The translations under genes and the position numbers were made by a program. The notes under the pieces are model-generated. The model was not told where the DNA came from, did not search any database, and was given only the letters and a program-made list of their open reading frames with translations. 49,453 bases of DNA, taken from positions 230-49,682 of the forward strand of contig NZ_WUYX01000051.1 of assembly GCF_009834785.1 (NCBI RefSeq). The letters are read 5' to 3'. The DNA comes from Natronorubrum halalkaliphilum (lineage in GTDB: Archaea; Halobacteriota; Halobacteria; Halobacteriales; Natrialbaceae). How positions within the stretch are numbered: position 1 is the stretch's first letter; each line of letters opens with the position of its first letter. Shown here in pieces: positions 1-49,453 of the stretch.

Positions 1-308
1 TCCTACTCATACTCAACTGCCAGACAGCAACCGCTGTGTGGCGTTTTGCATATAATTCGAATATTCTTCGATGAGACACTTCTATGCGGATATGCCGTCG
101 ACGCTACCGGTGTGCTGTACGAAGGGTGGGACACAGTTCTGGAGTGGCTTCCACAGCAGCGTCAAGACTCGAGCAATCTCGGGAACCGATTTCGTCCGGG
201 AAGAGAACTTCCGGACGGGTCACTGCGGTCGGTCTAATGCGATGGACGGGGCTGACGGAACCCGGCGACCATGACCGAGCGGGAACAGAATGAGTGGTAC
301 GACTCGGG
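1..308. other. Stretch with no recognised gene
   Basis: Several overlapping short open frames occur on both strands, but none resembles a family I know and none has convincing haloarchaeal composition. An AT-rich patch near 48-66 could be a promoter for something reading rightward. I see no repeat or RNA gene here. Confidence 0.4.
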
Positions 309-581
309 TTAGTCGATGTATTGTTGTTCCCACTCTCGGCGCTGTTCGATTTGCTCGAGCCCGCGGTCACTAATCGCGTAATAGTTCGTCCGCCGGTCGA
401 GTTGCCCTTTCTCGACGAGCTCTTTGTTGACGAGCGTGTCGAGGTTCGGATATAATCGCCCGTGGTTGATTTCACTGTTGTAGTACTTCTCGACTTCGTC
501 TTTTACTTCCTGGCCAGACGGCTGGTCAGCTCCCGCGATCACGTACAGCAGATCGCGTTGAAATCCGGTCAGATCGTCCAT
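309..581 (-). CDS. PadR-family transcriptional regulator
   Basis: A 90-residue winged-helix DNA-binding protein of the PadR type. The N-terminus reads MDDLTGFQRDLLYVIAG, followed by the usual PadR pattern of a helix, 'GRLYPNLDTLV' (recognition helix) and a wing ending in 'RTNYYAISDRG'. Haloarchaeal PadR proteins of this size are stand-alone DNA-binding domains without the long C-terminal dimer helix. I chose the ATG at 581 because it begins at the conserved domain; an in-frame GTG at 605 would add eight residues unlike the family. No operon partner is adjacent, so its target is unknown. Confidence 0.85.
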   Translation of the reverse strand: MDDLTGFQRDLLYVIAGADQPSGQEVKDEVEKYYNSEINHGRLYPNLDTLVNKELVEKGQLDRRTNYYAISDRGLEQIEQRREWEQQYID

Positions 582-934
582 TTTGCTACCACATCGACAC
601 ACCAACTGATCGACTATTTGTTATCGATTTCGTATCAACTGTTTCTCGGCTGTTTTGACGGGCTAACTGAAATAACTGAACTGACAATTATGTCCAGAAT
701 GAGTAAGAGGTGGCTACAGTTATGTGTGGTTGGTTCACTGCCTGACGAGAGATGGTGGCGATCGCTCGAAAATTGCGATCGCTTTTCCAACCAGATATGC
801 TACATACGGTTGTAAAACTGTTTGTACAGGGGTGAAGACTGGTGGTATGAACGCCGTCGCTATCGCTGTCGGAGTAGTGTGCTAAGAATGGGTATTCGAC
901 TGTGAAACCCGGTTACCGAACGTAAAAAGCCGTG
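582..934. other. Intergenic stretch with a palindromic hairpin
   Basis: No gene is supported. The region lies upstream of the padR gene and downstream of the cold-shock gene. Its only clear structure is the GCGATCGC hairpin at 758-782, described separately. Confidence 0.4.
758..786 (+). terminator. Hairpin followed by T-run
   Basis: Two copies of the self-complementary octamer GCGATCGC (758-765 and 775-782) are separated by nine AT-rich bases and followed by TTTT. They can form an 8-bp stem-loop. It may be a terminator, or a paired operator site, since each octamer is itself a palindrome. No gene reads rightward into it, so the terminator reading is weak. Confidence 0.3.
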
Positions 935-1129
935 TTACAGGCGGGTGACGTTGGTGGCGCGGGGGCCCTTGGGGGCCTGTTCGATGTCGAATTCGATCTC
1001 TGTGCCTTCTTCGAGGTCCGGACCGCCAACGTCTTCCATGTGGAAGAATACGTCGTCGTCTGCGTCGTCCGTCTCAATGAAACCGTAGCCGCCTGTGTCG
1101 TTGAAGAAATCAACGTTTCCTTTCGCCAT
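935..1129 (-). CDS. cspA: Cold-shock domain protein
   Basis: A 64-residue single cold-shock (OB-fold) domain protein that binds single-stranded nucleic acid. It begins MAKGNVDFFNDTGGYGFI, containing RNP1-like 'GGYGFI' and RNP2-like 'DVFFHMED'. It ends with the conserved 'GPRATNVTRL', the expected length for a haloarchaeal Csp. It is acidic compared with bacterial CspA, as expected for a high-salt cytoplasm. The ATG at 1129 starts exactly at the domain. On the coding strand, GTTATAC-type TATA sequences lie about 25-45 bases upstream, giving a short leader. It appears to be monocistronic. Confidence 0.95.
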   Translation of the reverse strand: MAKGNVDFFNDTGGYGFIETDDADDDVFFHMEDVGGPDLEEGTEIEFDIEQAPKGPRATNVTRL

Positions 1130-1466
1130 TGCAATCAAAGAAAGTGCCGGGGCACGTATAACCATTGTGTTATACATCTCCTCTCGAGAGGCAGACACAC
1201 GGTTCGGGCAAACATCCGAAATCTCGTTTGTCGGAGGAATATCTCGCGTTTTTCAGTCGGGCGTTTTTCTGACATAAATACACTCGGAACGGTGAGAAGT
1301 GCCCGCTGCCGACTGTTGCCGACCGGTCTCTCTTCGCGCCGAATGATACGTTCTCGAACTCGAGTTCGTTCTTCGGGTGGCCTCGTGGTTTCGTGGTCTC
1401 GCAGCGTCATCCGGTCTCGTGGCCGTCTCGAATCGTTTAGGTGGCCTCGATGGATACGAAATTTGC

Positions 1467-2204
1467 ATGAGCCAGTCGGAATCTCAGGCGCAGGTGGCCG
1501 CTGTCCCGACGATCGCGCAGGTCTCGTTGATCGGGCTGTTCGTGACGGCACTGGTGACGGCGCAGTTGACGGCGTCGAAGGTGCTCGCTTTTTCATTGCC
1601 GTTTTCGTTGCCGATCACCGGTGCGGAGCTGGTGCTCCCCGGAGCGGCGCTTGCATACGCGCTAACTTTCCTTGCCAGCGACTGTTATGCGGAACTGTAC
1701 GGGCGGCGAGCGGCGCAGGTGGTCGTTAACGTCGCGTTCGCGATGAATTTCGTTGTGCTTGTTCTCGTCTGGTCGACGATCGCGGCACCAGCAGCCGAGA
1801 CCAGTATCGATCCCGGAATGTTTGCCGACGTGCTCGGGGCCTCGACGAACATCGTTCTCGGAAGCCTGCTCGCGTACGTCGTCAGTCAGAACTGGGACGT
1901 GATCGTCTTCCACCGGATCCGGGAGTATACCGGCGGTGAGAGACTTTGGCTCCGAAACATCGGGTCGACAGCGAGCAGTCAGGCCATCGACACGGTAATT
2001 TTCGTTGGAATCGCCTTTTCGATTGCGCCCGCGCTTCTCGGTGTCGGTCCCGTTCTCGGCGTCGGCGAACTTCTCGCATTGATGATCGGTCAGTACCTGC
2101 TGAAACTCGCGATCGCCGTGCTCGATACGCCGATCGTCTATGCGGTCGTCTCGTTCGTTCGGTCTCGTGAGGCGACGGGCGCCGAAGAGACCACTGCCGC
2201 GTAA
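1467..2204 (+). CDS. Queuosine/archaeosine precursor transporter (YhhQ/VUT family)
   Basis: A 245-residue integral membrane protein of the YhhQ (VUT) family, with about six hydrophobic helices. Bacterial members import 7-deazaguanine precursors (preQ0/preQ1) for tRNA queuosine. In haloarchaea the likely use is preQ0 salvage for archaeosine at tRNA position 15 (inference). Family signatures visible here are 'TASKVLAF' in helix 1, 'FLASDCYAELYGRR' after helix 2, and 'GSTASSQAIDTVIFVGIAF' in the second half. The ATG at 1467 was chosen because the longer frame adds a non-hydrophobic 30-residue tail. A TTTAGG box about 35 bases upstream suggests a leaderless transcript. Confidence 0.88.
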   Translation: MSQSESQAQVAAVPTIAQVSLIGLFVTALVTAQLTASKVLAFSLPFSLPITGAELVLPGAALAYALTFLASDCYAELYGRRAAQVVVNVAFAMNFVVLVLVWSTIAAPAAETSIDPGMFADVLGASTNIVLGSLLAYVVSQNWDVIVFHRIREYTGGERLWLRNIGSTASSQAIDTVIFVGIAFSIAPALLGVGPVLGVGELLALMIGQYLLKLAIAVLDTPIVYAVVSFVRSREATGAEETTAA

Positions 2205-2306
2205 GTTACGTACGCCGAGTTATTTATCGTGCGCCCGTTCCTCGCGAGTGGCGATTCGCCAGCCCGAACGGAGAGCGTTTAGTGGCCTGCTCGAGAGAGA
2301 CCGAAT

Positions 2307-3401
2307 ATGGACGAACGCGTACGCGAACACGCGGCGGTACTGGTCGACTGGAGCGCTCGTATCGAGGACGGAGATAACGTCGTTCTCTCCGTCGGGCCCG
2401 ATGCCCACGAACTCGCGGTTGCGGTCGCCGAAGCGCTCGGGGAGCGGGGAGCAAACCTGCTCGCGACGTACAGCTCCGGTGAGATCACTCGCGCGTACCT
2501 GCGAGCGCACGACGGCGAGTTTGACGAAAACCCGGCTCACGAACTCGCGTTAGTCGAGAACGCGGATGTGTACCTCTCACTCGGCGGCGGCCGAAACACG
2601 AGTGCAACGGCGGACGTTCCGGGGGAAACGCGACAGGCGTACAACAGCGCCAGAAGCGAACTTCGCGAGGCTCGAATGGATACTCGCTGGGTGTCGACGG
2701 TCCATCCGACGCGCTCGCTGGCCCAGCAGGCGAACATGGCCTACGAGGAGTACCAGACGTTCGCGTACGACGCAATCTTGCGCGACTGGGAGTCGCTGGC
2801 CGACGAGATGGCCCAGATGAAAGCGTTGCTCGACGACGGGTCGGAGGTCCGACTCGTTTCGAACGGTACCGATCTCACCATGTCGATCGACGGTCGGACG
2901 GCGGTTAACAGCGCTGCGTCGGTCGCCTATGACTCGCACAACCTCCCCAGCGGCGAGGTGTTCACCGCGCCGTACGCGACGGAGGGTGAGGTGACCTTCG
3001 ACGTCCCGATGACACTCCACGGGGAGTCGGTCCGAAACGTCCGTCTCGAGTTCGAGGACGGGGCGGTCGTCGACTACGACGCCGACCAGGGCGAGGCGGT
3101 CCTCACCGAAATCATCGAGACCGACGACGGTGCGCGCCGACTCGGCGAACTGGGAATCGGGATGAACCGCGGTATCGATCGCTATACGGATAACATCCTC
3201 TTCGACGAGAAGATGGGCGACACGATCCATCTCGCGCTCGGTCGGGCTTACGATTCGAACCTTCCCGACGGCGAGTCGGGTAACGACTCTGCAGTGCACG
3301 TCGATATGATCACTGACGTCAGCGAGGACTCGCGACTCGAGATCGACGGCGACGTCGTCCAACGTAATGGCCGATTTCGTTGGGAAGACGGCTTCGAGTG
3401 A
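2307..3401 (+). CDS. M29-family aminopeptidase
   Basis: A 364-residue cytoplasmic metallo-aminopeptidase of family M29 (AmpS/PepS/aminopeptidase T type) that removes N-terminal residues from peptides using two metal ions. The typical length and order of motifs are present: 'NLPSGEVFTAP' carrying the first metal-ligand Glu, 'GELGIGMN' with the second Glu, 'DEKMGDTIHLALGRAY' with the ligand His, and 'AVHVDMI' with the final His-x-Asp pair. All expected ligands appear intact. A TTATTTATC box lies near 2220, about 85 bases upstream, so the leader may be long or a closer promoter was missed. Confidence 0.93.
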   Translation: MDERVREHAAVLVDWSARIEDGDNVVLSVGPDAHELAVAVAEALGERGANLLATYSSGEITRAYLRAHDGEFDENPAHELALVENADVYLSLGGGRNTSATADVPGETRQAYNSARSELREARMDTRWVSTVHPTRSLAQQANMAYEEYQTFAYDAILRDWESLADEMAQMKALLDDGSEVRLVSNGTDLTMSIDGRTAVNSAASVAYDSHNLPSGEVFTAPYATEGEVTFDVPMTLHGESVRNVRLEFEDGAVVDYDADQGEAVLTEIIETDDGARRLGELGIGMNRGIDRYTDNILFDEKMGDTIHLALGRAYDSNLPDGESGNDSAVHVDMITDVSEDSRLEIDGDVVQRNGRFRWEDGFE

Positions 3402-3798
3402 GACTGTAACCCGTGATTAGCGCGTCCGAGAGGAAGTGCCCGAGTCAGTGATTCGGAGCGGGTAGTACCCCGTTAATCACCTATTGTGTATTGTCACCAT
3501 ATATCACCATGGTTCGAAGTCGGTCCATACTAATGATGGTTTCCGGCCTCTCACCGAGTACCGCCGTGACCGGTGGCGGACAGTAACCGGTCGGGACTCG
3601 CCGCTCGTCCCGTACACTGCTCGCTCCCGAGCGAAACGCGGTCGCCGTTTCAGTCGGCGACGGCGGTTATGGATGTGAGTAGCGTACTTTTGTTGTCTGC
3701 CCGCCCCGCCGGAGGCGGTACGTATCCGGCGCTCACCGCTTTCAGACGTTCCGTCCACCAGTCGATAGTAACTCGGTTCTCGAGTCCCTAGACGAGCT
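3402..3798. other. Stretch with no recognised gene
   Basis: About 400 bases lie between the aminopeptidase and the DUF309 gene. Only short frames occur, for example a 25-codon frame from the ATG near 3510, and none is recognisable. No RNA gene or repeat was seen. Confidence 0.4.
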
Positions 3799-4413
3799 AT
3801 GCGCGACCAGCTCCGGGCAGGAGCCGCGATCTACAACGCGGGCTACTATCACGCCGCCCACGACGCCTGGGAAGCACACTGGCTCGACCTCGAGTCCGGC
3901 ACTGACGACGAGCGACTGCTCCACGGGTTGATCCAGTTCACGGCCGCGGTGTACCACGCCCGCAACCGGAACTGGGTGGGTGCCGTTGGACTGGCGGACA
4001 GCGCTCACGAGTATCTCGCCGAGTTGCCCGAGACCGCTCGAGCGGTTCGGCTTTCGCCGATTCGATCGTTCCTCGCCGATCTCGCGGCGGATCCCGAACT
4101 GATCGAACGCCGGCCGCCGGTCGGACTCGAGCACGAAGGCGAGAGACCGGCGCTGTCGACGCTCGCGTTCGGACCGACGGCGATCGCAGCGACCGTTCTC
4201 GCGGACGAACTGGGCTTCGACGCGGAGCCGATCGAACAGGCGCGAACGTATGCTCGACGGGATCTCGAGGCCGGTGACGACGACAGTCGGTTTATCACGC
4301 TCCTGTTCGACTTCGTTCGCGAGGAGGAGCACCGAGGGATCGTCTACCGGCGATTGACGTCTCACGTCGGTCGGCGAGAAGCGCGCGAGTCGGACGTCGA
4401 AGGGCTGTTCTGA
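3799..4413 (+). CDS. DUF309 domain protein
   Basis: A 204-residue soluble protein of the DUF309 family, a small all-helical fold of unknown biochemical role. The family core is near the N-terminus: 'YNAGYYHAAHDAWEAHW' followed by 'LLHGLIQFTAAVYHA'. The conserved His, Glu and His residues in helices suggest a metal or ligand site (inference). The C-terminal half continues as a haloarchaeal extension with Glu- and Asp-rich helices and no second known domain. It stands alone on the plus strand, facing the aldo/keto reductase gene. Confidence 0.85.
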   Translation: MRDQLRAGAAIYNAGYYHAAHDAWEAHWLDLESGTDDERLLHGLIQFTAAVYHARNRNWVGAVGLADSAHEYLAELPETARAVRLSPIRSFLADLAADPELIERRPPVGLEHEGERPALSTLAFGPTAIAATVLADELGFDAEPIEQARTYARRDLEAGDDDSRFITLLFDFVREEEHRGIVYRRLTSHVGRREARESDVEGLF

Positions 4414-4482
4414 ACGCGGTTTTCCGCCGACGGTGAATCTCGAGCGCGACCAGCTCTCAGCCGTGCTTGTGGCGGCTTCGGA

Positions 4483-5454
4483 TCACTCGTGGCCCGCGAT
4501 CGGCAGCGGCTCGTACGGCTCCTCGAGGTAGGCGAGATCCGAGTCCGAGAGGTCCAGTTCGATCGCTTCGACGGCCTCTTCGAGGTGGTCGACGCTCGTC
4601 GTGCCGACGATGGGGACATCGACCCATTCCTTGTGGAGCAACCAGGCGAGGCTGATCTGGGCCATCGTCACGCCCTTCTGGGCGGCGAGTTCCTGAATCC
4701 GCTCGTTGATCTCTTCGCCGCCGCCTTGCAGGTAGGGGATCTGCTCGAGGTACTGGTCCGTTTGCCCGCGGGTCGTCGTGTCGAGTTCGTCGTGCGGGCG
4801 GGTACCGACGCCGCGAGCGAGGGGCGACCACGGGATCACGCCGATACCTTCCTTCTCACACAGCGGGAGCATCTCGCGTTCTTCCTCGCGGTAGAACGCG
4901 TTGTAGTGGTTTTGCATCGTCGCGAACCGCTCGAGATTCAGCGCCTCGCTCGTCTGCAGCGCCTCGGCGAACTGGTGGGCCCACATGGAGGACGTGCCGA
5001 TATAACGTACCGACCCGCGCCGAACGGCGTCGTCGAGCGCTCGAAGGGTTTCGTCGATCGGGGTGTCGTAATCCCAGCGGTGGGTCTGATAAAGGTCGAT
5101 GGTGTCGATACCTAATCGGTCGAGGCTCGCCTCGAGTTCCTGTTCGATGGTTTTCCGTGAGAGGCCGCTCGAGTTCGGGTTGTCCGGATCCATCTCGGCG
5201 TAGACCTTGGTCGCGATGACGTGTTCGTCCCGGTCGTAGCCCGCGAGGGCGTCGCCGAGGATTGCCTCGGATTCGCCGGTCGAGTAGACGTTGGCGGTAT
5301 CGAAGAAGTTGATTCCGAGGTCGATGGCGCGCTCGATGAGTTCGGTTCCTTCCTCGCGGTCGAGCATCCACTCGCGGCCGCTGCCGAAACTCATACAGCC
5401 GAGTCCGATGCGGCTGACCGACATTCCGCTGGTGCCGAGCGTCGTGTACTCCAT
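4483..5454 (-). CDS. Aldo/keto reductase
   Basis: A 323-residue NADPH-dependent oxidoreductase of the aldo/keto reductase superfamily (YghZ/Gpr-like branch) with a TIM-barrel fold. The tetrad is visible: Asp and Tyr in 'FFDTANVYSTGESE', Lys in 'VIATKVY' and His in 'YQTHRWD'. The cofactor-binding C-terminal region contains 'IPWSPLARG' and 'VPIVGTTSVDHLEEA'. The substrate cannot be read from sequence. It lies just downstream of azf on the same strand (about 120 bases apart), so carbohydrate metabolism is possible. A second family member is at 29873-30733. Confidence 0.92.
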   Translation of the reverse strand: MEYTTLGTSGMSVSRIGLGCMSFGSGREWMLDREEGTELIERAIDLGINFFDTANVYSTGESEAILGDALAGYDRDEHVIATKVYAEMDPDNPNSSGLSRKTIEQELEASLDRLGIDTIDLYQTHRWDYDTPIDETLRALDDAVRRGSVRYIGTSSMWAHQFAEALQTSEALNLERFATMQNHYNAFYREEEREMLPLCEKEGIGVIPWSPLARGVGTRPHDELDTTTRGQTDQYLEQIPYLQGGGEEINERIQELAAQKGVTMAQISLAWLLHKEWVDVPIVGTTSVDHLEEAVEAIELDLSDSDLAYLEEPYEPLPIAGHE

Positions 5455-5573
5455 GGTAGTATCCGTATTAGACGACAGAACGGTGGGGCTTCAGTCGTGC
5501 GGTTGCCGGCGTTCGATGTTCGGTTTCGATGTTCGGTTTTCGAGGACCACCGACGGACAACGAAGCTTGCTGC

Positions 5574-6317
5574 TCAGTCGTGGTCGGCGGAGTTATCCCG
5601 CGGCTCGTACCCGAGAACGTCGCGGGCGCGATCGATCGAGTAGTACTTGCGGTCGTTGTCGGAGATGCCGTAGACGATTTCGTAGCCGTAGTCGGCGCGG
5701 ATACAGCGATCGAACAGGTGCGCACAGTCGCGGTAGGAGAGCCACATCGCCTGTCCGCGCTCGTAGTCGATCGGCGGGTGGCCTTCGGTGAGGTTCCCGA
5801 TGCGGACGTTGACGACGGAGAGTCCGTACTCGTCGTGGTAGTAGCGACCGAGCGTTTCGCCCGCCGCTTTGGAGACGCCGTAGAGGTTCCCCGGTCGGGG
5901 CAGTTCCGTCCCGTCGAGCAGGTAGTCATCATCCGTACGGTACATCTCGGGCGTGCGCTCGTCGGTCTCGAAGGCGCCGACGGCGTGGTTCGAGGAGGCG
6001 AAGACGACCTTTTCGACGCCGGCGTCGACGGCGGCCTCGAAGACGGTCTGCGTGCCGTCGATGTTGTTCGTCAGCACGCTGTCCCACGGCGCTTCCGGAC
6101 GCGGATCACCCGCGAGGTGGATCACGACGTCGACTCCGTCCATCGCCTCGCGGACGGCCTCGTCGTCGGTGATGTCCGCGACGACGAACTCCCCCGGCTG
6201 CTCGTCCGTCGGTGGGTCGCGATCCAGCAAGCGCCACTCGTGTTCGTCTGCGAGCCTGCCGAGGATCGCGTCCCCGACCCGCCCCGCAGCCCCCGTAAGC
6301 AGGACCGACTGTGCCAT
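5574..6317 (-). CDS. azf: NAD-dependent glucose-6-phosphate dehydrogenase (Azf type)
   Basis: A 247-residue extended short-chain dehydrogenase that matches, from memory, the haloarchaeal Azf glucose-6-phosphate dehydrogenase, the oxidative pentose phosphate entry enzyme of Haloferax. The Rossmann motif 'LLTGAAGRVG' is at the N-terminus, 'DVVIHLAGDPRPEAPW' follows, and the catalytic 'YGVSKAAGE' (Tyr-x3-Lys) sits near residue 150. The C-terminal 'YEIVYGISDNDRKYYSID' is diagnostic of this group. The product would be 6-phosphogluconolactone with NADH. A generic NAD-dependent epimerase is the alternative, but the full-length resemblance to Azf is strong. Confidence 0.87.
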   Translation of the reverse strand: MAQSVLLTGAAGRVGDAILGRLADEHEWRLLDRDPPTDEQPGEFVVADITDDEAVREAMDGVDVVIHLAGDPRPEAPWDSVLTNNIDGTQTVFEAAVDAGVEKVVFASSNHAVGAFETDERTPEMYRTDDDYLLDGTELPRPGNLYGVSKAAGETLGRYYHDEYGLSVVNVRIGNLTEGHPPIDYERGQAMWLSYRDCAHLFDRCIRADYGYEIVYGISDNDRKYYSIDRARDVLGYEPRDNSADHD

Positions 6318-6457
6318 TCGTTCGGTGTGAGGGATACCGTCGATAAGTAACGTGCGATTCCGACTCGGCGCTACGCCTCACCGCAGGATATGGCTATTGG
6401 AAATGCTGTTCGGCCCATATCACAACCGAAAACGTCCTCGAGGCCGAGTGATGGCGT

Positions 6458-6868
6458 ATGGACGACACCGACGGCGACAGGGCTACCGATACCGATGCCG
6501 ATACTGAGACCGACGCCGACACCCCGACCGACGCAGAGGCCGCCTGTTTCGAGGCGGGCATCAAGTTCGGCACGCTCTACCACCAGTTCGCCGGGACGCC
6601 GGTCTCGCCAGAGAGCGCCCAAAGTCTCGCGACGGCGATGGCGGAGTCGATCGAGAACCAGCCCCACTGTACCGAGGTCACCGTCGACGTCCGAACCGAC
6701 GAACTCGAGGCCGAACTCGCCGCGTCGACGGCCGATTACACCGAACTGACGGGCCGCTTTCTCGAGGTCGAGATCGTCGTCGACTACGAGGGGTGTACGG
6801 TCCTTACGCGCATGGAAATGGAAGACGGCTATCCGCTGATGCGGGTCGAATCGGTTCGCGAATCGTAA
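6458..6868 (+). CDS. mptD: Archaeal dihydroneopterin aldolase (MptD type)
   Basis: A 136-residue protein of the archaeal MptD family, which splits dihydroneopterin to 6-hydroxymethyl-dihydropterin and glycolaldehyde in tetrahydrofolate/methanopterin synthesis. The family core starts at residue 31: 'FEAGIKFGTLYHQFAGTP', then 'ESIENQPHC'. Glu32 and His42 are ten residues apart, matching the catalytic Glu/His spacing I recall for the Methanocaldococcus enzyme. Ahead of the core is a 28-residue Asp/Thr-rich tail (DTDAD repeats) of low complexity. A TATA-like AT patch lies around 6414-6432. The pterin route also fits the ArfB-like gene at 7.5 kb. Confidence 0.8.
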   Translation: MDDTDGDRATDTDADTETDADTPTDAEAACFEAGIKFGTLYHQFAGTPVSPESAQSLATAMAESIENQPHCTEVTVDVRTDELEAELAASTADYTELTGRFLEVEIVVDYEGCTVLTRMEMEDGYPLMRVESVRES

Positions 6869-6999
6869 GCGGCGAGCGCTCGGCAGTCACTTCGTTTTCG
6901 AAATCAGACCGTCGATTCGCCGATATCGGACTGCTCGAGCGGGATTTCACTTTCACTTTCGGGCGACCTTTTAACCACGGTCCCCGCAAAGGAGCTAGC

Positions 7000-7482
7000 A
7001 TGAGTCAAGCGACGTTCGGCGATGACGAGGAACTGTTCGGTGAGGCGGCCAACGAGATGCGCGAGGACGTCGAGTCCTCGCTCGAGGACGCCTGGGACGC
7101 ACTCCCGGCGGCCGACGACGTCTGGGAGACCGACGCCGACAACGTGTTGGGCGTGCTCAACGGCCTCAACTCCACACTGGATGCCGGCGACGCCGAGGCG
7201 CACCTTCGAGACGCCAAGAAGTGGTTCACGATGGGCCAGCGAGCCGACGCCTTCGAGGACGCCGACGATCTCGAGGACGAGATCGCCGAACTCGAGGAGA
7301 CCATCGAAGACATCTCCGAAGCGGGCGAGCAGGTCGGTGAGCTCACCTCGACGGTGCCGGCGCTTCGCGGTTCGCTCGAAGCGGCCGGTGGGGCGGCGGA
7401 GTCCGAGGATGAAGGCGAAGACGAAGAAGCCGAAGCGGATACAGACGAGGAAGCCGAAGACGAAACCGAAGACGAAGAGTAA
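7000..7482 (+). CDS. DUF5790 family protein
   Basis: A 160-residue soluble haloarchaeal protein of the DUF5790 family, function unknown. After MSQATFGDDEELFGEA comes a helical region with conserved 'VLNGLNSTLDAGDAEAHLRDAKKWFTMGQRADAF', then a heptad-like acidic helix and a Glu/Asp-rich tail (about residues 128-160). That composition is typical of halophile solubility tails. The start at 7000 follows a 'GGAG' Shine-Dalgarno-like sequence at 6991-6994. 'TTTTAACC' around 6969-6976 is a plausible TATA element. Confidence 0.8.
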   Translation: MSQATFGDDEELFGEAANEMREDVESSLEDAWDALPAADDVWETDADNVLGVLNGLNSTLDAGDAEAHLRDAKKWFTMGQRADAFEDADDLEDEIAELEETIEDISEAGEQVGELTSTVPALRGSLEAAGGAAESEDEGEDEEAEADTDEEAEDETEDEE

Positions 7483-7507
7483 CGCCAGCTCTCCGAACCG
7501 ACAGCCG

Positions 7508-8245
7508 TTACCGACCCTCGGGTCGCGAGACATCTCGCTCGGCGACGGCCTCGAGCAGTCGAACCAGCGCGTCCGCCGCCAACTCGAGTAGTTCCGCCCC
7601 TCGCTGTTCGTCCCCGTCTTTCGGATCGCCGACGACGCCGTTTTCGGTAAACTCCGCCGCATCGTAGGCAAGATTCGAGTAACTCACCCACTCCCCCCAG
7701 CTGTCAGCACCGCCGGCGCTCGCCTCGTCGATCCGGTTTTCCCGGACGAGTTCCGGCTCGCAGTGGCGAAGCAGGGCGGTCTCGAGCGGGCCGCCGTGGC
7801 CCATCTCGGCCGAGTGCTCGCCGACGGCCTCGAACCAGGTGAAGGGGACGGCGTAGGCCTCGCCGCTCCGCGTGATCGTCCCGCCGACCTCCCGCAGGGC
7901 GTCGACGTTACCGCCGTGGCCGTTGACGATGACGACCCGATCGAAGCCGTGGTGGGCAAGACTCTCGACGGCCTCGCGAACGTAGTTCCGAAACGTGTCT
8001 TCGGACACCCACATCGTTCCGGGGAACTGACGGTGTTCCTCGGCGACCCCAACCGGGATCGCGGGCGCTCGGACGACGTCGCGGTCGAACTGTTCGAGGC
8101 CGGCGTCGGCGACCGCTTGTGCTGCCACGACGTCCGTCCCGAGCGGGGCGTGCGGGCCGTGTTGTTCCGTACTACCGACGGGGACGACCGCGAGGTCGGT
8201 CTCGCAGTCGCGGACGTCCGTCCACGTCGCGTCGCGTAGGTCCAT
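7508..8245 (-). CDS. Creatininase-family amidohydrolase, possibly ArfB
   Basis: A 245-residue metal-dependent amidohydrolase of the creatininase family. Metal-binding motifs are intact: 'GSTEQHGPHAPLGTD' (Glu, His and Asp ligands), 'VIVNGHGGN' and 'GHGGPLET' with the bridging Glu. In archaea this family includes ArfB, the deformylase following GTP cyclohydrolase III in riboflavin and F420 biosynthesis, and haloarchaeal copies are often named so; that assignment is inference. The ATG at 8245 is preceded by a good GGAGGGG Shine-Dalgarno sequence. An alternative ATG at 8272 adds nine residues and also has GGGAG upstream. Confidence 0.87.
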   Translation of the reverse strand: MDLRDATWTDVRDCETDLAVVPVGSTEQHGPHAPLGTDVVAAQAVADAGLEQFDRDVVRAPAIPVGVAEEHRQFPGTMWVSEDTFRNYVREAVESLAHHGFDRVVIVNGHGGNVDALREVGGTITRSGEAYAVPFTWFEAVGEHSAEMGHGGPLETALLRHCEPELVRENRIDEASAGGADSWGEWVSYSNLAYDAAEFTENGVVGDPKDGDEQRGAELLELAADALVRLLEAVAERDVSRPEGR

Positions 8246-8364
8246 GCGGAACCCCTCCCGCGGAGCGGACATGAAACTCCCGGTGGCTGCAGCGGGTCAC
8301 CGTGGACCGCCGACTTGCAGTCGCTACTCCGTCCGTTATTGTACCGCGTGTCCAACCGGCAGCC

Positions 8365-9357
8365 ATGTATCGCGGCGGCGGCCTCCTCGAGTCCCTCCAC
8401 GGCTCCGTTCCCGAGTGGCTGCTTCTCGCGGCGGCGCTCGTGACGCGTTTCGGCGACGTCTGGGTGCTGCTATCGATCACCATCGCGGCGTCGTGGCTTC
8501 TCACGTGGCGAGGAAACGATGGCGGATCCGGTCACCGGACGAGCACGGCGGGCAGAGAACACGCCGCGGTATCCGACGCCACACCCGGACTGACCCCCCG
8601 CGTTCCAGCGGTCTGGCTCGTCGGTGTCGTCGTCGGCGGGCTGGCGGCGATGACCGCGCTGAAGTACCTCTTCGTGCTCCCGCGACCGGAGCTCGTCGCG
8701 GCGACTCCCGCCGCGTTGCCCGCCGCACTCGAGCCGACCTACATCTCGACGGTGACTCTCGGCGGCTACGGCTTTCCGAGCGGCCACGCACTCGGGGCGA
8801 CCGTCGCCTACGGCCTGCTTGCGCTGACGGTTCGAACTGGAACGCGACGCGTTCGATTCGCGGCTGCAGGTGTGTTCATCCTCGCAATCAGCCTCTCCAG
8901 AGTCGTCCTCGCGGTTCACTATCCCGGCGATATCGTCGCCGGAATCGTCCTCGGTGTCGTCTACCTGGCTGCGGTCTTGTGGCTTCTCGAGCGCTCCCCG
9001 TTCGACCGGACGACGACGGCGTTCGCGCTGGCACTCGGCCTCGCGCTCCTGGCGATGGTCGCCAGCGGGTCCGCGGGCCGGTCGGTCACGTACGCCGCAC
9101 TCGCCGCCGGGGCGCTTGCGGCATGGTCGATCGCTCGACCGCAGTTACGTTCTTCCTCGCCCCCATCGTCGACAACGGCGTCGCGATCACGATCGACACC
9201 GCAACCGGCCTACCACACCGAGTCGGCGACGGTAGCGCTTGCACTGCTCGCCGGCATCACTGCGCTCGAGGGCAGCGTCGAAGCGGTCGTTCCGGCCGCG
9301 GCTCTCGGTGTGCTCGTCGTGGTGCCGGCGGTCGCGGTCGCGCGCCGGCCGTCCTGA
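8365..9357 (+). CDS. PAP2-family membrane phosphatase
   Basis: A 330-residue polytopic membrane protein with the type 2 phosphatidic acid phosphatase (PAP2) signature. The tripartite motif is complete: 'KYLFVLPRP' (Lys-x6-Arg-Pro), 'FPSGHA' (Pro-Ser-Gly-His), and 'SRVVLAVHYPGD' (Ser-Arg-x5-His-x3-Asp) with the nucleophilic His. The catalytic side should face outward. It likely removes phosphate from lipid or isoprenoid pyrophosphate carriers (inference). About ten hydrophobic helices follow, with four beyond the catalytic domain. The gene is divergent from the ArfB-like gene across 119 bases, so both promoters must sit there. Confidence 0.9.
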   Translation: MYRGGGLLESLHGSVPEWLLLAAALVTRFGDVWVLLSITIAASWLLTWRGNDGGSGHRTSTAGREHAAVSDATPGLTPRVPAVWLVGVVVGGLAAMTALKYLFVLPRPELVAATPAALPAALEPTYISTVTLGGYGFPSGHALGATVAYGLLALTVRTGTRRVRFAAAGVFILAISLSRVVLAVHYPGDIVAGIVLGVVYLAAVLWLLERSPFDRTTTAFALALGLALLAMVASGSAGRSVTYAALAAGALAAWSIARPQLRSSSPPSSTTASRSRSTPQPAYHTESATVALALLAGITALEGSVEAVVPAAALGVLVVVPAVAVARRPS

Positions 9358-9444
9358 GCGGTTTCCACCGGTCCGAGTCCGCCGACGCAATCGGTGGCGA
9401 ACGCAGGGCCAACCGGTTTCCGACGCCTCGCCCACGCTTCGACT

Positions 9445-9789
9445 ATGACCGACGACAATCGCCAACTCGGCGTCGAACTGGGCAACCTCGGCGACCAACT
9501 CGAGTCCGCGGAGTACCCGATGAGCGAGGACGAGTTGCTCGAGGAGTACGGCGATGAAGAGATCGATATGGAGGGCGAGACGGCGACGCTCGAGGGGATC
9601 ATCGGCCCGCTGAACGAGGACGAGTACAGGGATTACGGCGAGGTCGAACAGGCGATCATGAACATGGTCGGCGACGAGGCCATCGGACGGAAGAACTACA
9701 GCGATCGGACGCCCCCTGCGGCCGGTGAGGACCGACAGGACGAGGGTGCGCCGGACCAGGACGATCAGGGCGGACAGGAGTCGTTCTGA
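9445..9789 (+). CDS. DUF5789 family protein
   Basis: A 114-residue acidic cytoplasmic protein of the haloarchaeal DUF5789 family, unknown role. The recognisable core is 'LESAEYPMSEDELLEEYGDEEI' followed by 'EGIIGPLNEDEYRDYGEVEQAIMNMVGDEAIGRKNYSDR'. The remaining C-terminus is a disordered, Asp/Gln-rich tail. The start is the ATG at 9445; the longer frame would add residues overlapping the preceding intergenic DNA. This is the last gene before the mobile-element islet. Confidence 0.8.
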   Translation: MTDDNRQLGVELGNLGDQLESAEYPMSEDELLEEYGDEEIDMEGETATLEGIIGPLNEDEYRDYGEVEQAIMNMVGDEAIGRKNYSDRTPPAAGEDRQDEGAPDQDDQGGQESF

Positions 9790-9854
9790 CGACGGCTACT
9801 TCGTGAGGCGGCTGAAGCGTAGTTCTAACCGGTTGTAACCGACGAACTCCAGGA

Positions 9855-10536
9855 ATGGCGGGCCCGCACAATTTTCTTGGGAAGAAAATCTTCGACGTTG
9901 TGGTCGATCTCTGGCGCAAGTACATCGATGTCGAAGTTGAGATCGAGTTTGATCGAAGAGAGTACGCGGGCACGCAGTCACGTGATACGAAACAGTTCCG
10001 CGTCGTCGGTGTCTGCAACGAGGACGCCGACGACTACCACTTGTGTATCACGAATCCCTCGCGCTGTTTCGGGAACTGAAGACGCAGTACAGACTGGATG
10101 GGTTCGACACGACGAAGAAACACGTCGTGGAGATTCTGCTGTACGCGGCGCTGTTGTCCTTGGTCGTGAGTCGTGAGTTGCGTAGTCTGGTCATTGATAC
10201 TGTCGGACAGAAGTCAATACGAAGTCGGTCGCGAATTCGCGGCCGTCGACGTCGGAGACGGCCGAAGTAGAGCGACCGATCTTCACGTCGTTCTGTTCGA
10301 CAGTATGAGCACGCAGATGATGACCTCGTGTTTTCGCTGGAACGCTGGGCGGCGACCTTCCGGTCGCATGCCCAGGTCATTCTCTACCGGTTGAGTGGCT
10401 CCCTCGGGTATTCTCCGCCATCACTACTTGACCGGCCCATCGCCGGCGCACAGAAGATTCTCAAACAACGTCCGATTCTCCAAGAACAGCTCGCTACCGC
10501 CATCGAGCCGGCTGCTGGGGTTTAACTAAAGACCAA
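9855..10536 (+). mobile_element. Decayed IS4-type (ISH8-like) transposase remnant, copy 1
   Basis: Remnant of an ISH8-like IS4-family transposase. Broken reading frames carry 'RDTKQFRVVGVCNEDADDYHLCITN', then 'LFRELKTQYRLDGFDTTKKHVVEILLYAALLSLVVSREL', then 'ERWAATFRSHAQVILYRLSG...'. Three defects show: the 5' part is missing; an internal deletion joins the 'ITN' coding region directly to 'LFRELK', removing the part normally encoding the catalytic Glu region; and a 108-bp MITE is inserted at 10198-10305. The remnant ends after TAACTAAAGACCAA, the same 3' end as copy 2 (11884-12334), which lies in the same orientation. Confidence 0.85.
10198..10305 (+). mobile_element. MITE, family 1, copy 1 (108 bp)
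   Basis: A 108-bp non-coding element with terminal inverted repeats TACTGTCGGACAG / CTGTTCGACAGTA, flanked by a perfect TGA duplication (10195-10197 and 10306-10308). The empty site can be read from copy 2 of the transposase remnant, which runs uninterrupted through ATTGAGCACGCAG. It matches, in inverse orientation, the element at 37954-38060. Internal sequence is also shared (AGTCAATACGAAG near one end, TTCACGTCGTTCTGTT near the other). Confidence 0.88.
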
Positions 10537-10542
10537 CGGACA

Positions 10543-10899
10543 TCATTTGTTATCATTAGTTCGATTTAATAACCACTGTACACTTGGGCGCACCCCATCA
10601 TCCAGACTACTTCTACTGTAGAGGATTGTTTCGTAACTGAGCAGACAGAGTGTGAAAAGAAGTCCCACAAATGCAAGTGGTACAGAAACTATCGTTTCAG
10701 TCGTGACTAATGTAATCATTCCAACACCCCATATCCCAACGAGTATCCAACCGATCATAACCACTTTTCCAAAATATGATTTTGTAATGTCGTGAGCGAT
10801 CAAAGCAAAGTCGGCGAGGCTTACTATACTTACTACTACCATAGAAATGGCGAAAACAATAACAATAAACGAACCTGTTGTAAATCCCTCGAATACCAT
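10543..10899 (-). CDS. Small four-helix membrane protein, candidate immunity protein
   Basis: A 118-residue protein with about four hydrophobic segments (residues ~8-30, 42-62, 66-85 and a weaker C-terminal one) and no known domain. Its codons are much more AT-rich than the genome, like the neighbouring secreted protein. It lies 117 bases downstream of that gene on the same strand, inside the islet between two transposase remnants. A TATGTATAG sequence about 25 bases upstream may give it its own leaderless promoter. A bacteriocin-immunity role is inference from size, topology and context. Confidence 0.6.
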   Translation of the reverse strand: MVFEGFTTGSFIVIVFAISMVVVSIVSLADFALIAHDITKSYFGKVVMIGWILVGIWGVGMITLVTTETIVSVPLAFVGLLFTLCLLSYETILYSRSSLDDGVRPSVQWLLNRTNDNK

Positions 10900-11016
10900 G
10901 GGATCAACTTACAATCTATACATACATATGTGTTTGGTATTGGTCTAAAATATTATGACTATAATTAGATTTAATAAACACTATGTTTCGATATTGTTTG
11001 ACCGTGTGAATGCGCT

Positions 11017-11718
11017 TTATTGAGGTTTGAAGGTTATTCCAACACCCGGCACTGGTGGTGCTGCAGGATAGTGACGAATACGAACACCACAGCCCTCGTT
11101 AGCTTCAAACATTAGCGTTGCACCAAGACCTGCGAGGATAGCAGCAACCGCGGAAACGACGCTAGCAGGAGCACCGACTCCGGTAGCAGCAGCAATCTTT
11201 GACCCAATCACACCTGCTGCTGCACCGGATGCCATTGCCGCCGCGATATTACGGCTCAGGCTATCGTCGAAGTAAAATGCATGTCGTACCCCACCACGCC
11301 AGGTGGTTTCTGCTTCATAATCGTTTTTCCCGCAGAGGATACCGATTTGCTGTGATGGACCATGTTCGTCAAGCCCTTTTTGCGTTGGGACTACCCGTGG
11401 TACACCATCTTTTTCTTCAAATTCGACATACCCGTTAGACTTGGCTTCATTCAATCCTTCCACTCCCGTCTGCATGTATCCATCAAGGTCGGAGTGCGAG
11501 ACATCAGCAGCACTTTCTGCCGCTTGGTCCGGGGAAACAGACTTCTTCGGACCTCTATACACGATCTCTCCATCTTCAATTTTCACTTCCCCTGAATCGG
11601 TGGTTTCCGCCTTGTTCGCTTGAGCACTCGTCATTAGTGCTGTAGTTGTGAACAAACCAGCTGTGGCTGTTCGTACAAAATTCCGTCTCGTCTTGGGATT
11701 CGGGTTGTTATTTGACAC
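11017..11718 (-). CDS. Tat-exported bacteriocin-like protein
   Basis: A 233-residue protein starting at a GTG. It has a Tat signal (Arg11-Arg12 in 'TRRNFVRTATAGLF', hydrophobic stretch ~18-30, possible cleavage after 'SAQA'), a charged middle region (38-145), and a C-terminal Gly/Ala-rich hydrophobic block (~157-204) able to form a helical hairpin, then 'NEGCGVRIRHY' and a Pro/Gly tail ending 'ITFKPQ'. Cys129 and Cys210 are the only cysteines outside the signal and could pair. The plan (exported precursor, hydrophobic helical hairpin, short aromatic tail) resembles large pore-forming bacteriocin-like proteins of bacilli. I do not recognise a characterised halocin. Confidence 0.65.
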   Translation of the reverse strand: MSNNNPNPKTRRNFVRTATAGLFTTTALMTSAQANKAETTDSGEVKIEDGEIVYRGPKKSVSPDQAAESAADVSHSDLDGYMQTGVEGLNEAKSNGYVEFEEKDGVPRVVPTQKGLDEHGPSQQIGILCGKNDYEAETTWRGGVRHAFYFDDSLSRNIAAAMASGAAAGVIGSKIAAATGVGAPASVVSAVAAILAGLGATLMFEANEGCGVRIRHYPAAPPVPGVGITFKPQ

Positions 11719-11741
11719 AGCAATTGTACATCCAAGGTGTA

Positions 11742-11750
11742 ATATATAAA
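11742..11750 (-). promoter_or_regulatory. TATA box of the bacteriocin-like gene
   Basis: On the minus strand the sequence reads TTTATATAT, centred about 28 bases before the GTG start at 11718. This predicts transcription starting at or next to the start codon, so the mRNA should be leaderless. It is the best TATA element in the islet. Confidence 0.6.
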
Positions 11751-11883
11751 TTTTTACTATTTATAGGTTTATAGAAATTCAGAGGTAGTAAACGTGTCTG
11801 GATAGCAAGCCAAAATTCACTGGCCAGTGATGACTCTCATACTGGACTGAGAACTTCTCCACCGAGGACAGACTAGGCTGTAC

Positions 11884-12334
11884 AGTCACGTGATACGAGA
11901 TGGTTCCGCGTCGTCGGCGTCCGCAAGCGAGGACGCCGACGACTACCACTTGTACATCACGAATCTCTCGCGTTGTTTCGGGAACTGAAGACGCAGTACA
12001 GACTGGATGAGTTCGATACGACGAAGTAATACGTCGTAGAGATTCTGCTGTACGCGGCGCTGTTGTCCTTGGTCGTGAGTCGTGAGTTGCGTAGTCTGGT
12101 ATTGAGCACGCAGACGATGACCTCGTGTTTTCGCCGGAACGCTGGGCTGGGACCTTCCGATCGCACGCCCAACTCATTCTCTACCGGTTGAGTGGCTCCC
12201 TCGGATCTTCTCCATCACCACTCCTTGACCATCTCATCGCCGACACGCAGAAGATCCACAAACAACGTCCGGTTGTCCAAGAGCAACTCGCTACCACCAT
12301 CAAACCGGCTGATAAGGCCTAACTAAAGACCAAT
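11884..12334 (+). mobile_element. Decayed IS4-type (ISH8-like) transposase remnant, copy 2
   Basis: Second copy of the transposase remnant at 9855-10536, in the same orientation. It begins within CAGTCACGTGATACGA and ends at the same TAACTAAAGACCAA 3' end. It shares copy 1's internal deletion junction (CTCGCG.TGTTTCGGGAACTGAAG) but lacks the MITE. It carries its own stop codons (TAA within 'TTKK'). The shared deletion means both copies descend from one already-deleted ancestor. Confidence 0.83.
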
Positions 12335-12359
12335 GCCCTATTCAGTTCCTCCCGATCGC

Positions 12360-14315
12360 TCAGTCGTCGTCGTTGCCGGCTTCCGTTCGCGCGGTCCGCC
12401 GTTGGGCGCGTTCGATGAACTCCTGGGGCAGTTCATCGATTTCGCCGGCCTGAACGCCCCAGAGGTGTGAGTAGAGTCCGGCGTTGTCCAGCAGTTGGCC
12501 GTGAGTGCCGCGCTCGGCGATTTCGCCGCCCTCGAGGACCAGAATCTGGTCGGCGTCTTTGATCGTCGAGAGGCGGTGTGCGATGGCGAACGTCGTTCGA
12601 TCCTCGGTGAGCCGGTCGATCGATCGCTGGATGAGCATCTCCGTCTCGGTGTCGACGTCACTGGTCGCCTCGTCCAGAATGAGGATGTCCGGATCCTTGA
12701 GGATCGCGCGGGCGATGGCGACGCGCTGGCGCTGGCCGCCGGAGAGTTTCACGCCGCGCTCGCCGACCATCGTGTCGTAGCCGTCCGGTAAGTTCTCGAT
12801 GAAGTCGTGGGCCTCGGCGGCCTTGGCGGCCTCGACGATTTCCGCCTCGCTCGCCTCGAAGGTCCCGTAGGTGATGTTCTCCTCGACGGTGCCGTAGAAG
12901 AGGTACGACTCCTGGCCGACGTACCCCATCGACTGGCGAAGACTCGGCAGCGAGACGTCACGGATGTCCTGCCCGTCGACCCGGATCGCCCCGTCGTCGA
13001 TGTCGTGGAGCCGAAGCAGGAGTTTGAGCACCGTCGACTTTCCGGCGCCGGTCGGGCCGACAAGTGCGACCGTCTCTCCGCCCGGAACCTCGAAGGAGAT
13101 GTCGTCGATAATCGTCTCCGCGTCGCTGTAGCCGAAGGTGACGTCATCGTACTCGACACGGCCCTCAGTGACCTCGAGCGGCTCGGAGCCGGCGTTCTCC
13201 TCGATGCGGCCGGTCTCGTCCATCAGACCGAAGATCCGCTCGCTCGAGGCCTCCGCGCGCTGGTACATGTTGATCACTTGCCCGAACTGGGCCATCGGCC
13301 AGACGAGTTGCTGGGTCAGGAGGATGAACGTCGCGAACTGTCCGACCTCGAGCGTGCCGGTGAAGGGTCCCGGTGCGCCGGCGAACACCCAGTAGCCGCC
13401 CACGAGGAAGGTGAGCACGAACCCGATTCCGGAGATGACCTGCAGGCCGGGGAAGAACTTGATCCGGAGGTTGATCGCCCCCCAGTTGGTGTCGTAGTAC
13501 TTCCGCGAGACGTCGTCGACGCGCTCGGACTCGTAGCCTTCGGTGTTGCTCGCCTTGATCACCTGAATGCCCCCGAGGTTGTTCTCGAGACGGGAGTTGA
13601 CCTTCCCGACCGAGGAGCGGACGGCGGCGTACTTCGGTTGGATCTTCTTGACGAAGACGTAGGTGAAGACGGCGATCAGCGGCACGGGAGCGATGGAGAC
13701 GAGCGCGAGTTGCGGGTTGATCGTAAAGAGGACCGCACCGACCCCGATCACCATCACGCCCAGCCGGAACGCGGAGTTCAGCCCGTCGTTGAGGAACCGC
13801 TCGAGCTGGTTGACGTCGTTGCTGAGGATGGACATCATCTCGCCGGTCTGCTTGTCGGCGAAGAAGTCCATGTCCAGACGCTGCATCTTGTCGTACGTGT
13901 CGGTTCGCACGTCGTGTTGGATGTCCTGTGCGAACGAGTTGAACCCCCAGTTGCGAATCCAGTGAAACGCCGCGCCGACGAGAAACGAGAGGGCGATGAT
14001 CGCGACGGTGAGCGCGAACTGCTCGGTCTGATCCGTCGGCAACCACGCGTCCGGAATGAACCGGATGCTAAACGCCTGTTGTTGAAGAAAGATCGCGTCG
14101 ATCGCGACGCCGAGCAAGATCGGCGGAATCAGATCGAGCAATCGCGCCAGCACGCTGCCGGTGATCCCGGCGGTCACCGAAAACCAGTAGGGACGACCGT
14201 ACTCGAAGATCAGCCGCTTCATCGGGCTGTCGATGTTCTCCCGTTGTTCTTCGAACGGGTCGTCCTCGTCCCAGTCGACATCCTGCATTACGTTCGTCTC
14301 GGGGATCGCCTCCAA
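12360..14315 (-). CDS. ABC exporter, fused membrane and ATPase domains
   Basis: A 651-residue half-transporter of the MsbA/MdlB type. The N-terminal membrane domain (about 50-370) has six helices, with intracellular-loop sequence such as 'FADKQTGEMMSILSNDVNQLERF'. The nucleotide-binding domain (about 390-630) has Walker A 'GPTGAGKST', Q-loop, signature 'LSGGQRQRVAIARA', Walker B 'ILILDEATS' and the switch His in 'IAHRLST'. It probably works as a dimer, exporting lipid, drug or peptide; the substrate is unknown. An internal ATG at 14288 (MQDVDW) is an alternative start. It ends 26 bases from the right edge of the islet, but its composition is that of the chromosome. Confidence 0.92.
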   Translation of the reverse strand: MEAIPETNVMQDVDWDEDDPFEEQRENIDSPMKRLIFEYGRPYWFSVTAGITGSVLARLLDLIPPILLGVAIDAIFLQQQAFSIRFIPDAWLPTDQTEQFALTVAIIALSFLVGAAFHWIRNWGFNSFAQDIQHDVRTDTYDKMQRLDMDFFADKQTGEMMSILSNDVNQLERFLNDGLNSAFRLGVMVIGVGAVLFTINPQLALVSIAPVPLIAVFTYVFVKKIQPKYAAVRSSVGKVNSRLENNLGGIQVIKASNTEGYESERVDDVSRKYYDTNWGAINLRIKFFPGLQVISGIGFVLTFLVGGYWVFAGAPGPFTGTLEVGQFATFILLTQQLVWPMAQFGQVINMYQRAEASSERIFGLMDETGRIEENAGSEPLEVTEGRVEYDDVTFGYSDAETIIDDISFEVPGGETVALVGPTGAGKSTVLKLLLRLHDIDDGAIRVDGQDIRDVSLPSLRQSMGYVGQESYLFYGTVEENITYGTFEASEAEIVEAAKAAEAHDFIENLPDGYDTMVGERGVKLSGGQRQRVAIARAILKDPDILILDEATSDVDTETEMLIQRSIDRLTEDRTTFAIAHRLSTIKDADQILVLEGGEIAERGTHGQLLDNAGLYSHLWGVQAGEIDELPQEFIERAQRRTARTEAGNDDD

Positions 14316-14363
14316 TAAGGGTTTGCTACGAATCGAAACACCTCCCGCGCGGGTCGCGGCTTA

Positions 14364-14441
14364 TACGGACTGCTGTAAGTCATCCCCGGTGCAACCGCTT
14401 CCGTATCGCAGTTGCTCCAGGAAATCGTTACAGCAACCGCC
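14364..14441 (+). mobile_element. MITE-like element, family 2 (decayed)
   Basis: Starts TACGGACTGCTGTAAGTCA after TTA and ends GTTACAGCAACCGCC directly against the stop codon (TCA on this strand) of the DUF192 gene. The left end and the CGTTACAGC right end match the element at 17989, and the interior is palindromic (GCAAC...GTTGC). The flanking TTA and TCA differ, so a clean target duplication is no longer visible. Confidence 0.55.
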
Positions 14442-14936
14442 TCACTCGTACTCGATCTCGACCTCGTCACCGGCGCTCATCCCCGTCTCGTTGGCGTAGC
14501 CCCGCGGTACCTCGAGGACCCACTGGGCCTGTCCCGTGTACTCGAGATCGTTGCCGTCCTCGCCCGGCTCGGGGGCTCGAGCGTGCTCGATCGTCGTGAT
14601 CTCGCCGTCGGCGTCGATGAAGATGATGTCGATGTCGAACTCCATCCCGCGCATGACGTAGGTCCGCTCGCGCTCGCTCGAGTGGACGAACAGCATTCCG
14701 TGGCCCTCCTCGAGGGAGTCGTGATCGCTCAGCCCGGTGTAGCGTTCGGCGCGGGTGTCCGCGACCTCGGCCTCGACGGTCGCGAGCTCGTCGCCCGTGT
14801 CACCGTCGAGGACGCGAACCTCCGCCCGATCCTCGGCCCAGGGCGGCGTCACGAGTCCGATCTGGAGGACGAGAAAGACGAGCAGAGACACCGCGACGAC
14901 GGCCAACAGTGCCTTCCAGACGCGCTCGAAGACCAT
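14442..14936 (-). CDS. DUF192 protein, membrane-anchored
   Basis: A 164-residue protein with one N-terminal hydrophobic helix (about 7-27) followed by a DUF192 domain, a small beta-rich fold of unknown function. Family hallmarks are 'ADTRAERYTGLSDHDSLEEGHGMLFV', 'RTYVMRGMEFDIDIIFID' and 'QAQWVLEVPRGYANETGMSAGD'. The helix could be an uncleaved anchor placing the domain outside the cell. The gene lies between the two ABC exporter genes; no functional link is proven. Its stop codon abuts a MITE-like hairpin. Confidence 0.88.
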   Translation of the reverse strand: MVFERVWKALLAVVAVSLLVFLVLQIGLVTPPWAEDRAEVRVLDGDTGDELATVEAEVADTRAERYTGLSDHDSLEEGHGMLFVHSSERERTYVMRGMEFDIDIIFIDADGEITTIEHARAPEPGEDGNDLEYTGQAQWVLEVPRGYANETGMSAGDEVEIEYE

Positions 14937-14996
14937 GGTTTGCCTGCGACGCGAGAAAGTAAAGGTTATTCGGGCGGGGGGACTTGCTTCGGATGC

Positions 14997-15070
14997 GGGC
15001 TCGTGGTCTAGCTGGTTATGACGCGGCCTTTACAAGGCCGAGGTCGGTGGTTCGAACCCGCCCGAGCCCA
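14997..15070 (+). tRNA. tRNA-Val (anticodon TAC)
   Basis: A 74-base cloverleaf. The acceptor stem pairs GGGCTCG with CGAGCCC with discriminator A. The anticodon arm CGGCC-TTTACAA-GGCCG carries TAC in its loop, and the T arm contains GGTTCGAACCC. No intron is present and CCA is not encoded. A TAAAGGTTATT element about 30 bases upstream fits a TATA box. It is followed by a repeat of its own 3' end (15167-15191). Confidence 0.97.
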
Positions 15071-15191
15071 CTATTGCTGGCGCGAACAAATTCGTGAGCG
15101 CCAGCACTGTGATGCGAGCGGTGGGTTCGAACGACGGAACGAGCGAACGGTAGTGAGCGAAGTTCAGGTGGTTCGAACCCGCTCGAGCCCA
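15071..15191 (+). repeat. tRNA-Val-trailing palindromic element
   Basis: Directly after the tRNA comes a perfect 8-bp hairpin, GCTGGCGC (15076-15083) and GCGCCAGC (15098-15105), with loop GAACAAATTCGTGA. Then comes an inverted T-arm-like segment (GCGAGCGGTGGGTTCGAAC), a second hairpin motif containing GCGAACGGTAGTGAGCG, and finally a near-perfect direct copy of the tRNA 3' end (15167-15191, 24 of 25 bases). The same order is seen after tRNA-Phe and tRNA-His. Confidence 0.8.
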
Positions 15192-15245
15192 TCGATCTGC
15201 GTTCCCATAGACGTCACTCGAGCCGCTCGCAAACTCGATCGAGGA

Positions 15246-17036
15246 TCACTGCACCGCGTACAGCTCCGCGTACGCACCCTCTTGTTCGAGCAACTGGCCG
15301 TGTTCGCCGTGTTCGGCGATCGTCCCGCCCTCGAGGGCGTAGATCCGATCGGCGTCCCGGACGGTCGAGAGCCGGTGGGCGATGGCGACGATGGTGTACT
15401 CCTGTGACATCGACTCGATGCCGTCCTGGACGCGGCGTTCGATGGTCGCGTCGAGGTCGCTCGTCGCTTCGTCCAGGACGAGGATGTCAGCGTCCTCGAG
15501 GAGGGCGCGGGCGAGGGCGACCCGCTGGCGCTGGCCGCCGGAGAGGCGAACGCCGTCGTCGCCGAGTTCGGTGTCGTAGCCGTCGGGCAACTCATCGAGG
15601 AACTCGGTGACTTGAGCGATCTCGCAAGCGTCTTCGATCTCCGCCTCGGTCGCATCGGCGTTGGCGACGGTGATGTTCTCGCGGAGCGTCTCGTTGAAGA
15701 TGTACGGATCCTGTCGAACGAAGGCGATTCGGGAGCGCCACTCGTCGGTATCGAACTCGTCGATCGGCGTGCCGTTGGCGGTGATCTCGCCGTCGTCGGG
15801 GGCGTACAGTCGAGCGAGCAGCGAGGCGATCGTGGACTTCCCTTCGCCGGACTGGCCGACGAACGCGATGAACTCGCCCTCGTCGACGCGGAACGAGAGG
15901 TCCTGTAAGACCGGTTCGTCCTCCTCGTAGGCGAAGGAGACGTCCTCGAACGCGATCGGCGTCGCCGGTTCGGGAACCGGCCGGTCGCCGCCGCGAATAT
16001 CCTCGTTCGCCTCGAGTTCTTCGATGAACTGCTGGGTGCGGACCAGGTGCGGGAGGCGTCCTTCGACCTTGTAGAAGTATTCGTTCGCGTTGCTGACCCG
16101 CGGGCCGAGCTGGAACATGATGAACAGGAACACGGCCAGCGCTCCGAGAGACATGTCGGCAAACGTGATAGAGACGTAGATCAGCCCGAATACCATGACG
16201 GCGATCGAGAGGTTATAGGCGCAGCCGATCGCCGCTTCGTTGCGACCGAGTTTGATCGACGAGTCCGTGAATCGATCGAGGTGCGTCGAGAACTGGTCGT
16301 ACAGTTGGTCGTGCATCCCGATGAGTTTCACGTCCCGGATCCCCTGGGTTCCCGTCTGGACGTTTTGCTGGATTCCCTCGTTCGCGTCGGCGACCTGATC
16401 GCCGACGTCGTAGCCGCCTTCGAGGACGTGCCGGATGAGGAACGTCAGGGACGCGATCGCCACCCCGGCGACGACGGTCATGAGCGGCGAGATGTAGAAC
16501 GCGATCGCGAGGTACATCCCGATCAACAGCACCTGCTCGAAGAAGCGGACGAAGTCACGGATCACTTTACCGGCGTACTCCGCCTGCGTGACGATCGCGT
16601 TGAGGACGTCGTCGGAGCCTTCCCGATCGAAGTAGGCGACTCGCGCGTCGAGTGCGCTTCGGAAGGCGCGAGACTGGAGATCACGGACATAGTTCGTCCG
16701 GAGCCAGACGCGCATCCATCCGACCAGAAACGACGAGATGTACCGAATGGAGATGATCACGCTGACGGTCGCCACGATGTACCCCAGCGTGAACGGGATC
16801 CCGGCAATCTCGAAGACGGTCACGAACGCCTCGACGATCCGATCGTCCTGGGCTGCGGCGTCACCCGATGACTGCGCCATTTCGATGATCGGGACGATGA
16901 AACTCACACCCACCCCTTCGAGTACAGCGACGATTCCACTACAGAGGATGAGGAAGAGTGTCACGGCTGGCCGGTAGGTCGCAACCAGGAACAACCCCCG
17001 GAGTTTCTCGCGACGTGTAAGGTCCTCGGTAGACAT
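15246..17036 (-). CDS. ABC exporter, fused membrane and ATPase domains
   Basis: A 596-residue half-transporter with an N-terminal six-helix membrane domain (about 20-320) and a C-terminal nucleotide-binding domain. Walker A is 'GQSGEGKST', signature 'LSGGQRQRVALARA', Walker B 'ILVLDEATS', and the switch His is in 'IAHRLSTV'. It differs clearly from the exporter at 12360-14315, so it is a separate family member rather than a tandem duplicate. The substrate is unknown; a lipid-linked sugar is one possibility given the neighbouring ParB-like genes often seen near glycosylation genes (inference). The ATG at 17036 is preferred over the 17054 start. Confidence 0.92.
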   Translation of the reverse strand: MSTEDLTRREKLRGLFLVATYRPAVTLFLILCSGIVAVLEGVGVSFIVPIIEMAQSSGDAAAQDDRIVEAFVTVFEIAGIPFTLGYIVATVSVIISIRYISSFLVGWMRVWLRTNYVRDLQSRAFRSALDARVAYFDREGSDDVLNAIVTQAEYAGKVIRDFVRFFEQVLLIGMYLAIAFYISPLMTVVAGVAIASLTFLIRHVLEGGYDVGDQVADANEGIQQNVQTGTQGIRDVKLIGMHDQLYDQFSTHLDRFTDSSIKLGRNEAAIGCAYNLSIAVMVFGLIYVSITFADMSLGALAVFLFIMFQLGPRVSNANEYFYKVEGRLPHLVRTQQFIEELEANEDIRGGDRPVPEPATPIAFEDVSFAYEEDEPVLQDLSFRVDEGEFIAFVGQSGEGKSTIASLLARLYAPDDGEITANGTPIDEFDTDEWRSRIAFVRQDPYIFNETLRENITVANADATEAEIEDACEIAQVTEFLDELPDGYDTELGDDGVRLSGGQRQRVALARALLEDADILVLDEATSDLDATIERRVQDGIESMSQEYTIVAIAHRLSTVRDADRIYALEGGTIAEHGEHGQLLEQEGAYAELYAVQ

Positions 17037-17181
17037 GAATTCGAATCGAAACATGCGCCGAACAGGTATTGTTATGAGAACGTTAGGGAATCGAAGAGGG
17101 TCACTTCCGCCTGAGAATCAGGTGCTGAATTCTGTGAACGACGGTATCAGTTTTTCCGCCCGATTGTGGTTTGACGAGCAT

Positions 17182-17988
17182 ATGTCTCTCGGCGATCGAT
17201 CGTGGCTGTCGCTTCAAACGCTCGAGCAACTGTACGCGTCCGTGCCGGTGACTGCGCCGACCGCCGCGAAGAACGCGTATATCCGGCGCGTGAACACGGA
17301 CGATTTCAACCCGTTCGACCACCCACCGGATCCGTTTGCGACGTTCACGGTCGATCCAACCCGAATTCGTACGTTCACGGGTCGGCCGTATCCACCGTAC
17401 CACGAGAAGGCCGCGCAACTCGGGACCGTCCGCGACGGCGACTGGGATCGCCCCGATCTCGACGACGTCGTGATCATCGACGACGACTACCGGGACCGCT
17501 ACGATCTCTATCGCGCGGTGCGATTCGAGGAGAGCGTCTTCTTCCGATCGATGCGGGCCCACTTCGTCGATGGGATCGACTGGACCGAGACGCCGTTCGT
17601 CGAGCGGTGTCTCGAACTGGCCGAGGAGAACCGCCCGTCCTGGCGGAGTCTTACCACCAGAGACGGTATTCTCGAGCGCTGTGCTCGCATCGACGAACTC
17701 TACGAGCGGATCCGTCGCGACGGGTATCGATCTCAGCGAGAACTCGGTTACGACTCGTTGCTCGGGGTAACCGAAGAAGTACTCGTAGATATCGGCCGCG
17801 ACGGCGAACTCCTGTTCGTCAACGGACGCCACCGACTCGCGATCGCGAAACTGCTGGGCCTCGAGTCGATTCCGGTCGGCGTTCTCGTTCGCCACCGGGA
17901 GTGGATGAACCGGCGGGACCGGTACGTACAAAACGGAACGGAGTCCGATCATCCGGCGCTCCAGAACACCGTCGAGTCCGCGAACTGA
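17182..17988 (+). CDS. ParB/Srx-like fold protein of unknown function
   Basis: A 268-residue soluble protein. I do not recognise a named family. The C-terminal third reads 'EVLVDIGRDGELLFVNGRHRLAIAKLLGLESIPVGVLVRH', like the ParB/sulfiredoxin fold core in which 'GRHRLAIA' binds nucleotide. The N-terminal two thirds contain 'RSMRAHFVDGIDWTETPF' and 'IDELYERIRRDGYRSQ', which also occur in the divergent paralog at 18694-19608. Such proteins often appear near surface-glycan genes in haloarchaea (memory, not checked). The ATG at 17182 follows TATA-poor DNA; upstream ATGs would add an unrelated leader. A MITE-like element begins at its stop codon. Confidence 0.7.
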   Translation: MSLGDRSWLSLQTLEQLYASVPVTAPTAAKNAYIRRVNTDDFNPFDHPPDPFATFTVDPTRIRTFTGRPYPPYHEKAAQLGTVRDGDWDRPDLDDVVIIDDDYRDRYDLYRAVRFEESVFFRSMRAHFVDGIDWTETPFVERCLELAEENRPSWRSLTTRDGILERCARIDELYERIRRDGYRSQRELGYDSLLGVTEEVLVDIGRDGELLFVNGRHRLAIAKLLGLESIPVGVLVRHREWMNRRDRYVQNGTESDHPALQNTVESAN

Positions 17989-18069
17989 TACGGACTGCTG
18001 TCAGTCAGTGCCGGAGACCGCGAGCGGTCGTGCGGTCGCGCCGGGAAAGAGTTACAGCGGATCGTCCGA
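17989..18069 (+). mobile_element. MITE-like element, family 2 (decayed)
   Basis: Begins TACGGACTGCTGTCAGTCA immediately after the TGA stop of the preceding gene and ends near GTTACAGCGGATCGTCCGA. Left end and layout match the element at 14364. The left target site TGA is the stop codon itself; the right copy of the duplication is not recognisable. Confidence 0.5.
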
Positions 18070-18596
18070 TTCGAACTCGGTCCCCGTCTGTGCCACGCGA
18101 GTGATCGCTTCGCTGCAACTGACAGGCGAGGCTGAGATCGGGATAAAAACCGACTATCGCTTAGCAGTGAGATCGAGCCACTTCGTCGACCAGATCCATT
18201 CCGACGACGACGGCTGATCGTCGTCCATCGCCGCGATTCGAACGCCGACGACCCCGTCGTTCGAGTGTGGATGCCACGCTTCTGGGACGGGTGCGGGTCG
18301 GAAGGCCTCGCCATCTCGAGATTCGAGCATGATCCTCGTCTGTGTTCCCCGGGACGGACCCGGATAGTTACGGAGCCACTGACGCATCGAAATCGGTGGC
18401 TGCGTTCACCGGGCCCGTCGGTATCGAGGTGTTTCCCCCTTCCCGTTGGCTACTGAGGTTCGGGAACAGTCGAAACGCGGTGTCCACCATCGCTCGTACT
18501 CGCGCAGTCAGCACACCCGTTGTTGGAGGAGAAGACGGCTCAAGGATGCGTATCGATGACGGTTACACGGGAAACAGGAGACCGTCCACGGCTTCA
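18070..18596. other. Stretch between MITEs with a possible gene fragment
   Basis: A minus-strand frame (18154-18387) encodes up to 77 residues ending 'WIWSTKWLDLTAKR'. Its last ~55 residues read like real halophile protein (AWHPHSNDGVVGVRIAAMDDDQ), but the family is unknown and there is no good start. It may be the 3' remnant of a lost gene. Nothing else is recognised. Confidence 0.3.
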
Positions 18597-18675
18597 TACG
18601 GTTTCCTGTAGTCAATTACCGCCGATCGCCGATCCCGCTCTGGTGATCGGCGGTAACTAGTTACAGCAATCCGTA
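18597..18675 (+). mobile_element. MITE, family 2 (79 bp)
   Basis: A 79-bp near-palindrome from TACGGTTTCCTGTAG to TTACAGCAATCCGTA, flanked by a perfect TCA duplication (18594-18596 and 18676-18678). The inner arms ACCGCCGATC.. and ..GATCGGCGGT form a long hairpin. It lies 16 bases beyond the stop codon of the gene at 18694-19608. The element at 31112-31191 is the same subfamily in the opposite orientation. Confidence 0.88.
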
Positions 18676-18693
18676 TCAGTCGTCTGGAAACCG

Positions 18694-19608
18694 TCAGTCT
18701 CGGGCCGTACTCGCGGCTGAGCGCGTGTTCTCGGCTGGTGGCTCCTCGAACTCGTGACACCGTCGTACGTCGGGGTGGTCCAGGTGTGATCTGGCTCGAG
18801 CGGTCAGGTCCGACCGCCGGGTCGCCGACACGATTTCGTCCCGGATCGATTGCCACCGCGCGTGTCGGCGTCGGACGAGGACCGGAATCGTCGGGCAGTC
18901 GAGTAACGTGGCGATCGCCAGCCGGTGATCGCCGCGGTCGCTGTGTAGTATCGAACCGTTTCGACCGATACTCACGGTCACTTCGTCGAGTCGGGGGTCG
19001 AGCGTCCGATCCCACTTGTAGAATACAGTTCGCTGGTACTCGGGTCGGTCGGCCCAGAGGGCGGGCTGTGAGCGATAGCCGTCGGTCGCGATCTGCTCGT
19101 AGATCGCATCCAGTTCCTCGAAGCGGCTCTCGAGTTCCTCTTCGGTGGTACACCCCTTCGGCTGCTCCCCTGCCTCGAGTCGCTCGCGGTACTGTTCGAA
19201 TTCGGCCGTCTCTCGCCAGGGCGTCCCGTGCCGGAAATGCGCCTCGACGCTCCGGTACGAGACGGTTTCCTCGAACGGAACCGCCGCTCGGTCCCACTCG
19301 CCGTCGACGACCCGTCCCCAGCGGTTCGATGCCGTCCGAACCTGCAGGTCGATCCGTCCGGGATCGATCCACAGCCGCTCAAACGGCTCTGCGTCGGTGA
19401 TCGTGTCGGGCCGAACGATCCGACGAGCCCGGAGGTACGCCCGCGCAGCAGGAATACCGCCTGCGCGAGCCAGCAGTCGCTTCCAGCACCGATCCCGACG
19501 CCGCTTGAGATAGGGACCGCCTCGACGGTACAACTCGCGGGGCCCTTCCGATCGCAGCGTCGTGACCGCGCGTTCGAGGAGTTCTCCGACGGAGTGCTCT
19601 CGACCCAT
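18694..19608 (-). CDS. ParB/Srx-like fold protein, paralog of the 17182 gene
   Basis: A 304-residue protein of unknown function. Shared with its neighbour are 'GEWDR', 'RSVEAHFRHGTPWRETAEF', 'LDAIYEQIATDGYRSQ' and 'EVTVSIGRNGSILHSDRGDHRLAIATLLDCPTIPVLVRRRHARW'. The ParB-like 'GDHRLAIA' replaces 'GRHRLAIA'. The N-terminal 50 residues ('GELLERAVTTLRSEGPRELYRRGGPYLKRR') form a basic helix, as in haloarchaeal proteins found beside glycosyltransferases (memory). The two paralogs face each other with MITEs between them. A nucleotide-binding or kinase-like role is only inference. Confidence 0.68.
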   Translation of the reverse strand: MGREHSVGELLERAVTTLRSEGPRELYRRGGPYLKRRRDRCWKRLLARAGGIPAARAYLRARRIVRPDTITDAEPFERLWIDPGRIDLQVRTASNRWGRVVDGEWDRAAVPFEETVSYRSVEAHFRHGTPWRETAEFEQYRERLEAGEQPKGCTTEEELESRFEELDAIYEQIATDGYRSQPALWADRPEYQRTVFYKWDRTLDPRLDEVTVSIGRNGSILHSDRGDHRLAIATLLDCPTIPVLVRRRHARWQSIRDEIVSATRRSDLTARARSHLDHPDVRRCHEFEEPPAENTRSAASTARD

Positions 19609-20015
19609 TTTGGGCCGCTACTTCGCGACCGCTGATCAATCCATTGACCGTGTCAGTCCGGTAGCCGTGACGTTCTCACGAGCAGGGGACGGGTAACGGG
19701 CGACCGGTATCGCGCGGCCGGTTCGACGGGAGCACGAAACGGTACGTGGTCGCCCCCGGTTACTGGTTCGAACTGCCACACAATGGATAAATACGCCGGT
19801 AATTACCCTCCCGGCTGCCGGTAATTCGAGGCTACGTCGAAGCGAACGGCTTTCGAGTCAACAGAATCGGTATCGCGGCGCGAGGATCGTTTCCAGCGGC
19901 GTCTTCCGAATCGCAACTGCCAACGCGCTCGACGACAGAAATCAGCCCTCCGAACCTCGAGTCGAACTGCTCGAACGACGATACCTCTCCACGGGACGCC
20001 GGTCCCGCGTATGCC
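19609..20015. other. Stretch with no recognised gene
   Basis: About 400 bases between two minus-strand genes. A small inverted repeat (CCGGTAATTACC...GCCGGTAATT, around 19796-19827) is the only structure noted. Short frames are not convincing. Confidence 0.4.
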
Positions 20016-20462
20016 TTAGTGTTTGAGCCGCGCGACGTTCTCTCTGATCTGTCCCAACAGTCCGTCGCCGGACTCCGTCTCGAGGGCCGCGTGTAGCGTC
20101 GAGTTCTCCGGTTCGTCTTTGACGACGACGCGGAGGTAGGGCTCGAGCTGGGTGAAGTTATCCGAGAGGACGACGGTGTGATTGTCTTCGTCGTGATCGA
20201 CGACGCCCGCGTCGGCCAGTTTCGGGACGTGACACTGGACCGACGAGACGTAGACGCTCTTGTACTCGTTCTTGGCGACCTCGTCAGGCGGGACGTCGTG
20301 CTCCCAGCCGGCGACCTGCTCGGCGAGCGTCGACAGTTCGATCGGTCCCTCTTGGCCGCGGAGCGCGTAGAGAAGGTATCGGCGGCGGCGGTTCGCCAGC
20401 AGCTCCAGGATGGTATCTGCAGAGAGTTCTTGCTCTCCCTGACCCGAGGTAAGCGCTTCCAT
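20016..20462 (-). CDS. DUF7344 winged-helix protein
   Basis: A 148-residue putative transcription factor with the haloarchaeal DUF7344 (ArsR-like winged helix) domain. The typical opening 'SADTILELLANRRRRYLLYAL' is followed by 'IELSTLAEQVAGWE', 'SVYVSSVQCHVPKLADAGVVDHDEDNHTVVLSDN' (recognition helix and wing), and a C-terminal tail. The ATG at 20462 gives the expected short acidic leader before the domain. It is monocistronic. Targets cannot be inferred. Confidence 0.85.
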   Translation of the reverse strand: MEALTSGQGEQELSADTILELLANRRRRYLLYALRGQEGPIELSTLAEQVAGWEHDVPPDEVAKNEYKSVYVSSVQCHVPKLADAGVVDHDEDNHTVVLSDNFTQLEPYLRVVVKDEPENSTLHAALETESGDGLLGQIRENVARLKH

Positions 20463-20654
20463 AACACGATGTTACTCGCCAGACCGGAAAAGGGTGTCTT
20501 GAATATCCGAAAATCCAACAGACTGGCGTCAATGACTGGTAAACAAATCGTATTCTCGTCGTTACTTTTCGATGTGTTGGCCTAATCGGAACAACACCGG
20601 TCATATCCCGTGCCGAGGTGGACCGCTCGAACGGCGACTCCGATTCGAAATCCT

Positions 20655-20662
20655 TTTTTATA
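20655..20662 (+). promoter_or_regulatory. TATA box of tRNA-Phe
   Basis: TTTTTATA is centred about 26 bases before the first base of the tRNA-Phe gene, the usual distance for an archaeal TBP site driving a tRNA. Confidence 0.7.
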
Positions 20663-20684
20663 CGATGGACGGAGATAGAACTGC

Positions 20685-20758
20685 GCCGCCTTAGCTCAGA
20701 CTGGGAGAGCACTCGACTGAAGATCGAGCTGTCCCCGGTTCAAATCCGGGAGGCGGCA
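20685..20758 (+). tRNA. tRNA-Phe (anticodon GAA)
   Basis: A 74-base cloverleaf. The acceptor GCCGCCT pairs with AGGCGGC plus discriminator A. The anticodon arm CTCGA-CTGAAGA-TCGAG carries GAA, and the T arm is CCCGG-TTCAAAT-CCGGG. There is no intron and no encoded CCA. It is followed by about 420 bases of repeats derived from its own 3' half. Confidence 0.97.
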
Positions 20759-20898
20759 TACTTCTGCGGCGAGCAAATTCGCGAGCCGCAGGTATGCATC
20801 CCGAGCGGATTTGAACCAGACGAGTCGCAGCCCGGGAAGCGAACGCAGTGAGCGGCCCGGAACGTCTCGGCGAGGTTCAAACCCGGGAAGGCGGCATG
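20751..20898 (+). repeat. tRNA-Phe-trailing element, repeat unit 1
   Basis: A 148-bp unit starting inside the tRNA acceptor stem. It contains hairpin CTGCGGC/GCCGCAG with loop GAGCAAATTCGCGA, an inverted T-arm (GAGCGGATTTGAACC), a nested hairpin AGACG..CCGGG..GCGAACGCAGTGAGCG..CCCGG..CGTCT, and a direct T-arm plus acceptor copy ending GGCGGCATG. It is nearly identical to unit 2 at 21033-21179. Confidence 0.88.
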
Positions 20899-20930
20899 GC
20901 TTTTTCACGCGATATAGACTCGAGAAGTTA

Positions 20931-21040
20931 CTGGACCCGACTGAAGATCGGGCTGTCCCCGTTCCCGCGAGCGCAGCAAGCGGGAAGTCGAAAGACGAGC
21001 GAAAGCGAGTCTTTCGGAAGTTCAAATCGGGGAGGCGGCA
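20931..21040 (+). pseudogene. tRNA-Phe pseudogene split by two hairpins
   Basis: A partial tRNA-Phe copy. The anticodon arm CCCGA-CTGAAGA-TCGGG (20936-20952) keeps the GAA anticodon with a compensated base pair relative to the real gene (CTCGA/TCGAG). The T stem is also still paired (CCCCG/CGGGG). Between T stem and T loop lie two perfect hairpins, TTCCCGC/GCGGGAA and CGAAAGAC/GTCTTTCG. The D arm and 5' acceptor strand are not recognisable. Confidence 0.7.
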
Positions 21041-21179
21041 TACTTCTGCGGCGAGCAAATTCGTGAGCCGCAGGTATGCATCCCGAGCGGATTTGAACCA
21101 GACGAGTCGCAGCCCGGGAAGCGAACGCAGTGAGCGACCCGGAACGTCTCGGCGAGGTTCAAATCCGGGAGGCGGCATG
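21033..21179 (+). repeat. tRNA-Phe-trailing element, repeat unit 2
   Basis: A second copy of the unit at 20751-20898, with only a handful of differences (for example GCGTGA for GCGCGA in the loop region and GACCCGG for GGCCCGG). It starts at the acceptor end of the tRNA pseudogene and ends with another T-arm/acceptor copy, AGGTTCAAATCCGGGAGGCGGCA. Confidence 0.88.
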
Positions 21180-21332
21180 TTTCTAATCCGTGAGCGTAGC
21201 GAGCAGGTGCAGAAACTGAGGACCGATTCCGAATCCTATCAGTTGCGCACAGCGAAGCCGAGTATGCCGTCAGAACCCGACCTGTCCTCCAGATACCCAC
21301 CAGCGTCACGAACCCACCGATAGCGGAGTCGA

Positions 21333-21974
21333 TCACGATCCGCCGTAGGCCTCGAGTTCCACAGCGACCTCGTTGCGCCGGAGAAACGGCAGCGTCCACG
21401 GGGCGTCGTACCCCAGAAAGAACGGGTCGTCGGCGAGGGGGATGCCGGCCGTCTCGAGCGTCTCCAGCAGCCGTTCGGTTTCGCGAGCGACGCGGGCGTC
21501 CGTGGGCCGCCACGTAAACCGCCTGGCGGCGAGCGTTCGCTCGGGGATTTCGACGACCGTTACGTCGTCGCTGGTGGGTCGTGGTGCCGAGTCCACGTCG
21601 TACTCCGGTGGAAGATAGAACGCCATTCGAACCTCATCAGAGCCGCGGACGCGGCGGGTCTCGACGGGCGCAGTCATCTCGATCGACGGTCCGGGGTCGC
21701 CCACTTCGACCGGGGCGGTCATCGAAAGTTCCTCGCCGCCGTCGTTCGCCCCGCTAAGGTACCGAAACAACCGACCGAACGCCGCGTTTTCGGAGGTGGC
21801 GGTCGTCTCGACGACGGCCTGTTCGGGGTAGCGGCGGAGCTCGACGTCGTCGATGTGAGCGACGACCGTGTACGGAACGGTTTCGGTCGTGGACCGTTGG
21901 TAGAGCGTCCAGGCGCCGGCGGCGGCCAGCGCGCCCCCGGCCACGCCCGCGACGATAGCGGAGTTTCGGACCAT
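21333..21974 (-). CDS. SOUL-family haem-binding protein
   Basis: A 213-residue protein of the SOUL/HEBP family, thought to bind haem or tetrapyrroles. A hydrophobic N-terminal segment (about 6-25) probably anchors it to the membrane. SOUL motifs follow: 'VELRRYPEQAVVET', 'AFGRLFRYLSGANDGGEELSMTAPV', 'SIEMTAPVETRR', 'MAFYLPPEYD', 'AARRFTWRPTDARV' and a C-terminal 'PFFLGYDAPWTLPFLRRNEVAVEL'. Length is normal. It is monocistronic and divergent from the ABC importer operon across about 400 bases. Confidence 0.92.
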   Translation of the reverse strand: MVRNSAIVAGVAGGALAAAGAWTLYQRSTTETVPYTVVAHIDDVELRRYPEQAVVETTATSENAAFGRLFRYLSGANDGGEELSMTAPVEVGDPGPSIEMTAPVETRRVRGSDEVRMAFYLPPEYDVDSAPRPTSDDVTVVEIPERTLAARRFTWRPTDARVARETERLLETLETAGIPLADDPFFLGYDAPWTLPFLRRNEVAVELEAYGGS

Positions 21975-22381
21975 ACGAACGGTTCGACTGGAACGTCGAT
22001 AGGTGTTTCACCGGCGGAACATCGACCCCTTCGCGCGTAGGTCGGTTCGACCGGGTCAGCAAGCCGAACGGTCCGTGTAAGCGGTTCGATGCGGTCGTTC
22101 GGGCGGTTCGAGCGCTCTCTCCAGTTCAATCCGAGGATGACATGTTCAACTATGTGAGCGTCGTAAGCAGGTGCAAAACCACGGAACGATACGCTCCGAA
22201 GCGAGGCGACTCGAGTGCCGCTGACAGCGGTCGACGAATCCGCTGATGACGTGACGGGATCGGTTCGACTCGAGACCGTCCCATATTGCCCTCGGTACCC
22301 CGACCCGTTGACGAGCTTATATCAACAATTCTGGCGGTATGGGCGGGATTAATGGGTGAATCCGCCCTCAGAGTATGGTAT
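21975..22381. other. Divergent intergenic region with a promoter
   Basis: No gene recognised. A CTTATATC box near 22316-22323 precedes the importer operon start at 22382 by about 60 bases. The segment 22141-22187 is a diverged copy of 21176-21222 (GTGAGCGT.G.AAGCAGGTGCA). Confidence 0.45.
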
Positions 22382-23518
22382 ATGACAGCAATATCCATGG
22401 ACGGTGTGAGCAAGTATTTTGACGCGGGAAACACCGTTGCGAACTATCAGCTGAACCTCGAGGTCGAGGACGGCGAGTTTCTCGTTATTCTGGGACCGTC
22501 TGGCTGTGGGAAGACGACGGCGCTGCGACTCATCGCGGGGCTCGAGCAGCCGTCGGAGGGGGCGATTTATTTCGACGACGAGCGGGTCGACGGGCGCTCG
22601 CCGAGCGAGCGCAACGTCGCGATGGTCTTCCAGAATTACGCGCTGTACCCGCACATGACCGTCGCACAGAACATCGGCTATCCGCTGAAAGTTCGCGGGG
22701 TGTCACCCGATGACCGAGATCAGAAGGTGGCAACGGTCACGGAACTGCTCCACATCGAAGACCAGGTCGACAAGAAACCGGCGGCGCTGAGCGGGGGCCA
22801 GCGCCAACGGGTGGCGCTCGCTCGCGCTATCGTCAGGGAGCCGTCGGTGTTTCTGCTCGACGAACCGTTGTCGAACTTGGACGCCAAACTCCGCCAGGAG
22901 ATGCGGATCGAGCTGAAACGGCTCCAGAACGAACTCGCGATCACGACGGTCTACGTGACACACAATCAGGAGGAAGCGATGAGCATGGCCGACACGGTCG
23001 TGGTCATGAACCGGGGGACGATCCAGCAGATCGCACCGCCTCAGGAGCTCTACAAACGACCTCGGACGGCGTGGGTAGCCCGGTTCATCGGATCGCCGCC
23101 GATGAACCTGTTTCGGGGGACCCGCCGGAACGGTTCGATCGATCTCGGCGAGGCGGGGACCGTCGAACTGCCCGGCAAGATCGACGCCGACGAAGCCGTC
23201 GTGGAAACGGCTGGACAGGACGACGCGAGTACGGCCAGTGTGGTGGCGAACAGCGCTCGGGACGACGTCGCCGTTGGCGTTCGTCCGGAGGACCTGACCG
23301 TTTCTACCACGCGGCCGTCGTCGGGGAACGTGATCGAAGGGCGGGTAGAAACCGTCGAGCCGATGGGGGAGTACATCCTGCTCAACGTCTTCGTCAACGA
23401 CCAGATCGTGAACGCGAAGCTGTCCGAGTGGACCGTCGAGAAGGACGAGCGAGTCTACCTGACGTTCGACGACGACGACGCCTACCTGTACGACGACGGC
23501 GGCGAGTTGGTCGCCTGA
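22382..23518 (+). CDS. Sugar ABC importer ATPase (MalK/UgpC type)
   Basis: A 378-residue ATPase of a carbohydrate-type ABC importer. The ATPase domain (1-235) has Walker A 'GPSGCGKTT', Q-loop 'MVFQNYALYPHMTV', signature 'LSGGQRQRVALARAIV', Walker B 'FLLDEPLSNLD' and 'VYVTHNQEEAMSMAD'. The C-terminal part (240-378) is the OB-like regulatory/TOBE domain with 'GVRPEDL'. The start at 22382 gives the standard 'MDGVSKYFDAGN' opening. It is first in the operon, 29 bases before the first permease. The substrate is probably a sugar or polyol. Confidence 0.93.
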   Translation: MTAISMDGVSKYFDAGNTVANYQLNLEVEDGEFLVILGPSGCGKTTALRLIAGLEQPSEGAIYFDDERVDGRSPSERNVAMVFQNYALYPHMTVAQNIGYPLKVRGVSPDDRDQKVATVTELLHIEDQVDKKPAALSGGQRQRVALARAIVREPSVFLLDEPLSNLDAKLRQEMRIELKRLQNELAITTVYVTHNQEEAMSMADTVVVMNRGTIQQIAPPQELYKRPRTAWVARFIGSPPMNLFRGTRRNGSIDLGEAGTVELPGKIDADEAVVETAGQDDASTASVVANSARDDVAVGVRPEDLTVSTTRPSSGNVIEGRVETVEPMGEYILLNVFVNDQIVNAKLSEWTVEKDERVYLTFDDDDAYLYDDGGELVA

Positions 23519-23547
23519 CCGAGACTCACACACATAGCCAGCATTCC

Positions 23548-24507
23548 ATGAGCTTACGAGACCACATCGATGCGCTCGCCGCCGATAACGAGGTGGGTGG
23601 AGTCCTGAATATCGACCGCGAGAAGGCGGTTGCGCTGGCGGTGTTTCTGATTCCCGGACTGAGTCTCTTTGCGATCTTCTCGGTGGGTCCGATCGTCTAC
23701 TCGGCCGTCGGGAGCTTCTACGCCTGGGATACGTTCACGATGGAGGAGTTCGTCGGGCTGGACAACTGGATCCGGTCGCTCAGGGATCCGCTCATCGTCC
23801 ACTGGTCTAACATCCAGGAGTTCCGGTATCCGATGGGCGCGCTCACGCACAATCTCCTCTGGGTCGTGATTCACGTGCCGGCGAGTACGTTCCTCGGTCT
23901 CGGACTGGCGTTGCTGTTCGCCGATCTCAAAGGCCGCCGAATCCTCCGCTCGATGGTTTTTGCGGGCTTTACCGTCCCGCCGATCGTCATCGGCCTGGTC
24001 CTCATGTTCATCTACGATCCACAGGCAGGGATCTTCAACGAGGTGCTCCGAGTGCTCGGACAGGAGCAGTGGGTCCGCAACTGGACGCAGTCGCCGCAGG
24101 TGGCTATCTACGCCCTCATCGCGGGCGGCATCTGGGTCCACACCGGATTCAGCATGTTGCTGTACAGTTCGGCGCTTTCCGCCATCGACCCGTCGTTGAT
24201 CGAGTCGGCCAAAGTCGACGGTGCCGGCGCGTGGCGGCGGTTCTGGGATATCATCTGGCCGCTGGTCAAGCCGGTGACCGCCGTGGTCGTCATCATGGGG
24301 ATCATCTGGGTGATGCGAATGTTCGACATCGTCTACGCCGCCGGCGGTGCTGCGGGCGGCCCGAATCACGCGTACTCGGTGCTGGGTATCGAGGTGTATC
24401 GCGCCGCGTTCCGGCCGGAGATCGACTACGGGATGGCGATGGTCGTTGCGCTGATTCAACTGTTCATCGTCGCCCCGCTCGCGCTGTACATCGCCCGAAT
24501 GAACTGA
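23548..24507 (+). CDS. Sugar ABC importer permease (MalF/UgpA type)
   Basis: A 319-residue inner membrane subunit with six main hydrophobic helices. The EAA coupling loop is visible as 'SLIESAKVDGAGAWRRFWDIIWPLVKP', which docks on the ATPase. The start at 23548 gives a short cytoplasmic leader ('LRDHIDALAADNEVGGVL') before helix 1. It pairs with the permease that follows six bases downstream. Confidence 0.93.
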   Translation: MSLRDHIDALAADNEVGGVLNIDREKAVALAVFLIPGLSLFAIFSVGPIVYSAVGSFYAWDTFTMEEFVGLDNWIRSLRDPLIVHWSNIQEFRYPMGALTHNLLWVVIHVPASTFLGLGLALLFADLKGRRILRSMVFAGFTVPPIVIGLVLMFIYDPQAGIFNEVLRVLGQEQWVRNWTQSPQVAIYALIAGGIWVHTGFSMLLYSSALSAIDPSLIESAKVDGAGAWRRFWDIIWPLVKPVTAVVVIMGIIWVMRMFDIVYAAGGAAGGPNHAYSVLGIEVYRAAFRPEIDYGMAMVVALIQLFIVAPLALYIARMN

Positions 24508-24513
24508 GCAGCC

Positions 24514-25497
24514 ATGACCGAAGACAGCTTCAATTCCACCGACTCTTCGACCGATCGCAACGCGAACACCGACGCCCGAGCCGACGGCGGCCGCTACCTG
24601 TCGGTCGACGAGATACCCGAGACGGCGCCGGTCGCCGACCGAACCTGGAGCGAACGGATCGCTGACGCCGTTCCCTCGAAGCGACGAGGCCTCAAGTACG
24701 TCATCGCGATCACCATCGCGCTCCTCTGGATCGTCCCCTTCATCGGGCTGGTCATGGCGTCGATCCGCCCCCTCTCCGAGATCATCGGCGGCTGGTGGCA
24801 CCTCGAGGGGATGACGATCACGTTCGAGAACTACTACCAGGCGTGGAATCACAGCACGGCGCCGATGGGGCAGGCGCTCCGAAACACGTTCATCGTCACG
24901 ATCCCGGCGGTGCTGGTCGTCATGTTGCTCGGAGTGATGGCGGCGTATCCCTTTGCCCGATTCGAGTTCCCGTTGAAGCGGACGCTGTTCTTCCTGATAC
25001 TGCTGGTCATGGCCGCGCCGCCGGAACTCGTCGCGATGGGTAACTACAACGCGCTCCGCGAGTTCGGCCTGTTCGATACGTACATGGGGCTGATACTGGT
25101 CCACATCGGCTGGGGACTCGGCTGGGTCGTGCTGTTCTTGCGGAATTACCTGCTTGGCATCCCGAAGGAACTCGAAGAGGCCGCGCGAATCGACGGCGCG
25201 TCGCGCTACCAGATCTTCCGGACGATTATCCTCCCGCTATCGACACCCGCGCTCGTTTCGGTCGCGGTCATCCAGTTCACCTGGGTCTGGAACGCCTTCT
25301 TCTTCCCGCTGGTGTTCATGCGCTCGCCCGAACTCTACCTCGCGCCGCAGGCGCTGCCGCTGATGCGCGGCCGCGTGCAGGTCGAGTGGGGGCTCATCGC
25401 CGCCGGATCGATCATGACGATGGCCGTGCCCGTGATCCTGTTCCTGCTGCTGGAACGGTACTACAAGCGCGGAATGGTCGCCGCCGTCGCGGACTGA
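24514..25497 (+). CDS. Sugar ABC importer permease (MalG/UgpE type)
   Basis: A 327-residue second permease with a long acidic N-terminal leader (about 60 residues, Ser/Asp/Arg-rich) and six helices. The EAA loop reads 'KELEEAARIDGASRYQIFRTIILPLSTPAL', and the C-terminus is the MalG-like 'ERYYKRGMVAAVAD'. It completes the ATPase-permease-permease operon. The matching binding protein is on the opposite strand at 25858-27108. Confidence 0.93.
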   Translation: MTEDSFNSTDSSTDRNANTDARADGGRYLSVDEIPETAPVADRTWSERIADAVPSKRRGLKYVIAITIALLWIVPFIGLVMASIRPLSEIIGGWWHLEGMTITFENYYQAWNHSTAPMGQALRNTFIVTIPAVLVVMLLGVMAAYPFARFEFPLKRTLFFLILLVMAAPPELVAMGNYNALREFGLFDTYMGLILVHIGWGLGWVVLFLRNYLLGIPKELEEAARIDGASRYQIFRTIILPLSTPALVSVAVIQFTWVWNAFFFPLVFMRSPELYLAPQALPLMRGRVQVEWGLIAAGSIMTMAVPVILFLLLERYYKRGMVAAVAD

Positions 25498-25552
25498 GCT
25501 TTCAGCCGTTTCCTCGAACGTCTCGCGGGTCGCCGCGTTGGCGACCCACCGA

Positions 25553-25855
25553 TCACAACGGCACGACGTCCATTCGCGTCGCCACCACGGCCAGGCCGAG
25601 TACGATGAGGTTCGTGAGCAGAAAGAGCCGCGACGACATCCAGGCGAACGCTAACAGGACCGCCAGCGGCAAGGCGGCGATCAGCAGCGGCCAGAAGCCG
25701 CGAACCGCGAGCGTGGCGAAAAATGCGGTCGTGAACACGTACAGCAGATCGACGGCGACGGCGTTGACGCTGCTCCGTCGCACCTCTTGCCCGACGACGA
25801 TGAGGGAGTCGGCGATCCCGCCGTCGCGTCGACCGTCGTCACCGAGGTCGGTCAC
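25553..25855 (-). CDS. Small membrane protein of unknown function
   Basis: A 100-residue protein with a polar N-terminus (1-28) and three hydrophobic helices (about 36-55, 57-73, 77-94). No family was recognised. It lies two bases downstream of the binding-protein gene on the same strand, so it is very likely cotranscribed with it. It may be an accessory membrane component of the importer, but that is only positional. Confidence 0.6.
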   Translation of the reverse strand: MTDLGDDGRRDGGIADSLIVVGQEVRRSSVNAVAVDLLYVFTTAFFATLAVRGFWPLLIAALPLAVLLAFAWMSSRLFLLTNLIVLGLAVVATRMDVVPL

Positions 25856-25857
25856 GG

Positions 25858-27108
25858 CTAGTCGTCGACAGTCTCCTGTAAGACGCCGTCGAGCGCCTCG
25901 ACGATCGATTCGACGTCCTGTTCCGGCTCCGCCCAGAGCCCGAGCAGTTGCGACCAGAACTCCGCCTGGAACGGGTCGCCCAGCGCGTCGTCCAGGTCGG
26001 GGACGAGTTCGACCTCGTCCGCGTGCTCCGAGAGATCTTGCATGACCTCGGTGTCGAAGGCGTCATCCGAGACCTCGAGGGAGGACGGCACGAACCCGCC
26101 GCGTTCGGTCCAGACCTGTTGGCCGTCCGGCGACACGATCGCTTCGACCGCGTCCCTCGCCGCGTCGGGATCGGCGACGTAGGCGGGGACGGTGACCCAG
26201 TTGATGCTCGAGACCATCGCCTCGGTCCCGGGGAGCATGAAGTAGTCCAGGTCGTCGGGGTCCTCGATCGCGCCGAACGTCGGCGTCCACGAGCCCATGA
26301 AGTACAGCGGCGTCTCGTTCTCCCAGAAGAACTCGTACTGGATGCCGAAGTCCCGGACCTCGCTGAAGTAGCCGTCGGCCAGCAGGTCCTGTAGCTCCTC
26401 GAAGGCGGTGACGACGCGGTCGTCGGTGAACTCGGCGTCGCCCTCGATGAGATCTTGCTGTAGCTCGTGGCCGTCGTCCTGGCGAAGGATGAACGCTTCG
26501 GTGACGTCGCTGAGCGGCCAGCCGTCGCCGTTGCCCGAGGCCAGCGGCGCCTCCACGCCGCTGATGCCGTCGATCTCGGCGACCAGATCGAGGAACTCGT
26601 CGTAGTCCTCCGGCTCCTCGAGATCGTGCTCGTCGAAGAACGACTGGCGATACCAGAACCCGGGCTTGAGGTCCATCCCGAACGGGGCGGCGTAAGCCTC
26701 GCCGTTGGCCGCAACCACGTTGTGTTCGGTGGAGTACTCGTCTTCGTCCCACAAATCGCCAAGCGGCTCCAGATGGCCCGCTTCGCCGTCCCGCCGGACT
26801 CGTCCCTCCGTCGGCATGACGACGATGTCCGCGGGTGCAACACCGACTTCGTAGTCCATCAGCGTCTCCGTCAGAAGGGTCTCGGTATCCCGCGGAGCGT
26901 ACGTGATCTCGAGTCCGGTCTCGTCTTCGGCGTGCTCGACCACGGCGAGGAAGTCTTCCTCCTCGTCGTCGGTCCAGACCGCGGTTACCGTAATCGCATC
27001 CTGTGCACTCGCTCCCCCGACGCTCCCGAGTCCAGTCAGGACGACGATGCTACCGCCCATCCCGCGGAGTGCCCCGCGGCGACTGACATGGGTGTTATTG
27101 TCTCCCAT
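25858..27108 (-). CDS. Sugar ABC importer binding protein (family 1), Tat-exported
   Basis: A 416-residue extracellular solute-binding protein, family 1. It begins MGDNNTHVSRRGALRG, a Tat signal, with a likely cleavage at 'ASA-QD' rather than a lipobox, so it is probably not a lipoprotein. The mature part shows the bilobed family pattern ('VEHAEDETGLEITY', 'DIVVMPTEGRVRRDGEAG', 'PLYFMGSWTPTFG', 'MVSSINWVTVPAYVADPDAA'). The longer frame up to 27261 has no signal peptide at its start and is rejected. It converges on the importer operon and should be its binding subunit, separately transcribed from a TATTAAG-type promoter near 27135. Confidence 0.9.
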   Translation of the reverse strand: MGDNNTHVSRRGALRGMGGSIVVLTGLGSVGGASAQDAITVTAVWTDDEEEDFLAVVEHAEDETGLEITYAPRDTETLLTETLMDYEVGVAPADIVVMPTEGRVRRDGEAGHLEPLGDLWDEDEYSTEHNVVAANGEAYAAPFGMDLKPGFWYRQSFFDEHDLEEPEDYDEFLDLVAEIDGISGVEAPLASGNGDGWPLSDVTEAFILRQDDGHELQQDLIEGDAEFTDDRVVTAFEELQDLLADGYFSEVRDFGIQYEFFWENETPLYFMGSWTPTFGAIEDPDDLDYFMLPGTEAMVSSINWVTVPAYVADPDAARDAVEAIVSPDGQQVWTERGGFVPSSLEVSDDAFDTEVMQDLSEHADEVELVPDLDDALGDPFQAEFWSQLLGLWAEPEQDVESIVEALDGVLQETVDD

Positions 27109-27305
27109 AGGATGCCGTATCCCGATCATAATCTTAATACTTTCCCACATGTCTGTGTAATTACCTGAAAATGCACAGTCAGCTCCCGGGATAGGTTCCG
27201 AGAACGGACACTGTATCCACCGTCTCCTCGGGAAGCGGCGCGGCCTGCCCAAACGCTTCACCGCGGGTCGATTACCGTACGTTACTGTTGACCGGCACCG
27301 GCCGG

Positions 27306-28439
27306 TCAGTGGCCTCGGTTGCCGGCGACGAACTCCTCGGCCGTTCGCTCACCCGCGACGAATTCGACCGCTCGAGCGTCGATAGCGTCGGGTTCGAGGA
27401 CGTCGTGACCGACGAGCAGCCGCTCGAGCGCTCCGTGCCACTGTTCGGAGTAAATCCGTTCGATCGCGCCGGCGTCGGCTTCGGCGTCCCGACCACAGTT
27501 GGTGGCGTAGGCGCCCGTCGGCGTCGCATCGACGGCCTCGATCAGCCGCCGCTGGAACGCCGACCAGTCGAAGCCGCTGCCCTCGTCGTACAGCGCGACG
27601 GTCACGCCGAAGGCCCGCGCCTGCCAGGGCGCCGTGAACGTCGGCTCCGCGTCGACGCCGAGCAGGTCCGCGAAGGCGCCGGCGGGATCGGTGACGCCGC
27701 CGTCGGCCGCCGACCCCGCATCCGCATCCGTGCCGCGGGCGTCGAGTCGCTCCACGCCGATCATCGCGTCGCGGGTCACGAGGGCCGCGAGTTCGTCCTC
27801 GTCGCTCCCCTCCGTCCCCTCGGGACGGTTCGGGAGGACCATATACCTGATCTCGGAGCTTGAATCCCAGACGTCGACGTCGAGTCCGTCGTCGAGTTCG
27901 AGCCCGAACTCCTCGAGGACGGCACGCGGCTCGCGGACCAGACGCGAGCGGTAGGCTGGCGTCTTGTACCACGTCGGCGGCAGACCGAGCAGCGACCACG
28001 GATAACACGAGCACAGCGTGCAGACGACGGCGTTGTGGACGTCGTCGGTGTTTTCCTTCACCTCGATGTGCTGGACGCCGACCTCGAAGTCGAACTCCTC
28101 GATCGCGGCGGTCGCGTCCTCGAGCAGCCGGTCTTTGAATTCGGGATCGGTCCAGGCCCGAGCGACGACGCGGGCCCCATTTTGGGGACCGATGTCCCGT
28201 TCGTAGGCGGCGATCGCCTCGTCGATGGCGTCCGTCGAGACGAGCCCCTTCTCGACGAGCAGCGACTGGATCGCTCGAACGCGGGGGCGGGGGTCCTCGT
28301 AGGTTCCGTCGTGGCTGTGGCCGTGGCCGTGGCCATCGTCGTGATCGTGATCGTGTTCGTCGCCGTGGCCGCTCTCCTGGTCTCCCCCACGGCTGTGCTC
28401 GCGCTCACGATCGGCTCCGCGTTCGTGATCGTCAGTCAT
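27306..28439 (-). CDS. nthA: Nitrile hydratase alpha subunit fused to activator domain
   Basis: A 377-residue fusion. Residues 1-45 are a His/Asp-rich head ('[17 protein letters not shown]'). Residues ~50-205 are the nitrile hydratase alpha subunit with metal claw V139-C-T-L-C-S-C145-Y; Thr141 marks the non-corrin cobalt type. Residues ~265-345 match the nitrile hydratase activator/accessory family ('[25 protein letters not shown]', '[13 protein letters not shown]'), normally a separate protein that loads cobalt. The enzyme hydrates nitriles to amides. Start and beta-subunit stop overlap by eight bases, giving a beta-alpha-activator order typical of cobalt enzymes. Confidence 0.88.
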
Positions 28440-29124
28440 CGGTCTCCTCCGCGGGGCGCAGGTACGGCTCCCAGAGATCCACGTGAATCGTATCGTCGGG
28501 GTGCTCGGCGTCGGCTCCCCACACCTCCTCGGCGTCGAAGGCGACGGTGTACAGCGGCTCGTCGCGTTCCTCCCCGCGAGCGCTCGCGTCCGGGAAGACG
28601 TAGTTTCCGTGGACGTCTCGGATTTCGCCCGTCGTTCGCCGAACGTACCGTGGACAGCGCGTATGTCCCTCGGGATGGTCGTTGCGCACGCAAACGGCGT
28701 CTCCCTCGGCGAACTGCGGGTCGTCGTCCGGTCGATCGAACGAGGCCGGTTGCTCGAACACGTCCCTGACTCGGTCGGCGAGGTCTGGGTCCCGCCGTTC
28801 GGTGACGAACTCCGCTGGATTCTCGAGGTCGCGTGCGCGTCGATGGGCATCCTCGATCTCGTCCGCAGTGAGCTGACCCGTTTCGACGAGGTTCCGCTCG
28901 AGACTCGCCAGCCAGCGCTCGAAGTAGGTCGCCGCGAGGTAGTCCGCGGGCGCCATCCGTTCGATTCCGTATCGGCTCTCGTCGATATTGTAGATCTCTT
29001 GCGGACGGATCGCTCGGACCAGCGCGTAGACGACTCGTTCCCAGTCGGCGTGGAACTGGGCGTCGTCGTCGACGGGAACGGTCCCGAAGCCGTGCATCCC
29101 GCCCATATCGTGGATGCCGTTCAT
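28432..29124 (-). CDS. nthB: Nitrile hydratase beta subunit
   Basis: A 230-residue beta subunit of nitrile hydratase. The canonical start '[14 protein letters not shown]' identifies it and fixes the ATG at 29124; an in-frame GTG at 29142 would add six residues. Family features include 'DWERVVYAL', '[17 protein letters not shown]' and the SH3-like C-terminal barrel '[11 protein letters not shown]', '[16 protein letters not shown]', 'HGNYVFPD', '[13 protein letters not shown]', 'VDLWEPYL'. It forms a heterodimer with the alpha subunit encoded immediately downstream. Confidence 0.93.
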
Positions 29125-29254
29125 GCGAACCGCATTCGCCACGTCCGAGCAAATAGCTTTGGCCGGTGGCCGGTGACCACGGTCGAACGCGTGTCGATTC
29201 GGCGCGACGCGGAATCATACTGTTTTTTACATCATCGACTTCGAAACCGTTCGT

Positions 29255-29779
29255 ATGGACGACCGCGTAACCGTCGTTCGGACGGCTATCACGGGCTACG
29301 AGGACGAGCTTCGGGACCTCCTACGAGCGTACTTTACCAAGGCCGGCGAGCGCGGCCGCGAGTGGTTCGACGACGACGAGTTCGGCGCGGACATCGAGAC
29401 GATCGTCGCCGACGACCTCGATCGACTCGCATCGCCGGCGATCGACGAACCGCTCGTGCTGGCCCTCGTCGACGACCGGATCGCCGGCTCGGCACAACTC
29501 AAACGACTGGACGGAACGAACATCGAGATGAAGCGTCTCTACGTCCGACCGGGCGACAGAGGCGACGGAATCGGGCGCCGGCTCGTCGAAACGGCGACGG
29601 ACGCGGCGGCCGCCGACGGGTTCGAGACGCTTCGGCTGGGCGTCGCGCCCTACCACGATGCTGCACGGTCGTTGTATCGCGGCCTCGGCTTCGAGACCAC
29701 CCCGCAGTACGACGGCTCGCAGACGCCGCCGGAACTCGTCGACGACTGGCAGTTTCTGAAATACTCGCTCGAGGACTAA
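29255..29779 (+). CDS. GNAT-family N-acetyltransferase
   Basis: A 174-residue acetyl-CoA-dependent acetyltransferase. The acetyl-CoA loop is 'LYVRPGDRGDGIGRRLVETA' (Arg/Gln-x-x-Gly-x-Gly/Ala form), followed by 'TLRLGVAPYHDAARSLYRGLGFET', the usual C-terminal motif B. The N-terminal region is acidic and variable, giving no clue to the amine acceptor. A TTTTTTAC patch about 30 bases upstream is a likely TATA box. It diverges from the nitrile hydratase operon. Confidence 0.9.
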   Translation: MDDRVTVVRTAITGYEDELRDLLRAYFTKAGERGREWFDDDEFGADIETIVADDLDRLASPAIDEPLVLALVDDRIAGSAQLKRLDGTNIEMKRLYVRPGDRGDGIGRRLVETATDAAAADGFETLRLGVAPYHDAARSLYRGLGFETTPQYDGSQTPPELVDDWQFLKYSLED

Positions 29780-29872
29780 CGCGTGATCTCTCGGCAGCCC
29801 CAGCAGCGGTAGTGAGCGGATCCCGGCGGATGAACGGTTAACCGTTATCAGACGGCCGACTGTATCGGACGT

Positions 29873-30733
29873 GTGAGCAGCGATACACCGACGAACGAGA
29901 GCGACACCTTCGACATCGGCGACACGACCGTCCACCGGCTCGGGTTCGGGGCCATGCGACTCTGTGCCGACGAAATAATCGGTCCGCCGGAGGACGAAGA
30001 GCGGGCCCGCGAGGTCGTCCAGCGAGCGGTCGACTGCGGCGTCGACTTCATCGATACTGCCGACTCCTACGGCCCCGGCGTCAGCGAGCGGCTCATCGGG
30101 GAGTCCATCGGCGACCCCGACAACGTGCTGGTCGCGACCAAGGCCGGTCTGCTGCGCAACCGCGATGGCGAGTGGCTCGCCCACGGCGACCCCGACTACA
30201 TCCGCAATCAGGTGCTCGCCTCGCTCGACCGACTGCGAACCGACACCATCGATCTCTACCAGTTCCACCGGCCCGACGACGACACGCCGTACGAAGAGTC
30301 GATTCAGACGTTCGCCGAACTCCAGGACGACGGCCTCGTCGATCAGGTCGGCGTCAGCAACGTCTCCGTCGAGCAACTCGAGACGGCGCGCGAACACGTC
30401 GACGTGGCGACCGTCCAGAACCGGTACAACCTGGACGATCGGTCGAACGCGGACGTGCTCGAGGTCTGTGCGGAGGCCGATATCGGGTTCATTCCGTGGG
30501 CACCGATCGACGGCGACGACCTCGAGGCACACGGCGACCTCCTCGACGACATCGGCGACGACCACGACGCCGGCCGTCGGCAGGTCGCGCTGGCGTGGCT
30601 GCTCGAGCGCTCGGACGTGATCCTCCCGATTCCGGGCACGTCGGATCCCGACCACCTCGAGTCGAACGTCGCCGCCTCGCAGGTGTCGCTGTCCGACGAC
30701 GAGGTACAGCGATTGACGGACGCGGCGGAGTGA
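29873..30733 (+). CDS. Aldo/keto reductase
   Basis: A 286-residue NADPH-type aldo/keto reductase starting at GTG. Catalytic residues are Asp and Tyr in 'FIDTADSYGPGVSE', Lys in 'VLVATKAG' and His in 'YQFHRPDDDTPYEES'. It is shorter than the enzyme at 4483-5454 and belongs to a different subgroup; 'EVCAEADIGFIPWAPI' and 'ILPIPGTSDPDHLESN' form the cofactor pocket. Substrate unknown. The small zinc-ribbon gene follows on the opposite strand one base beyond its stop. Confidence 0.92.
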   Translation: MSSDTPTNESDTFDIGDTTVHRLGFGAMRLCADEIIGPPEDEERAREVVQRAVDCGVDFIDTADSYGPGVSERLIGESIGDPDNVLVATKAGLLRNRDGEWLAHGDPDYIRNQVLASLDRLRTDTIDLYQFHRPDDDTPYEESIQTFAELQDDGLVDQVGVSNVSVEQLETAREHVDVATVQNRYNLDDRSNADVLEVCAEADIGFIPWAPIDGDDLEAHGDLLDDIGDDHDAGRRQVALAWLLERSDVILPIPGTSDPDHLESNVAASQVSLSDDEVQRLTDAAE

Positions 30734-30734
30734 A

Positions 30735-30902
30735 TTACCCGCCGACGAACACCGTCTTCAGTCTCGAGCCGCAGCTCGGACAGCACAGCGTCTGCCACTT
30801 CGTCGCGTCCAGCCCGCCCATCGTCTTCGTGCGGCGGGCGTCCTCGAACGCCACCGGCGTCTCGCAGGTGCCACACTCGAAGGGGCCGTCCGGTTCTGGC
30901 AT
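30735..30902 (-). CDS. Small double-CxxC zinc-ribbon protein (55 aa)
   Basis: A 55-residue protein reading MPEPDGPFECGTCETPVAFEDARR at its start, with Cys10/Cys13 and Cys40-Cys41/Cys44 forming two CxxC knuckles ('CGTC' and 'CCPSC'), the typical pattern of haloarchaeal zinc-binding micro-proteins. It begins at ATG 30902 and ends in TAA at 30735, convergent with the aldo/keto reductase. Such proteins are often regulatory or complex-stabilising, but no function is assigned here. Confidence 0.75.
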   Translation of the reverse strand: MPEPDGPFECGTCETPVAFEDARRTKTMGGLDATKWQTLCCPSCGSRLKTVFVGG

Positions 30903-31111
30903 TGGCCGAGCCTACGGGTGGGCCGGTATTGGGTGTTATCGGTGACCGCATTTGCTCGAGTTCCACCGGTTGCTGTCGGATCGATCGACCAGAGGGTACT
31001 CGGTCTCAGCGCACGCTCTCGCCTGTGATCTCGCCGGCTACCCGCGGCCCGCGGATCCGGGTATTGCGGACAGTTCAGGCGGGGGAATTGAACCTGACTG
31101 CGAGAGTCTGA

Positions 31112-31191
31112 TACGGATTGCTGTAACTATGTACCGCCGATCACCAGGGACAGGGTCGGTGATCGGCGGTCATTGACTACAGTAAACCGTA
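31112..31191 (+). mobile_element. MITE, family 2 (80 bp)
   Basis: An 80-bp near-palindrome from TACGGATTGCTGTAACTA to GACTACAGTAAACCGTA, flanked by a perfect TGA duplication (31109-31111 and 31192-31194). The hairpin arms ACCGCCGATCACC and GGTGATCGGCGGT match the element at 18597-18675 in reverse orientation. Confidence 0.88.
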
Positions 31192-31200
31192 TGAGGACTG

Positions 31201-31355
31201 CCGTGGCGAACAACTCCGCGAGCCGCGGAATCGTCTGGGTGCGAGAATCGAACCAAAGCCAGACGGTCACCCTCACTTCGTTCGGGCGCTGCGACTGACA
31301 GGATTCGATTCTCTCCCGGGACTTTTCGCTCCTCACGTCCGTTCGTCGCGAAAAA
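31201..31355 (-). repeat. tRNA-His-trailing palindromic element
   Basis: Read from the tRNA on the minus strand: a hairpin of ACTTTTTCGC with GCGAAAAGT, an inverted T-arm copy (GAGAATCGAATCC), a second hairpin containing AGTCGCAGC and GAACGAAGTGAG, a direct copy of the tRNA 3' end (31233-31254), and a hairpin whose plus-strand form is CCGTGGC/GCCGCGG with loop GAACAACTCCGCGA (31201-31228). The order and loop sequences match the Val and Phe elements. Confidence 0.75.
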
Positions 31356-31428
31356 GTCCGGGTGCGAGAATCGAACCCGCGTCTCAGCCTCCACAAGGCT
31401 GAAGGATAACCACTACCCCAACCCGGAC
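31356..31428 (-). tRNA. tRNA-His (anticodon GTG)
   Basis: A 73-base gene on the minus strand. The anticodon arm is CAGCC-TTGTGGA-GGCTG with GTG. The acceptor GTCCGGGT pairs over eight positions with ACCCGGAC, consistent with a genome-encoded G(-1) opposite C73, the identity mark of tRNA-His. The T arm contains GGGTTCGATTCTC. CCA is not encoded. Confidence 0.96.
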
Positions 31429-31610
31429 ACGCTTACACCCTGAATTAGGAGCGGTTGGACTCAAATACGTTACGACTCGAGTACGACCCTGTGCGAGTCC
31501 GTACCGCGGGTTCGGCTGTGTTACCGGCTGCGTGCCGACGACGGCGGTCCGTGACCCACGGCTCACGACCGGGACGTTTTTCGGCACACAGCCTCTAGGA
31601 GCACCAACGC

Positions 31611-32066
31611 GTGGCTATCACCGATAAGATCTACATCAAGAATCACCGCCAGCTCAGCTCCCAGCTCGAGACGAACATCCCGAAGGGGGCGTTCAAAGGC
31701 GCGACGCTGGACATGCTCTTCCAGGGCGAGGGCCTCGAGAAACTCGACGACGCGACGCGGGATCGCGTGCTGGATTTCACGCAGGACTTCCTCGACTGTA
31801 ACTGCGACAACAACCCCTACTGTGGCTGCGCCGAGCGGAAGTTCATCCAGTATCTCCTCGAACTCCGCGCCCAGGGGCTAGGCCCGGACGCGATCGTCGA
31901 CGTGATGACCGACGACTACATGGTCTACGCCTACCCCGGTGACGTCCTCTCGTTTCTGGACAACGGCGTGCGCACGCTCGAGGCGGCCGAAGGACTCGCG
32001 CGGGTCGAAGGCGCAGACGAGAAACGCGACGAGATCCGACGGGAAAAACAGAACCTCGCGAGATAG
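31611..32066 (+). CDS. DUF5814 family protein
   Basis: A 151-residue acidic protein starting at GTG, matching the haloarchaeal DUF5814 family. Landmarks are 'ITDKIYIKNHRQLSSQLETNIPKGAF', a Cys cluster 'FLDCNCDNNPYCGCAERKFI' (four Cys, probably a metal site), 'GPDAIVDVMTDDYMVYAYPGDVLSFLDN' and a charged C-terminal helix. The domain is also found joined to superfamily II helicases in archaea (memory), so a nucleic-acid role is possible. It is monocistronic. Confidence 0.78.
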   Translation: MAITDKIYIKNHRQLSSQLETNIPKGAFKGATLDMLFQGEGLEKLDDATRDRVLDFTQDFLDCNCDNNPYCGCAERKFIQYLLELRAQGLGPDAIVDVMTDDYMVYAYPGDVLSFLDNGVRTLEAAEGLARVEGADEKRDEIRREKQNLAR

Positions 32067-32134
32067 GACGGCCGGTCCCCGGTTTCGGTTCGAGACCTGA
32101 GCGCCAGGGACGATACGTACAACTCTCAGCTCGG

Positions 32135-32557
32135 CTACCGCAGCGGATACGACTCGTCTTCGTCGTCTAACTCGTCGAGCAACAGCACCTCGTCTTCCTC
32201 CTCCTCGAGACGATCCTGCAGATCGTTGACGTACGCTTTGTACTCGTCGAGTTGCTCCCGGAGGTGTTCGGCCTCGAGTTCGAGACGCTCGTGTTCGCGA
32301 ATGAAGCGTTTCGGGACTTCGACGGTCGGCGGGAACGTTCGATCCTCGTCTCCGTCTCCGTCCCCGTCGGCCCCGCTGCGCGCTTCGAGTTCCGCCCGCG
32401 GAACGACTTCGACCTGACCGTCGTGTTCGACGAGTTGGTCGACGTAGTCCCGGAAGACCGCGGACAACGAGATGTCGCGCTCTGCGGCGATATCCTGGAG
32501 CGCCTCGAACGCGTCCTCGTTGACGCGAAACGAGATCGTCTTGTTCTTGTTGCCCAT
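32135..32557 (-). CDS. Ribbon-helix-helix protein with coiled coil
   Basis: A 140-residue putative DNA-binding protein. Residues 1-45 ('NKTISFRVNEDAFEALQDIAAERDISLSAVFRDYVDQLV') look like a CopG/Arc ribbon-helix-helix domain. A Gly/Asp linker follows, then 'EVPKRFIREHERLELEAEHLREQLDEYKAYVNDLQDRL', a heptad coiled coil, and an acidic tail. The ATG at 32557 was chosen because it begins at the ribbon. A dimeric repressor or chromosome-organising protein is plausible; targets unknown. Confidence 0.75.
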   Translation of the reverse strand: MGNKNKTISFRVNEDAFEALQDIAAERDISLSAVFRDYVDQLVEHDGQVEVVPRAELEARSGADGDGDGDEDRTFPPTVEVPKRFIREHERLELEAEHLREQLDEYKAYVNDLQDRLEEEEDEVLLLDELDDEDESYPLR

Positions 32558-32711
32558 CGATACCCGTACTCGTCGTTCATCGCACTTAACCATTTGTCAG
32601 ACGACGACCGCAGACCGCAGACCGCAGACCGAAGCGTCGCTCGGCGGTCCACGGCGGTCTCCGCCGGACCAGATAGGCTATCCGCCTCGAGACCCAATTT
32701 CGCTCACGCCT

Positions 32712-33677
32712 ATGCTCACCGACACGCCGGGAATCCACCACGTAACGGGTCTCGTCGGGGACGCCCAAGAGGCGATCGAGTTCTACGGGGGCGTCCTCGG
32801 ATTGCGGCTCGTCACGCAGACGGTAAACTACGAGGACATCCTCCAGCACCACCTCTACTTCGGCGATGCGGCCGGAACACCCGGCACGGTGCTGACACAG
32901 TTTCCGGACCCCCATGGCGACGCCGGCCGCGTGGGGACCCCGCAGGTGGCCTCGGCCGCGTTCGTCGTCCCGGACGACGCACTCGAGTACTGGCGGACCC
33001 GACTCGAGAGCCACGACATCGCAGTCGAAGACCCTATCGATCGATTCGACGAGCGAACACTCCGACTCGAGGATCCGGTCGGAACACAACTCGAACTCGT
33101 CGGGGGGTCGCCGGCGACGGTCGACCGTGCCGGCGTCGAGCCGTGGGCGGAGGGGCCGGTTCCCGTAGCCGAAGCGGTCCGCGGGATTCACGGCGTCTCC
33201 CTTCTGTCGGTCAACCCCTACGCGACGGCGGGTACCCTCGAGACCCTGGGCTTCGAGCACGAAGCGGAAGCCGATGATCGGATCCGGTACCGAGCGTCGG
33301 GCGCTCGAGCCGCGGTCGTCGATATCCTCGATCGGGACGCGTCGTTCGGTCGCGAGGGGCCGGGAACGTTCCATCACGTCGCGGTGTCGGTCGAGAGCGA
33401 AGAGGACCTCTACGAGTGGCGCGAACTCTTCGACGAGCGCGACTACGACGTTTCCAGAGTCAAGGATCGCCACTTCTTCCACTCACTGTACGTTCGCGAA
33501 CCGGGCGGTGTGCTCTTCGAACTGGCGACCGAGACCGACGGCGTCGCAGCGAGCGGACCGGACGGCGGACCCGGTGAGTCGCTCTACCTGCCCGACTGGT
33601 TCGAGCAGGACCGCGATCTGGTCGAGAGCCAACTTCCGGAACTGACGGCCCCGGCGCCGAACGAGAGCGGGCGATGA
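32712..33677 (+). CDS. Ring-cleaving dioxygenase of the VOC family
   Basis: A 321-residue, two-module vicinal oxygen chelate enzyme like Bacillus MhqO/MhqE (putative extradiol ring-cleaving dioxygenases for quinones). It opens 'GIHHVTGLVGDAQEAIEFYGGVLGLRLV' with the first metal His; the second half has 'GIHGVSLLSVNPYATAGTLETLGF', 'FHHVAVSVES' and 'PGGVLFELATETDG' with the ligand Glu. The ATG at 32712 starts exactly at the domain. Its stop overlaps the next start by four bases (ATGA), so the two genes are translationally coupled. Confidence 0.9.
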   Translation: MLTDTPGIHHVTGLVGDAQEAIEFYGGVLGLRLVTQTVNYEDILQHHLYFGDAAGTPGTVLTQFPDPHGDAGRVGTPQVASAAFVVPDDALEYWRTRLESHDIAVEDPIDRFDERTLRLEDPVGTQLELVGGSPATVDRAGVEPWAEGPVPVAEAVRGIHGVSLLSVNPYATAGTLETLGFEHEAEADDRIRYRASGARAAVVDILDRDASFGREGPGTFHHVAVSVESEEDLYEWRELFDERDYDVSRVKDRHFFHSLYVREPGGVLFELATETDGVAASGPDGGPGESLYLPDWFEQDRDLVESQLPELTAPAPNESGR

Positions 33678-34351
33678 CGGATGCGGATCGCTCGATGGGT
33701 TCCGTCTCGGGACCCCACGCCGGACAGCCGCTGGTCGCCGCCGGCGCGCCCGCTCTGGGTGCAGACGCCGCGTTGATTCTCTGCCACGGCCGCGGCGCGA
33801 CGGCACAGGGAGTCATCAATCTCCTCGAGCCGACCTATCGCCACGGACTTGCCGTCCTCGCCCCGCAGGCCGAACGGAGTCGCTGGTATCCGCGCCCGGC
33901 GACCGCGCCGCGAGAGACCAACGAGCCCTGGCTCTCCTCGAGCGTCGACTGCGTCGACGCCGCACTCGAGCGAGCGCGAGCGATCGACGTCCCGCCCGAG
34001 CGGACCGTCATCGGGGGCTTCTCGCAGGGCGCGTGCGTCGCGGCGGAGTTCGTGCGGCGCAACCCGACTCGGTACGGCGGGCTCGTCGTCCTCTCGGGAA
34101 CGCTCCCCGGTTCGCCCGAAGAGCTCGGATCGACCGCTATCGACGGCTCGCTCGCGGGAACGCCGGTTCTCATCGGCTACGGCGCGGACGATCCCCACGT
34201 CGATCACGAACGGGTCACCGAGACGGCTCGCGTCCTTGAGGACGCAGCCGCCGCGGTCGACGAGCGACGCTATCCGGAGACGGGCCACGAAGTCACCGAC
34301 GACGAGTTCGAGGCGGTCGGTGCGATGGTCGAACGCGTTCTCGAGGACTGA
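33674..34351 (+). CDS. Phospholipase/carboxylesterase-type alpha/beta hydrolase
   Basis: A 225-residue serine hydrolase like Bacillus MhqD. The nucleophile elbow is 'IGGFSQGACVA' (Gly-x-Ser-x-Gly), preceded by the oxyanion region 'LILCHGRGATAQG'. The catalytic Asp is in 'GYGADDPHV' and the His in 'ETGHEVTDDE'. Its gene overlaps the dioxygenase gene, as in bacterial mhq operons responding to quinone and electrophile stress; a similar detoxification role is inference. Confidence 0.9.
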   Translation: MTDADRSMGSVSGPHAGQPLVAAGAPALGADAALILCHGRGATAQGVINLLEPTYRHGLAVLAPQAERSRWYPRPATAPRETNEPWLSSSVDCVDAALERARAIDVPPERTVIGGFSQGACVAAEFVRRNPTRYGGLVVLSGTLPGSPEELGSTAIDGSLAGTPVLIGYGADDPHVDHERVTETARVLEDAAAAVDERRYPETGHEVTDDEFEAVGAMVERVLED

Positions 34352-34405
34352 GCCCGACTACTGGCCCGCTGAACGACGGTTGTGACTCCGGATCACCGCG
34401 TCCTC

Positions 34406-34900
34406 TCATCTCGAGTCGGGGGCCAGCCCCTTCTCCGAAAGCTCCGCGAGCGCGTCGTCGCTCTTCTCGAGCCCCTCGAGTCCCATCCCCTCGAGAACGT
34501 GCGCCGCCTTCGTGAACTGGATCTCCTCGTAGTCGACGACCTGAACGCGATTGCCCCACGGATCGCGAAACTCGAGTCCGGGGACGTCGAGTCGGTCGAT
34601 ATCGAGGACCTCCAGTCGGTCGGGCACCAGAGCCGCGTCGTCGACGACGAGGCCGAAGTGACGGGCGTCGTCGGTTTCCGCGCTCGCTGTCGCCGCGTCG
34701 GTCTCCGCGAGCGCGATGAATTGATCGCCCATGTCGAGAAACGCCTTCGTCTCGCTTCGACTCCGCAGGTCGAACGCGAACAGCGACCCGTAAAAATCGA
34801 GGGCGTCGTCGATGTCGCCGACTTCGAGTGCAACGTGATTCAGTCCGACGAGGCGAGCGCGATCGTCGTCATCGTCGCGGGGAGCGTCCGTCTCCAGCAT
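34406..34900 (-). CDS. VOC-family glyoxalase-like protein
   Basis: A 164-residue protein with one vicinal oxygen chelate module. Metal-site residues are in 'GLNHVALEVGDIDDALDFYGSLFAF' (His), 'MGDQFIALAE' and 'RHFGLVVDD' (His), and 'LEFRDPWGNRVQVVDYEEIQF' near the fourth strand. A C-terminal helix 'VLEGMGLEGLEKSDDALAELSEKGL' is typical of haloarchaeal members. It converges with the hydrolase gene. The reaction is unknown. Confidence 0.85.
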   Translation of the reverse strand: MLETDAPRDDDDDRARLVGLNHVALEVGDIDDALDFYGSLFAFDLRSRSETKAFLDMGDQFIALAETDAATASAETDDARHFGLVVDDAALVPDRLEVLDIDRLDVPGLEFRDPWGNRVQVVDYEEIQFTKAAHVLEGMGLEGLEKSDDALAELSEKGLAPDSR

Positions 34901-35025
34901 AGCACACCGTACGGGATGCTCCCCGGTAACGGCTGTGCTGGCAGTCCCTGGATCGTACTCTCGGCTCTTCGATAGCGGCGACCGACGAAAAGAATACCAG
35001 ACCGAAACGGCGACCGAGCGCCGTC

Positions 35026-35664
35026 TCAGGCCGGCGCTTCGGCGTCGCTCTCGACGTCTTCGAGCTGCTCGAGCGCTTGAATCACGTCGTTGCGGTAGTT
35101 GATGACGGGCGAGTCGTATCGCTTGCGGGCCATCTGGGCGTACTCGTTGGTGGGTGCCGTGGAGGCGCTTTCCGGCGCTTCCTGTTCGGCTTCCCACTCC
35201 TCGAACGCCTCGATGCGATCGATGGTTCGCTCGGCGGTTTCGACGACCCAGCGGTCGCGGGTGGCGTCGTCGACGACGGCGATGGACTCCGGTCGAACGG
35301 AGACGTTGACGCTGCCGTCTTCGGTTTCGTAGGTTCGCGGTTTGCCGACGATGGCGACGTACGCTGGCGGCTCCGTGTCACGGAGGACCGCGGCGGCCTC
35401 GGGCTGGTACTGGCCGGCGTAGACGAAGAACGTCCCCGTCGGATCGACGACGCGGCCGCGCCAGTACTCGCTGTCCTCGCCCACGTCTTCGGTCTCGGTC
35501 AGCGTTCCGACGATGAACACGCGGTTCGCGCGGTCCCCGGTCGGGAGGAGCGCGTAGTTGGGTGCGCGCTCGTCGTCGCTCTCTTTGAAGGTGTACGTCG
35601 AATCGTTGAATTCGGAGGCGAAGACGCGTCGGGCGACTTCGCGGGTGAGTTCTGACTGGCTCAT
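35026..35664 (-). CDS. rpap3: RPA-associated protein
   Basis: A 212-residue archaeal RPA-associated protein with an OB-like fold (COG3390). Features are 'SELTREVARRVFASEFNDST', 'YALLPTGDRANRVFIVGTLTETEDVG', 'YWRGRVVDPTGTFFVYAGQYQPEA' and 'YVAIVGKPRTYE'. In Haloferax such proteins partner one specific RPA. Its ATG lies one base beyond the rpa3 stop, so the two are cotranscribed. The '3' in the name rests on pairing with an RPA of single-OB plus zinc-finger form. Confidence 0.88.
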   Translation of the reverse strand: MSQSELTREVARRVFASEFNDSTYTFKESDDERAPNYALLPTGDRANRVFIVGTLTETEDVGEDSEYWRGRVVDPTGTFFVYAGQYQPEAAAVLRDTEPPAYVAIVGKPRTYETEDGSVNVSVRPESIAVVDDATRDRWVVETAERTIDRIEAFEEWEAEQEAPESASTAPTNEYAQMARKRYDSPVINYRNDVIQALEQLEDVESDAEAPA

Positions 35665-35665
35665 G

Positions 35666-36595
35666 TCACATCGACCTCGCTTTGATCAGCAGCTGTTCAG
35701 CATCGGCCGGCCCGTCGAGTTCTTCGACGTCGTCGGCCAGGACGTAGCGGCCGAACGTCGGCCCCTCGATGCGGTAGTAAGTGCCCACGATATCGTCCAT
35801 GATCTCGTCGGCGACGATGGTCGTGTCCAGGGCGTCCATCGCCATCTCCTTGGCTTCCTCCAGGCTCAGTCCGGTTAGGTCCTCAGTGGCTTCCTTGTCG
35901 AAGATGACCTCGTGGGCGTCGATGCCGTCGTCGACGACGGCCTTGATGCGGAGGTCGAACTCGCCCTCGACGTCGCCGTGTTCGTTACAGCGACCGTTCT
36001 GGAGGACGCGGGTACAGTCCTCTTTCGGGCAGCGCTTGATGAGCCCGCTGCCGCTTTGCATGTCCACGAGTGCGCCTTCGATCTCGCTCGTGTCGTCGCC
36101 GACCTCGAGCTCCTCGTCGAGTTCTTCGATCACCGTCGTCGAGTTGAGTTTGACGGAGTACCGGCCCTGGTACTCGTCGGTGACGACGTTCCGAAGTTCG
36201 TAGACGCCGCCTTCCTCGAGCGTGGGCAGGTCGGATTTGGCCCACTTGGTGAACTTGATCGTTCCCGTCGGGTCGCCCAGCAGGCCGACCTGCGCGACGG
36301 AGTCGCTCCGGGGATCCCAGAGTTCGATGACCTTCGCGGTGAGGTCGATCCACTGCTCTGGCTCGTCGACGTCCTCGACGTTCGCGGCCTCGCTGCCGCC
36401 CCGCGAGATGTCCTCGCGCTCGAGGTCTGCTTCCTCTAAGTAGTGGTTGGTGACGCTCCGACGGGCTTCGTCCATCGGGACTTTGTACTCGTCGACGAGC
36501 GTCGTCAGGCGCTCCTCGACGTCCTCGACGGAGACGTCGATGTGGTCCGAAAACTGGTCATGTATGTCGTCTGCGTGCTGTCGTACGTCGCTCAT
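35666..36595 (-). CDS. rpa3: Replication protein A, single OB fold plus zinc finger
   Basis: A 309-residue single-stranded DNA-binding protein. The N-terminal helical part ('DIHDQFSDHIDVSVEDVEERLTTLV') precedes one OB fold (about 80-160, 'AKVIELWDPRSDSVAQVGLLGDPTGTIKFTKWA'), then a zinc finger 'CPKEDCTRVLQNGRCNEHG' (three Cys and one His, about 200-218) and a C-terminal domain. The composition resembles haloarchaeal Rpa3 rather than the longer multi-OB Rpa1. It acts in replication and repair. It has both a Shine-Dalgarno (GGAGG, nine bases before ATG) and a strong TATA box. Confidence 0.9.
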   Translation of the reverse strand: MSDVRQHADDIHDQFSDHIDVSVEDVEERLTTLVDEYKVPMDEARRSVTNHYLEEADLEREDISRGGSEAANVEDVDEPEQWIDLTAKVIELWDPRSDSVAQVGLLGDPTGTIKFTKWAKSDLPTLEEGGVYELRNVVTDEYQGRYSVKLNSTTVIEELDEELEVGDDTSEIEGALVDMQSGSGLIKRCPKEDCTRVLQNGRCNEHGDVEGEFDLRIKAVVDDGIDAHEVIFDKEATEDLTGLSLEEAKEMAMDALDTTIVADEIMDDIVGTYYRIEGPTFGRYVLADDVEELDGPADAEQLLIKARSM

Positions 36596-36604
36596 TGTGT
36601 CACG

Positions 36605-36609
36605 CCTCC
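36605..36609 (-). promoter_or_regulatory. Shine-Dalgarno sequence of rpa3
   Basis: GGAGG on the minus strand, nine bases before the rpa3 ATG, confirms the start at 36595. With the TATA box at 36655-36662 it predicts a leader of roughly 35-40 bases, unlike the leaderless genes nearby. Confidence 0.65.
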
Positions 36610-36654
36610 TCTTTCGTGTTCACTGGGAGGCATACCTCGGTTCGCGCCCAACAG

Positions 36655-36662
36655 TATTTAAA
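36655..36662 (-). promoter_or_regulatory. TATA box of the rpa3-rpap3 operon
   Basis: TTTAAATA on the minus strand, about 60 bases before the rpa3 ATG. Because the sequence is close to palindromic (TATTTAAA on the plus strand), it could also drive the DUF7091-type gene at 36788. Confidence 0.6.
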
Positions 36663-36787
36663 GTACCGGGGCCGCAGTGAAAGTGAACATCGGCGGTCTA
36701 AACCGGGGAGGAAGCGACGGTCCGTCGGTCCGTGCAGCTTGCATCTCGGCGACGGGACTATGTGGGCCGCGACCCAACGAATCGATA

Positions 36788-37099
36788 ATGGCGGATCGTC
36801 GTCGGCTCGAGCGGTTCCTTCGCTCGAAGCTCCAGGAGGCTGGCGAGCAGTACGAACAGGTTCGCGGATCGACGGACGAACAGCTCGCGGAGGCGCGAAA
36901 GGCCTACGAAGTCGCGAAAAACGCTCGCAGTCTCCCCTCGGACGAGGCGGGACGGGCGAAGATCGTCTGCCGTCGCTACGCCGAGCAGCGCGCGGCCATG
37001 CTCGACGACCAGTACCGGCCGGCCTGCTACGAGGAGGGCCATCCCGACTGCGAGGGCTGTGCCGAAGACGTACAGGAAGGACGGATCGAAACCTGGTGA
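36788..37099 (+). CDS. Small DUF7091-like protein with Cys-rich end
   Basis: A 103-residue haloarchaeal protein. 'ADRRRLERFLRSKLQEAGEQYEQVRGS...LAEARKAYEVAKNARSLPSDEAGRAKIVCRRYAEQRAA' forms two amphipathic helices, and the end 'RPACYEEGHPDCEGCAEDV' has three Cys and one His that could bind zinc. I place it in the DUF7091-type family from memory. The ATG at 36788 was selected over the GTG at 36677, whose extra residues look non-coding. It is divergent from rpa3. Confidence 0.72.
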   Translation: MADRRRLERFLRSKLQEAGEQYEQVRGSTDEQLAEARKAYEVAKNARSLPSDEAGRAKIVCRRYAEQRAAMLDDQYRPACYEEGHPDCEGCAEDVQEGRIETW

Positions 37100-37193
37100 G
37101 CGGCGAGCGAATCTCGCCGGGGGCTCGCTACAGTTCAAAGTTCACGACGGTATCGGGCGATTCCCGATCGTCTCTCTGTATTGCTATTCGTCC

Positions 37194-37442
37194 CTATTCG
37201 CCCCTCTCTGCCTCGTCGTCCGCAGCCGTGACGACCCGCTCGAGTTCCCTTCGTTCACCGTCCTCGTACAGGTAGGTCGTCTCCGGCTCTTCGTCCGTCG
37301 TCCGGCGGTGGCTCCCGTCGCAAAAGGGAAACGAGTCCGAGAGTCCGCACTGACAGATCGCGACGTCTCCCTTTTCGTCGTCGATATCGGCGGGGTCCAG
37401 CTTCCGCGGCCCCGTCGCCTCGAGTTCGACCAATCGTGTCAT
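37194..37442 (-). CDS. CDGSH iron-sulfur domain protein
   Basis: An 82-residue protein with the CDGSH [2Fe-2S] motif: 'CQCGLSDSFPFCDGSH', three Cys and one His as in mitoNEET-type proteins. The redox-active, labile cluster could serve electron or cluster transfer. The N-terminus 'TRLVELEATGPRKLDPADIDDEKGDVAI' is the usual strand before the motif, and the tail is acidic. It is divergent from the small membrane protein gene at 37585. Confidence 0.92.
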   Translation of the reverse strand: MTRLVELEATGPRKLDPADIDDEKGDVAICQCGLSDSFPFCDGSHRRTTDEEPETTYLYEDGERRELERVVTAADDEAERGE

Positions 37443-37584
37443 AGCCGTCGGTTCGGGCGAGGTGATGAAAAGCGCGGCGGCGATCGAACGGATTTTGTTC
37501 CGAGTGGCGGGCGGTCGATACGGCCCCGACCGTCGTGACGCAAGCTACTTGGGTCCCGTTCGTCATTTCGGCGTACGGAATAGC

Positions 37585-37878
37585 ATGAGTTTCCACGAGA
37601 CAGGAACGTCGGTCGCCATCGCACTCACCCTCGTCAAGACGCTGATCCTGCTCGTGGGCAGTTTCATCACCTACTTTTCGTTCAAAGCCTACCGCCGAAC
37701 CCGACAGCGTGCGCTCGGCTATCTCACCGCCGGGTTCGGTCTCGTCACCCTCGGACTGGTGCTCGCCGGCCTGCTCTACGAACTGCTCGGCGTCTCGCTG
37801 ATGACCGGGATCCTCCTCGAGAGCGTTCTCATGCTCGTCGGATTTCTCATCATCGCGTACTCGCTGTACGTTACGTAG
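37585..37878 (+). CDS. DUF7521-type membrane protein
   Basis: A 97-residue haloarchaeal protein with three hydrophobic helices (about 8-30, 43-63, 70-94). The conserved-looking core is 'LVKTLILLVGSFITYFSFKAYRRTRQRALGYLTAGFGLVTLG', which I associate with the DUF7521 family often encoded beside winged-helix regulators. No regulator is adjacent here. Function unknown. Confidence 0.72.
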   Translation: MSFHETGTSVAIALTLVKTLILLVGSFITYFSFKAYRRTRQRALGYLTAGFGLVTLGLVLAGLLYELLGVSLMTGILLESVLMLVGFLIIAYSLYVT

Positions 37879-37953
37879 CCTCGCCGTCCGTCCCGGTCGC
37901 CGCGACGGTGCTGTCACCGACGGACACCGCCGACGCTCGACTGGGACAACTAA

Positions 37954-38060
37954 TACTGTTGAACAGAACGACGTGAATCCGATCGGTTTGCTGGGGGCGT
38001 CACCGTGGGCGGCGACCCCGAATTCACGATCGGCTTCGTATTGACTGCTGTCCAACAGTA
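37954..38060 (-). mobile_element. MITE, family 1, copy 2 (107 bp)
   Basis: A 107-bp element with terminal repeats TACTGTTGAACAG / CTGTCCAACAGTA and a perfect TAA duplication (37951-37953 and 38061-38063). It matches the copy at 10198-10305 when reversed. It ends 30 bases before the methyltransferase start codon, so it occupies that gene's promoter position. Confidence 0.88.
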
Positions 38061-38090
38061 TAAGGAACTGGCTCCCGCGAGCACTACCCA

Positions 38091-38687
38091 GTGACTGGTG
38101 AGGACTCCCGACGAGCGAACGAACACGCTCCGCACGCCACCGCTCGGTCAGGCGAGCGACTGCCACCGGTCGTGCGGTCGTTCGTCGACGATCATCCCGC
38201 GGGGCGTGCACTCGACGTCGCCACCGGAACCGGCCGGAACGCGCTCGTCCTCGCCGAACGCGGTTGGACCGTCGACGCCGTCGATATCTCGAGCGCGCAA
38301 TTGACCCGCGCCCGCGAACGGGCCGCGGACCGTTCGGTGACCGTCAACTGGATCCTGGCCGACGTCGACAGCTACGGCTTTCCCGACGGCGTCTACGATC
38401 TGGTTACGGTGCGTTTCTTCGACGCGCGTAACCGACTGCCGGCGCTGATCGCTTCCCTCGCTCCCGGGGGCGTCCTCTGGTACGAACACTACCTCGAGTC
38501 GCCGGCGGGCGAATCGGGTCCGGGGGATTCCTACCGGTTCGAGCCGAACGAACTCCTGACGGCGTGTTCGGCGCTGACGATCCTCTACTACGCCGAGTAT
38601 CGCGTTGACGGCGAGCCCCGCGTGACACTGGTCGCGCGCAACGAAGACGACGTCTCGCGGTGGCGGCCACAACTCTCGCCAGACTGA
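38091..38687 (+). CDS. Class I SAM-dependent methyltransferase
   Basis: A 198-residue methyltransferase starting at GTG. Motif I is 'ALDVATGTGRNALVLAERG', then 'VDAVDISSAQLTRARERA' (acidic residue binding the SAM ribose), 'WILADVDSYGFPDGVYDLVTVRFFDAR' (motif II/III), and 'LAPGGVLWYEHYL'. It resembles TehB-type tellurite/thiopurine-like methyltransferases, but the substrate is not defined. A MITE sits 30 bases upstream, so its natural promoter has been displaced or replaced. Confidence 0.87.
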   Translation: MTGEDSRRANEHAPHATARSGERLPPVVRSFVDDHPAGRALDVATGTGRNALVLAERGWTVDAVDISSAQLTRARERAADRSVTVNWILADVDSYGFPDGVYDLVTVRFFDARNRLPALIASLAPGGVLWYEHYLESPAGESGPGDSYRFEPNELLTACSALTILYYAEYRVDGEPRVTLVARNEDDVSRWRPQLSPD

Positions 38688-38862
38688 TGCGGGTGCGGTT
38701 GATCCCGGCCCGAGGCCGCTCGTATCCCATCACGATTCAGGTACGTCGCTCGAGCAGACGGCGAGTTCCGGCGGGGCGAGGGCGGGCTATCGATCGCCAA
38801 CGCGACTGACTGTCGAGTTCACCGACAGCTTCATATCTTTCTGTCGCCACTACCGCAACACG

Positions 38863-39480
38863 ATGATGCTCCCGAGTCACGTCTTCAGTGGGATGATCCT
38901 CGCGTTGCCGCTCGTAGTCGTGGCTCCGGAGTTCGCTACCGTCGGACTCGTGGCCGGATTCCTCGGCGGCCTGTTCCCCGATCTGGACCTGTATGCCGGT
39001 CACCGGAAGACGCTCCACTATCCGGTGTACTACTCCGTCCTGGCGGCCGGAGCGGTTCTCGTCGCCCTGTTGGTTCCGTCACCGACGACGATCGCCGTGA
39101 CGTTCTTCCTGCTGGGGGCGGCCGTACACTGCGTTGCCGACATATTCGGGGGCGGACTGGAACTGCGTCCCTGGGAGGGGACCTCCGAACGGGCGGTGTA
39201 CGATCACTTTCACGGACGGTGGATCCCCCCGCGTCGAGTGATCCGCTACGACGGGGCCCTCGAGGACTTACTGCTGTCGACGGTTCTGGCTGTCCCGCTT
39301 TTCGTGCTGGTCGACGGCCCCCTACGATTCGTCGTCATCGGAACGCTACTCGTCGGGTGCACGTACACGGTCCTCCGTCGACGTCTCGCAACGGTCGCAA
39401 CGGTCCTCGTTCGGTTCCTGCCGGCCGCTGTGGTACCGTATCTCCCGTCACGATACGTCGTCGACGATCGCGTTCGATGA
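38863..39480 (+). CDS. YdjM-type membrane-bound metal-dependent hydrolase
   Basis: A 205-residue inner membrane protein of the YdjM/LexA-regulated metal-dependent hydrolase family. Motifs are 'PSHVFSGMILALPL' (His), 'AGFLGGLFPDLDLYAGHRKTLHYPVYYSV' (Asp, Asp, His, His) and 'AVHCVADIFGGGLELRPW' (His, Asp), the usual ligand set. Four to five hydrophobic helices surround them. In haloarchaea the enzymatic role is unproven. A broken relative lies at 43221-43553. Confidence 0.87.
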   Translation: MMLPSHVFSGMILALPLVVVAPEFATVGLVAGFLGGLFPDLDLYAGHRKTLHYPVYYSVLAAGAVLVALLVPSPTTIAVTFFLLGAAVHCVADIFGGGLELRPWEGTSERAVYDHFHGRWIPPRRVIRYDGALEDLLLSTVLAVPLFVLVDGPLRFVVIGTLLVGCTYTVLRRRLATVATVLVRFLPAAVVPYLPSRYVVDDRVR

Positions 39481-39744
39481 TCCGCCTGGGCCGTAGGAGT
39501 CAGCGGCGACTGGTCACGCACCGCCTTCTGGAATTCCCTTTCCTGTACTGATTCGGCCCTGTTGCAACTCGATGGCTGGCAGTGACTGTCTGCTGAGTGC
39601 AGAACATGTTTGTCATTAAATCTATATTTAATCCCGCTTATCGAGATGCATTGACCGGCAGTACCGAGATGATGATTAGGGACCCTTTGGAGGCCGTCGT
39701 CGAACAATCACCGATCCCCGGCCTCTCGTCTGGAGACAGCGCGT

Positions 39745-40917
39745 CTAGATAATCCGGTCCCGGAGCTGCTCGAGTTGCTTGGCGTTGTAGACCAGTTTCA
39801 CCTCGTCGGTCGTTGGCGTGGCGACGCAGGTCAACCGCAGGTTCATCTCGTCTACCTCCTCGTCGGAGAGGCTACGGTTGGCCTCCATTTCGACCTCGCC
39901 AGCAACCAGCGTCGCCGCACAGTTGATACAGCCACCACCGCGACAGTAGAACGGCCAGTCGTAGCCTTCGGCCTCGGCCGCTTCGAGGATGTACTCTCCC
40001 TCTTCGACGGTCATCGTCCCGTAGGCTCCCGCCGTCAGGTCGGCCTCGGTCGCCTTCTCGAAGAGGTCGTCGTCCTCCAGTGACCAGCCCCTGTCCTCCA
40101 CGACCTCGTAGTCGAGGAACTCGACGGTAGCGCCGGCCGACTCCGGCTTTACGGAGACGACTGGAACCGGCGAGAACCGTACCGTGCGTTCGGTGACGCT
40201 CCCGAGTAGGTACCGCCTGAGACCGGTCCGACCGTGGGTCCCCATCACGACGACGTCGATCTCCGCCTCTGCCGTGTATCCGGCGATCGCCTCGTGTGGT
40301 CGACCGCTCCGCGTGGCCGTAACAACCTCTACGCCGGCGGCTTCACCCCGATCGCCTACGTCGTCGGCCGGTGACGACTCCGCTTCGCGCCCGCTGGAGG
40401 TGACGTGGAGTGCGTGGAGCGTCCCGCCGGTTTCAGTCACGAGGTCGATCGCGTGCTCCGTGGCGGCCTCGGCCCCCTCGCTCCCGTCGGTCGGGACGAG
40501 GACGTTGTCGATCTCGAAGTCGATGGCGGTGTCCTCGTGAACGGTCACGACGGGAATCGGTGACTCCTGAAGGGCCTGTTCGGCCACGCTGCCGAGCAGG
40601 AATCGACTGATTCCCGTCCGCCCGTGAGTCCCCATCACGACGACGTCGACGCCGTGGTCCTCGGCGTAGTCGATGATCACCCGGTGGATCGGCGTTTCCT
40701 CGTCCTCGATAATCTCGGTCTGTGGGGTGAGGCCGGCCTCGATAGCGTCCTCCTGGATATCTTCCACGGCGCGTTTCGCTTGCGCGTCGTCGCCCGACTC
40801 TCGAACGGAGACGATGGTCAGATCGGCGCCGAAGAGTTCGGCCATCCGAACGGCGACGGCTCCGGCTCGCTCCGCCACTTCGCTCCCGTCCGTCGGGACG
40901 AGGATCTCGTTGTACAT
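39745..40917 (-). CDS. Double UspA domain fused to plant-type ferredoxin
   Basis: A 390-residue fusion. Residues 1-127 and 137-257 are two universal-stress-protein domains, each with the ATP motif 'GTHGRTG...LLGS' (about 96-110 and 226-240). Residues 262-390 match the halobacterial plant-type ferredoxin ('TVEFLDYEVVEDRGW...EEGEYILEAAEAEGYDWPF'), with cluster ligands Cys325, Cys330, Cys333 and Cys364 intact and the C-terminal 'DEVKLVYNAKQLEQLRDR'. I know of no standard enzyme with this layout. It could couple nucleotide sensing to redox state (inference). A leaderless start is suggested by a TTTGATATGG element before the ATG. Confidence 0.88.
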   Translation of the reverse strand: MYNEILVPTDGSEVAERAGAVAVRMAELFGADLTIVSVRESGDDAQAKRAVEDIQEDAIEAGLTPQTEIIEDEETPIHRVIIDYAEDHGVDVVVMGTHGRTGISRFLLGSVAEQALQESPIPVVTVHEDTAIDFEIDNVLVPTDGSEGAEAATEHAIDLVTETGGTLHALHVTSSGREAESSPADDVGDRGEAAGVEVVTATRSGRPHEAIAGYTAEAEIDVVVMGTHGRTGLRRYLLGSVTERTVRFSPVPVVSVKPESAGATVEFLDYEVVEDRGWSLEDDDLFEKATEADLTAGAYGTMTVEEGEYILEAAEAEGYDWPFYCRGGGCINCAATLVAGEVEMEANRSLSDEEVDEMNLRLTCVATPTTDEVKLVYNAKQLEQLRDRII

Positions 40918-41292
40918 ACACGGAACTACAGTCGCTGTGCCATATCAAACCCGCCCGTGTTTCCAGTCGAAAGAGAGCCACCTGCTCGTCCGTTCCGTCA
41001 GCGCTGGCGCGATACCCCGCTTTCGGAACGACACCAGCCAATCCGGACTCGAGAGAAACGCGACTTTGTCGGGACGGGACGCGGACTCGTGCGAAACTGA
41101 CGCGATGTCGTCCCCGTCCGGAACACAGATGGTAGCGTCCGGATCGTCCGTTAGTTCATTTCGAACACCAGCCAGGGATCTGATCTGTCCGGTCCCTCAC
41201 GGGGAAATTGCAGGGAGACAGCCGTATTCTATGGATCGGTAGGACACGTAGAATTTTAATGGACAGTGCCGTATCTCGGCGTTGAGAACGAT
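40918..41292. other. Divergent intergenic region
   Basis: About 375 bases between the Usp-ferredoxin gene and the haem-type membrane protein gene. No convincing frame. A GAATTTTAATGG element near 41252-41263 is a plausible promoter for the rightward gene. Confidence 0.4.
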
Positions 41293-41934
41293 ATGTCGGT
41301 AGATACGAACAACGATCTCACACACCATCTGGCAGTGGGTATCGGTAGCGTCGTCTTCGCCGTGTTGCTGTGGGTCGCCGGGTATCACGAGCAGCGGGTC
41401 GTGGGAGCAGTTCCGTGGCTTCTCCTGGTTCTGGTGATGATCGTCGGACCAACGGTACGGCTCTGGCCCGGTATCAGACGCCGGTTCTCGGGGAATTTTC
41501 CGGTGAATTGGCGAGCGGAACTGGGGATCTGGTTCGCTATCTGGAGTGTCGTTCACCTGCTCTTCGTGTTTCAGGCAAGGGACTGGGATATCGTCGGCTA
41601 TCTGGCCGACATGAGTCCGTGGGCGTTCGGTTCGTTCGTGGCCGTGATCATCGCGGTCGGTCTCGCGACTACCTCGAACAACAGAGCCTACGATTACATG
41701 GGCGGGAAGGCCTGGAAGTGGCATCAGACCGTCGGGGCGTACACGATCTTCTGGCTCGTTACCGTCCACATCTACGACAGGGCCTATCTCCGACCCGGGT
41801 TTCCGTCCGACGACCCGCTCCACTGGCTGTACTTGCTCACGCTCGTCCTCGTCGTCGTGCTCCAGATCGCCGCGTTCGCCAAGGTCGTCTCCCACTACCA
41901 GAAGACGGGTGAGTACCCGTCCGGGCTGAACTGA
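41293..41934 (+). CDS. Ferric reductase-like transmembrane protein
   Basis: A 213-residue membrane protein with six hydrophobic helices. Two pairs of His in helices look like haem ligands: 'WSVVHLLFVF' and 'KWHQTVGAYTIFWLVTVHIYD', as in the ferric reductase-like/MsrQ family. No flavin or NADPH domain follows, so it would need a partner for electron input. The ATG at 41293 trims nine unlikely residues from the longer frame. Placement beside a ferredoxin-fusion gene is suggestive only. Confidence 0.82.
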   Translation: MSVDTNNDLTHHLAVGIGSVVFAVLLWVAGYHEQRVVGAVPWLLLVLVMIVGPTVRLWPGIRRRFSGNFPVNWRAELGIWFAIWSVVHLLFVFQARDWDIVGYLADMSPWAFGSFVAVIIAVGLATTSNNRAYDYMGGKAWKWHQTVGAYTIFWLVTVHIYDRAYLRPGFPSDDPLHWLYLLTLVLVVVLQIAAFAKVVSHYQKTGEYPSGLN

Positions 41935-42161
41935 TCGACTCGACAGCGCGCTCGCAGAACAGACTGTTGAGCAAATCGCGACCGAAACTGCTGACTTGCG
42001 AACGCGCGCAGATGGGGTCCGAGATCGGCTTGGCATTCTCCCCGTGCTGAAGCGCGAGCTTTTGCGCCTGTCCATCCCATAATCCGTCGAGCTACTTGAG
42101 CGAATAGTCGTGGTTCACGCTCGAAAAACGAGTGGTGCCACTTTCTCTTCGGGTCTTGCGC

Positions 42162-43007
42162 TTACGCCGATGAGACGTTGTCGGCCGGCGATTCGTTCGA
42201 GTCGCTACGCTCGACGTACTCTGAGACGCCGATGAGTGCGATTGCCCAGAGTATCACCGCGATCGCGCCGACGGTGCCGAGGCTCGAACCCTGTTCTGCC
42301 CCGGGGAAGGCGAGCGAACTGGCGCCAAAGAGGAGCGCCAGCATGCCGGCGGCGTAGAGCGGGATCCGCCAGCCGACCGGCTTCAATGCGCCGAGCAGGC
42401 CGAACAGACCGATCGAGACCAGTCCGAACAGCATGAACTCGTAGTGGCCCATCAGGACGTGCTCGTCGGCCAGCGTCGTATGGTTCACGAACTCGGTGGC
42501 GGCGAGCGCCGCGAATCCGATCGCGCCGACCCCCGCGACGGCGAGTACGCGGCGGTCCGCTCCCTCGAGTCTGGGCACGAGTTCGCTGCGGGCAGGATGC
42601 AACAGGGCGATCAGGGCGACCGGAACGAGGAACACCAGTATTTCGGCGACTGCCGCCGGTCCCGATGCGATCGCAGTGAGCACGAACGCGGCGACGGCGA
42701 ACGCGAGCGCCGCCTGTAACGCTCCCACGCGCTTCGTTGGTCGGTATAACTGCACGGCGACCGTCGCCGCGAATACCGCCAAAGTACCGCCGATCATGAC
42801 GTGGTGGACGCGGTGGATGGGAAAGGCGTAGCCGCCGAACCACGCGGTGACGACCATCGTCATCGTCTCGCGTAAGGCGAACAGGAGGAACGCCACGAAC
42901 GCGGCCGTCAGAAGGTAAAACGCGGGCTTTCGGACACGGGATGCCCCGTAGCCCGCTCCGCTTCGAACCTGGTGGCCGACGCGAACGGCACTCGAGGACA
43001 TGCTCAT
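42162..43007 (-). CDS. Multi-spanning membrane protein, unknown function
   Basis: A 281-residue protein with about eight hydrophobic helices. The first half has 'FPIHRVHHVMIGGTLAVF' (three His) and the middle 'ATEFVNHTTLADEHVLMGHYEFMLFGLVSIGLFG' (three further His), so metal or haem binding is conceivable. No family name is offered. The ATG at 43007 was chosen because the longer frame to 43193 has a 60-residue non-hydrophobic leader. The composition is Ala/Gly-rich and chromosomal in GC. Confidence 0.7.
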   Translation of the reverse strand: MSMSSSAVRVGHQVRSGAGYGASRVRKPAFYLLTAAFVAFLLFALRETMTMVVTAWFGGYAFPIHRVHHVMIGGTLAVFAATVAVQLYRPTKRVGALQAALAFAVAAFVLTAIASGPAAVAEILVFLVPVALIALLHPARSELVPRLEGADRRVLAVAGVGAIGFAALAATEFVNHTTLADEHVLMGHYEFMLFGLVSIGLFGLLGALKPVGWRIPLYAAGMLALLFGASSLAFPGAEQGSSLGTVGAIAVILWAIALIGVSEYVERSDSNESPADNVSSA

Positions 43008-43220
43008 TGGCGACCCTCGAGAGAGGCGATCAGAAGCTGTACGATTTGGCTGTGGATAACTCTCGATGACATGAGTGTAGGTGTATAGACGCCGTGAAAG
43101 ATGATGAACATTTGCGGCGATTTCGCGTATTTTCCCGAAAATCAGACGGAAAGGGCTCTCAAAGGTGATTCCGGCCGAACTACGGCGAATCAACCGATCA
43201 GTAAGACTGTGACATCAGCA

Positions 43221-43553
43221 TCAGATAGGTCTCGAAACAGCGATCACGTCGGCCGAAAGACGGAGGAGATAGCCTATCCCGAAGGCGAGAACCGCTCGTG
43301 AACATCCTTGTGAGCGCGCGAACATTCCGACGACAATCGTAGTGGGACGGCAACGAAGACCGAGTGTCCGAGCGCATATCCGGTCTCGAAGACGCCAAAC
43401 TCCCACGCCAGCGGTTTATCGATTAAATCCGGCAGAACGGAGCCGAACACGACCGTGAATACCTCGAGTCCACTGGGGTGAATCCCGGTAGTAGAGGTGA
43501 CAAAACAGCGAATAGACGGGATAACCCATTATTCCGTGTTCCCAAAGCCACAT
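43221..43553 (-). pseudogene. Frameshifted metal-dependent hydrolase (YdjM-like)
   Basis: A broken gene in the direction of the minus strand. One frame gives 'MWLWEHGIMGYPVYSLFCHLYYR', another 'VVFGSVLPDLIDKPLAWEFGVFETGYALGHSVFVAVPL', a third 'VLAFGIGYLLRLSADVIA'. In order they rebuild a haloarchaeal membrane metal-dependent hydrolase (compare 38863-39480). At least two frameshifts separate the pieces. No intact reading frame remains. Confidence 0.72.
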
Positions 43554-43659
43554 CGGCGGCGACAGTCCGCATTCGCTAGTAGTTACACGTCACAAATCGC
43601 CGTACGTCGTTGATGCTCCTGTTCTCGATTAGACGGATAGTACCGTCCGACGAACCAAA

Positions 43660-43929
43660 TCAGAACCCGCCCATACACGTCGGACAGGTACAGAGTCGTT
43701 CGTGAGCACCGGCGAACACGTCTTCCATTTGCTCCGACTCACCGTTTCGCTCCTCAGTTCGGGTGGATGTCGCTTCATTTTCAGTCGATACACCATTGTC
43801 AGGTGACTCCGAAGTCGTGGATTCAGACCGATCAGCGTCTGTCCCGTACTGGTTCGCACCAAAACCTAGTGCAAGCACAGAGACGACACCGAAACTGAAC
43901 GTACGTCTCGTGACGTGGTCAGCGACCAT
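43660..43929 (-). CDS. Small Tat-exported peptide with Cys-rich end
   Basis: An 89-residue protein. The N-terminus 'HVTRRTFSFGVVSVLALGFGA' is a Tat signal, followed by a Ser/Thr/Glu-rich unstructured stretch (28-70) and a C-terminal 'HERLCTCPTCMGGF' (Cys80, Cys82, Cys85). The cluster could bind copper or zinc, carry a disulfide, or be a modified-peptide core. No family known. A TATTAAT element about 25 bases before the ATG supports leaderless expression. The composition is less GC-rich than neighbours. Confidence 0.6.
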   Translation of the reverse strand: MVADHVTRRTFSFGVVSVLALGFGANQYGTDADRSESTTSESPDNGVSTENEATSTRTEERNGESEQMEDVFAGAHERLCTCPTCMGGF

Positions 43930-44235
43930 GTCTGCTCTATTGGTTGGTGGATATTAATGTTCGACCTCCTCCTGTTACTCTTTGATCGCCAGATCACACG
44001 AGTGTTCTTGGAACATATTTGTTTGCTGACTCCTGCGACCAATATTACCTTTTGTAGACCTGTTCTCAACCCGTCCCGCATTTGCACCCTGTATACAGCA
44101 GCCCGCTGAAACCTATCACTGGATGGGGATTTCAATAAGGACACTTATGTTGCCACTCGAGCCGGATCTGACCGATTCATGCGGATGCGAAGGTAACACT
44201 GTGACATACGATGAATATTACACTATGGTGCCGGA
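43930..44235. other. Stretch with promoter and one repeat motif
   Basis: Contains the TATA element of the small Tat peptide gene near 43951 and, at 44081-44110, a motif (TTTGCACCCTGTATACAGCAGCC) that recurs at 48155. No gene recognised. Confidence 0.4.
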
Positions 44236-44742
44236 TCAGAGTGGTTTCTCATAGACGTATTCCTCGACTTCCGGTTTCAGGTCGCTCTCCTGGCTTCCGA
44301 TCCGTTCGAAGCCGGTTGATTCGTAGAACGAGACGCCCACCTCGTTGTCCGCGAGGACGGCAAGGTACAGTCGATCGTATTCTCCGCGAAGGGAGTCTTG
44401 GACGTGCTTGAGCAGCGCCGTACCGATTCCCTCGCCCCACCGTTCGGGACGGACGTAGATCCGGTTCAGCGATGCAACTGCTGGCCGCTCGCGGTGCGGA
44501 CTGGCATGCGCGAAGCCAACAGGTTCGTCCGCTTCCTCGGCGATCAGGCAGACGGCATCCTCACGGGCACGTGACTCGGTGATCGACGCCTTGAGGTTCT
44601 CAAGTGCGTACCACTGGTCGATCGTCTCCGTGACGGTTTCCTCTCCGAGGATCGGGTCGTAGGCGGCGTGCCAGCTCTTGCGAGCGATTTCACGGATTGC
44701 CGCCGCGTCGTCCGGGACCGCACATCGTACGTCCAGAGACAC
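44236..44742 (-). CDS. GNAT-family N-acetyltransferase
   Basis: A 168-residue acetyltransferase. The acetyl-CoA loop reads 'LNRIYVRPERWGEGIGTALLKHVQD' and motif B 'RLYLAVLADNEVGVSFYESTGFERIG'. The N-terminus 'VRCAVPDDAAAIREIARKSWHAAY' is a standard GNAT first strand and helix. The acceptor is unknown. It is not closely similar to the other GNAT at 29255. Confidence 0.9.
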   Translation of the reverse strand: MSLDVRCAVPDDAAAIREIARKSWHAAYDPILGEETVTETIDQWYALENLKASITESRAREDAVCLIAEEADEPVGFAHASPHRERPAVASLNRIYVRPERWGEGIGTALLKHVQDSLRGEYDRLYLAVLADNEVGVSFYESTGFERIGSQESDLKPEVEEYVYEKPL

Positions 44743-44900
44743 GCCTCTTCGTTTGCCACCCGGAGAGATAAACTGTTACTCTCCTCCACTTATTGGTCAG
44801 TAGAATCATCAAAAGGCCCTCTCGGTAAGTAGGTGATCACTGGTCGCTCTCAGGGGAGGCGCATCCCTCAGTAGTCACCTTTCGGTTCGTACTACACTCG

Positions 44901-44974
44901 TGCCCTGTATTTCACAGAGACTCAATGAGCTACCGGACTGTTGTCAGAACCGGCTTGCAGTATGCAGAGCATGA
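44901..44974 (+). repeat. Repeat flanking histidine kinase gene, left copy
   Basis: GCCCTGTATTTCACAGAGACTCAATGAGCTACCGGACTGTTGTCAGAA continues to GCAGTATGCAGAGCATGAGT. It matches the segment at 47432-47508 in the same orientation, with the core TCAATGAGCTACCG.ACTGTTGTCAGAA nearly identical. Confidence 0.7.
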
Positions 44975-45014
44975 GTGAACAATAGAGGTCGATAATCACT
45001 CAGACTCGAGTCGT

Positions 45015-47255
45015 TTACGCGTGATTAGGCGCTTGGGGCAGCGTGAACGAGAACGTCGCCCCCTCACCGGGTTCGGACTCGATCCAGATGTCGCCGCCGT
45101 GGCGCTCGATGATTCGTCGACAGAGCGCAAGTCCGATACCAGTTCCTTCGGACTCGTCGCGGCTGTGGAGTCGTTGAAACACTTCGAAGACGCGATCAGT
45201 CTCGTCCGGATCGATGCCGATCCCTTCGTCGCGAAGCGAGATGTGCCACATCGATCCATTCCGCTCCGCCGAGACGGCAACCTGGGGCGGTTCCTCGCCG
45301 CTGTATTCGATCGCGTTCGTCACCAAGTTCTGGAACACCTGGCGGAGTTGACCCTCGTCCCCGCTGACCCGCGGGAGCGAGCCAACCTCGATATGAGCGT
45401 CGGAGTCCTCAATCTGCAACTGGAGATCGGTGCGCACGTCGTCGAGCACCTCGTTCAACTCGACGGGCTCGAGCGGGTCGCCTTGCGTTTCGACGCGGGC
45501 GTATTCGAGCAGCCCGTCGATCATCTCCCGCATCCGTTCGGCACCGTCGACCGCGTAGTCGATGAACTCCTCTGCATCCTCGTCGAGTTCGTCGCCGTAG
45601 CGCCGTTCGAGCAACTGTACGTAGCTCGTGATCATCCGAAGCGGCTCCTGTAAGTCGTGGCTGGCGGCGTACGCGAACTGTTCGAGCCGTTCGTTCGATT
45701 CCTCCAGCTTTCGGCGATACCCCTCGCGCTCCGTGACATCTCTGATGACGCCGATTCGCCGTTCTCGAGCGTCTTCGCCCAGAAGAACGAACCGGTTCTC
45801 GACCGTTCGGGTCTCGTTCGGGCCTGCCTCTACCGTCTCCTCGAACGACGGGAACTCGTCCGGAGTCGCACGCTCCCACTGTTCGGCCTCGATTGATGCG
45901 AACTCCTCGCCGAACACCGACGAGGCGTGTTGACCCAGTAGCTCCGTTCGGGAAAACGGACTCAGATCCGCAAACGACTCGTTGACGAGTACGAACCGTC
46001 GCTCGTCGTCGAGGACGTAGATGCCATCGTGAGCCGTTTCAACGATTGTTTCGTACTGTTCAAGCTCCCGTTCCCGCTCGAGTCGGTCGGAGACATCTTC
46101 GATGGTGAACACGACACTGTCGATCTCTCCGCGCTCGTCGTAGACCGGCGCTCCGTTGACGGAGATCCAGACCCGCTCTCCATCCGGACGGGAGACGCCG
46201 CTGAGATAATCGAACACCGGTTCTCGGGACTCCGTAATCTGCGGGAAGGGTTTCTCGTCATCCGGGAGGGGTTCGCCGTCGATGTCGACTTCGTTCCAGT
46301 CGGAGTCGTCGAAGCAGAGATCGTTGATCTGGGCTTTGCTCCGCCCGTAAATCTCCTCGGCGCGGTCGTTGGCGAACTCCATCTCGCCGTCACTGTCGAC
46401 GATCGTGATGCCGATCGGACTCGTTTCGACGATCGTTTCGAAGCGGGCCAATCCTCGTTCACGTCGCTTCCGTTCAGTAACGTCTCGTCCGATGCCCGCC
46501 AACACCGTCTCACCCTCCGGATCGGCGAGCCGTGATGCCGAAAACTCGTACGGGATGGTAGCACCGTCCTTGGTGCGAAACTCCGCTTCGAGCTGCACAC
46601 TCCCCGTTTCGAATCCTTCCTCGATTGCATCAGCGATCCGGTCGTGATCGCCCTCGTCGAAGAACTCCAGCGCGTGCATCGATGCGACCTCCGGATCTTC
46701 GTAGCCCGTGACCTCACAGAGACTGTCGTTCCAGCGGTGGAGCGTACCATCGGTTTCGAGCACGTAGAAAACGTCGTCAATCGCGTTCAGCACGTCATCC
46801 GTGTACTCTCGATAGCGTTCGAGTTGCTCGTTGCGAGTTTCGACTTCATACGTTCGCGTTCTCGCTTGCCCGTCGTTGATACCCACGGCAAAGCCGGCAA
46901 CGCTGGCAAGTGCGGTCAGGATCGGCGGAGCGTTCGTGGAAACGCTTTCTCCGGGCTGAAGGTGGTAAACAATGATGATGCCGGCCATGACGCCGAATCC
47001 GGCAAGACACCAGCCAGCAATACGCGGATAGAAGTCGGGATCGATATCGGCTTGTGCGAGCCAATATGTACCGTATACGAGGAGGAATCCCGGCACGGAA
47101 ATCAGCATCGTAATAACAAATATATTCACTGTTGGTTGTCCGTGACCACTCTCGAAGATCGCACGTCCGGCCGCAAATACAATGAATAAGGTGCCGAGAA
47201 GGCCGACGACGCGTCTCGCACTGGTTGCGGACAGCAGGCGTCTCCGAGGAAGCAT
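45015..47255 (-). CDS. Membrane PAS-domain sensor histidine kinase
   Basis: A 746-residue sensor kinase. Four hydrophobic helices occupy residues ~16-34, 45-66, 80-98 and 110-126. Three PAS domains follow (about 150-262, 270-392, 400-510), with PAC ends such as 'GIGRDVTERKRRE'. The HisKA dimer domain carries phospho-accepting His533 in 'AYAASHDLQEPLRM'. The ATPase has N-box 'QNLVTNAIEYS', G1 'DEGIGI' and G2 'GTGIGLAL'. It has no adjacent response regulator, so the output partner is unknown. Near-identical repeats bracket the gene. Confidence 0.92.
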   Translation of the reverse strand: MLPRRRLLSATSARRVVGLLGTLFIVFAAGRAIFESGHGQPTVNIFVITMLISVPGFLLVYGTYWLAQADIDPDFYPRIAGWCLAGFGVMAGIIIVYHLQPGESVSTNAPPILTALASVAGFAVGINDGQARTRTYEVETRNEQLERYREYTDDVLNAIDDVFYVLETDGTLHRWNDSLCEVTGYEDPEVASMHALEFFDEGDHDRIADAIEEGFETGSVQLEAEFRTKDGATIPYEFSASRLADPEGETVLAGIGRDVTERKRRERGLARFETIVETSPIGITIVDSDGEMEFANDRAEEIYGRSKAQINDLCFDDSDWNEVDIDGEPLPDDEKPFPQITESREPVFDYLSGVSRPDGERVWISVNGAPVYDERGEIDSVVFTIEDVSDRLERERELEQYETIVETAHDGIYVLDDERRFVLVNESFADLSPFSRTELLGQHASSVFGEEFASIEAEQWERATPDEFPSFEETVEAGPNETRTVENRFVLLGEDARERRIGVIRDVTEREGYRRKLEESNERLEQFAYAASHDLQEPLRMITSYVQLLERRYGDELDEDAEEFIDYAVDGAERMREMIDGLLEYARVETQGDPLEPVELNEVLDDVRTDLQLQIEDSDAHIEVGSLPRVSGDEGQLRQVFQNLVTNAIEYSGEEPPQVAVSAERNGSMWHISLRDEGIGIDPDETDRVFEVFQRLHSRDESEGTGIGLALCRRIIERHGGDIWIESEPGEGATFSFTLPQAPNHA

Positions 47256-47431
47256 TAGCCCCCTTATGGGGGGAGTACATTATGGCTCTTCCGTTAACTG
47301 GCAATCAATCGCCTTCCACCTTGGATGCACGAGAATTAGTGGACGGATGCCTTCGTCGTGCTGGTTGCTGCCGATCTGTGATCGACTCACATCACGAAGC
47401 TGTTACTGATTCCTTCGTGATGGCTCATTCA

Positions 47432-47508
47432 CGGCCTGTGTCTTGCAGAAATTCAATGAGCTACCGAACTGTTGTCAGAAGCAGCTTGCAACACGCAACG
47501 GATGAATA
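47432..47508 (+). repeat. Repeat flanking histidine kinase gene, right copy
   Basis: Second copy of the segment at 44901-44974, sharing TCAATGAGCTACCG.ACTGTTGTCAGAA and the following GCTTGCA.. region. Same orientation, about 2.5 kb apart, either side of the kinase gene. Confidence 0.7.
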
Positions 47509-47546
47509 CAGTATGGAAAATCGTGGGAATCGGCTAGACTTGTCCT

Positions 47547-48038
47547 CTAGATCTGGAGGCCATGTTCCTCGCAGAGCTTGGGGATACTTTCGAGATCGGC
47601 CTCGAAGTCATATCGCTCGCAGATCTCCGCGAAGCGAGCGAGTGCCTCCTCGTCCGCTGGGTCGAGTGGGTAGATCTGCGAAATCTCCTCGAAGAACTCC
47701 GAGAATTCGCCCGGCGCGATGATCTCGAGGAAGCGAAGCGGTTCGTCGCCGGCGTTCCAGAACGTGTGCCAGACGTTACGGCCTTTCACGATCGACTCCT
47801 CGGCTGGAACGGTCGTCAGTTCGTCGTCGGCCAATACGGTCATCTCGCCATCCAGTACGTAGGAGATTTCGTCCTCACGGCTGTGGCGGTGGAGCGGTGC
47901 CGCCAGCGTGTGCGGCGGGAGCGTGTGCTCGACGATGGCTACATTTGCCTCGTTCTCGGTCCGGGGGACGTCGAGCCGTGCACCGAACTTTCCGAGCATA
48001 ACGTCGTACTCCTCCGCAGGCGTAACCTGTGAACTCAT
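47547..48038 (-). CDS. Cupin-domain protein
   Basis: A 163-residue protein with a single cupin barrel. Motif 1 is 'PPHTLAAPLHRHSREDEISYVLDGEMTVL' (His, His, Glu metal ligands) and motif 2 'GRNVWHTFWNAGDEPLRFLEII' (His). A helical C-terminal tail (about 115-163) is typical of haloarchaeal members. The ATG at 48038 directly follows a GTG at 48041 that could serve instead. Substrate or regulatory role unknown. Confidence 0.88.
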   Translation of the reverse strand: MSSQVTPAEEYDVMLGKFGARLDVPRTENEANVAIVEHTLPPHTLAAPLHRHSREDEISYVLDGEMTVLADDELTTVPAEESIVKGRNVWHTFWNAGDEPLRFLEIIAPGEFSEFFEEISQIYPLDPADEEALARFAEICERYDFEADLESIPKLCEEHGLQI

Positions 48039-48384
48039 CACGAATGATAATTGGACTTATGAGGAGATAAAGCAGTATTCGCAATAAACCAGAGAGTCGG
48101 CGAATCCGGCTACAACCACCGCGCGTGACCCTCTCTCAGCCCCGTCACTGACCGATTTGCGCCTTGTATTCAGCAGCGACCGAATGCCCGACTCAGATTC
48201 AGTCGATCACACCGACAGCCTCACTGTCTTGTCCAGTAGGCGCTGAATCTGCTTGAACTGTGCTCGGGTCGTCTCGAAGAGATGGCAGCAGTAAGTTTCG
48301 GCACTGAAGAGTCGCTGTCGGCGGCGAATCGCCGCCGACGCGACAGTGTCGCCACTCACGACCGCTGTCCCAATTCAGGGACAG
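48039..48384. other. Stretch between cupin gene and transposase
   Basis: No gene. It contains the motif ATTTGCGCCTTGTATTCAGCAGC (48155 onward), like that at 44081, and a perfect 11-bp inverted repeat GTCGGCGGCGA-A-TCGCCGCCGAC at 48317-48339. That hairpin may be a terminator or part of the insertion sequence's end. Confidence 0.45.
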
Positions 48385-49386
48385 CTACCGGAAGAACCGA
48401 TCGTCGAGTGGTTGATTCGCTGGGACAGCTCTGCGCACACCGAGGGCTGTCCAGGCAGCACGAACGATCATCTCACAGAACTCCGTGAACGACCACTCCC
48501 AGAGGTGGCGCCCCCCACGGCGGGGCGCCGCCACGTACATCCAGTGGAGATAGCGCCAGACGTTCTGCAGCAACAGACTCACGATGAACAGCAACAACCG
48601 AAGCCCGGCGTCCCGAGAACTGGTGAGAGCGAGGCTCTGGTTGCCTAACCGGTAGCTCGATTCAATGCCGAAGCGCTTACTATAGTGTTCCCGTGCATCC
48701 CGTGGTGTGTCGATGAACGGCGCGTCAGCGGCGTAGCCGTGACGCGCCACCCCGTGCTCGTCGTATCGTCCTCGCTGGTAGACACAGTCGATGAACACAG
48801 GGAACGTTACTCGCCCAGCGAGTTCGTGTTCGATCACGCGACTCCAGCCTCTGCTGAGTTCGTCTTGAATCGTCTCGCCCCACTTGACGATCGGCATGAC
48901 GTAGGCGTAGTTGTGCGTGTACAGTAGTTCGAGGCAAGTGCTGTTGTAGAATCCGCGATCGAGATAGACGGCCTTGACGCGCAGGTCAAGGCCGTCAAGG
49001 AGTTCGAGGAACTCACCGAGGGCATCGCTGGTGGTTTCGCCAGCGACCAGCTGGCGAACCGCCAGCGTGTATCGCTTGTTGCGCACCCGCGCATACAGCG
49101 TGACGTAAGCATGGAACGCAGTGGTACCTCGTTTCGCCTGCGAGAAGTACAACGCCTCTGTCTCGTCCTCCTCACCGTAGTAGGGATCGAGGTGGAGGTC
49201 GGCGACGACCTCCACCGGTCGATCTGGGAGCGTCTCAAGGACATCCCGTTGAAGGAGCGTGTTTCCGACCGCCTCGACGGTTTCAAGATCAAACTGATCG
49301 GTAAGGTGTCCTCGAACGGTATTGGCGTGTGGCGAGTCCTCGGTCGTCTCACAGACGTGATTGATCGAGGGGCTCCATTGAATCAC
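48385..49386 (-). mobile_element. ISH3-family transposase, N-terminus damaged or incomplete
   Basis: A 333-residue frame matching the C-terminal four fifths of an ISH3-type haloarchaeal transposase: 'VEVVADLHLDPYYG', 'AKRGTTAFHAY', 'VKAVYLDRGFYNS', 'ARHGYAADAPFID', 'YSKRFGIESSYRL' and the end 'AVPANQPLDDRF'. The DDE acidic residues in the Asp and Glu motifs are visible. Full ISH3 proteins run about 390 residues. Upstream of 49386 the continuation 'FNSFDLLPHLDAT' is in another frame and ends in stop codons, so this copy is probably frameshifted near its start. The window ends before the element does. Confidence 0.85.
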
Positions 49387-49453
49387 TAGGTGGCGTCGAG
49401 GTGCGGCAGTAGATCAAAGGAGTTGAAGCGGGATAGTGGCGATTGTTATGAAC

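Follow-up and report, generated by a model that had tools for sequence, protein, structure and literature searches.

Arrays of hairpin units separated by copies of the host tRNA 3′ end lie behind many tRNA genes of haloarchaea

The question raised by this locus is why a tRNA gene should be followed by a hairpin, a T-arm-like sequence, a second hairpin, and a near-exact copy of the 3′ end of the same tRNA. The DNA stretch analyzed here (the window) is 49,453 nucleotides of contig NZ_WUYX01000051.1 of Natronorubrum halalkaliphilum, designated contig C3 of genome G000, a genome of 4.56 Mb. A preliminary description had reported this arrangement behind tRNA-Val, with hairpin loops recurring behind tRNA-Phe and tRNA-His, and had proposed a defined element that captures the 3′ end of whichever tRNA it sits behind, possibly a small integrating or retro-type element or a structured tRNA trailer. 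The arrangement it described is confirmed and proves to be more extensive than reported. The interpretation offered is only partly supported, as discussed in the sections that follow.

Organization of the units in the window

Behind tRNA-Val, tRNA-Phe, and tRNA-His the same order is found, namely the tRNA 3′ end (T3), hairpin 1, an inverted T-loop (T3′), hairpin 2, and T3 again. The tRNA-Val (TAC) gene identified by ARAGORN occupies positions 14997–15071 on the forward strand (the Rfam tRNA match ends at 15070), and its last 21 nt (15050–15070) are the proximal T3. Hairpin 1 at 15076–15105 (+) is GCTGGCGC / loop GAACAAATTCGTGA / GCGCCAGC, a perfect 8-bp stem with a loop of the form GA-AC-AAATTC-GT-GA. 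T3′ at 15114–15131 (+) is the complement of the T-stem and T-loop, with the T-loop part at 15125–15131, and it pairs with the distal T3 in the predicted fold. The hairpin-2 cassette (CGACGGAACGAGCGAACGGTAGTGAGCGAAGTTCAGGTG) occupies 15132–15170 (+) and includes the motif GCGAACGGTAGTGAGCG at 15143–15159; related cassettes are found behind Leu-TAA in this genome and behind Asp in congener G001. The distal T3 at 15171–15191 (+) is a direct repeat of tRNA positions G53 to N73 with 20/21 identities, and the longer copy GGTGGTTCGAACCCGCTCGAGCCCA at 15167–15191 is identical to the tRNA at 24 of 25 positions. The 124-nt trailer folds at z = −6.2.

Two qualifications apply to the features at tRNA-Val. 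First, the T-loop core GGTTCGAACC is self-complementary, so that an inverted orientation cannot be distinguished there, although it is clearly inverted behind Phe, His, Lys, Glu, and others. Second, the motif GCGAACGGTAGTGAGCG is not unusual as a string on its own (0.41 expected at up to 3 mismatches), whereas the hairpin-1 loop is (3 found, 0.02 expected).

The tRNA-Phe (GAA) gene at 20685–20758 (+), with proximal T3 at 20738–20758, is followed by three successive units. The first comprises hairpin 1 at 20764–20791 (+), CTGCGGC / GAGCAAATTCGCGA / GCCGCAG; the T3′ core ATTTGAA at 20809–20815 (+), an unambiguously inverted T-loop; a type-A hairpin-2 cassette at 20816–20874 (+), hit by the covariance model R1 described below at contig positions 21032–21116 (window 20803–20887); and T3 copy 1 at 20875–20896 (+), GTTCAAACCCGGGAAGGCGGCA, with one inserted base. 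The second unit at 20939–21040 (+) is a tRNA-Phe relic from about the anticodon stem onward, the T-arm of which is interrupted by two GA-tipped hairpins, with T3 copy 2 at 21020–21040; the same relic unit is present in congener G004. The third unit at 21041–21177 (+), consisting of hairpin 1, T3′, and a type-A hairpin 2, ends in T3 copy 3 at 21157–21177 (21/21). On the reverse strand, tRNA-His (GTG) at 31355–31428 (proximal T3 31356–31376) is followed by hairpin 1 at 31323–31355, the T3′ core AATCGAA (inverted T-loop) at 31304–31310, a hairpin-2 cassette at 31254–31303 (R1 hit at contig positions 31470–31545), and a distal T3 copy at 31233–31253.

Distribution behind tRNA genes and across the class

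The neighborhoods of tRNA genes were then examined as separate stretches, with copies sought without gaps at 16/21 or better. In the genome of the window the pattern also follows Lys, Arg, Glu, Met, Leu, Ser, and other tRNAs, while Ala, Pro, Thr, Ile, and others lack it. Copies of the tRNA's own 21-nt 3′ end occur behind 110 of 202 tRNA loci, as compared with 6 of 443 tests using another tRNA's 3′ end in the same flanks. The value of 110/202 is inflated because some loci were retrieved through their resemblance to the element; genome-by-genome samples, from which frequencies should be taken, give about 4/22 to 20/32. The exact string of hairpin 1 was found in 20 stretches of named genomes, nearly all from Natrialbaceae and nearly all immediately behind a tRNA, with one chance hit in a bacterial MAG. 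At tRNA-Val-TAC the pattern is present in most of the genera of the family sampled and in some other families, with different hairpin 2 in different species.

A covariance model of the commonest hairpin-2 type (R1), built from 45 sequences, hits 139 of 145 genomes of the class Halobacteria, representing 55 of 58 genera, with up to 31 hits per genome, and none of about 100 genomes of the phylum outside the class; the genomes are species representatives, and E-values of this model are rough. Of the 11 listed hits in the genome of the window, nine are behind tRNAs and two, on contigs C16 and C45, are behind tRNA 3′-end copies without the tRNA. Of 23 listed hits in two other genomes, G027 and G028, 22 proved to be behind a tRNA or a half-tRNA, the count leaving out one hit (G028:C1:229295) that was not examined. 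Of the five hits in these two genomes that have no listed tRNA close upstream, four, which exclude that same hit, resolved to Leu-TAG, Cys, Arg-GCG, and a half-tRNA-Gly, so that elements away from tRNAs are not supported. Absence of the layout behind other tRNAs, or loops not conserved beyond chance in a genome-wide search, had been set beforehand as conditions that would refute the proposal; neither refuted it, the layout recurring behind many tRNAs and across the class, and the notion of a defined element that captures the 3′ end of whichever tRNA it sits behind is supported.

The possibility that the units are footprints of larger mobile elements, in which plasmids or viruses integrate at the tRNA 3′ end, carry the hairpins beside their attachment site, and decay to the remnant between two copies of the tRNA end, is considered very unlikely. 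Haloarchaeal elements do use tRNA genes, and partial tRNA duplications are reported (PMC3119063; PMC8371274). Arrays displaced from their tRNA are also consistent with larger elements having integrated beside them: the two arrays in the genome of the window at C16:14627–14711 and C45:1–320 have tRNA-Val-GAC and tRNA-Tyr 3′ ends but no tRNA upstream, as if larger elements had integrated between tRNA and array, and in G028 (C1:121300–121630) the 3′ half of tRNA-Gly-TCC followed by an array lies about 8 kb downstream of the intact tRNA-Gly-TCC, a likely integrated element with an anticodon-region attachment site. However, no match to the hairpin-1 or hairpin-2 patterns was found in IMG/VR contigs and no match in GenBank phages, and the two plasmid hits are behind plasmid-borne tRNA genes or pseudogenes. 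In one of these (plasmid CP031304.1, positions 2350–2590 of the stretch retrieved) a tRNA-Glu gene is disrupted by a hairpin in the anticodon stem yet is still followed by a unit. The units are moreover far too regular and class-wide for remnants.

The direct and inverted repeats

Over 112 units the direct repeat matches the host tRNA at 95–100% for positions 0 (G53) to 18 and at 81–85% for positions 19–20. Identity falls to 67% at position −1 and to about 16–46% further out, and to the background of unrelated tRNAs after the discriminator, whereas other tRNAs match at about 25–60% at the variable positions. The repeat therefore consists of the 21 nt from G53 to the discriminator N73, is gene-specific, and has sharp edges; most copies are 21/21 (72 of 123). 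The absence of any trace of CCA, together with the lack of any observation pointing to reverse transcription, leaves the retro-type origin suggested in the preliminary description without support.

An inverted T-loop lies inside 93 of 112 units, as compared with 9 for shuffled heptamers. When it is searched without reference to the host tRNA, its base at position 57 agrees with that of the host in 115 of 125 cases and at position 60 in 104 of 118 two-state cases (p about 1e-21 and 1e-11, respectively). In the type-A alignment this stem and an inner helix covary, with 96.1% of cells paired as compared with 81.1% in shuffles and a covariation score of 0.443 as compared with 0.164, a value reached in 0 of 500 shuffles and far above every slid control. 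Hairpin tips have tandem G-A mismatches, short GNA-type or longer loops, and an R-Y pair that switches between A-T (46) and G-C (44), with 2 G-T and no A-C.

The resemblance of T3′ to T3 is best next to hairpin 2 and fades with distance (T-loop about 90%, T-stem about 55%, acceptor near background), as foldback copying would give. Foldback around hairpin 1 is rejected, since T3′ matches the tRNA not at all in the acceptor part next to hairpin 1. The gradient is nevertheless in keeping with passive repeats, in which hairpin-prone sequence behind tRNA genes would be amplified by replication slippage, template switching, and gene conversion with no dedicated machinery, quasi-palindrome correction would make T3′ match T3, and direct-repeat recombination would make the unit indels. 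Exact tandem duplications and the parity of G-T and A-C mismatches described below also fit this view. Although it explains T3′ and the indels well, it does not explain why the same hairpin-1 and hairpin-2 families occur behind many types of tRNA, strictly behind tRNAs, throughout one class and not outside it, nor the tRNA-side bias of private units described below, and it is regarded as possible but unlikely.

Selection at the level of RNA or DNA

If the transcript were selected to fold, G-T should outnumber A-C among mismatches. The observed counts are 73 G-T and 68 A-C in the T3/hairpin-2 stem and 35 and 29 in hairpin 1, and selection at the RNA level is thus not seen; an earlier, smaller count by another method gave 25 and 11, so that this is evidence against RNA selection and not proof. 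Within the hairpin-2 core A-C even exceeds G-T (45 and 12), which is attributed, without proof, to conserved non-standard positions. A structured RNA trailer, in which the arrays would be transcribed with the tRNA and both hairpins would serve as processing signals, in stability, in protein binding, or as decoys for tRNA 3′ ends, is favored by the almost invariable orientation relative to the tRNA, the covarying tips, the strong covariation of two helices, very stable predicted folds, and conservation at Arg-GCG across families. On the other hand, presence and absence at the same tRNA vary greatly within one genus, and T-runs of 4 or more after the tRNA are about as common with units (43/136) as without (26/109). 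In addition, the minimum-energy fold of the whole transcript suggests that T3′ could invade the tRNA's own T-arm. In a search of Rfam 15 at the gathering threshold, only tRNAs and an unrelated ribosomal leader matched. The trailer is therefore not supported as the selected function, although the tips do covary as folded nucleic acid, and this reading remains doubtful.

Gain and loss of whole units

Between congeners G001 and G004 the arrays differ by whole units, the length of which equals exactly one repeat period. Clean filled and empty sites are observed at Glu-TTC, where the flank is homologous, and at Ile-GAT and Arg-TCG, where the flanks are less well conserved. Where arrays share units, the private units lie on the tRNA side in Val, Ser-CGA, two Asp arrays, and Met, and distally in Ser-GGA, a polarity that rests on five or six arrays from essentially one genome pair. 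For Val the private unit is a gain in G001, because its second unit is the first unit in G004, G005, G006 (also a congener), and G008. Other genomes hold tandems with exact periods of 157, 122, 121, and 120.

Hairpin-2 cassettes are shared between tRNA loci. In 60 of 72 cassettes from five sampled genomes the nearest hairpin-2 relative sits behind a different tRNA, and in G001 the Phe and Ile loci share a cassette with a single difference. The two bases at each hairpin-2/T-loop junction are hypervariable (0.20–0.32 as compared with 0.056 mid-cassette), and in G027 hairpin-2 cassettes are flipped between the inverted T-loops behind two tRNAs, Ser-GGA and Phe.

A tentative model of recombination at the tRNA T-loop

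What the analysis demonstrates is a family of short, protein-free cassettes (about 80–135 bp plus repeat) in arrays directly behind tRNA genes of Halobacteria, each composed of hairpin 1, T3′ (inverted T-loop/T-stem), and hairpin 2, separated by 21-nt copies of that tRNA's 3′ end, and differing between relatives by whole cassettes at T3. That these constitute a DNA recombination system with no cargo of its own is inferred, as are the site, substrate, and enzyme proposed below. In this view the tRNA T-arm is the landing site, the left edge of the repeat at G53/T54 is the strand-exchange point, and everything 3′ of it, the rest of the tRNA, is duplicated by insertion, since a left edge at the T-loop and a right edge at the tRNA end are what insertion at a tRNA attachment site would leave (archaeal att sites: PMC8371274). 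T3′/hairpin 2/T3 would fold as one strand into an imperfect hairpin whose outer stem recreates a double-stranded T-arm, which a recombinase supplied in trans could recognize, by analogy with folded attC sites of integrons (PMC3053210) or CTX-phage attP. New cassettes would enter mainly next to the tRNA, the only copy with an intact T-arm on both sides, and hairpin-2 cassettes would spread between tRNA genes because all share the T-loop.

Taken together, the observations fit such DNA-level, non-autonomous cassettes better than a trailer RNA or remnants of larger elements, and the small integrating element of the preliminary description is plausible in view of the exact whole-unit presence and absence, the shared hairpin-2 cassettes, and the tRNA T-loop boundary, but the model as a whole is held tentatively, its least certain parts being the enzyme and whether the host gains anything or the arrays are selfish. 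No recombinase has been linked to the arrays and no circle or junction was observed, and gain and loss at 21-bp direct repeats can also come from ordinary homologous recombination or slippage. Some units are conserved at orthologous tRNAs across families (Arg-GCG), which is slow for an active mobile element. A simple integrase model also has difficulty explaining how a cassette carrying another tRNA's T3 could insert without damaging the recipient tRNA, so that the model does not account for the origin of gene-specific T3′ and T3. A more far-reaching possibility, considered unlikely though not excluded, is a new kind of polarized repeat array, in which the tRNA body acts as leader and the tRNA 3′ end as repeat, and a dedicated haloarchaeal recombinase inserts hairpin cassettes next to the tRNA by reading the folded single strand as its attachment site, possibly keeping tRNA genes restorable or shielded when larger elements integrate there.

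Relation to previously described systems

None of the families compared takes the arrays as a member. The component parts, palindromic non-autonomous repeats and tRNA-end duplication, are of known kinds, but no account of their combination in such arrays, and no function for them, was found in the literature searched, in which subscription journals are poorly represented. The 178-bp repeats of E. coli tyrT, associated with RtT RNA (Rfam RF00391), are reported to be tandem repeats behind a tRNA, each containing a copy of that tRNA's 3′ end (Egan and Landy, 1978); they belong to one tRNA operon in enterobacteria and are not known to include a hairpin-1/inverted-T-loop/hairpin-2 cassette. Integron attC sites and cassette arrays resemble the present arrays in having, at each unit boundary, an imperfect palindrome with a variable tip and conserved outer boxes beginning G-T-T, with cassettes separated by recombination sites, but the resemblance is one of anatomy and analogy only. 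The haloarchaeal arrays have no gene cassettes and so far no identified IntI, their neighbor is a tRNA gene, the outer box is the tRNA T-loop, and the repeat extends to the tRNA end. CRISPR arrays and casposon insertions (for example PMC4046053, PMC6977970) have repeats separated by units, a repeat duplicated with each unit, and private units mostly at one end, a polarity that is only suggested here by five arrays with private units on the tRNA side and one with them distally, mostly from one genome pair. Casposons also use tRNA genes, but here the units are related hairpins rather than captured foreign DNA, no Cas1 has so far been linked to them, and the repeat is the tRNA's own 3′ end and differs from tRNA to tRNA.

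Haloquadratum PATEs and SMRs and bacterial REP elements (PMC3119063, PMC3733652) are also short, protein-free palindromic repeats, probably mobilized in trans, which are dispersed or target other mobile elements rather than being anchored behind tRNA genes and flanked by tRNA-specific direct repeats; the similarity to repeats of the IS200/IS605 type rests on the resemblance of hairpins alone. Elements integrated by tRNA-targeting archaeal tyrosine integrases (PMC8371274) share the repeat edge at a tRNA loop, the duplicated tRNA 3′ end as flanking direct repeat, and occasional array displacement by larger insertions, but the present units, at about 100 bp, are too short to encode an integrase or other cargo and were not found as a free plasmid or virus in the collections searched. 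They also lack the dispersed insertion, fixed terminal inverted repeats, and short constant target duplication of a MITE, being found behind tRNA 3′ ends with a tRNA-specific repeat. The 3′ ends of tRNA genes are a principal integration site of mobile DNA in archaea and bacteria; arrays built from those very ends, carried by a whole class of archaea, provide a natural recording of recombination at tRNA genes and a handle on an unknown recombination activity in tractable haloarchaea, and they complicate any annotation that uses duplicated tRNA ends to call integrated elements.

Other features near the arrays

A palindromic dispersed repeat of about 80 bp (ACGGATTGCTGTAACTATG...GATCGGCGGT...) lies at 31113–31192 of the window and is MITE-like, with 45 exact-pattern copies in the genome; copies also lie close behind the tRNA-Leu-CAA and tRNA-Met loci. 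The ribosomal leader detected in the Rfam search corresponds to strong matches (75 and 71 bits) to the L4-Archaeoglobi family in Natrinema and Natronolimnohabitans near tRNA-Gly arrays, at positions 1883–1982 and 3215–3314 of the stretches retrieved (L061 and L057).

Follow-up and report, generated by a model that had tools for sequence, protein, structure and literature searches.

Tandem repeats with direct and inverted copies of the tRNA tail are anchored at tRNA genes across haloarchaea

The tRNA-Phe gene in the window (the whole stretch of 49,453 nt analysed, from Natronorubrum halalkaliphilum) is followed by a tandem array of hairpin-bearing units, each of which closes with a copy of the tRNA tail, the terminal ~21 nt that span T-loop and discriminator. 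These units belong to a tRNA-tail repeat family that is nearly universal in haloarchaea, and outside that order none was found in the genomes searched. The anatomy of the units, their tRNA specificity, strand polarity, unit-wise turnover and distribution are established by the observations given below. We propose that they are tRNA-anchored tandem repeats recombining between their tail copies, and that their sense strand is under selection for folding, most likely in the pre-tRNA trailer, as RNA; expression and function are inferred, and we hold this proposal to be evenly balanced between right and wrong. Integrase scars, neutral satellites born of template switching and decoy sites all remain as rivals.

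Anatomy of the units at three tRNA loci

From 5' to 3', a type A unit comprises a first hairpin (HP1), an inverted tRNA tail (I), a second hairpin (HP2) and a direct tail copy (D'), the tail of the tRNA itself being D (Table 1). HP1 is built of a stem, a tandem G.A, 2 bp and a loop. Type B units combine a remnant of the tRNA-Phe anticodon arm with two hairpins in the style of the A unit and a D'. The preliminary description had recognized two near-identical tRNA-derived units at this locus, 20751-20898 and 21033-21179. Both blocks are real, differing on alignment by 3 substitutions and 1 indel, and are returned by a repeat finder as a 151-nt pair with 97% identity, 282 nt apart. However, the array has three units, the middle one of type B (20897-21040) having gone undescribed, and the true period is the distance between successive tRNA tails (138, 144 and 137 nt), giving four tail copies (starts in Table 1). 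The features that had been read within the A units are all present in sequence and fold: a CTGCGGC/GCCGCAG hairpin around GAGCAAATTCG(C/T)GA; an inverted T-arm, CGGATTTGAACC, which complements the arm of the tRNA at 12/12 positions; a nested GCGAACGCAGTGAGCG hairpin; and a direct copy of the tRNA 3' end. Their derivation from the tRNA holds as well, and chance is excluded by the scores of the direct tail copies given below. At tRNA-Val and tRNA-His there is one A unit each, with the same layout as at the Phe locus.

Behind the tRNA-His array, at about 31109-31193, lies a MITE-like element of ~85-90 bp with the ends ATACGGTTTACTGTA / TTACAGCAATCCGTAT; near-copies occur behind tRNA arrays or tRNAs at loci L053, L061, L254, L018 and L024, and the element may prefer such sites. 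Elsewhere in the window, a 514-aa ORF (27306-28850, minus strand) has matches both to nitrile hydratase alpha (E 2.8e-83) and to the N-terminal domain of beta (E 2.9e-9), and is apparently a fused nitrile hydratase.

Table 1. Coordinates of the tRNA genes and units in the window (CM R1, covariance model R1)
Feature	Position	Strand	Evidence
tRNA-Val(TAC)	14997..15071	+	
Type A unit 3' of tRNA-Val	15072..15192	+	CM R1 52.5 bits at 15115-15186
HP1 of tRNA-Val unit	about 15076-15106	+	
I of tRNA-Val unit	about 15120-15132	+	
D' of tRNA-Val unit	about 15171-15192	+	
tRNA-Phe(GAA)	20685..20758	+	ARAGORN; Rfam RF00005, 65.5 bits
D, tail of tRNA-Phe (final 21 nt, T-loop to discriminator)	20738-20758	+	
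Unit 1, type A, 138 nt	20759..20896	+	unit extraction, fold; CM R1 67.2 bits at 20799-20890
HP1 of unit 1, CTGCGGC-GA-GC-AAATTC-GC-GA-GCCGCAG	20764..20791	+	sequence, fold, tandem GA enrichment
I of unit 1, inverted tRNA tail core CGGATTTGAACC	20806..20817	+	inverted repeat, 100% complementary to 20737-20748
HP2 cassette of unit 1, GCGAACGCAGTGAGCG core	20818..20874	+	fold, consensus, covariation
D' of unit 1, direct tRNA tail copy (one substitution, one inserted A)	20875..20896	+	
Unit 2, type B, 144 nt	20897..21040	+	repeat family; unit extraction; type also present in relatives
Anticodon-arm remnant of unit 2	20935-20961	+	
Hairpins of unit 2	20962-20986, 20989-21016	+	
Tail copy of unit 2	21020-21040	+	
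Unit 3, type A, 137 nt	21041..21177	+	fold; CM R1 75.4 bits at 21081-21172
HP1 of unit 3	21046-21073	+	
I of unit 3	21088-21099	+	
HP2 of unit 3	21100-21156	+	
D' of unit 3	21157-21177	+	
Likely truncated next unit at distal array end, hairpin GTTTCT...AGAAAC	21179..21216	+	sequence; truncated distal units common in relatives
Type A unit 3' of tRNA-His	31232..31354	-	CM R1 66.1 bits at 31238-31320
tRNA-His(GTG)	31355..31428	-	

tRNA specificity, turnover and distribution

Surveying 1 kb downstream of the tRNAs of the same genome, with a tail copy defined by a score of at least 28 and compared to 200 shuffles, we found a tRNA-specific tail copy at 16 of the 41 tRNAs scored, the scores being well above those of the shuffles. 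Among these 16, no other tRNA's tail matched as well as the tRNA's own or better, except at the two Lys tRNAs, which have a tail in common. Upstream of the 41 tRNAs there was no tail copy. The remaining 25 had no clear downstream copy (Gly(GCC), one of these, shows a weaker unit), and hence tRNA maturation does not depend on the units.

The anchoring holds across the fetched loci, where 155 of 159 modules sit directly 3' of a tRNA, with more than 25 anticodons covered, and 150 are oriented as the tRNA, the other 5 having the cassette inverted. Several modules that seemed to lack a tRNA by a plain tRNA scan actually follow an intron-bearing tRNA-Trp or insertion-bearing Lys and Glu tRNAs. Among unit-bearing tRNA genes, tRNA-Lys at L083 (minus strand) and tRNA-Glu at L156 have intron-like anticodon-loop insertions of 34 and 8 nt, respectively (ARAGORN). 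Further, 235 of 253 units have an I that matches their own tRNA's tail more closely than the tails of the other tRNAs. In the genus of genome G028, for instance, tRNA-Phe mostly has CGGGG rather than CCGGG and I shifts accordingly to CCGATTTGAGC; in G130, a member of this genus with CCGGG, I is GGATTCTGAACC. One and the same type of HP2 cassette, such as AGACCGAGGTTCTGCGAGC...GCAGGTTCTCGG, occurs behind Phe, Leu, Ser, Trp and other tRNAs, so that cassettes appear to move between loci, with the arms remaining tRNA-specific. We infer that the cassettes likely swap between tRNA loci via the common palindrome of the T-loop. At L089, L090, L114, L159 and L160 the HP2 cassette flanked by I and D' is inverted, an arrangement that recombination between the two inverted arms would produce.

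The preliminary description had suggested looking for precise variation in unit number among relatives. In 52 genomes of one and the same genus with a syntenic tRNA-Phe, many with conserved surroundings, the fetched Phe arrays read 0, A, B, AB, BA, ABA or BB and often end in a truncated unit; in Natribaculum (G024) the array is ABABA. Several of the 52 have empty sites, at which the tRNA directly joins the flank that elsewhere lies 3' of the last D' (matches 142-275 and 537-584 adjoining). Elsewhere, exact tandem duplicates starting at the tRNA also occur (111 nt x3, 122 nt x3 and 125 nt x2). The longest array read, behind tRNA-Gly(TCC) at L255, contains five or more tail copies, and three identical 111-nt units follow the tRNA directly. 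Whole units are thus gained and lost, and the pattern that would have refuted the original suggestion, namely gradual decay with neither unit-wise change nor covariation, is not what the loci show, even though the distal ends of the arrays are often truncated. Recombination or slippage between tail copies is the likely means by which arrays would lengthen and shorten. Across the 11 Val(TAC) loci, sampled only through a neighbouring Phe or by lying in the window, 10 keep a unit, with its stems replaced nonetheless.

Such turnover could also be that of a functionless satellite, in which template switching at the T-arm palindrome makes and homogenises the inverted copies and unequal exchange of tails multiplies them. 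The D-I-D' order is the outcome that two template switches would have, and the exact tandem duplicates, the ragged distal ends and the rare inverted HP2 cassettes (5/159) all fit. However, a satellite predicts neither the 150:5 bias in orientation, nor the retention of the Val unit by 10 of 11 sampled species, nor near-universal presence confined to a single order, and we regard it as unlikely.

The distribution was determined with covariance model R1, built from 37 I-HP2-D' modules of the genome's own and related loci. It matches 38 of 41 relatives and 283 of 293 genomes sampled from the haloarchaeal order (252 of 255 among those of good quality), named carriers including Haloarcula, Haloferax, Halorubrum, Natrinema, Natronomonas, Halobellus and Halorhabdus. 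None of 124 genomes from the rest of the phylum was matched by a search that recovered 23 of the 24 order members included. The hairpin motif CGARCGNAGYGAG by itself shows, in most genomes, no more than a modest genome-wide enrichment over the reversed control, and hence the loop alone is not specific. No halovirus was found with a unit; five pattern matches on viral contigs proved to be unrelated sequences without a tRNA, and the phage matches were essentially tRNA genes. Two plasmids are carriers, with the units 3' of a tRNA or broken tRNA in each. In a Natrinema thermotolerans plasmid (L071, 2900-3085) and on contig C16 of the genome under study (L069, about 520-700, minus strand), the broken genes, of tRNA-Glu and tRNA-Val, contain hairpin insertions and have intact units behind them (CM 70.3 and 67.6 bits). 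A sensor-kinase-like region, considered as a ranking marker for close relatives, was rejected as multicopy.

These data also bear on whether the units are integration scars or integrase-mobilised micro-elements, with HP1-I-HP2 inserted at the T-loop, the tRNA tail as attachment core leaving tails on both sides, and arrays representing serial integrations. The span of D is as expected for attachment cores at tRNA 3' ends, units come and go exactly, and the downstream tail copies match, as direct repeats of the tRNA 3' end, the duplications made by integrases at their attachment sites. Partial tRNA copies flank Haloquadratum elements, such as GI3, at a tRNA 3' end with a 43-nt tRNA-His repeat (PMC3119063). 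However, tRNA-integrated elements have several to 52 kb between the copies and usually an integrase gene, whereas the haloarchaeal units hold about 120 nt of hairpins, with tail copies usually about 90-190 nt apart, and no integrase domain was found in the ten neighbouring ORFs annotated around the three tRNAs. The location of about 98% of the modules directly 3' of a tRNA and the lack of a halovirus with a unit speak against it too, and a single sequence-specific integrase would not explain tRNA-matched tails as well as inverted tails at more than 25 anticodons. An integrative origin is hence improbable in our estimate, though it cannot be set aside.

Alternatively, the downstream tail copies might be decoys or spare attachment sites, absorbing tRNA-targeting elements so that the tRNA gene stays intact. 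Integration at tRNA genes normally restores the tRNA, and such protection is thus hardly needed; further, decoys do not require I, HP1, HP2 or an RNA-sense polarity, and no integrated element was seen within an array. Even granting the near-exact tail copies, and that haloarchaea have tRNA-targeting elements and integrase families of their own (PMC8371274), we give this idea very little credence.

Folding, strand polarity and the case for RNA

The covariation of I-HP2-D' is 0.416 versus 0.204 when shuffled, and that of HP1 across nine orthologous Val loci 0.386 versus 0.151; in both cases none of 500 shuffles reaches the observed value, which exceeds all slid controls. As these shuffles ignore relatedness, the slid controls and the replaced stems weigh more than the shuffle count. 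The original surmise, that change of stems with conservation of loops reflects selection on structure, is thereby supported. The conservation is narrower than first noted, residing in a sense-strand tandem G.A internal loop, often accompanied in HP2 by a GNA triloop. A 2x2 GA/GA internal loop is found in HP1 of 75 of 185 first units (0.8 in shuffles; at most 3 for any other dinucleotide), and in 134 of 245 HP2 interiors, usually with the GNA triloop.

This loop is polar: the tRNA-sense strand has GA/GA in 188 of 253 units versus 6 with its antisense image, TC/TC, and the strand with the polarity of the tRNA is the one that folds well. Since tRNA genes occur on both genome strands, the polarity tracks transcription rather than replication; it therefore points to RNA rather than replication-strand DNA, and is the main ground for the RNA reading. 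It is left unexplained by integration and is not predicted by a satellite. Selection acting on RNA is nevertheless a moderately supported inference, in the absence of expression data.

Other signals are mixed. In the I:D' arm G.U outnumbers A.C (167 vs 74), whereas the HP1 and HP2 stems have no such excess (94 vs 103), and we therefore rejected G.U excess as a general proof of RNA. When the full tRNA plus unit is folded with ViennaRNA, the 5' acceptor strand of the tRNA preferentially pairs with D', regardless of whether I is shuffled. The notion that I masks D' from the tRNA is accordingly unsupported (mispairing 0.80 to 0.82 upon shuffling I in 110 folded tRNA+unit transcripts); fully shuffled spacers give an equal mispairing bias, making this model a poor judge of masking. 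A role of D' as terminator was also rejected, as T runs 3' of D' are no longer than those 3' of the tRNA; many units are preceded by short T runs, at which transcription may end before reaching them. Thus, the points against an RNA trailer are the lack of expression data, the many tRNAs without units, the restriction of the G.U excess to I:D' and the want of folding support for a protective I.

Known analogues and implications

The rtT repeats of Escherichia coli are tandem repeats 3' of a tRNA gene, each with the tRNA 3' end. By layout those at tyrT are the nearest analogue, the haloarchaeal repeats likewise containing the 3' end of the preceding tRNA. However, the latter have an inverted tail copy and two hairpins, and occur at many tRNAs across an archaeal order; there is no sign of homology and membership in the rtT family is not met. 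In Rfam only the tRNA reaches the cut-off, with no RtT-like match at E up to 5 in 20600-21260. At tyrT an RtT RNA is freed from the tRNA transcript (Bosl and Kersten 1991, as cited in PMC4986893). Haloquadratum also has the palindrome-associated, IS605-related PATEs (PMC3119063). These too are short, palindromic and non-coding, but PATEs are mobile with palindromes near their ends, whereas our units have tRNA-matched arms and are locked to tRNA 3' ends; with 155 of 159 modules so placed, IS605-type PATE/MITE dispersal at unrelated sites is not met. In integrons, the attC site is an imperfect palindrome with a variable terminal hairpin in a direct-repeat array. The haloarchaeal units share this organization; unlike integrons, they are anchored at tRNAs without gene cassettes, and no recombinase was seen in the ten ORFs near the tRNAs. 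We found no description of the family in the literature on attachment sites, palindromes, tRNA trailers and tRNA-adjacent repeats of haloarchaea, subscription papers being outside our scope.

Returning to the RNA trailer, we offer the following mechanism. A read-through pre-tRNA would bear a two-hairpin trailer, an inference of moderate strength, and an RNase Z cut 3' of the tRNA would free it, much as rtT RNA is freed at tyrT in E. coli. I can pair with either D or D' but not with both at once, so that the trailer may, purely as a proposal, be a cis switch; it would act on 3'-end maturation of the tRNA, on termination or on the surveillance of transcripts that read through. In its most ambitious form, which we consider doubtful, the family would be a new order-wide class of archaeal cis-acting RNAs: tandem tRNA-specific 3' trailers acting as a three-strand switch, made of the tRNA tail, its inverted copy and the second tail, that decides the maturation of read-through pre-tRNAs, with a copy number at each tRNA that recombination can adjust.

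Nearly all sampled genomes of the order thus have a structured, tRNA-matched family that has apparently remained undescribed despite adjoining the best-annotated of genes. With hundreds of tRNA loci gaining and losing whole units, it presents a natural experiment in concerted evolution. It also cautions that partial tRNA copies in haloarchaea are not always integration scars and raises the testable question of how these organisms terminate and mature their tRNA transcripts.
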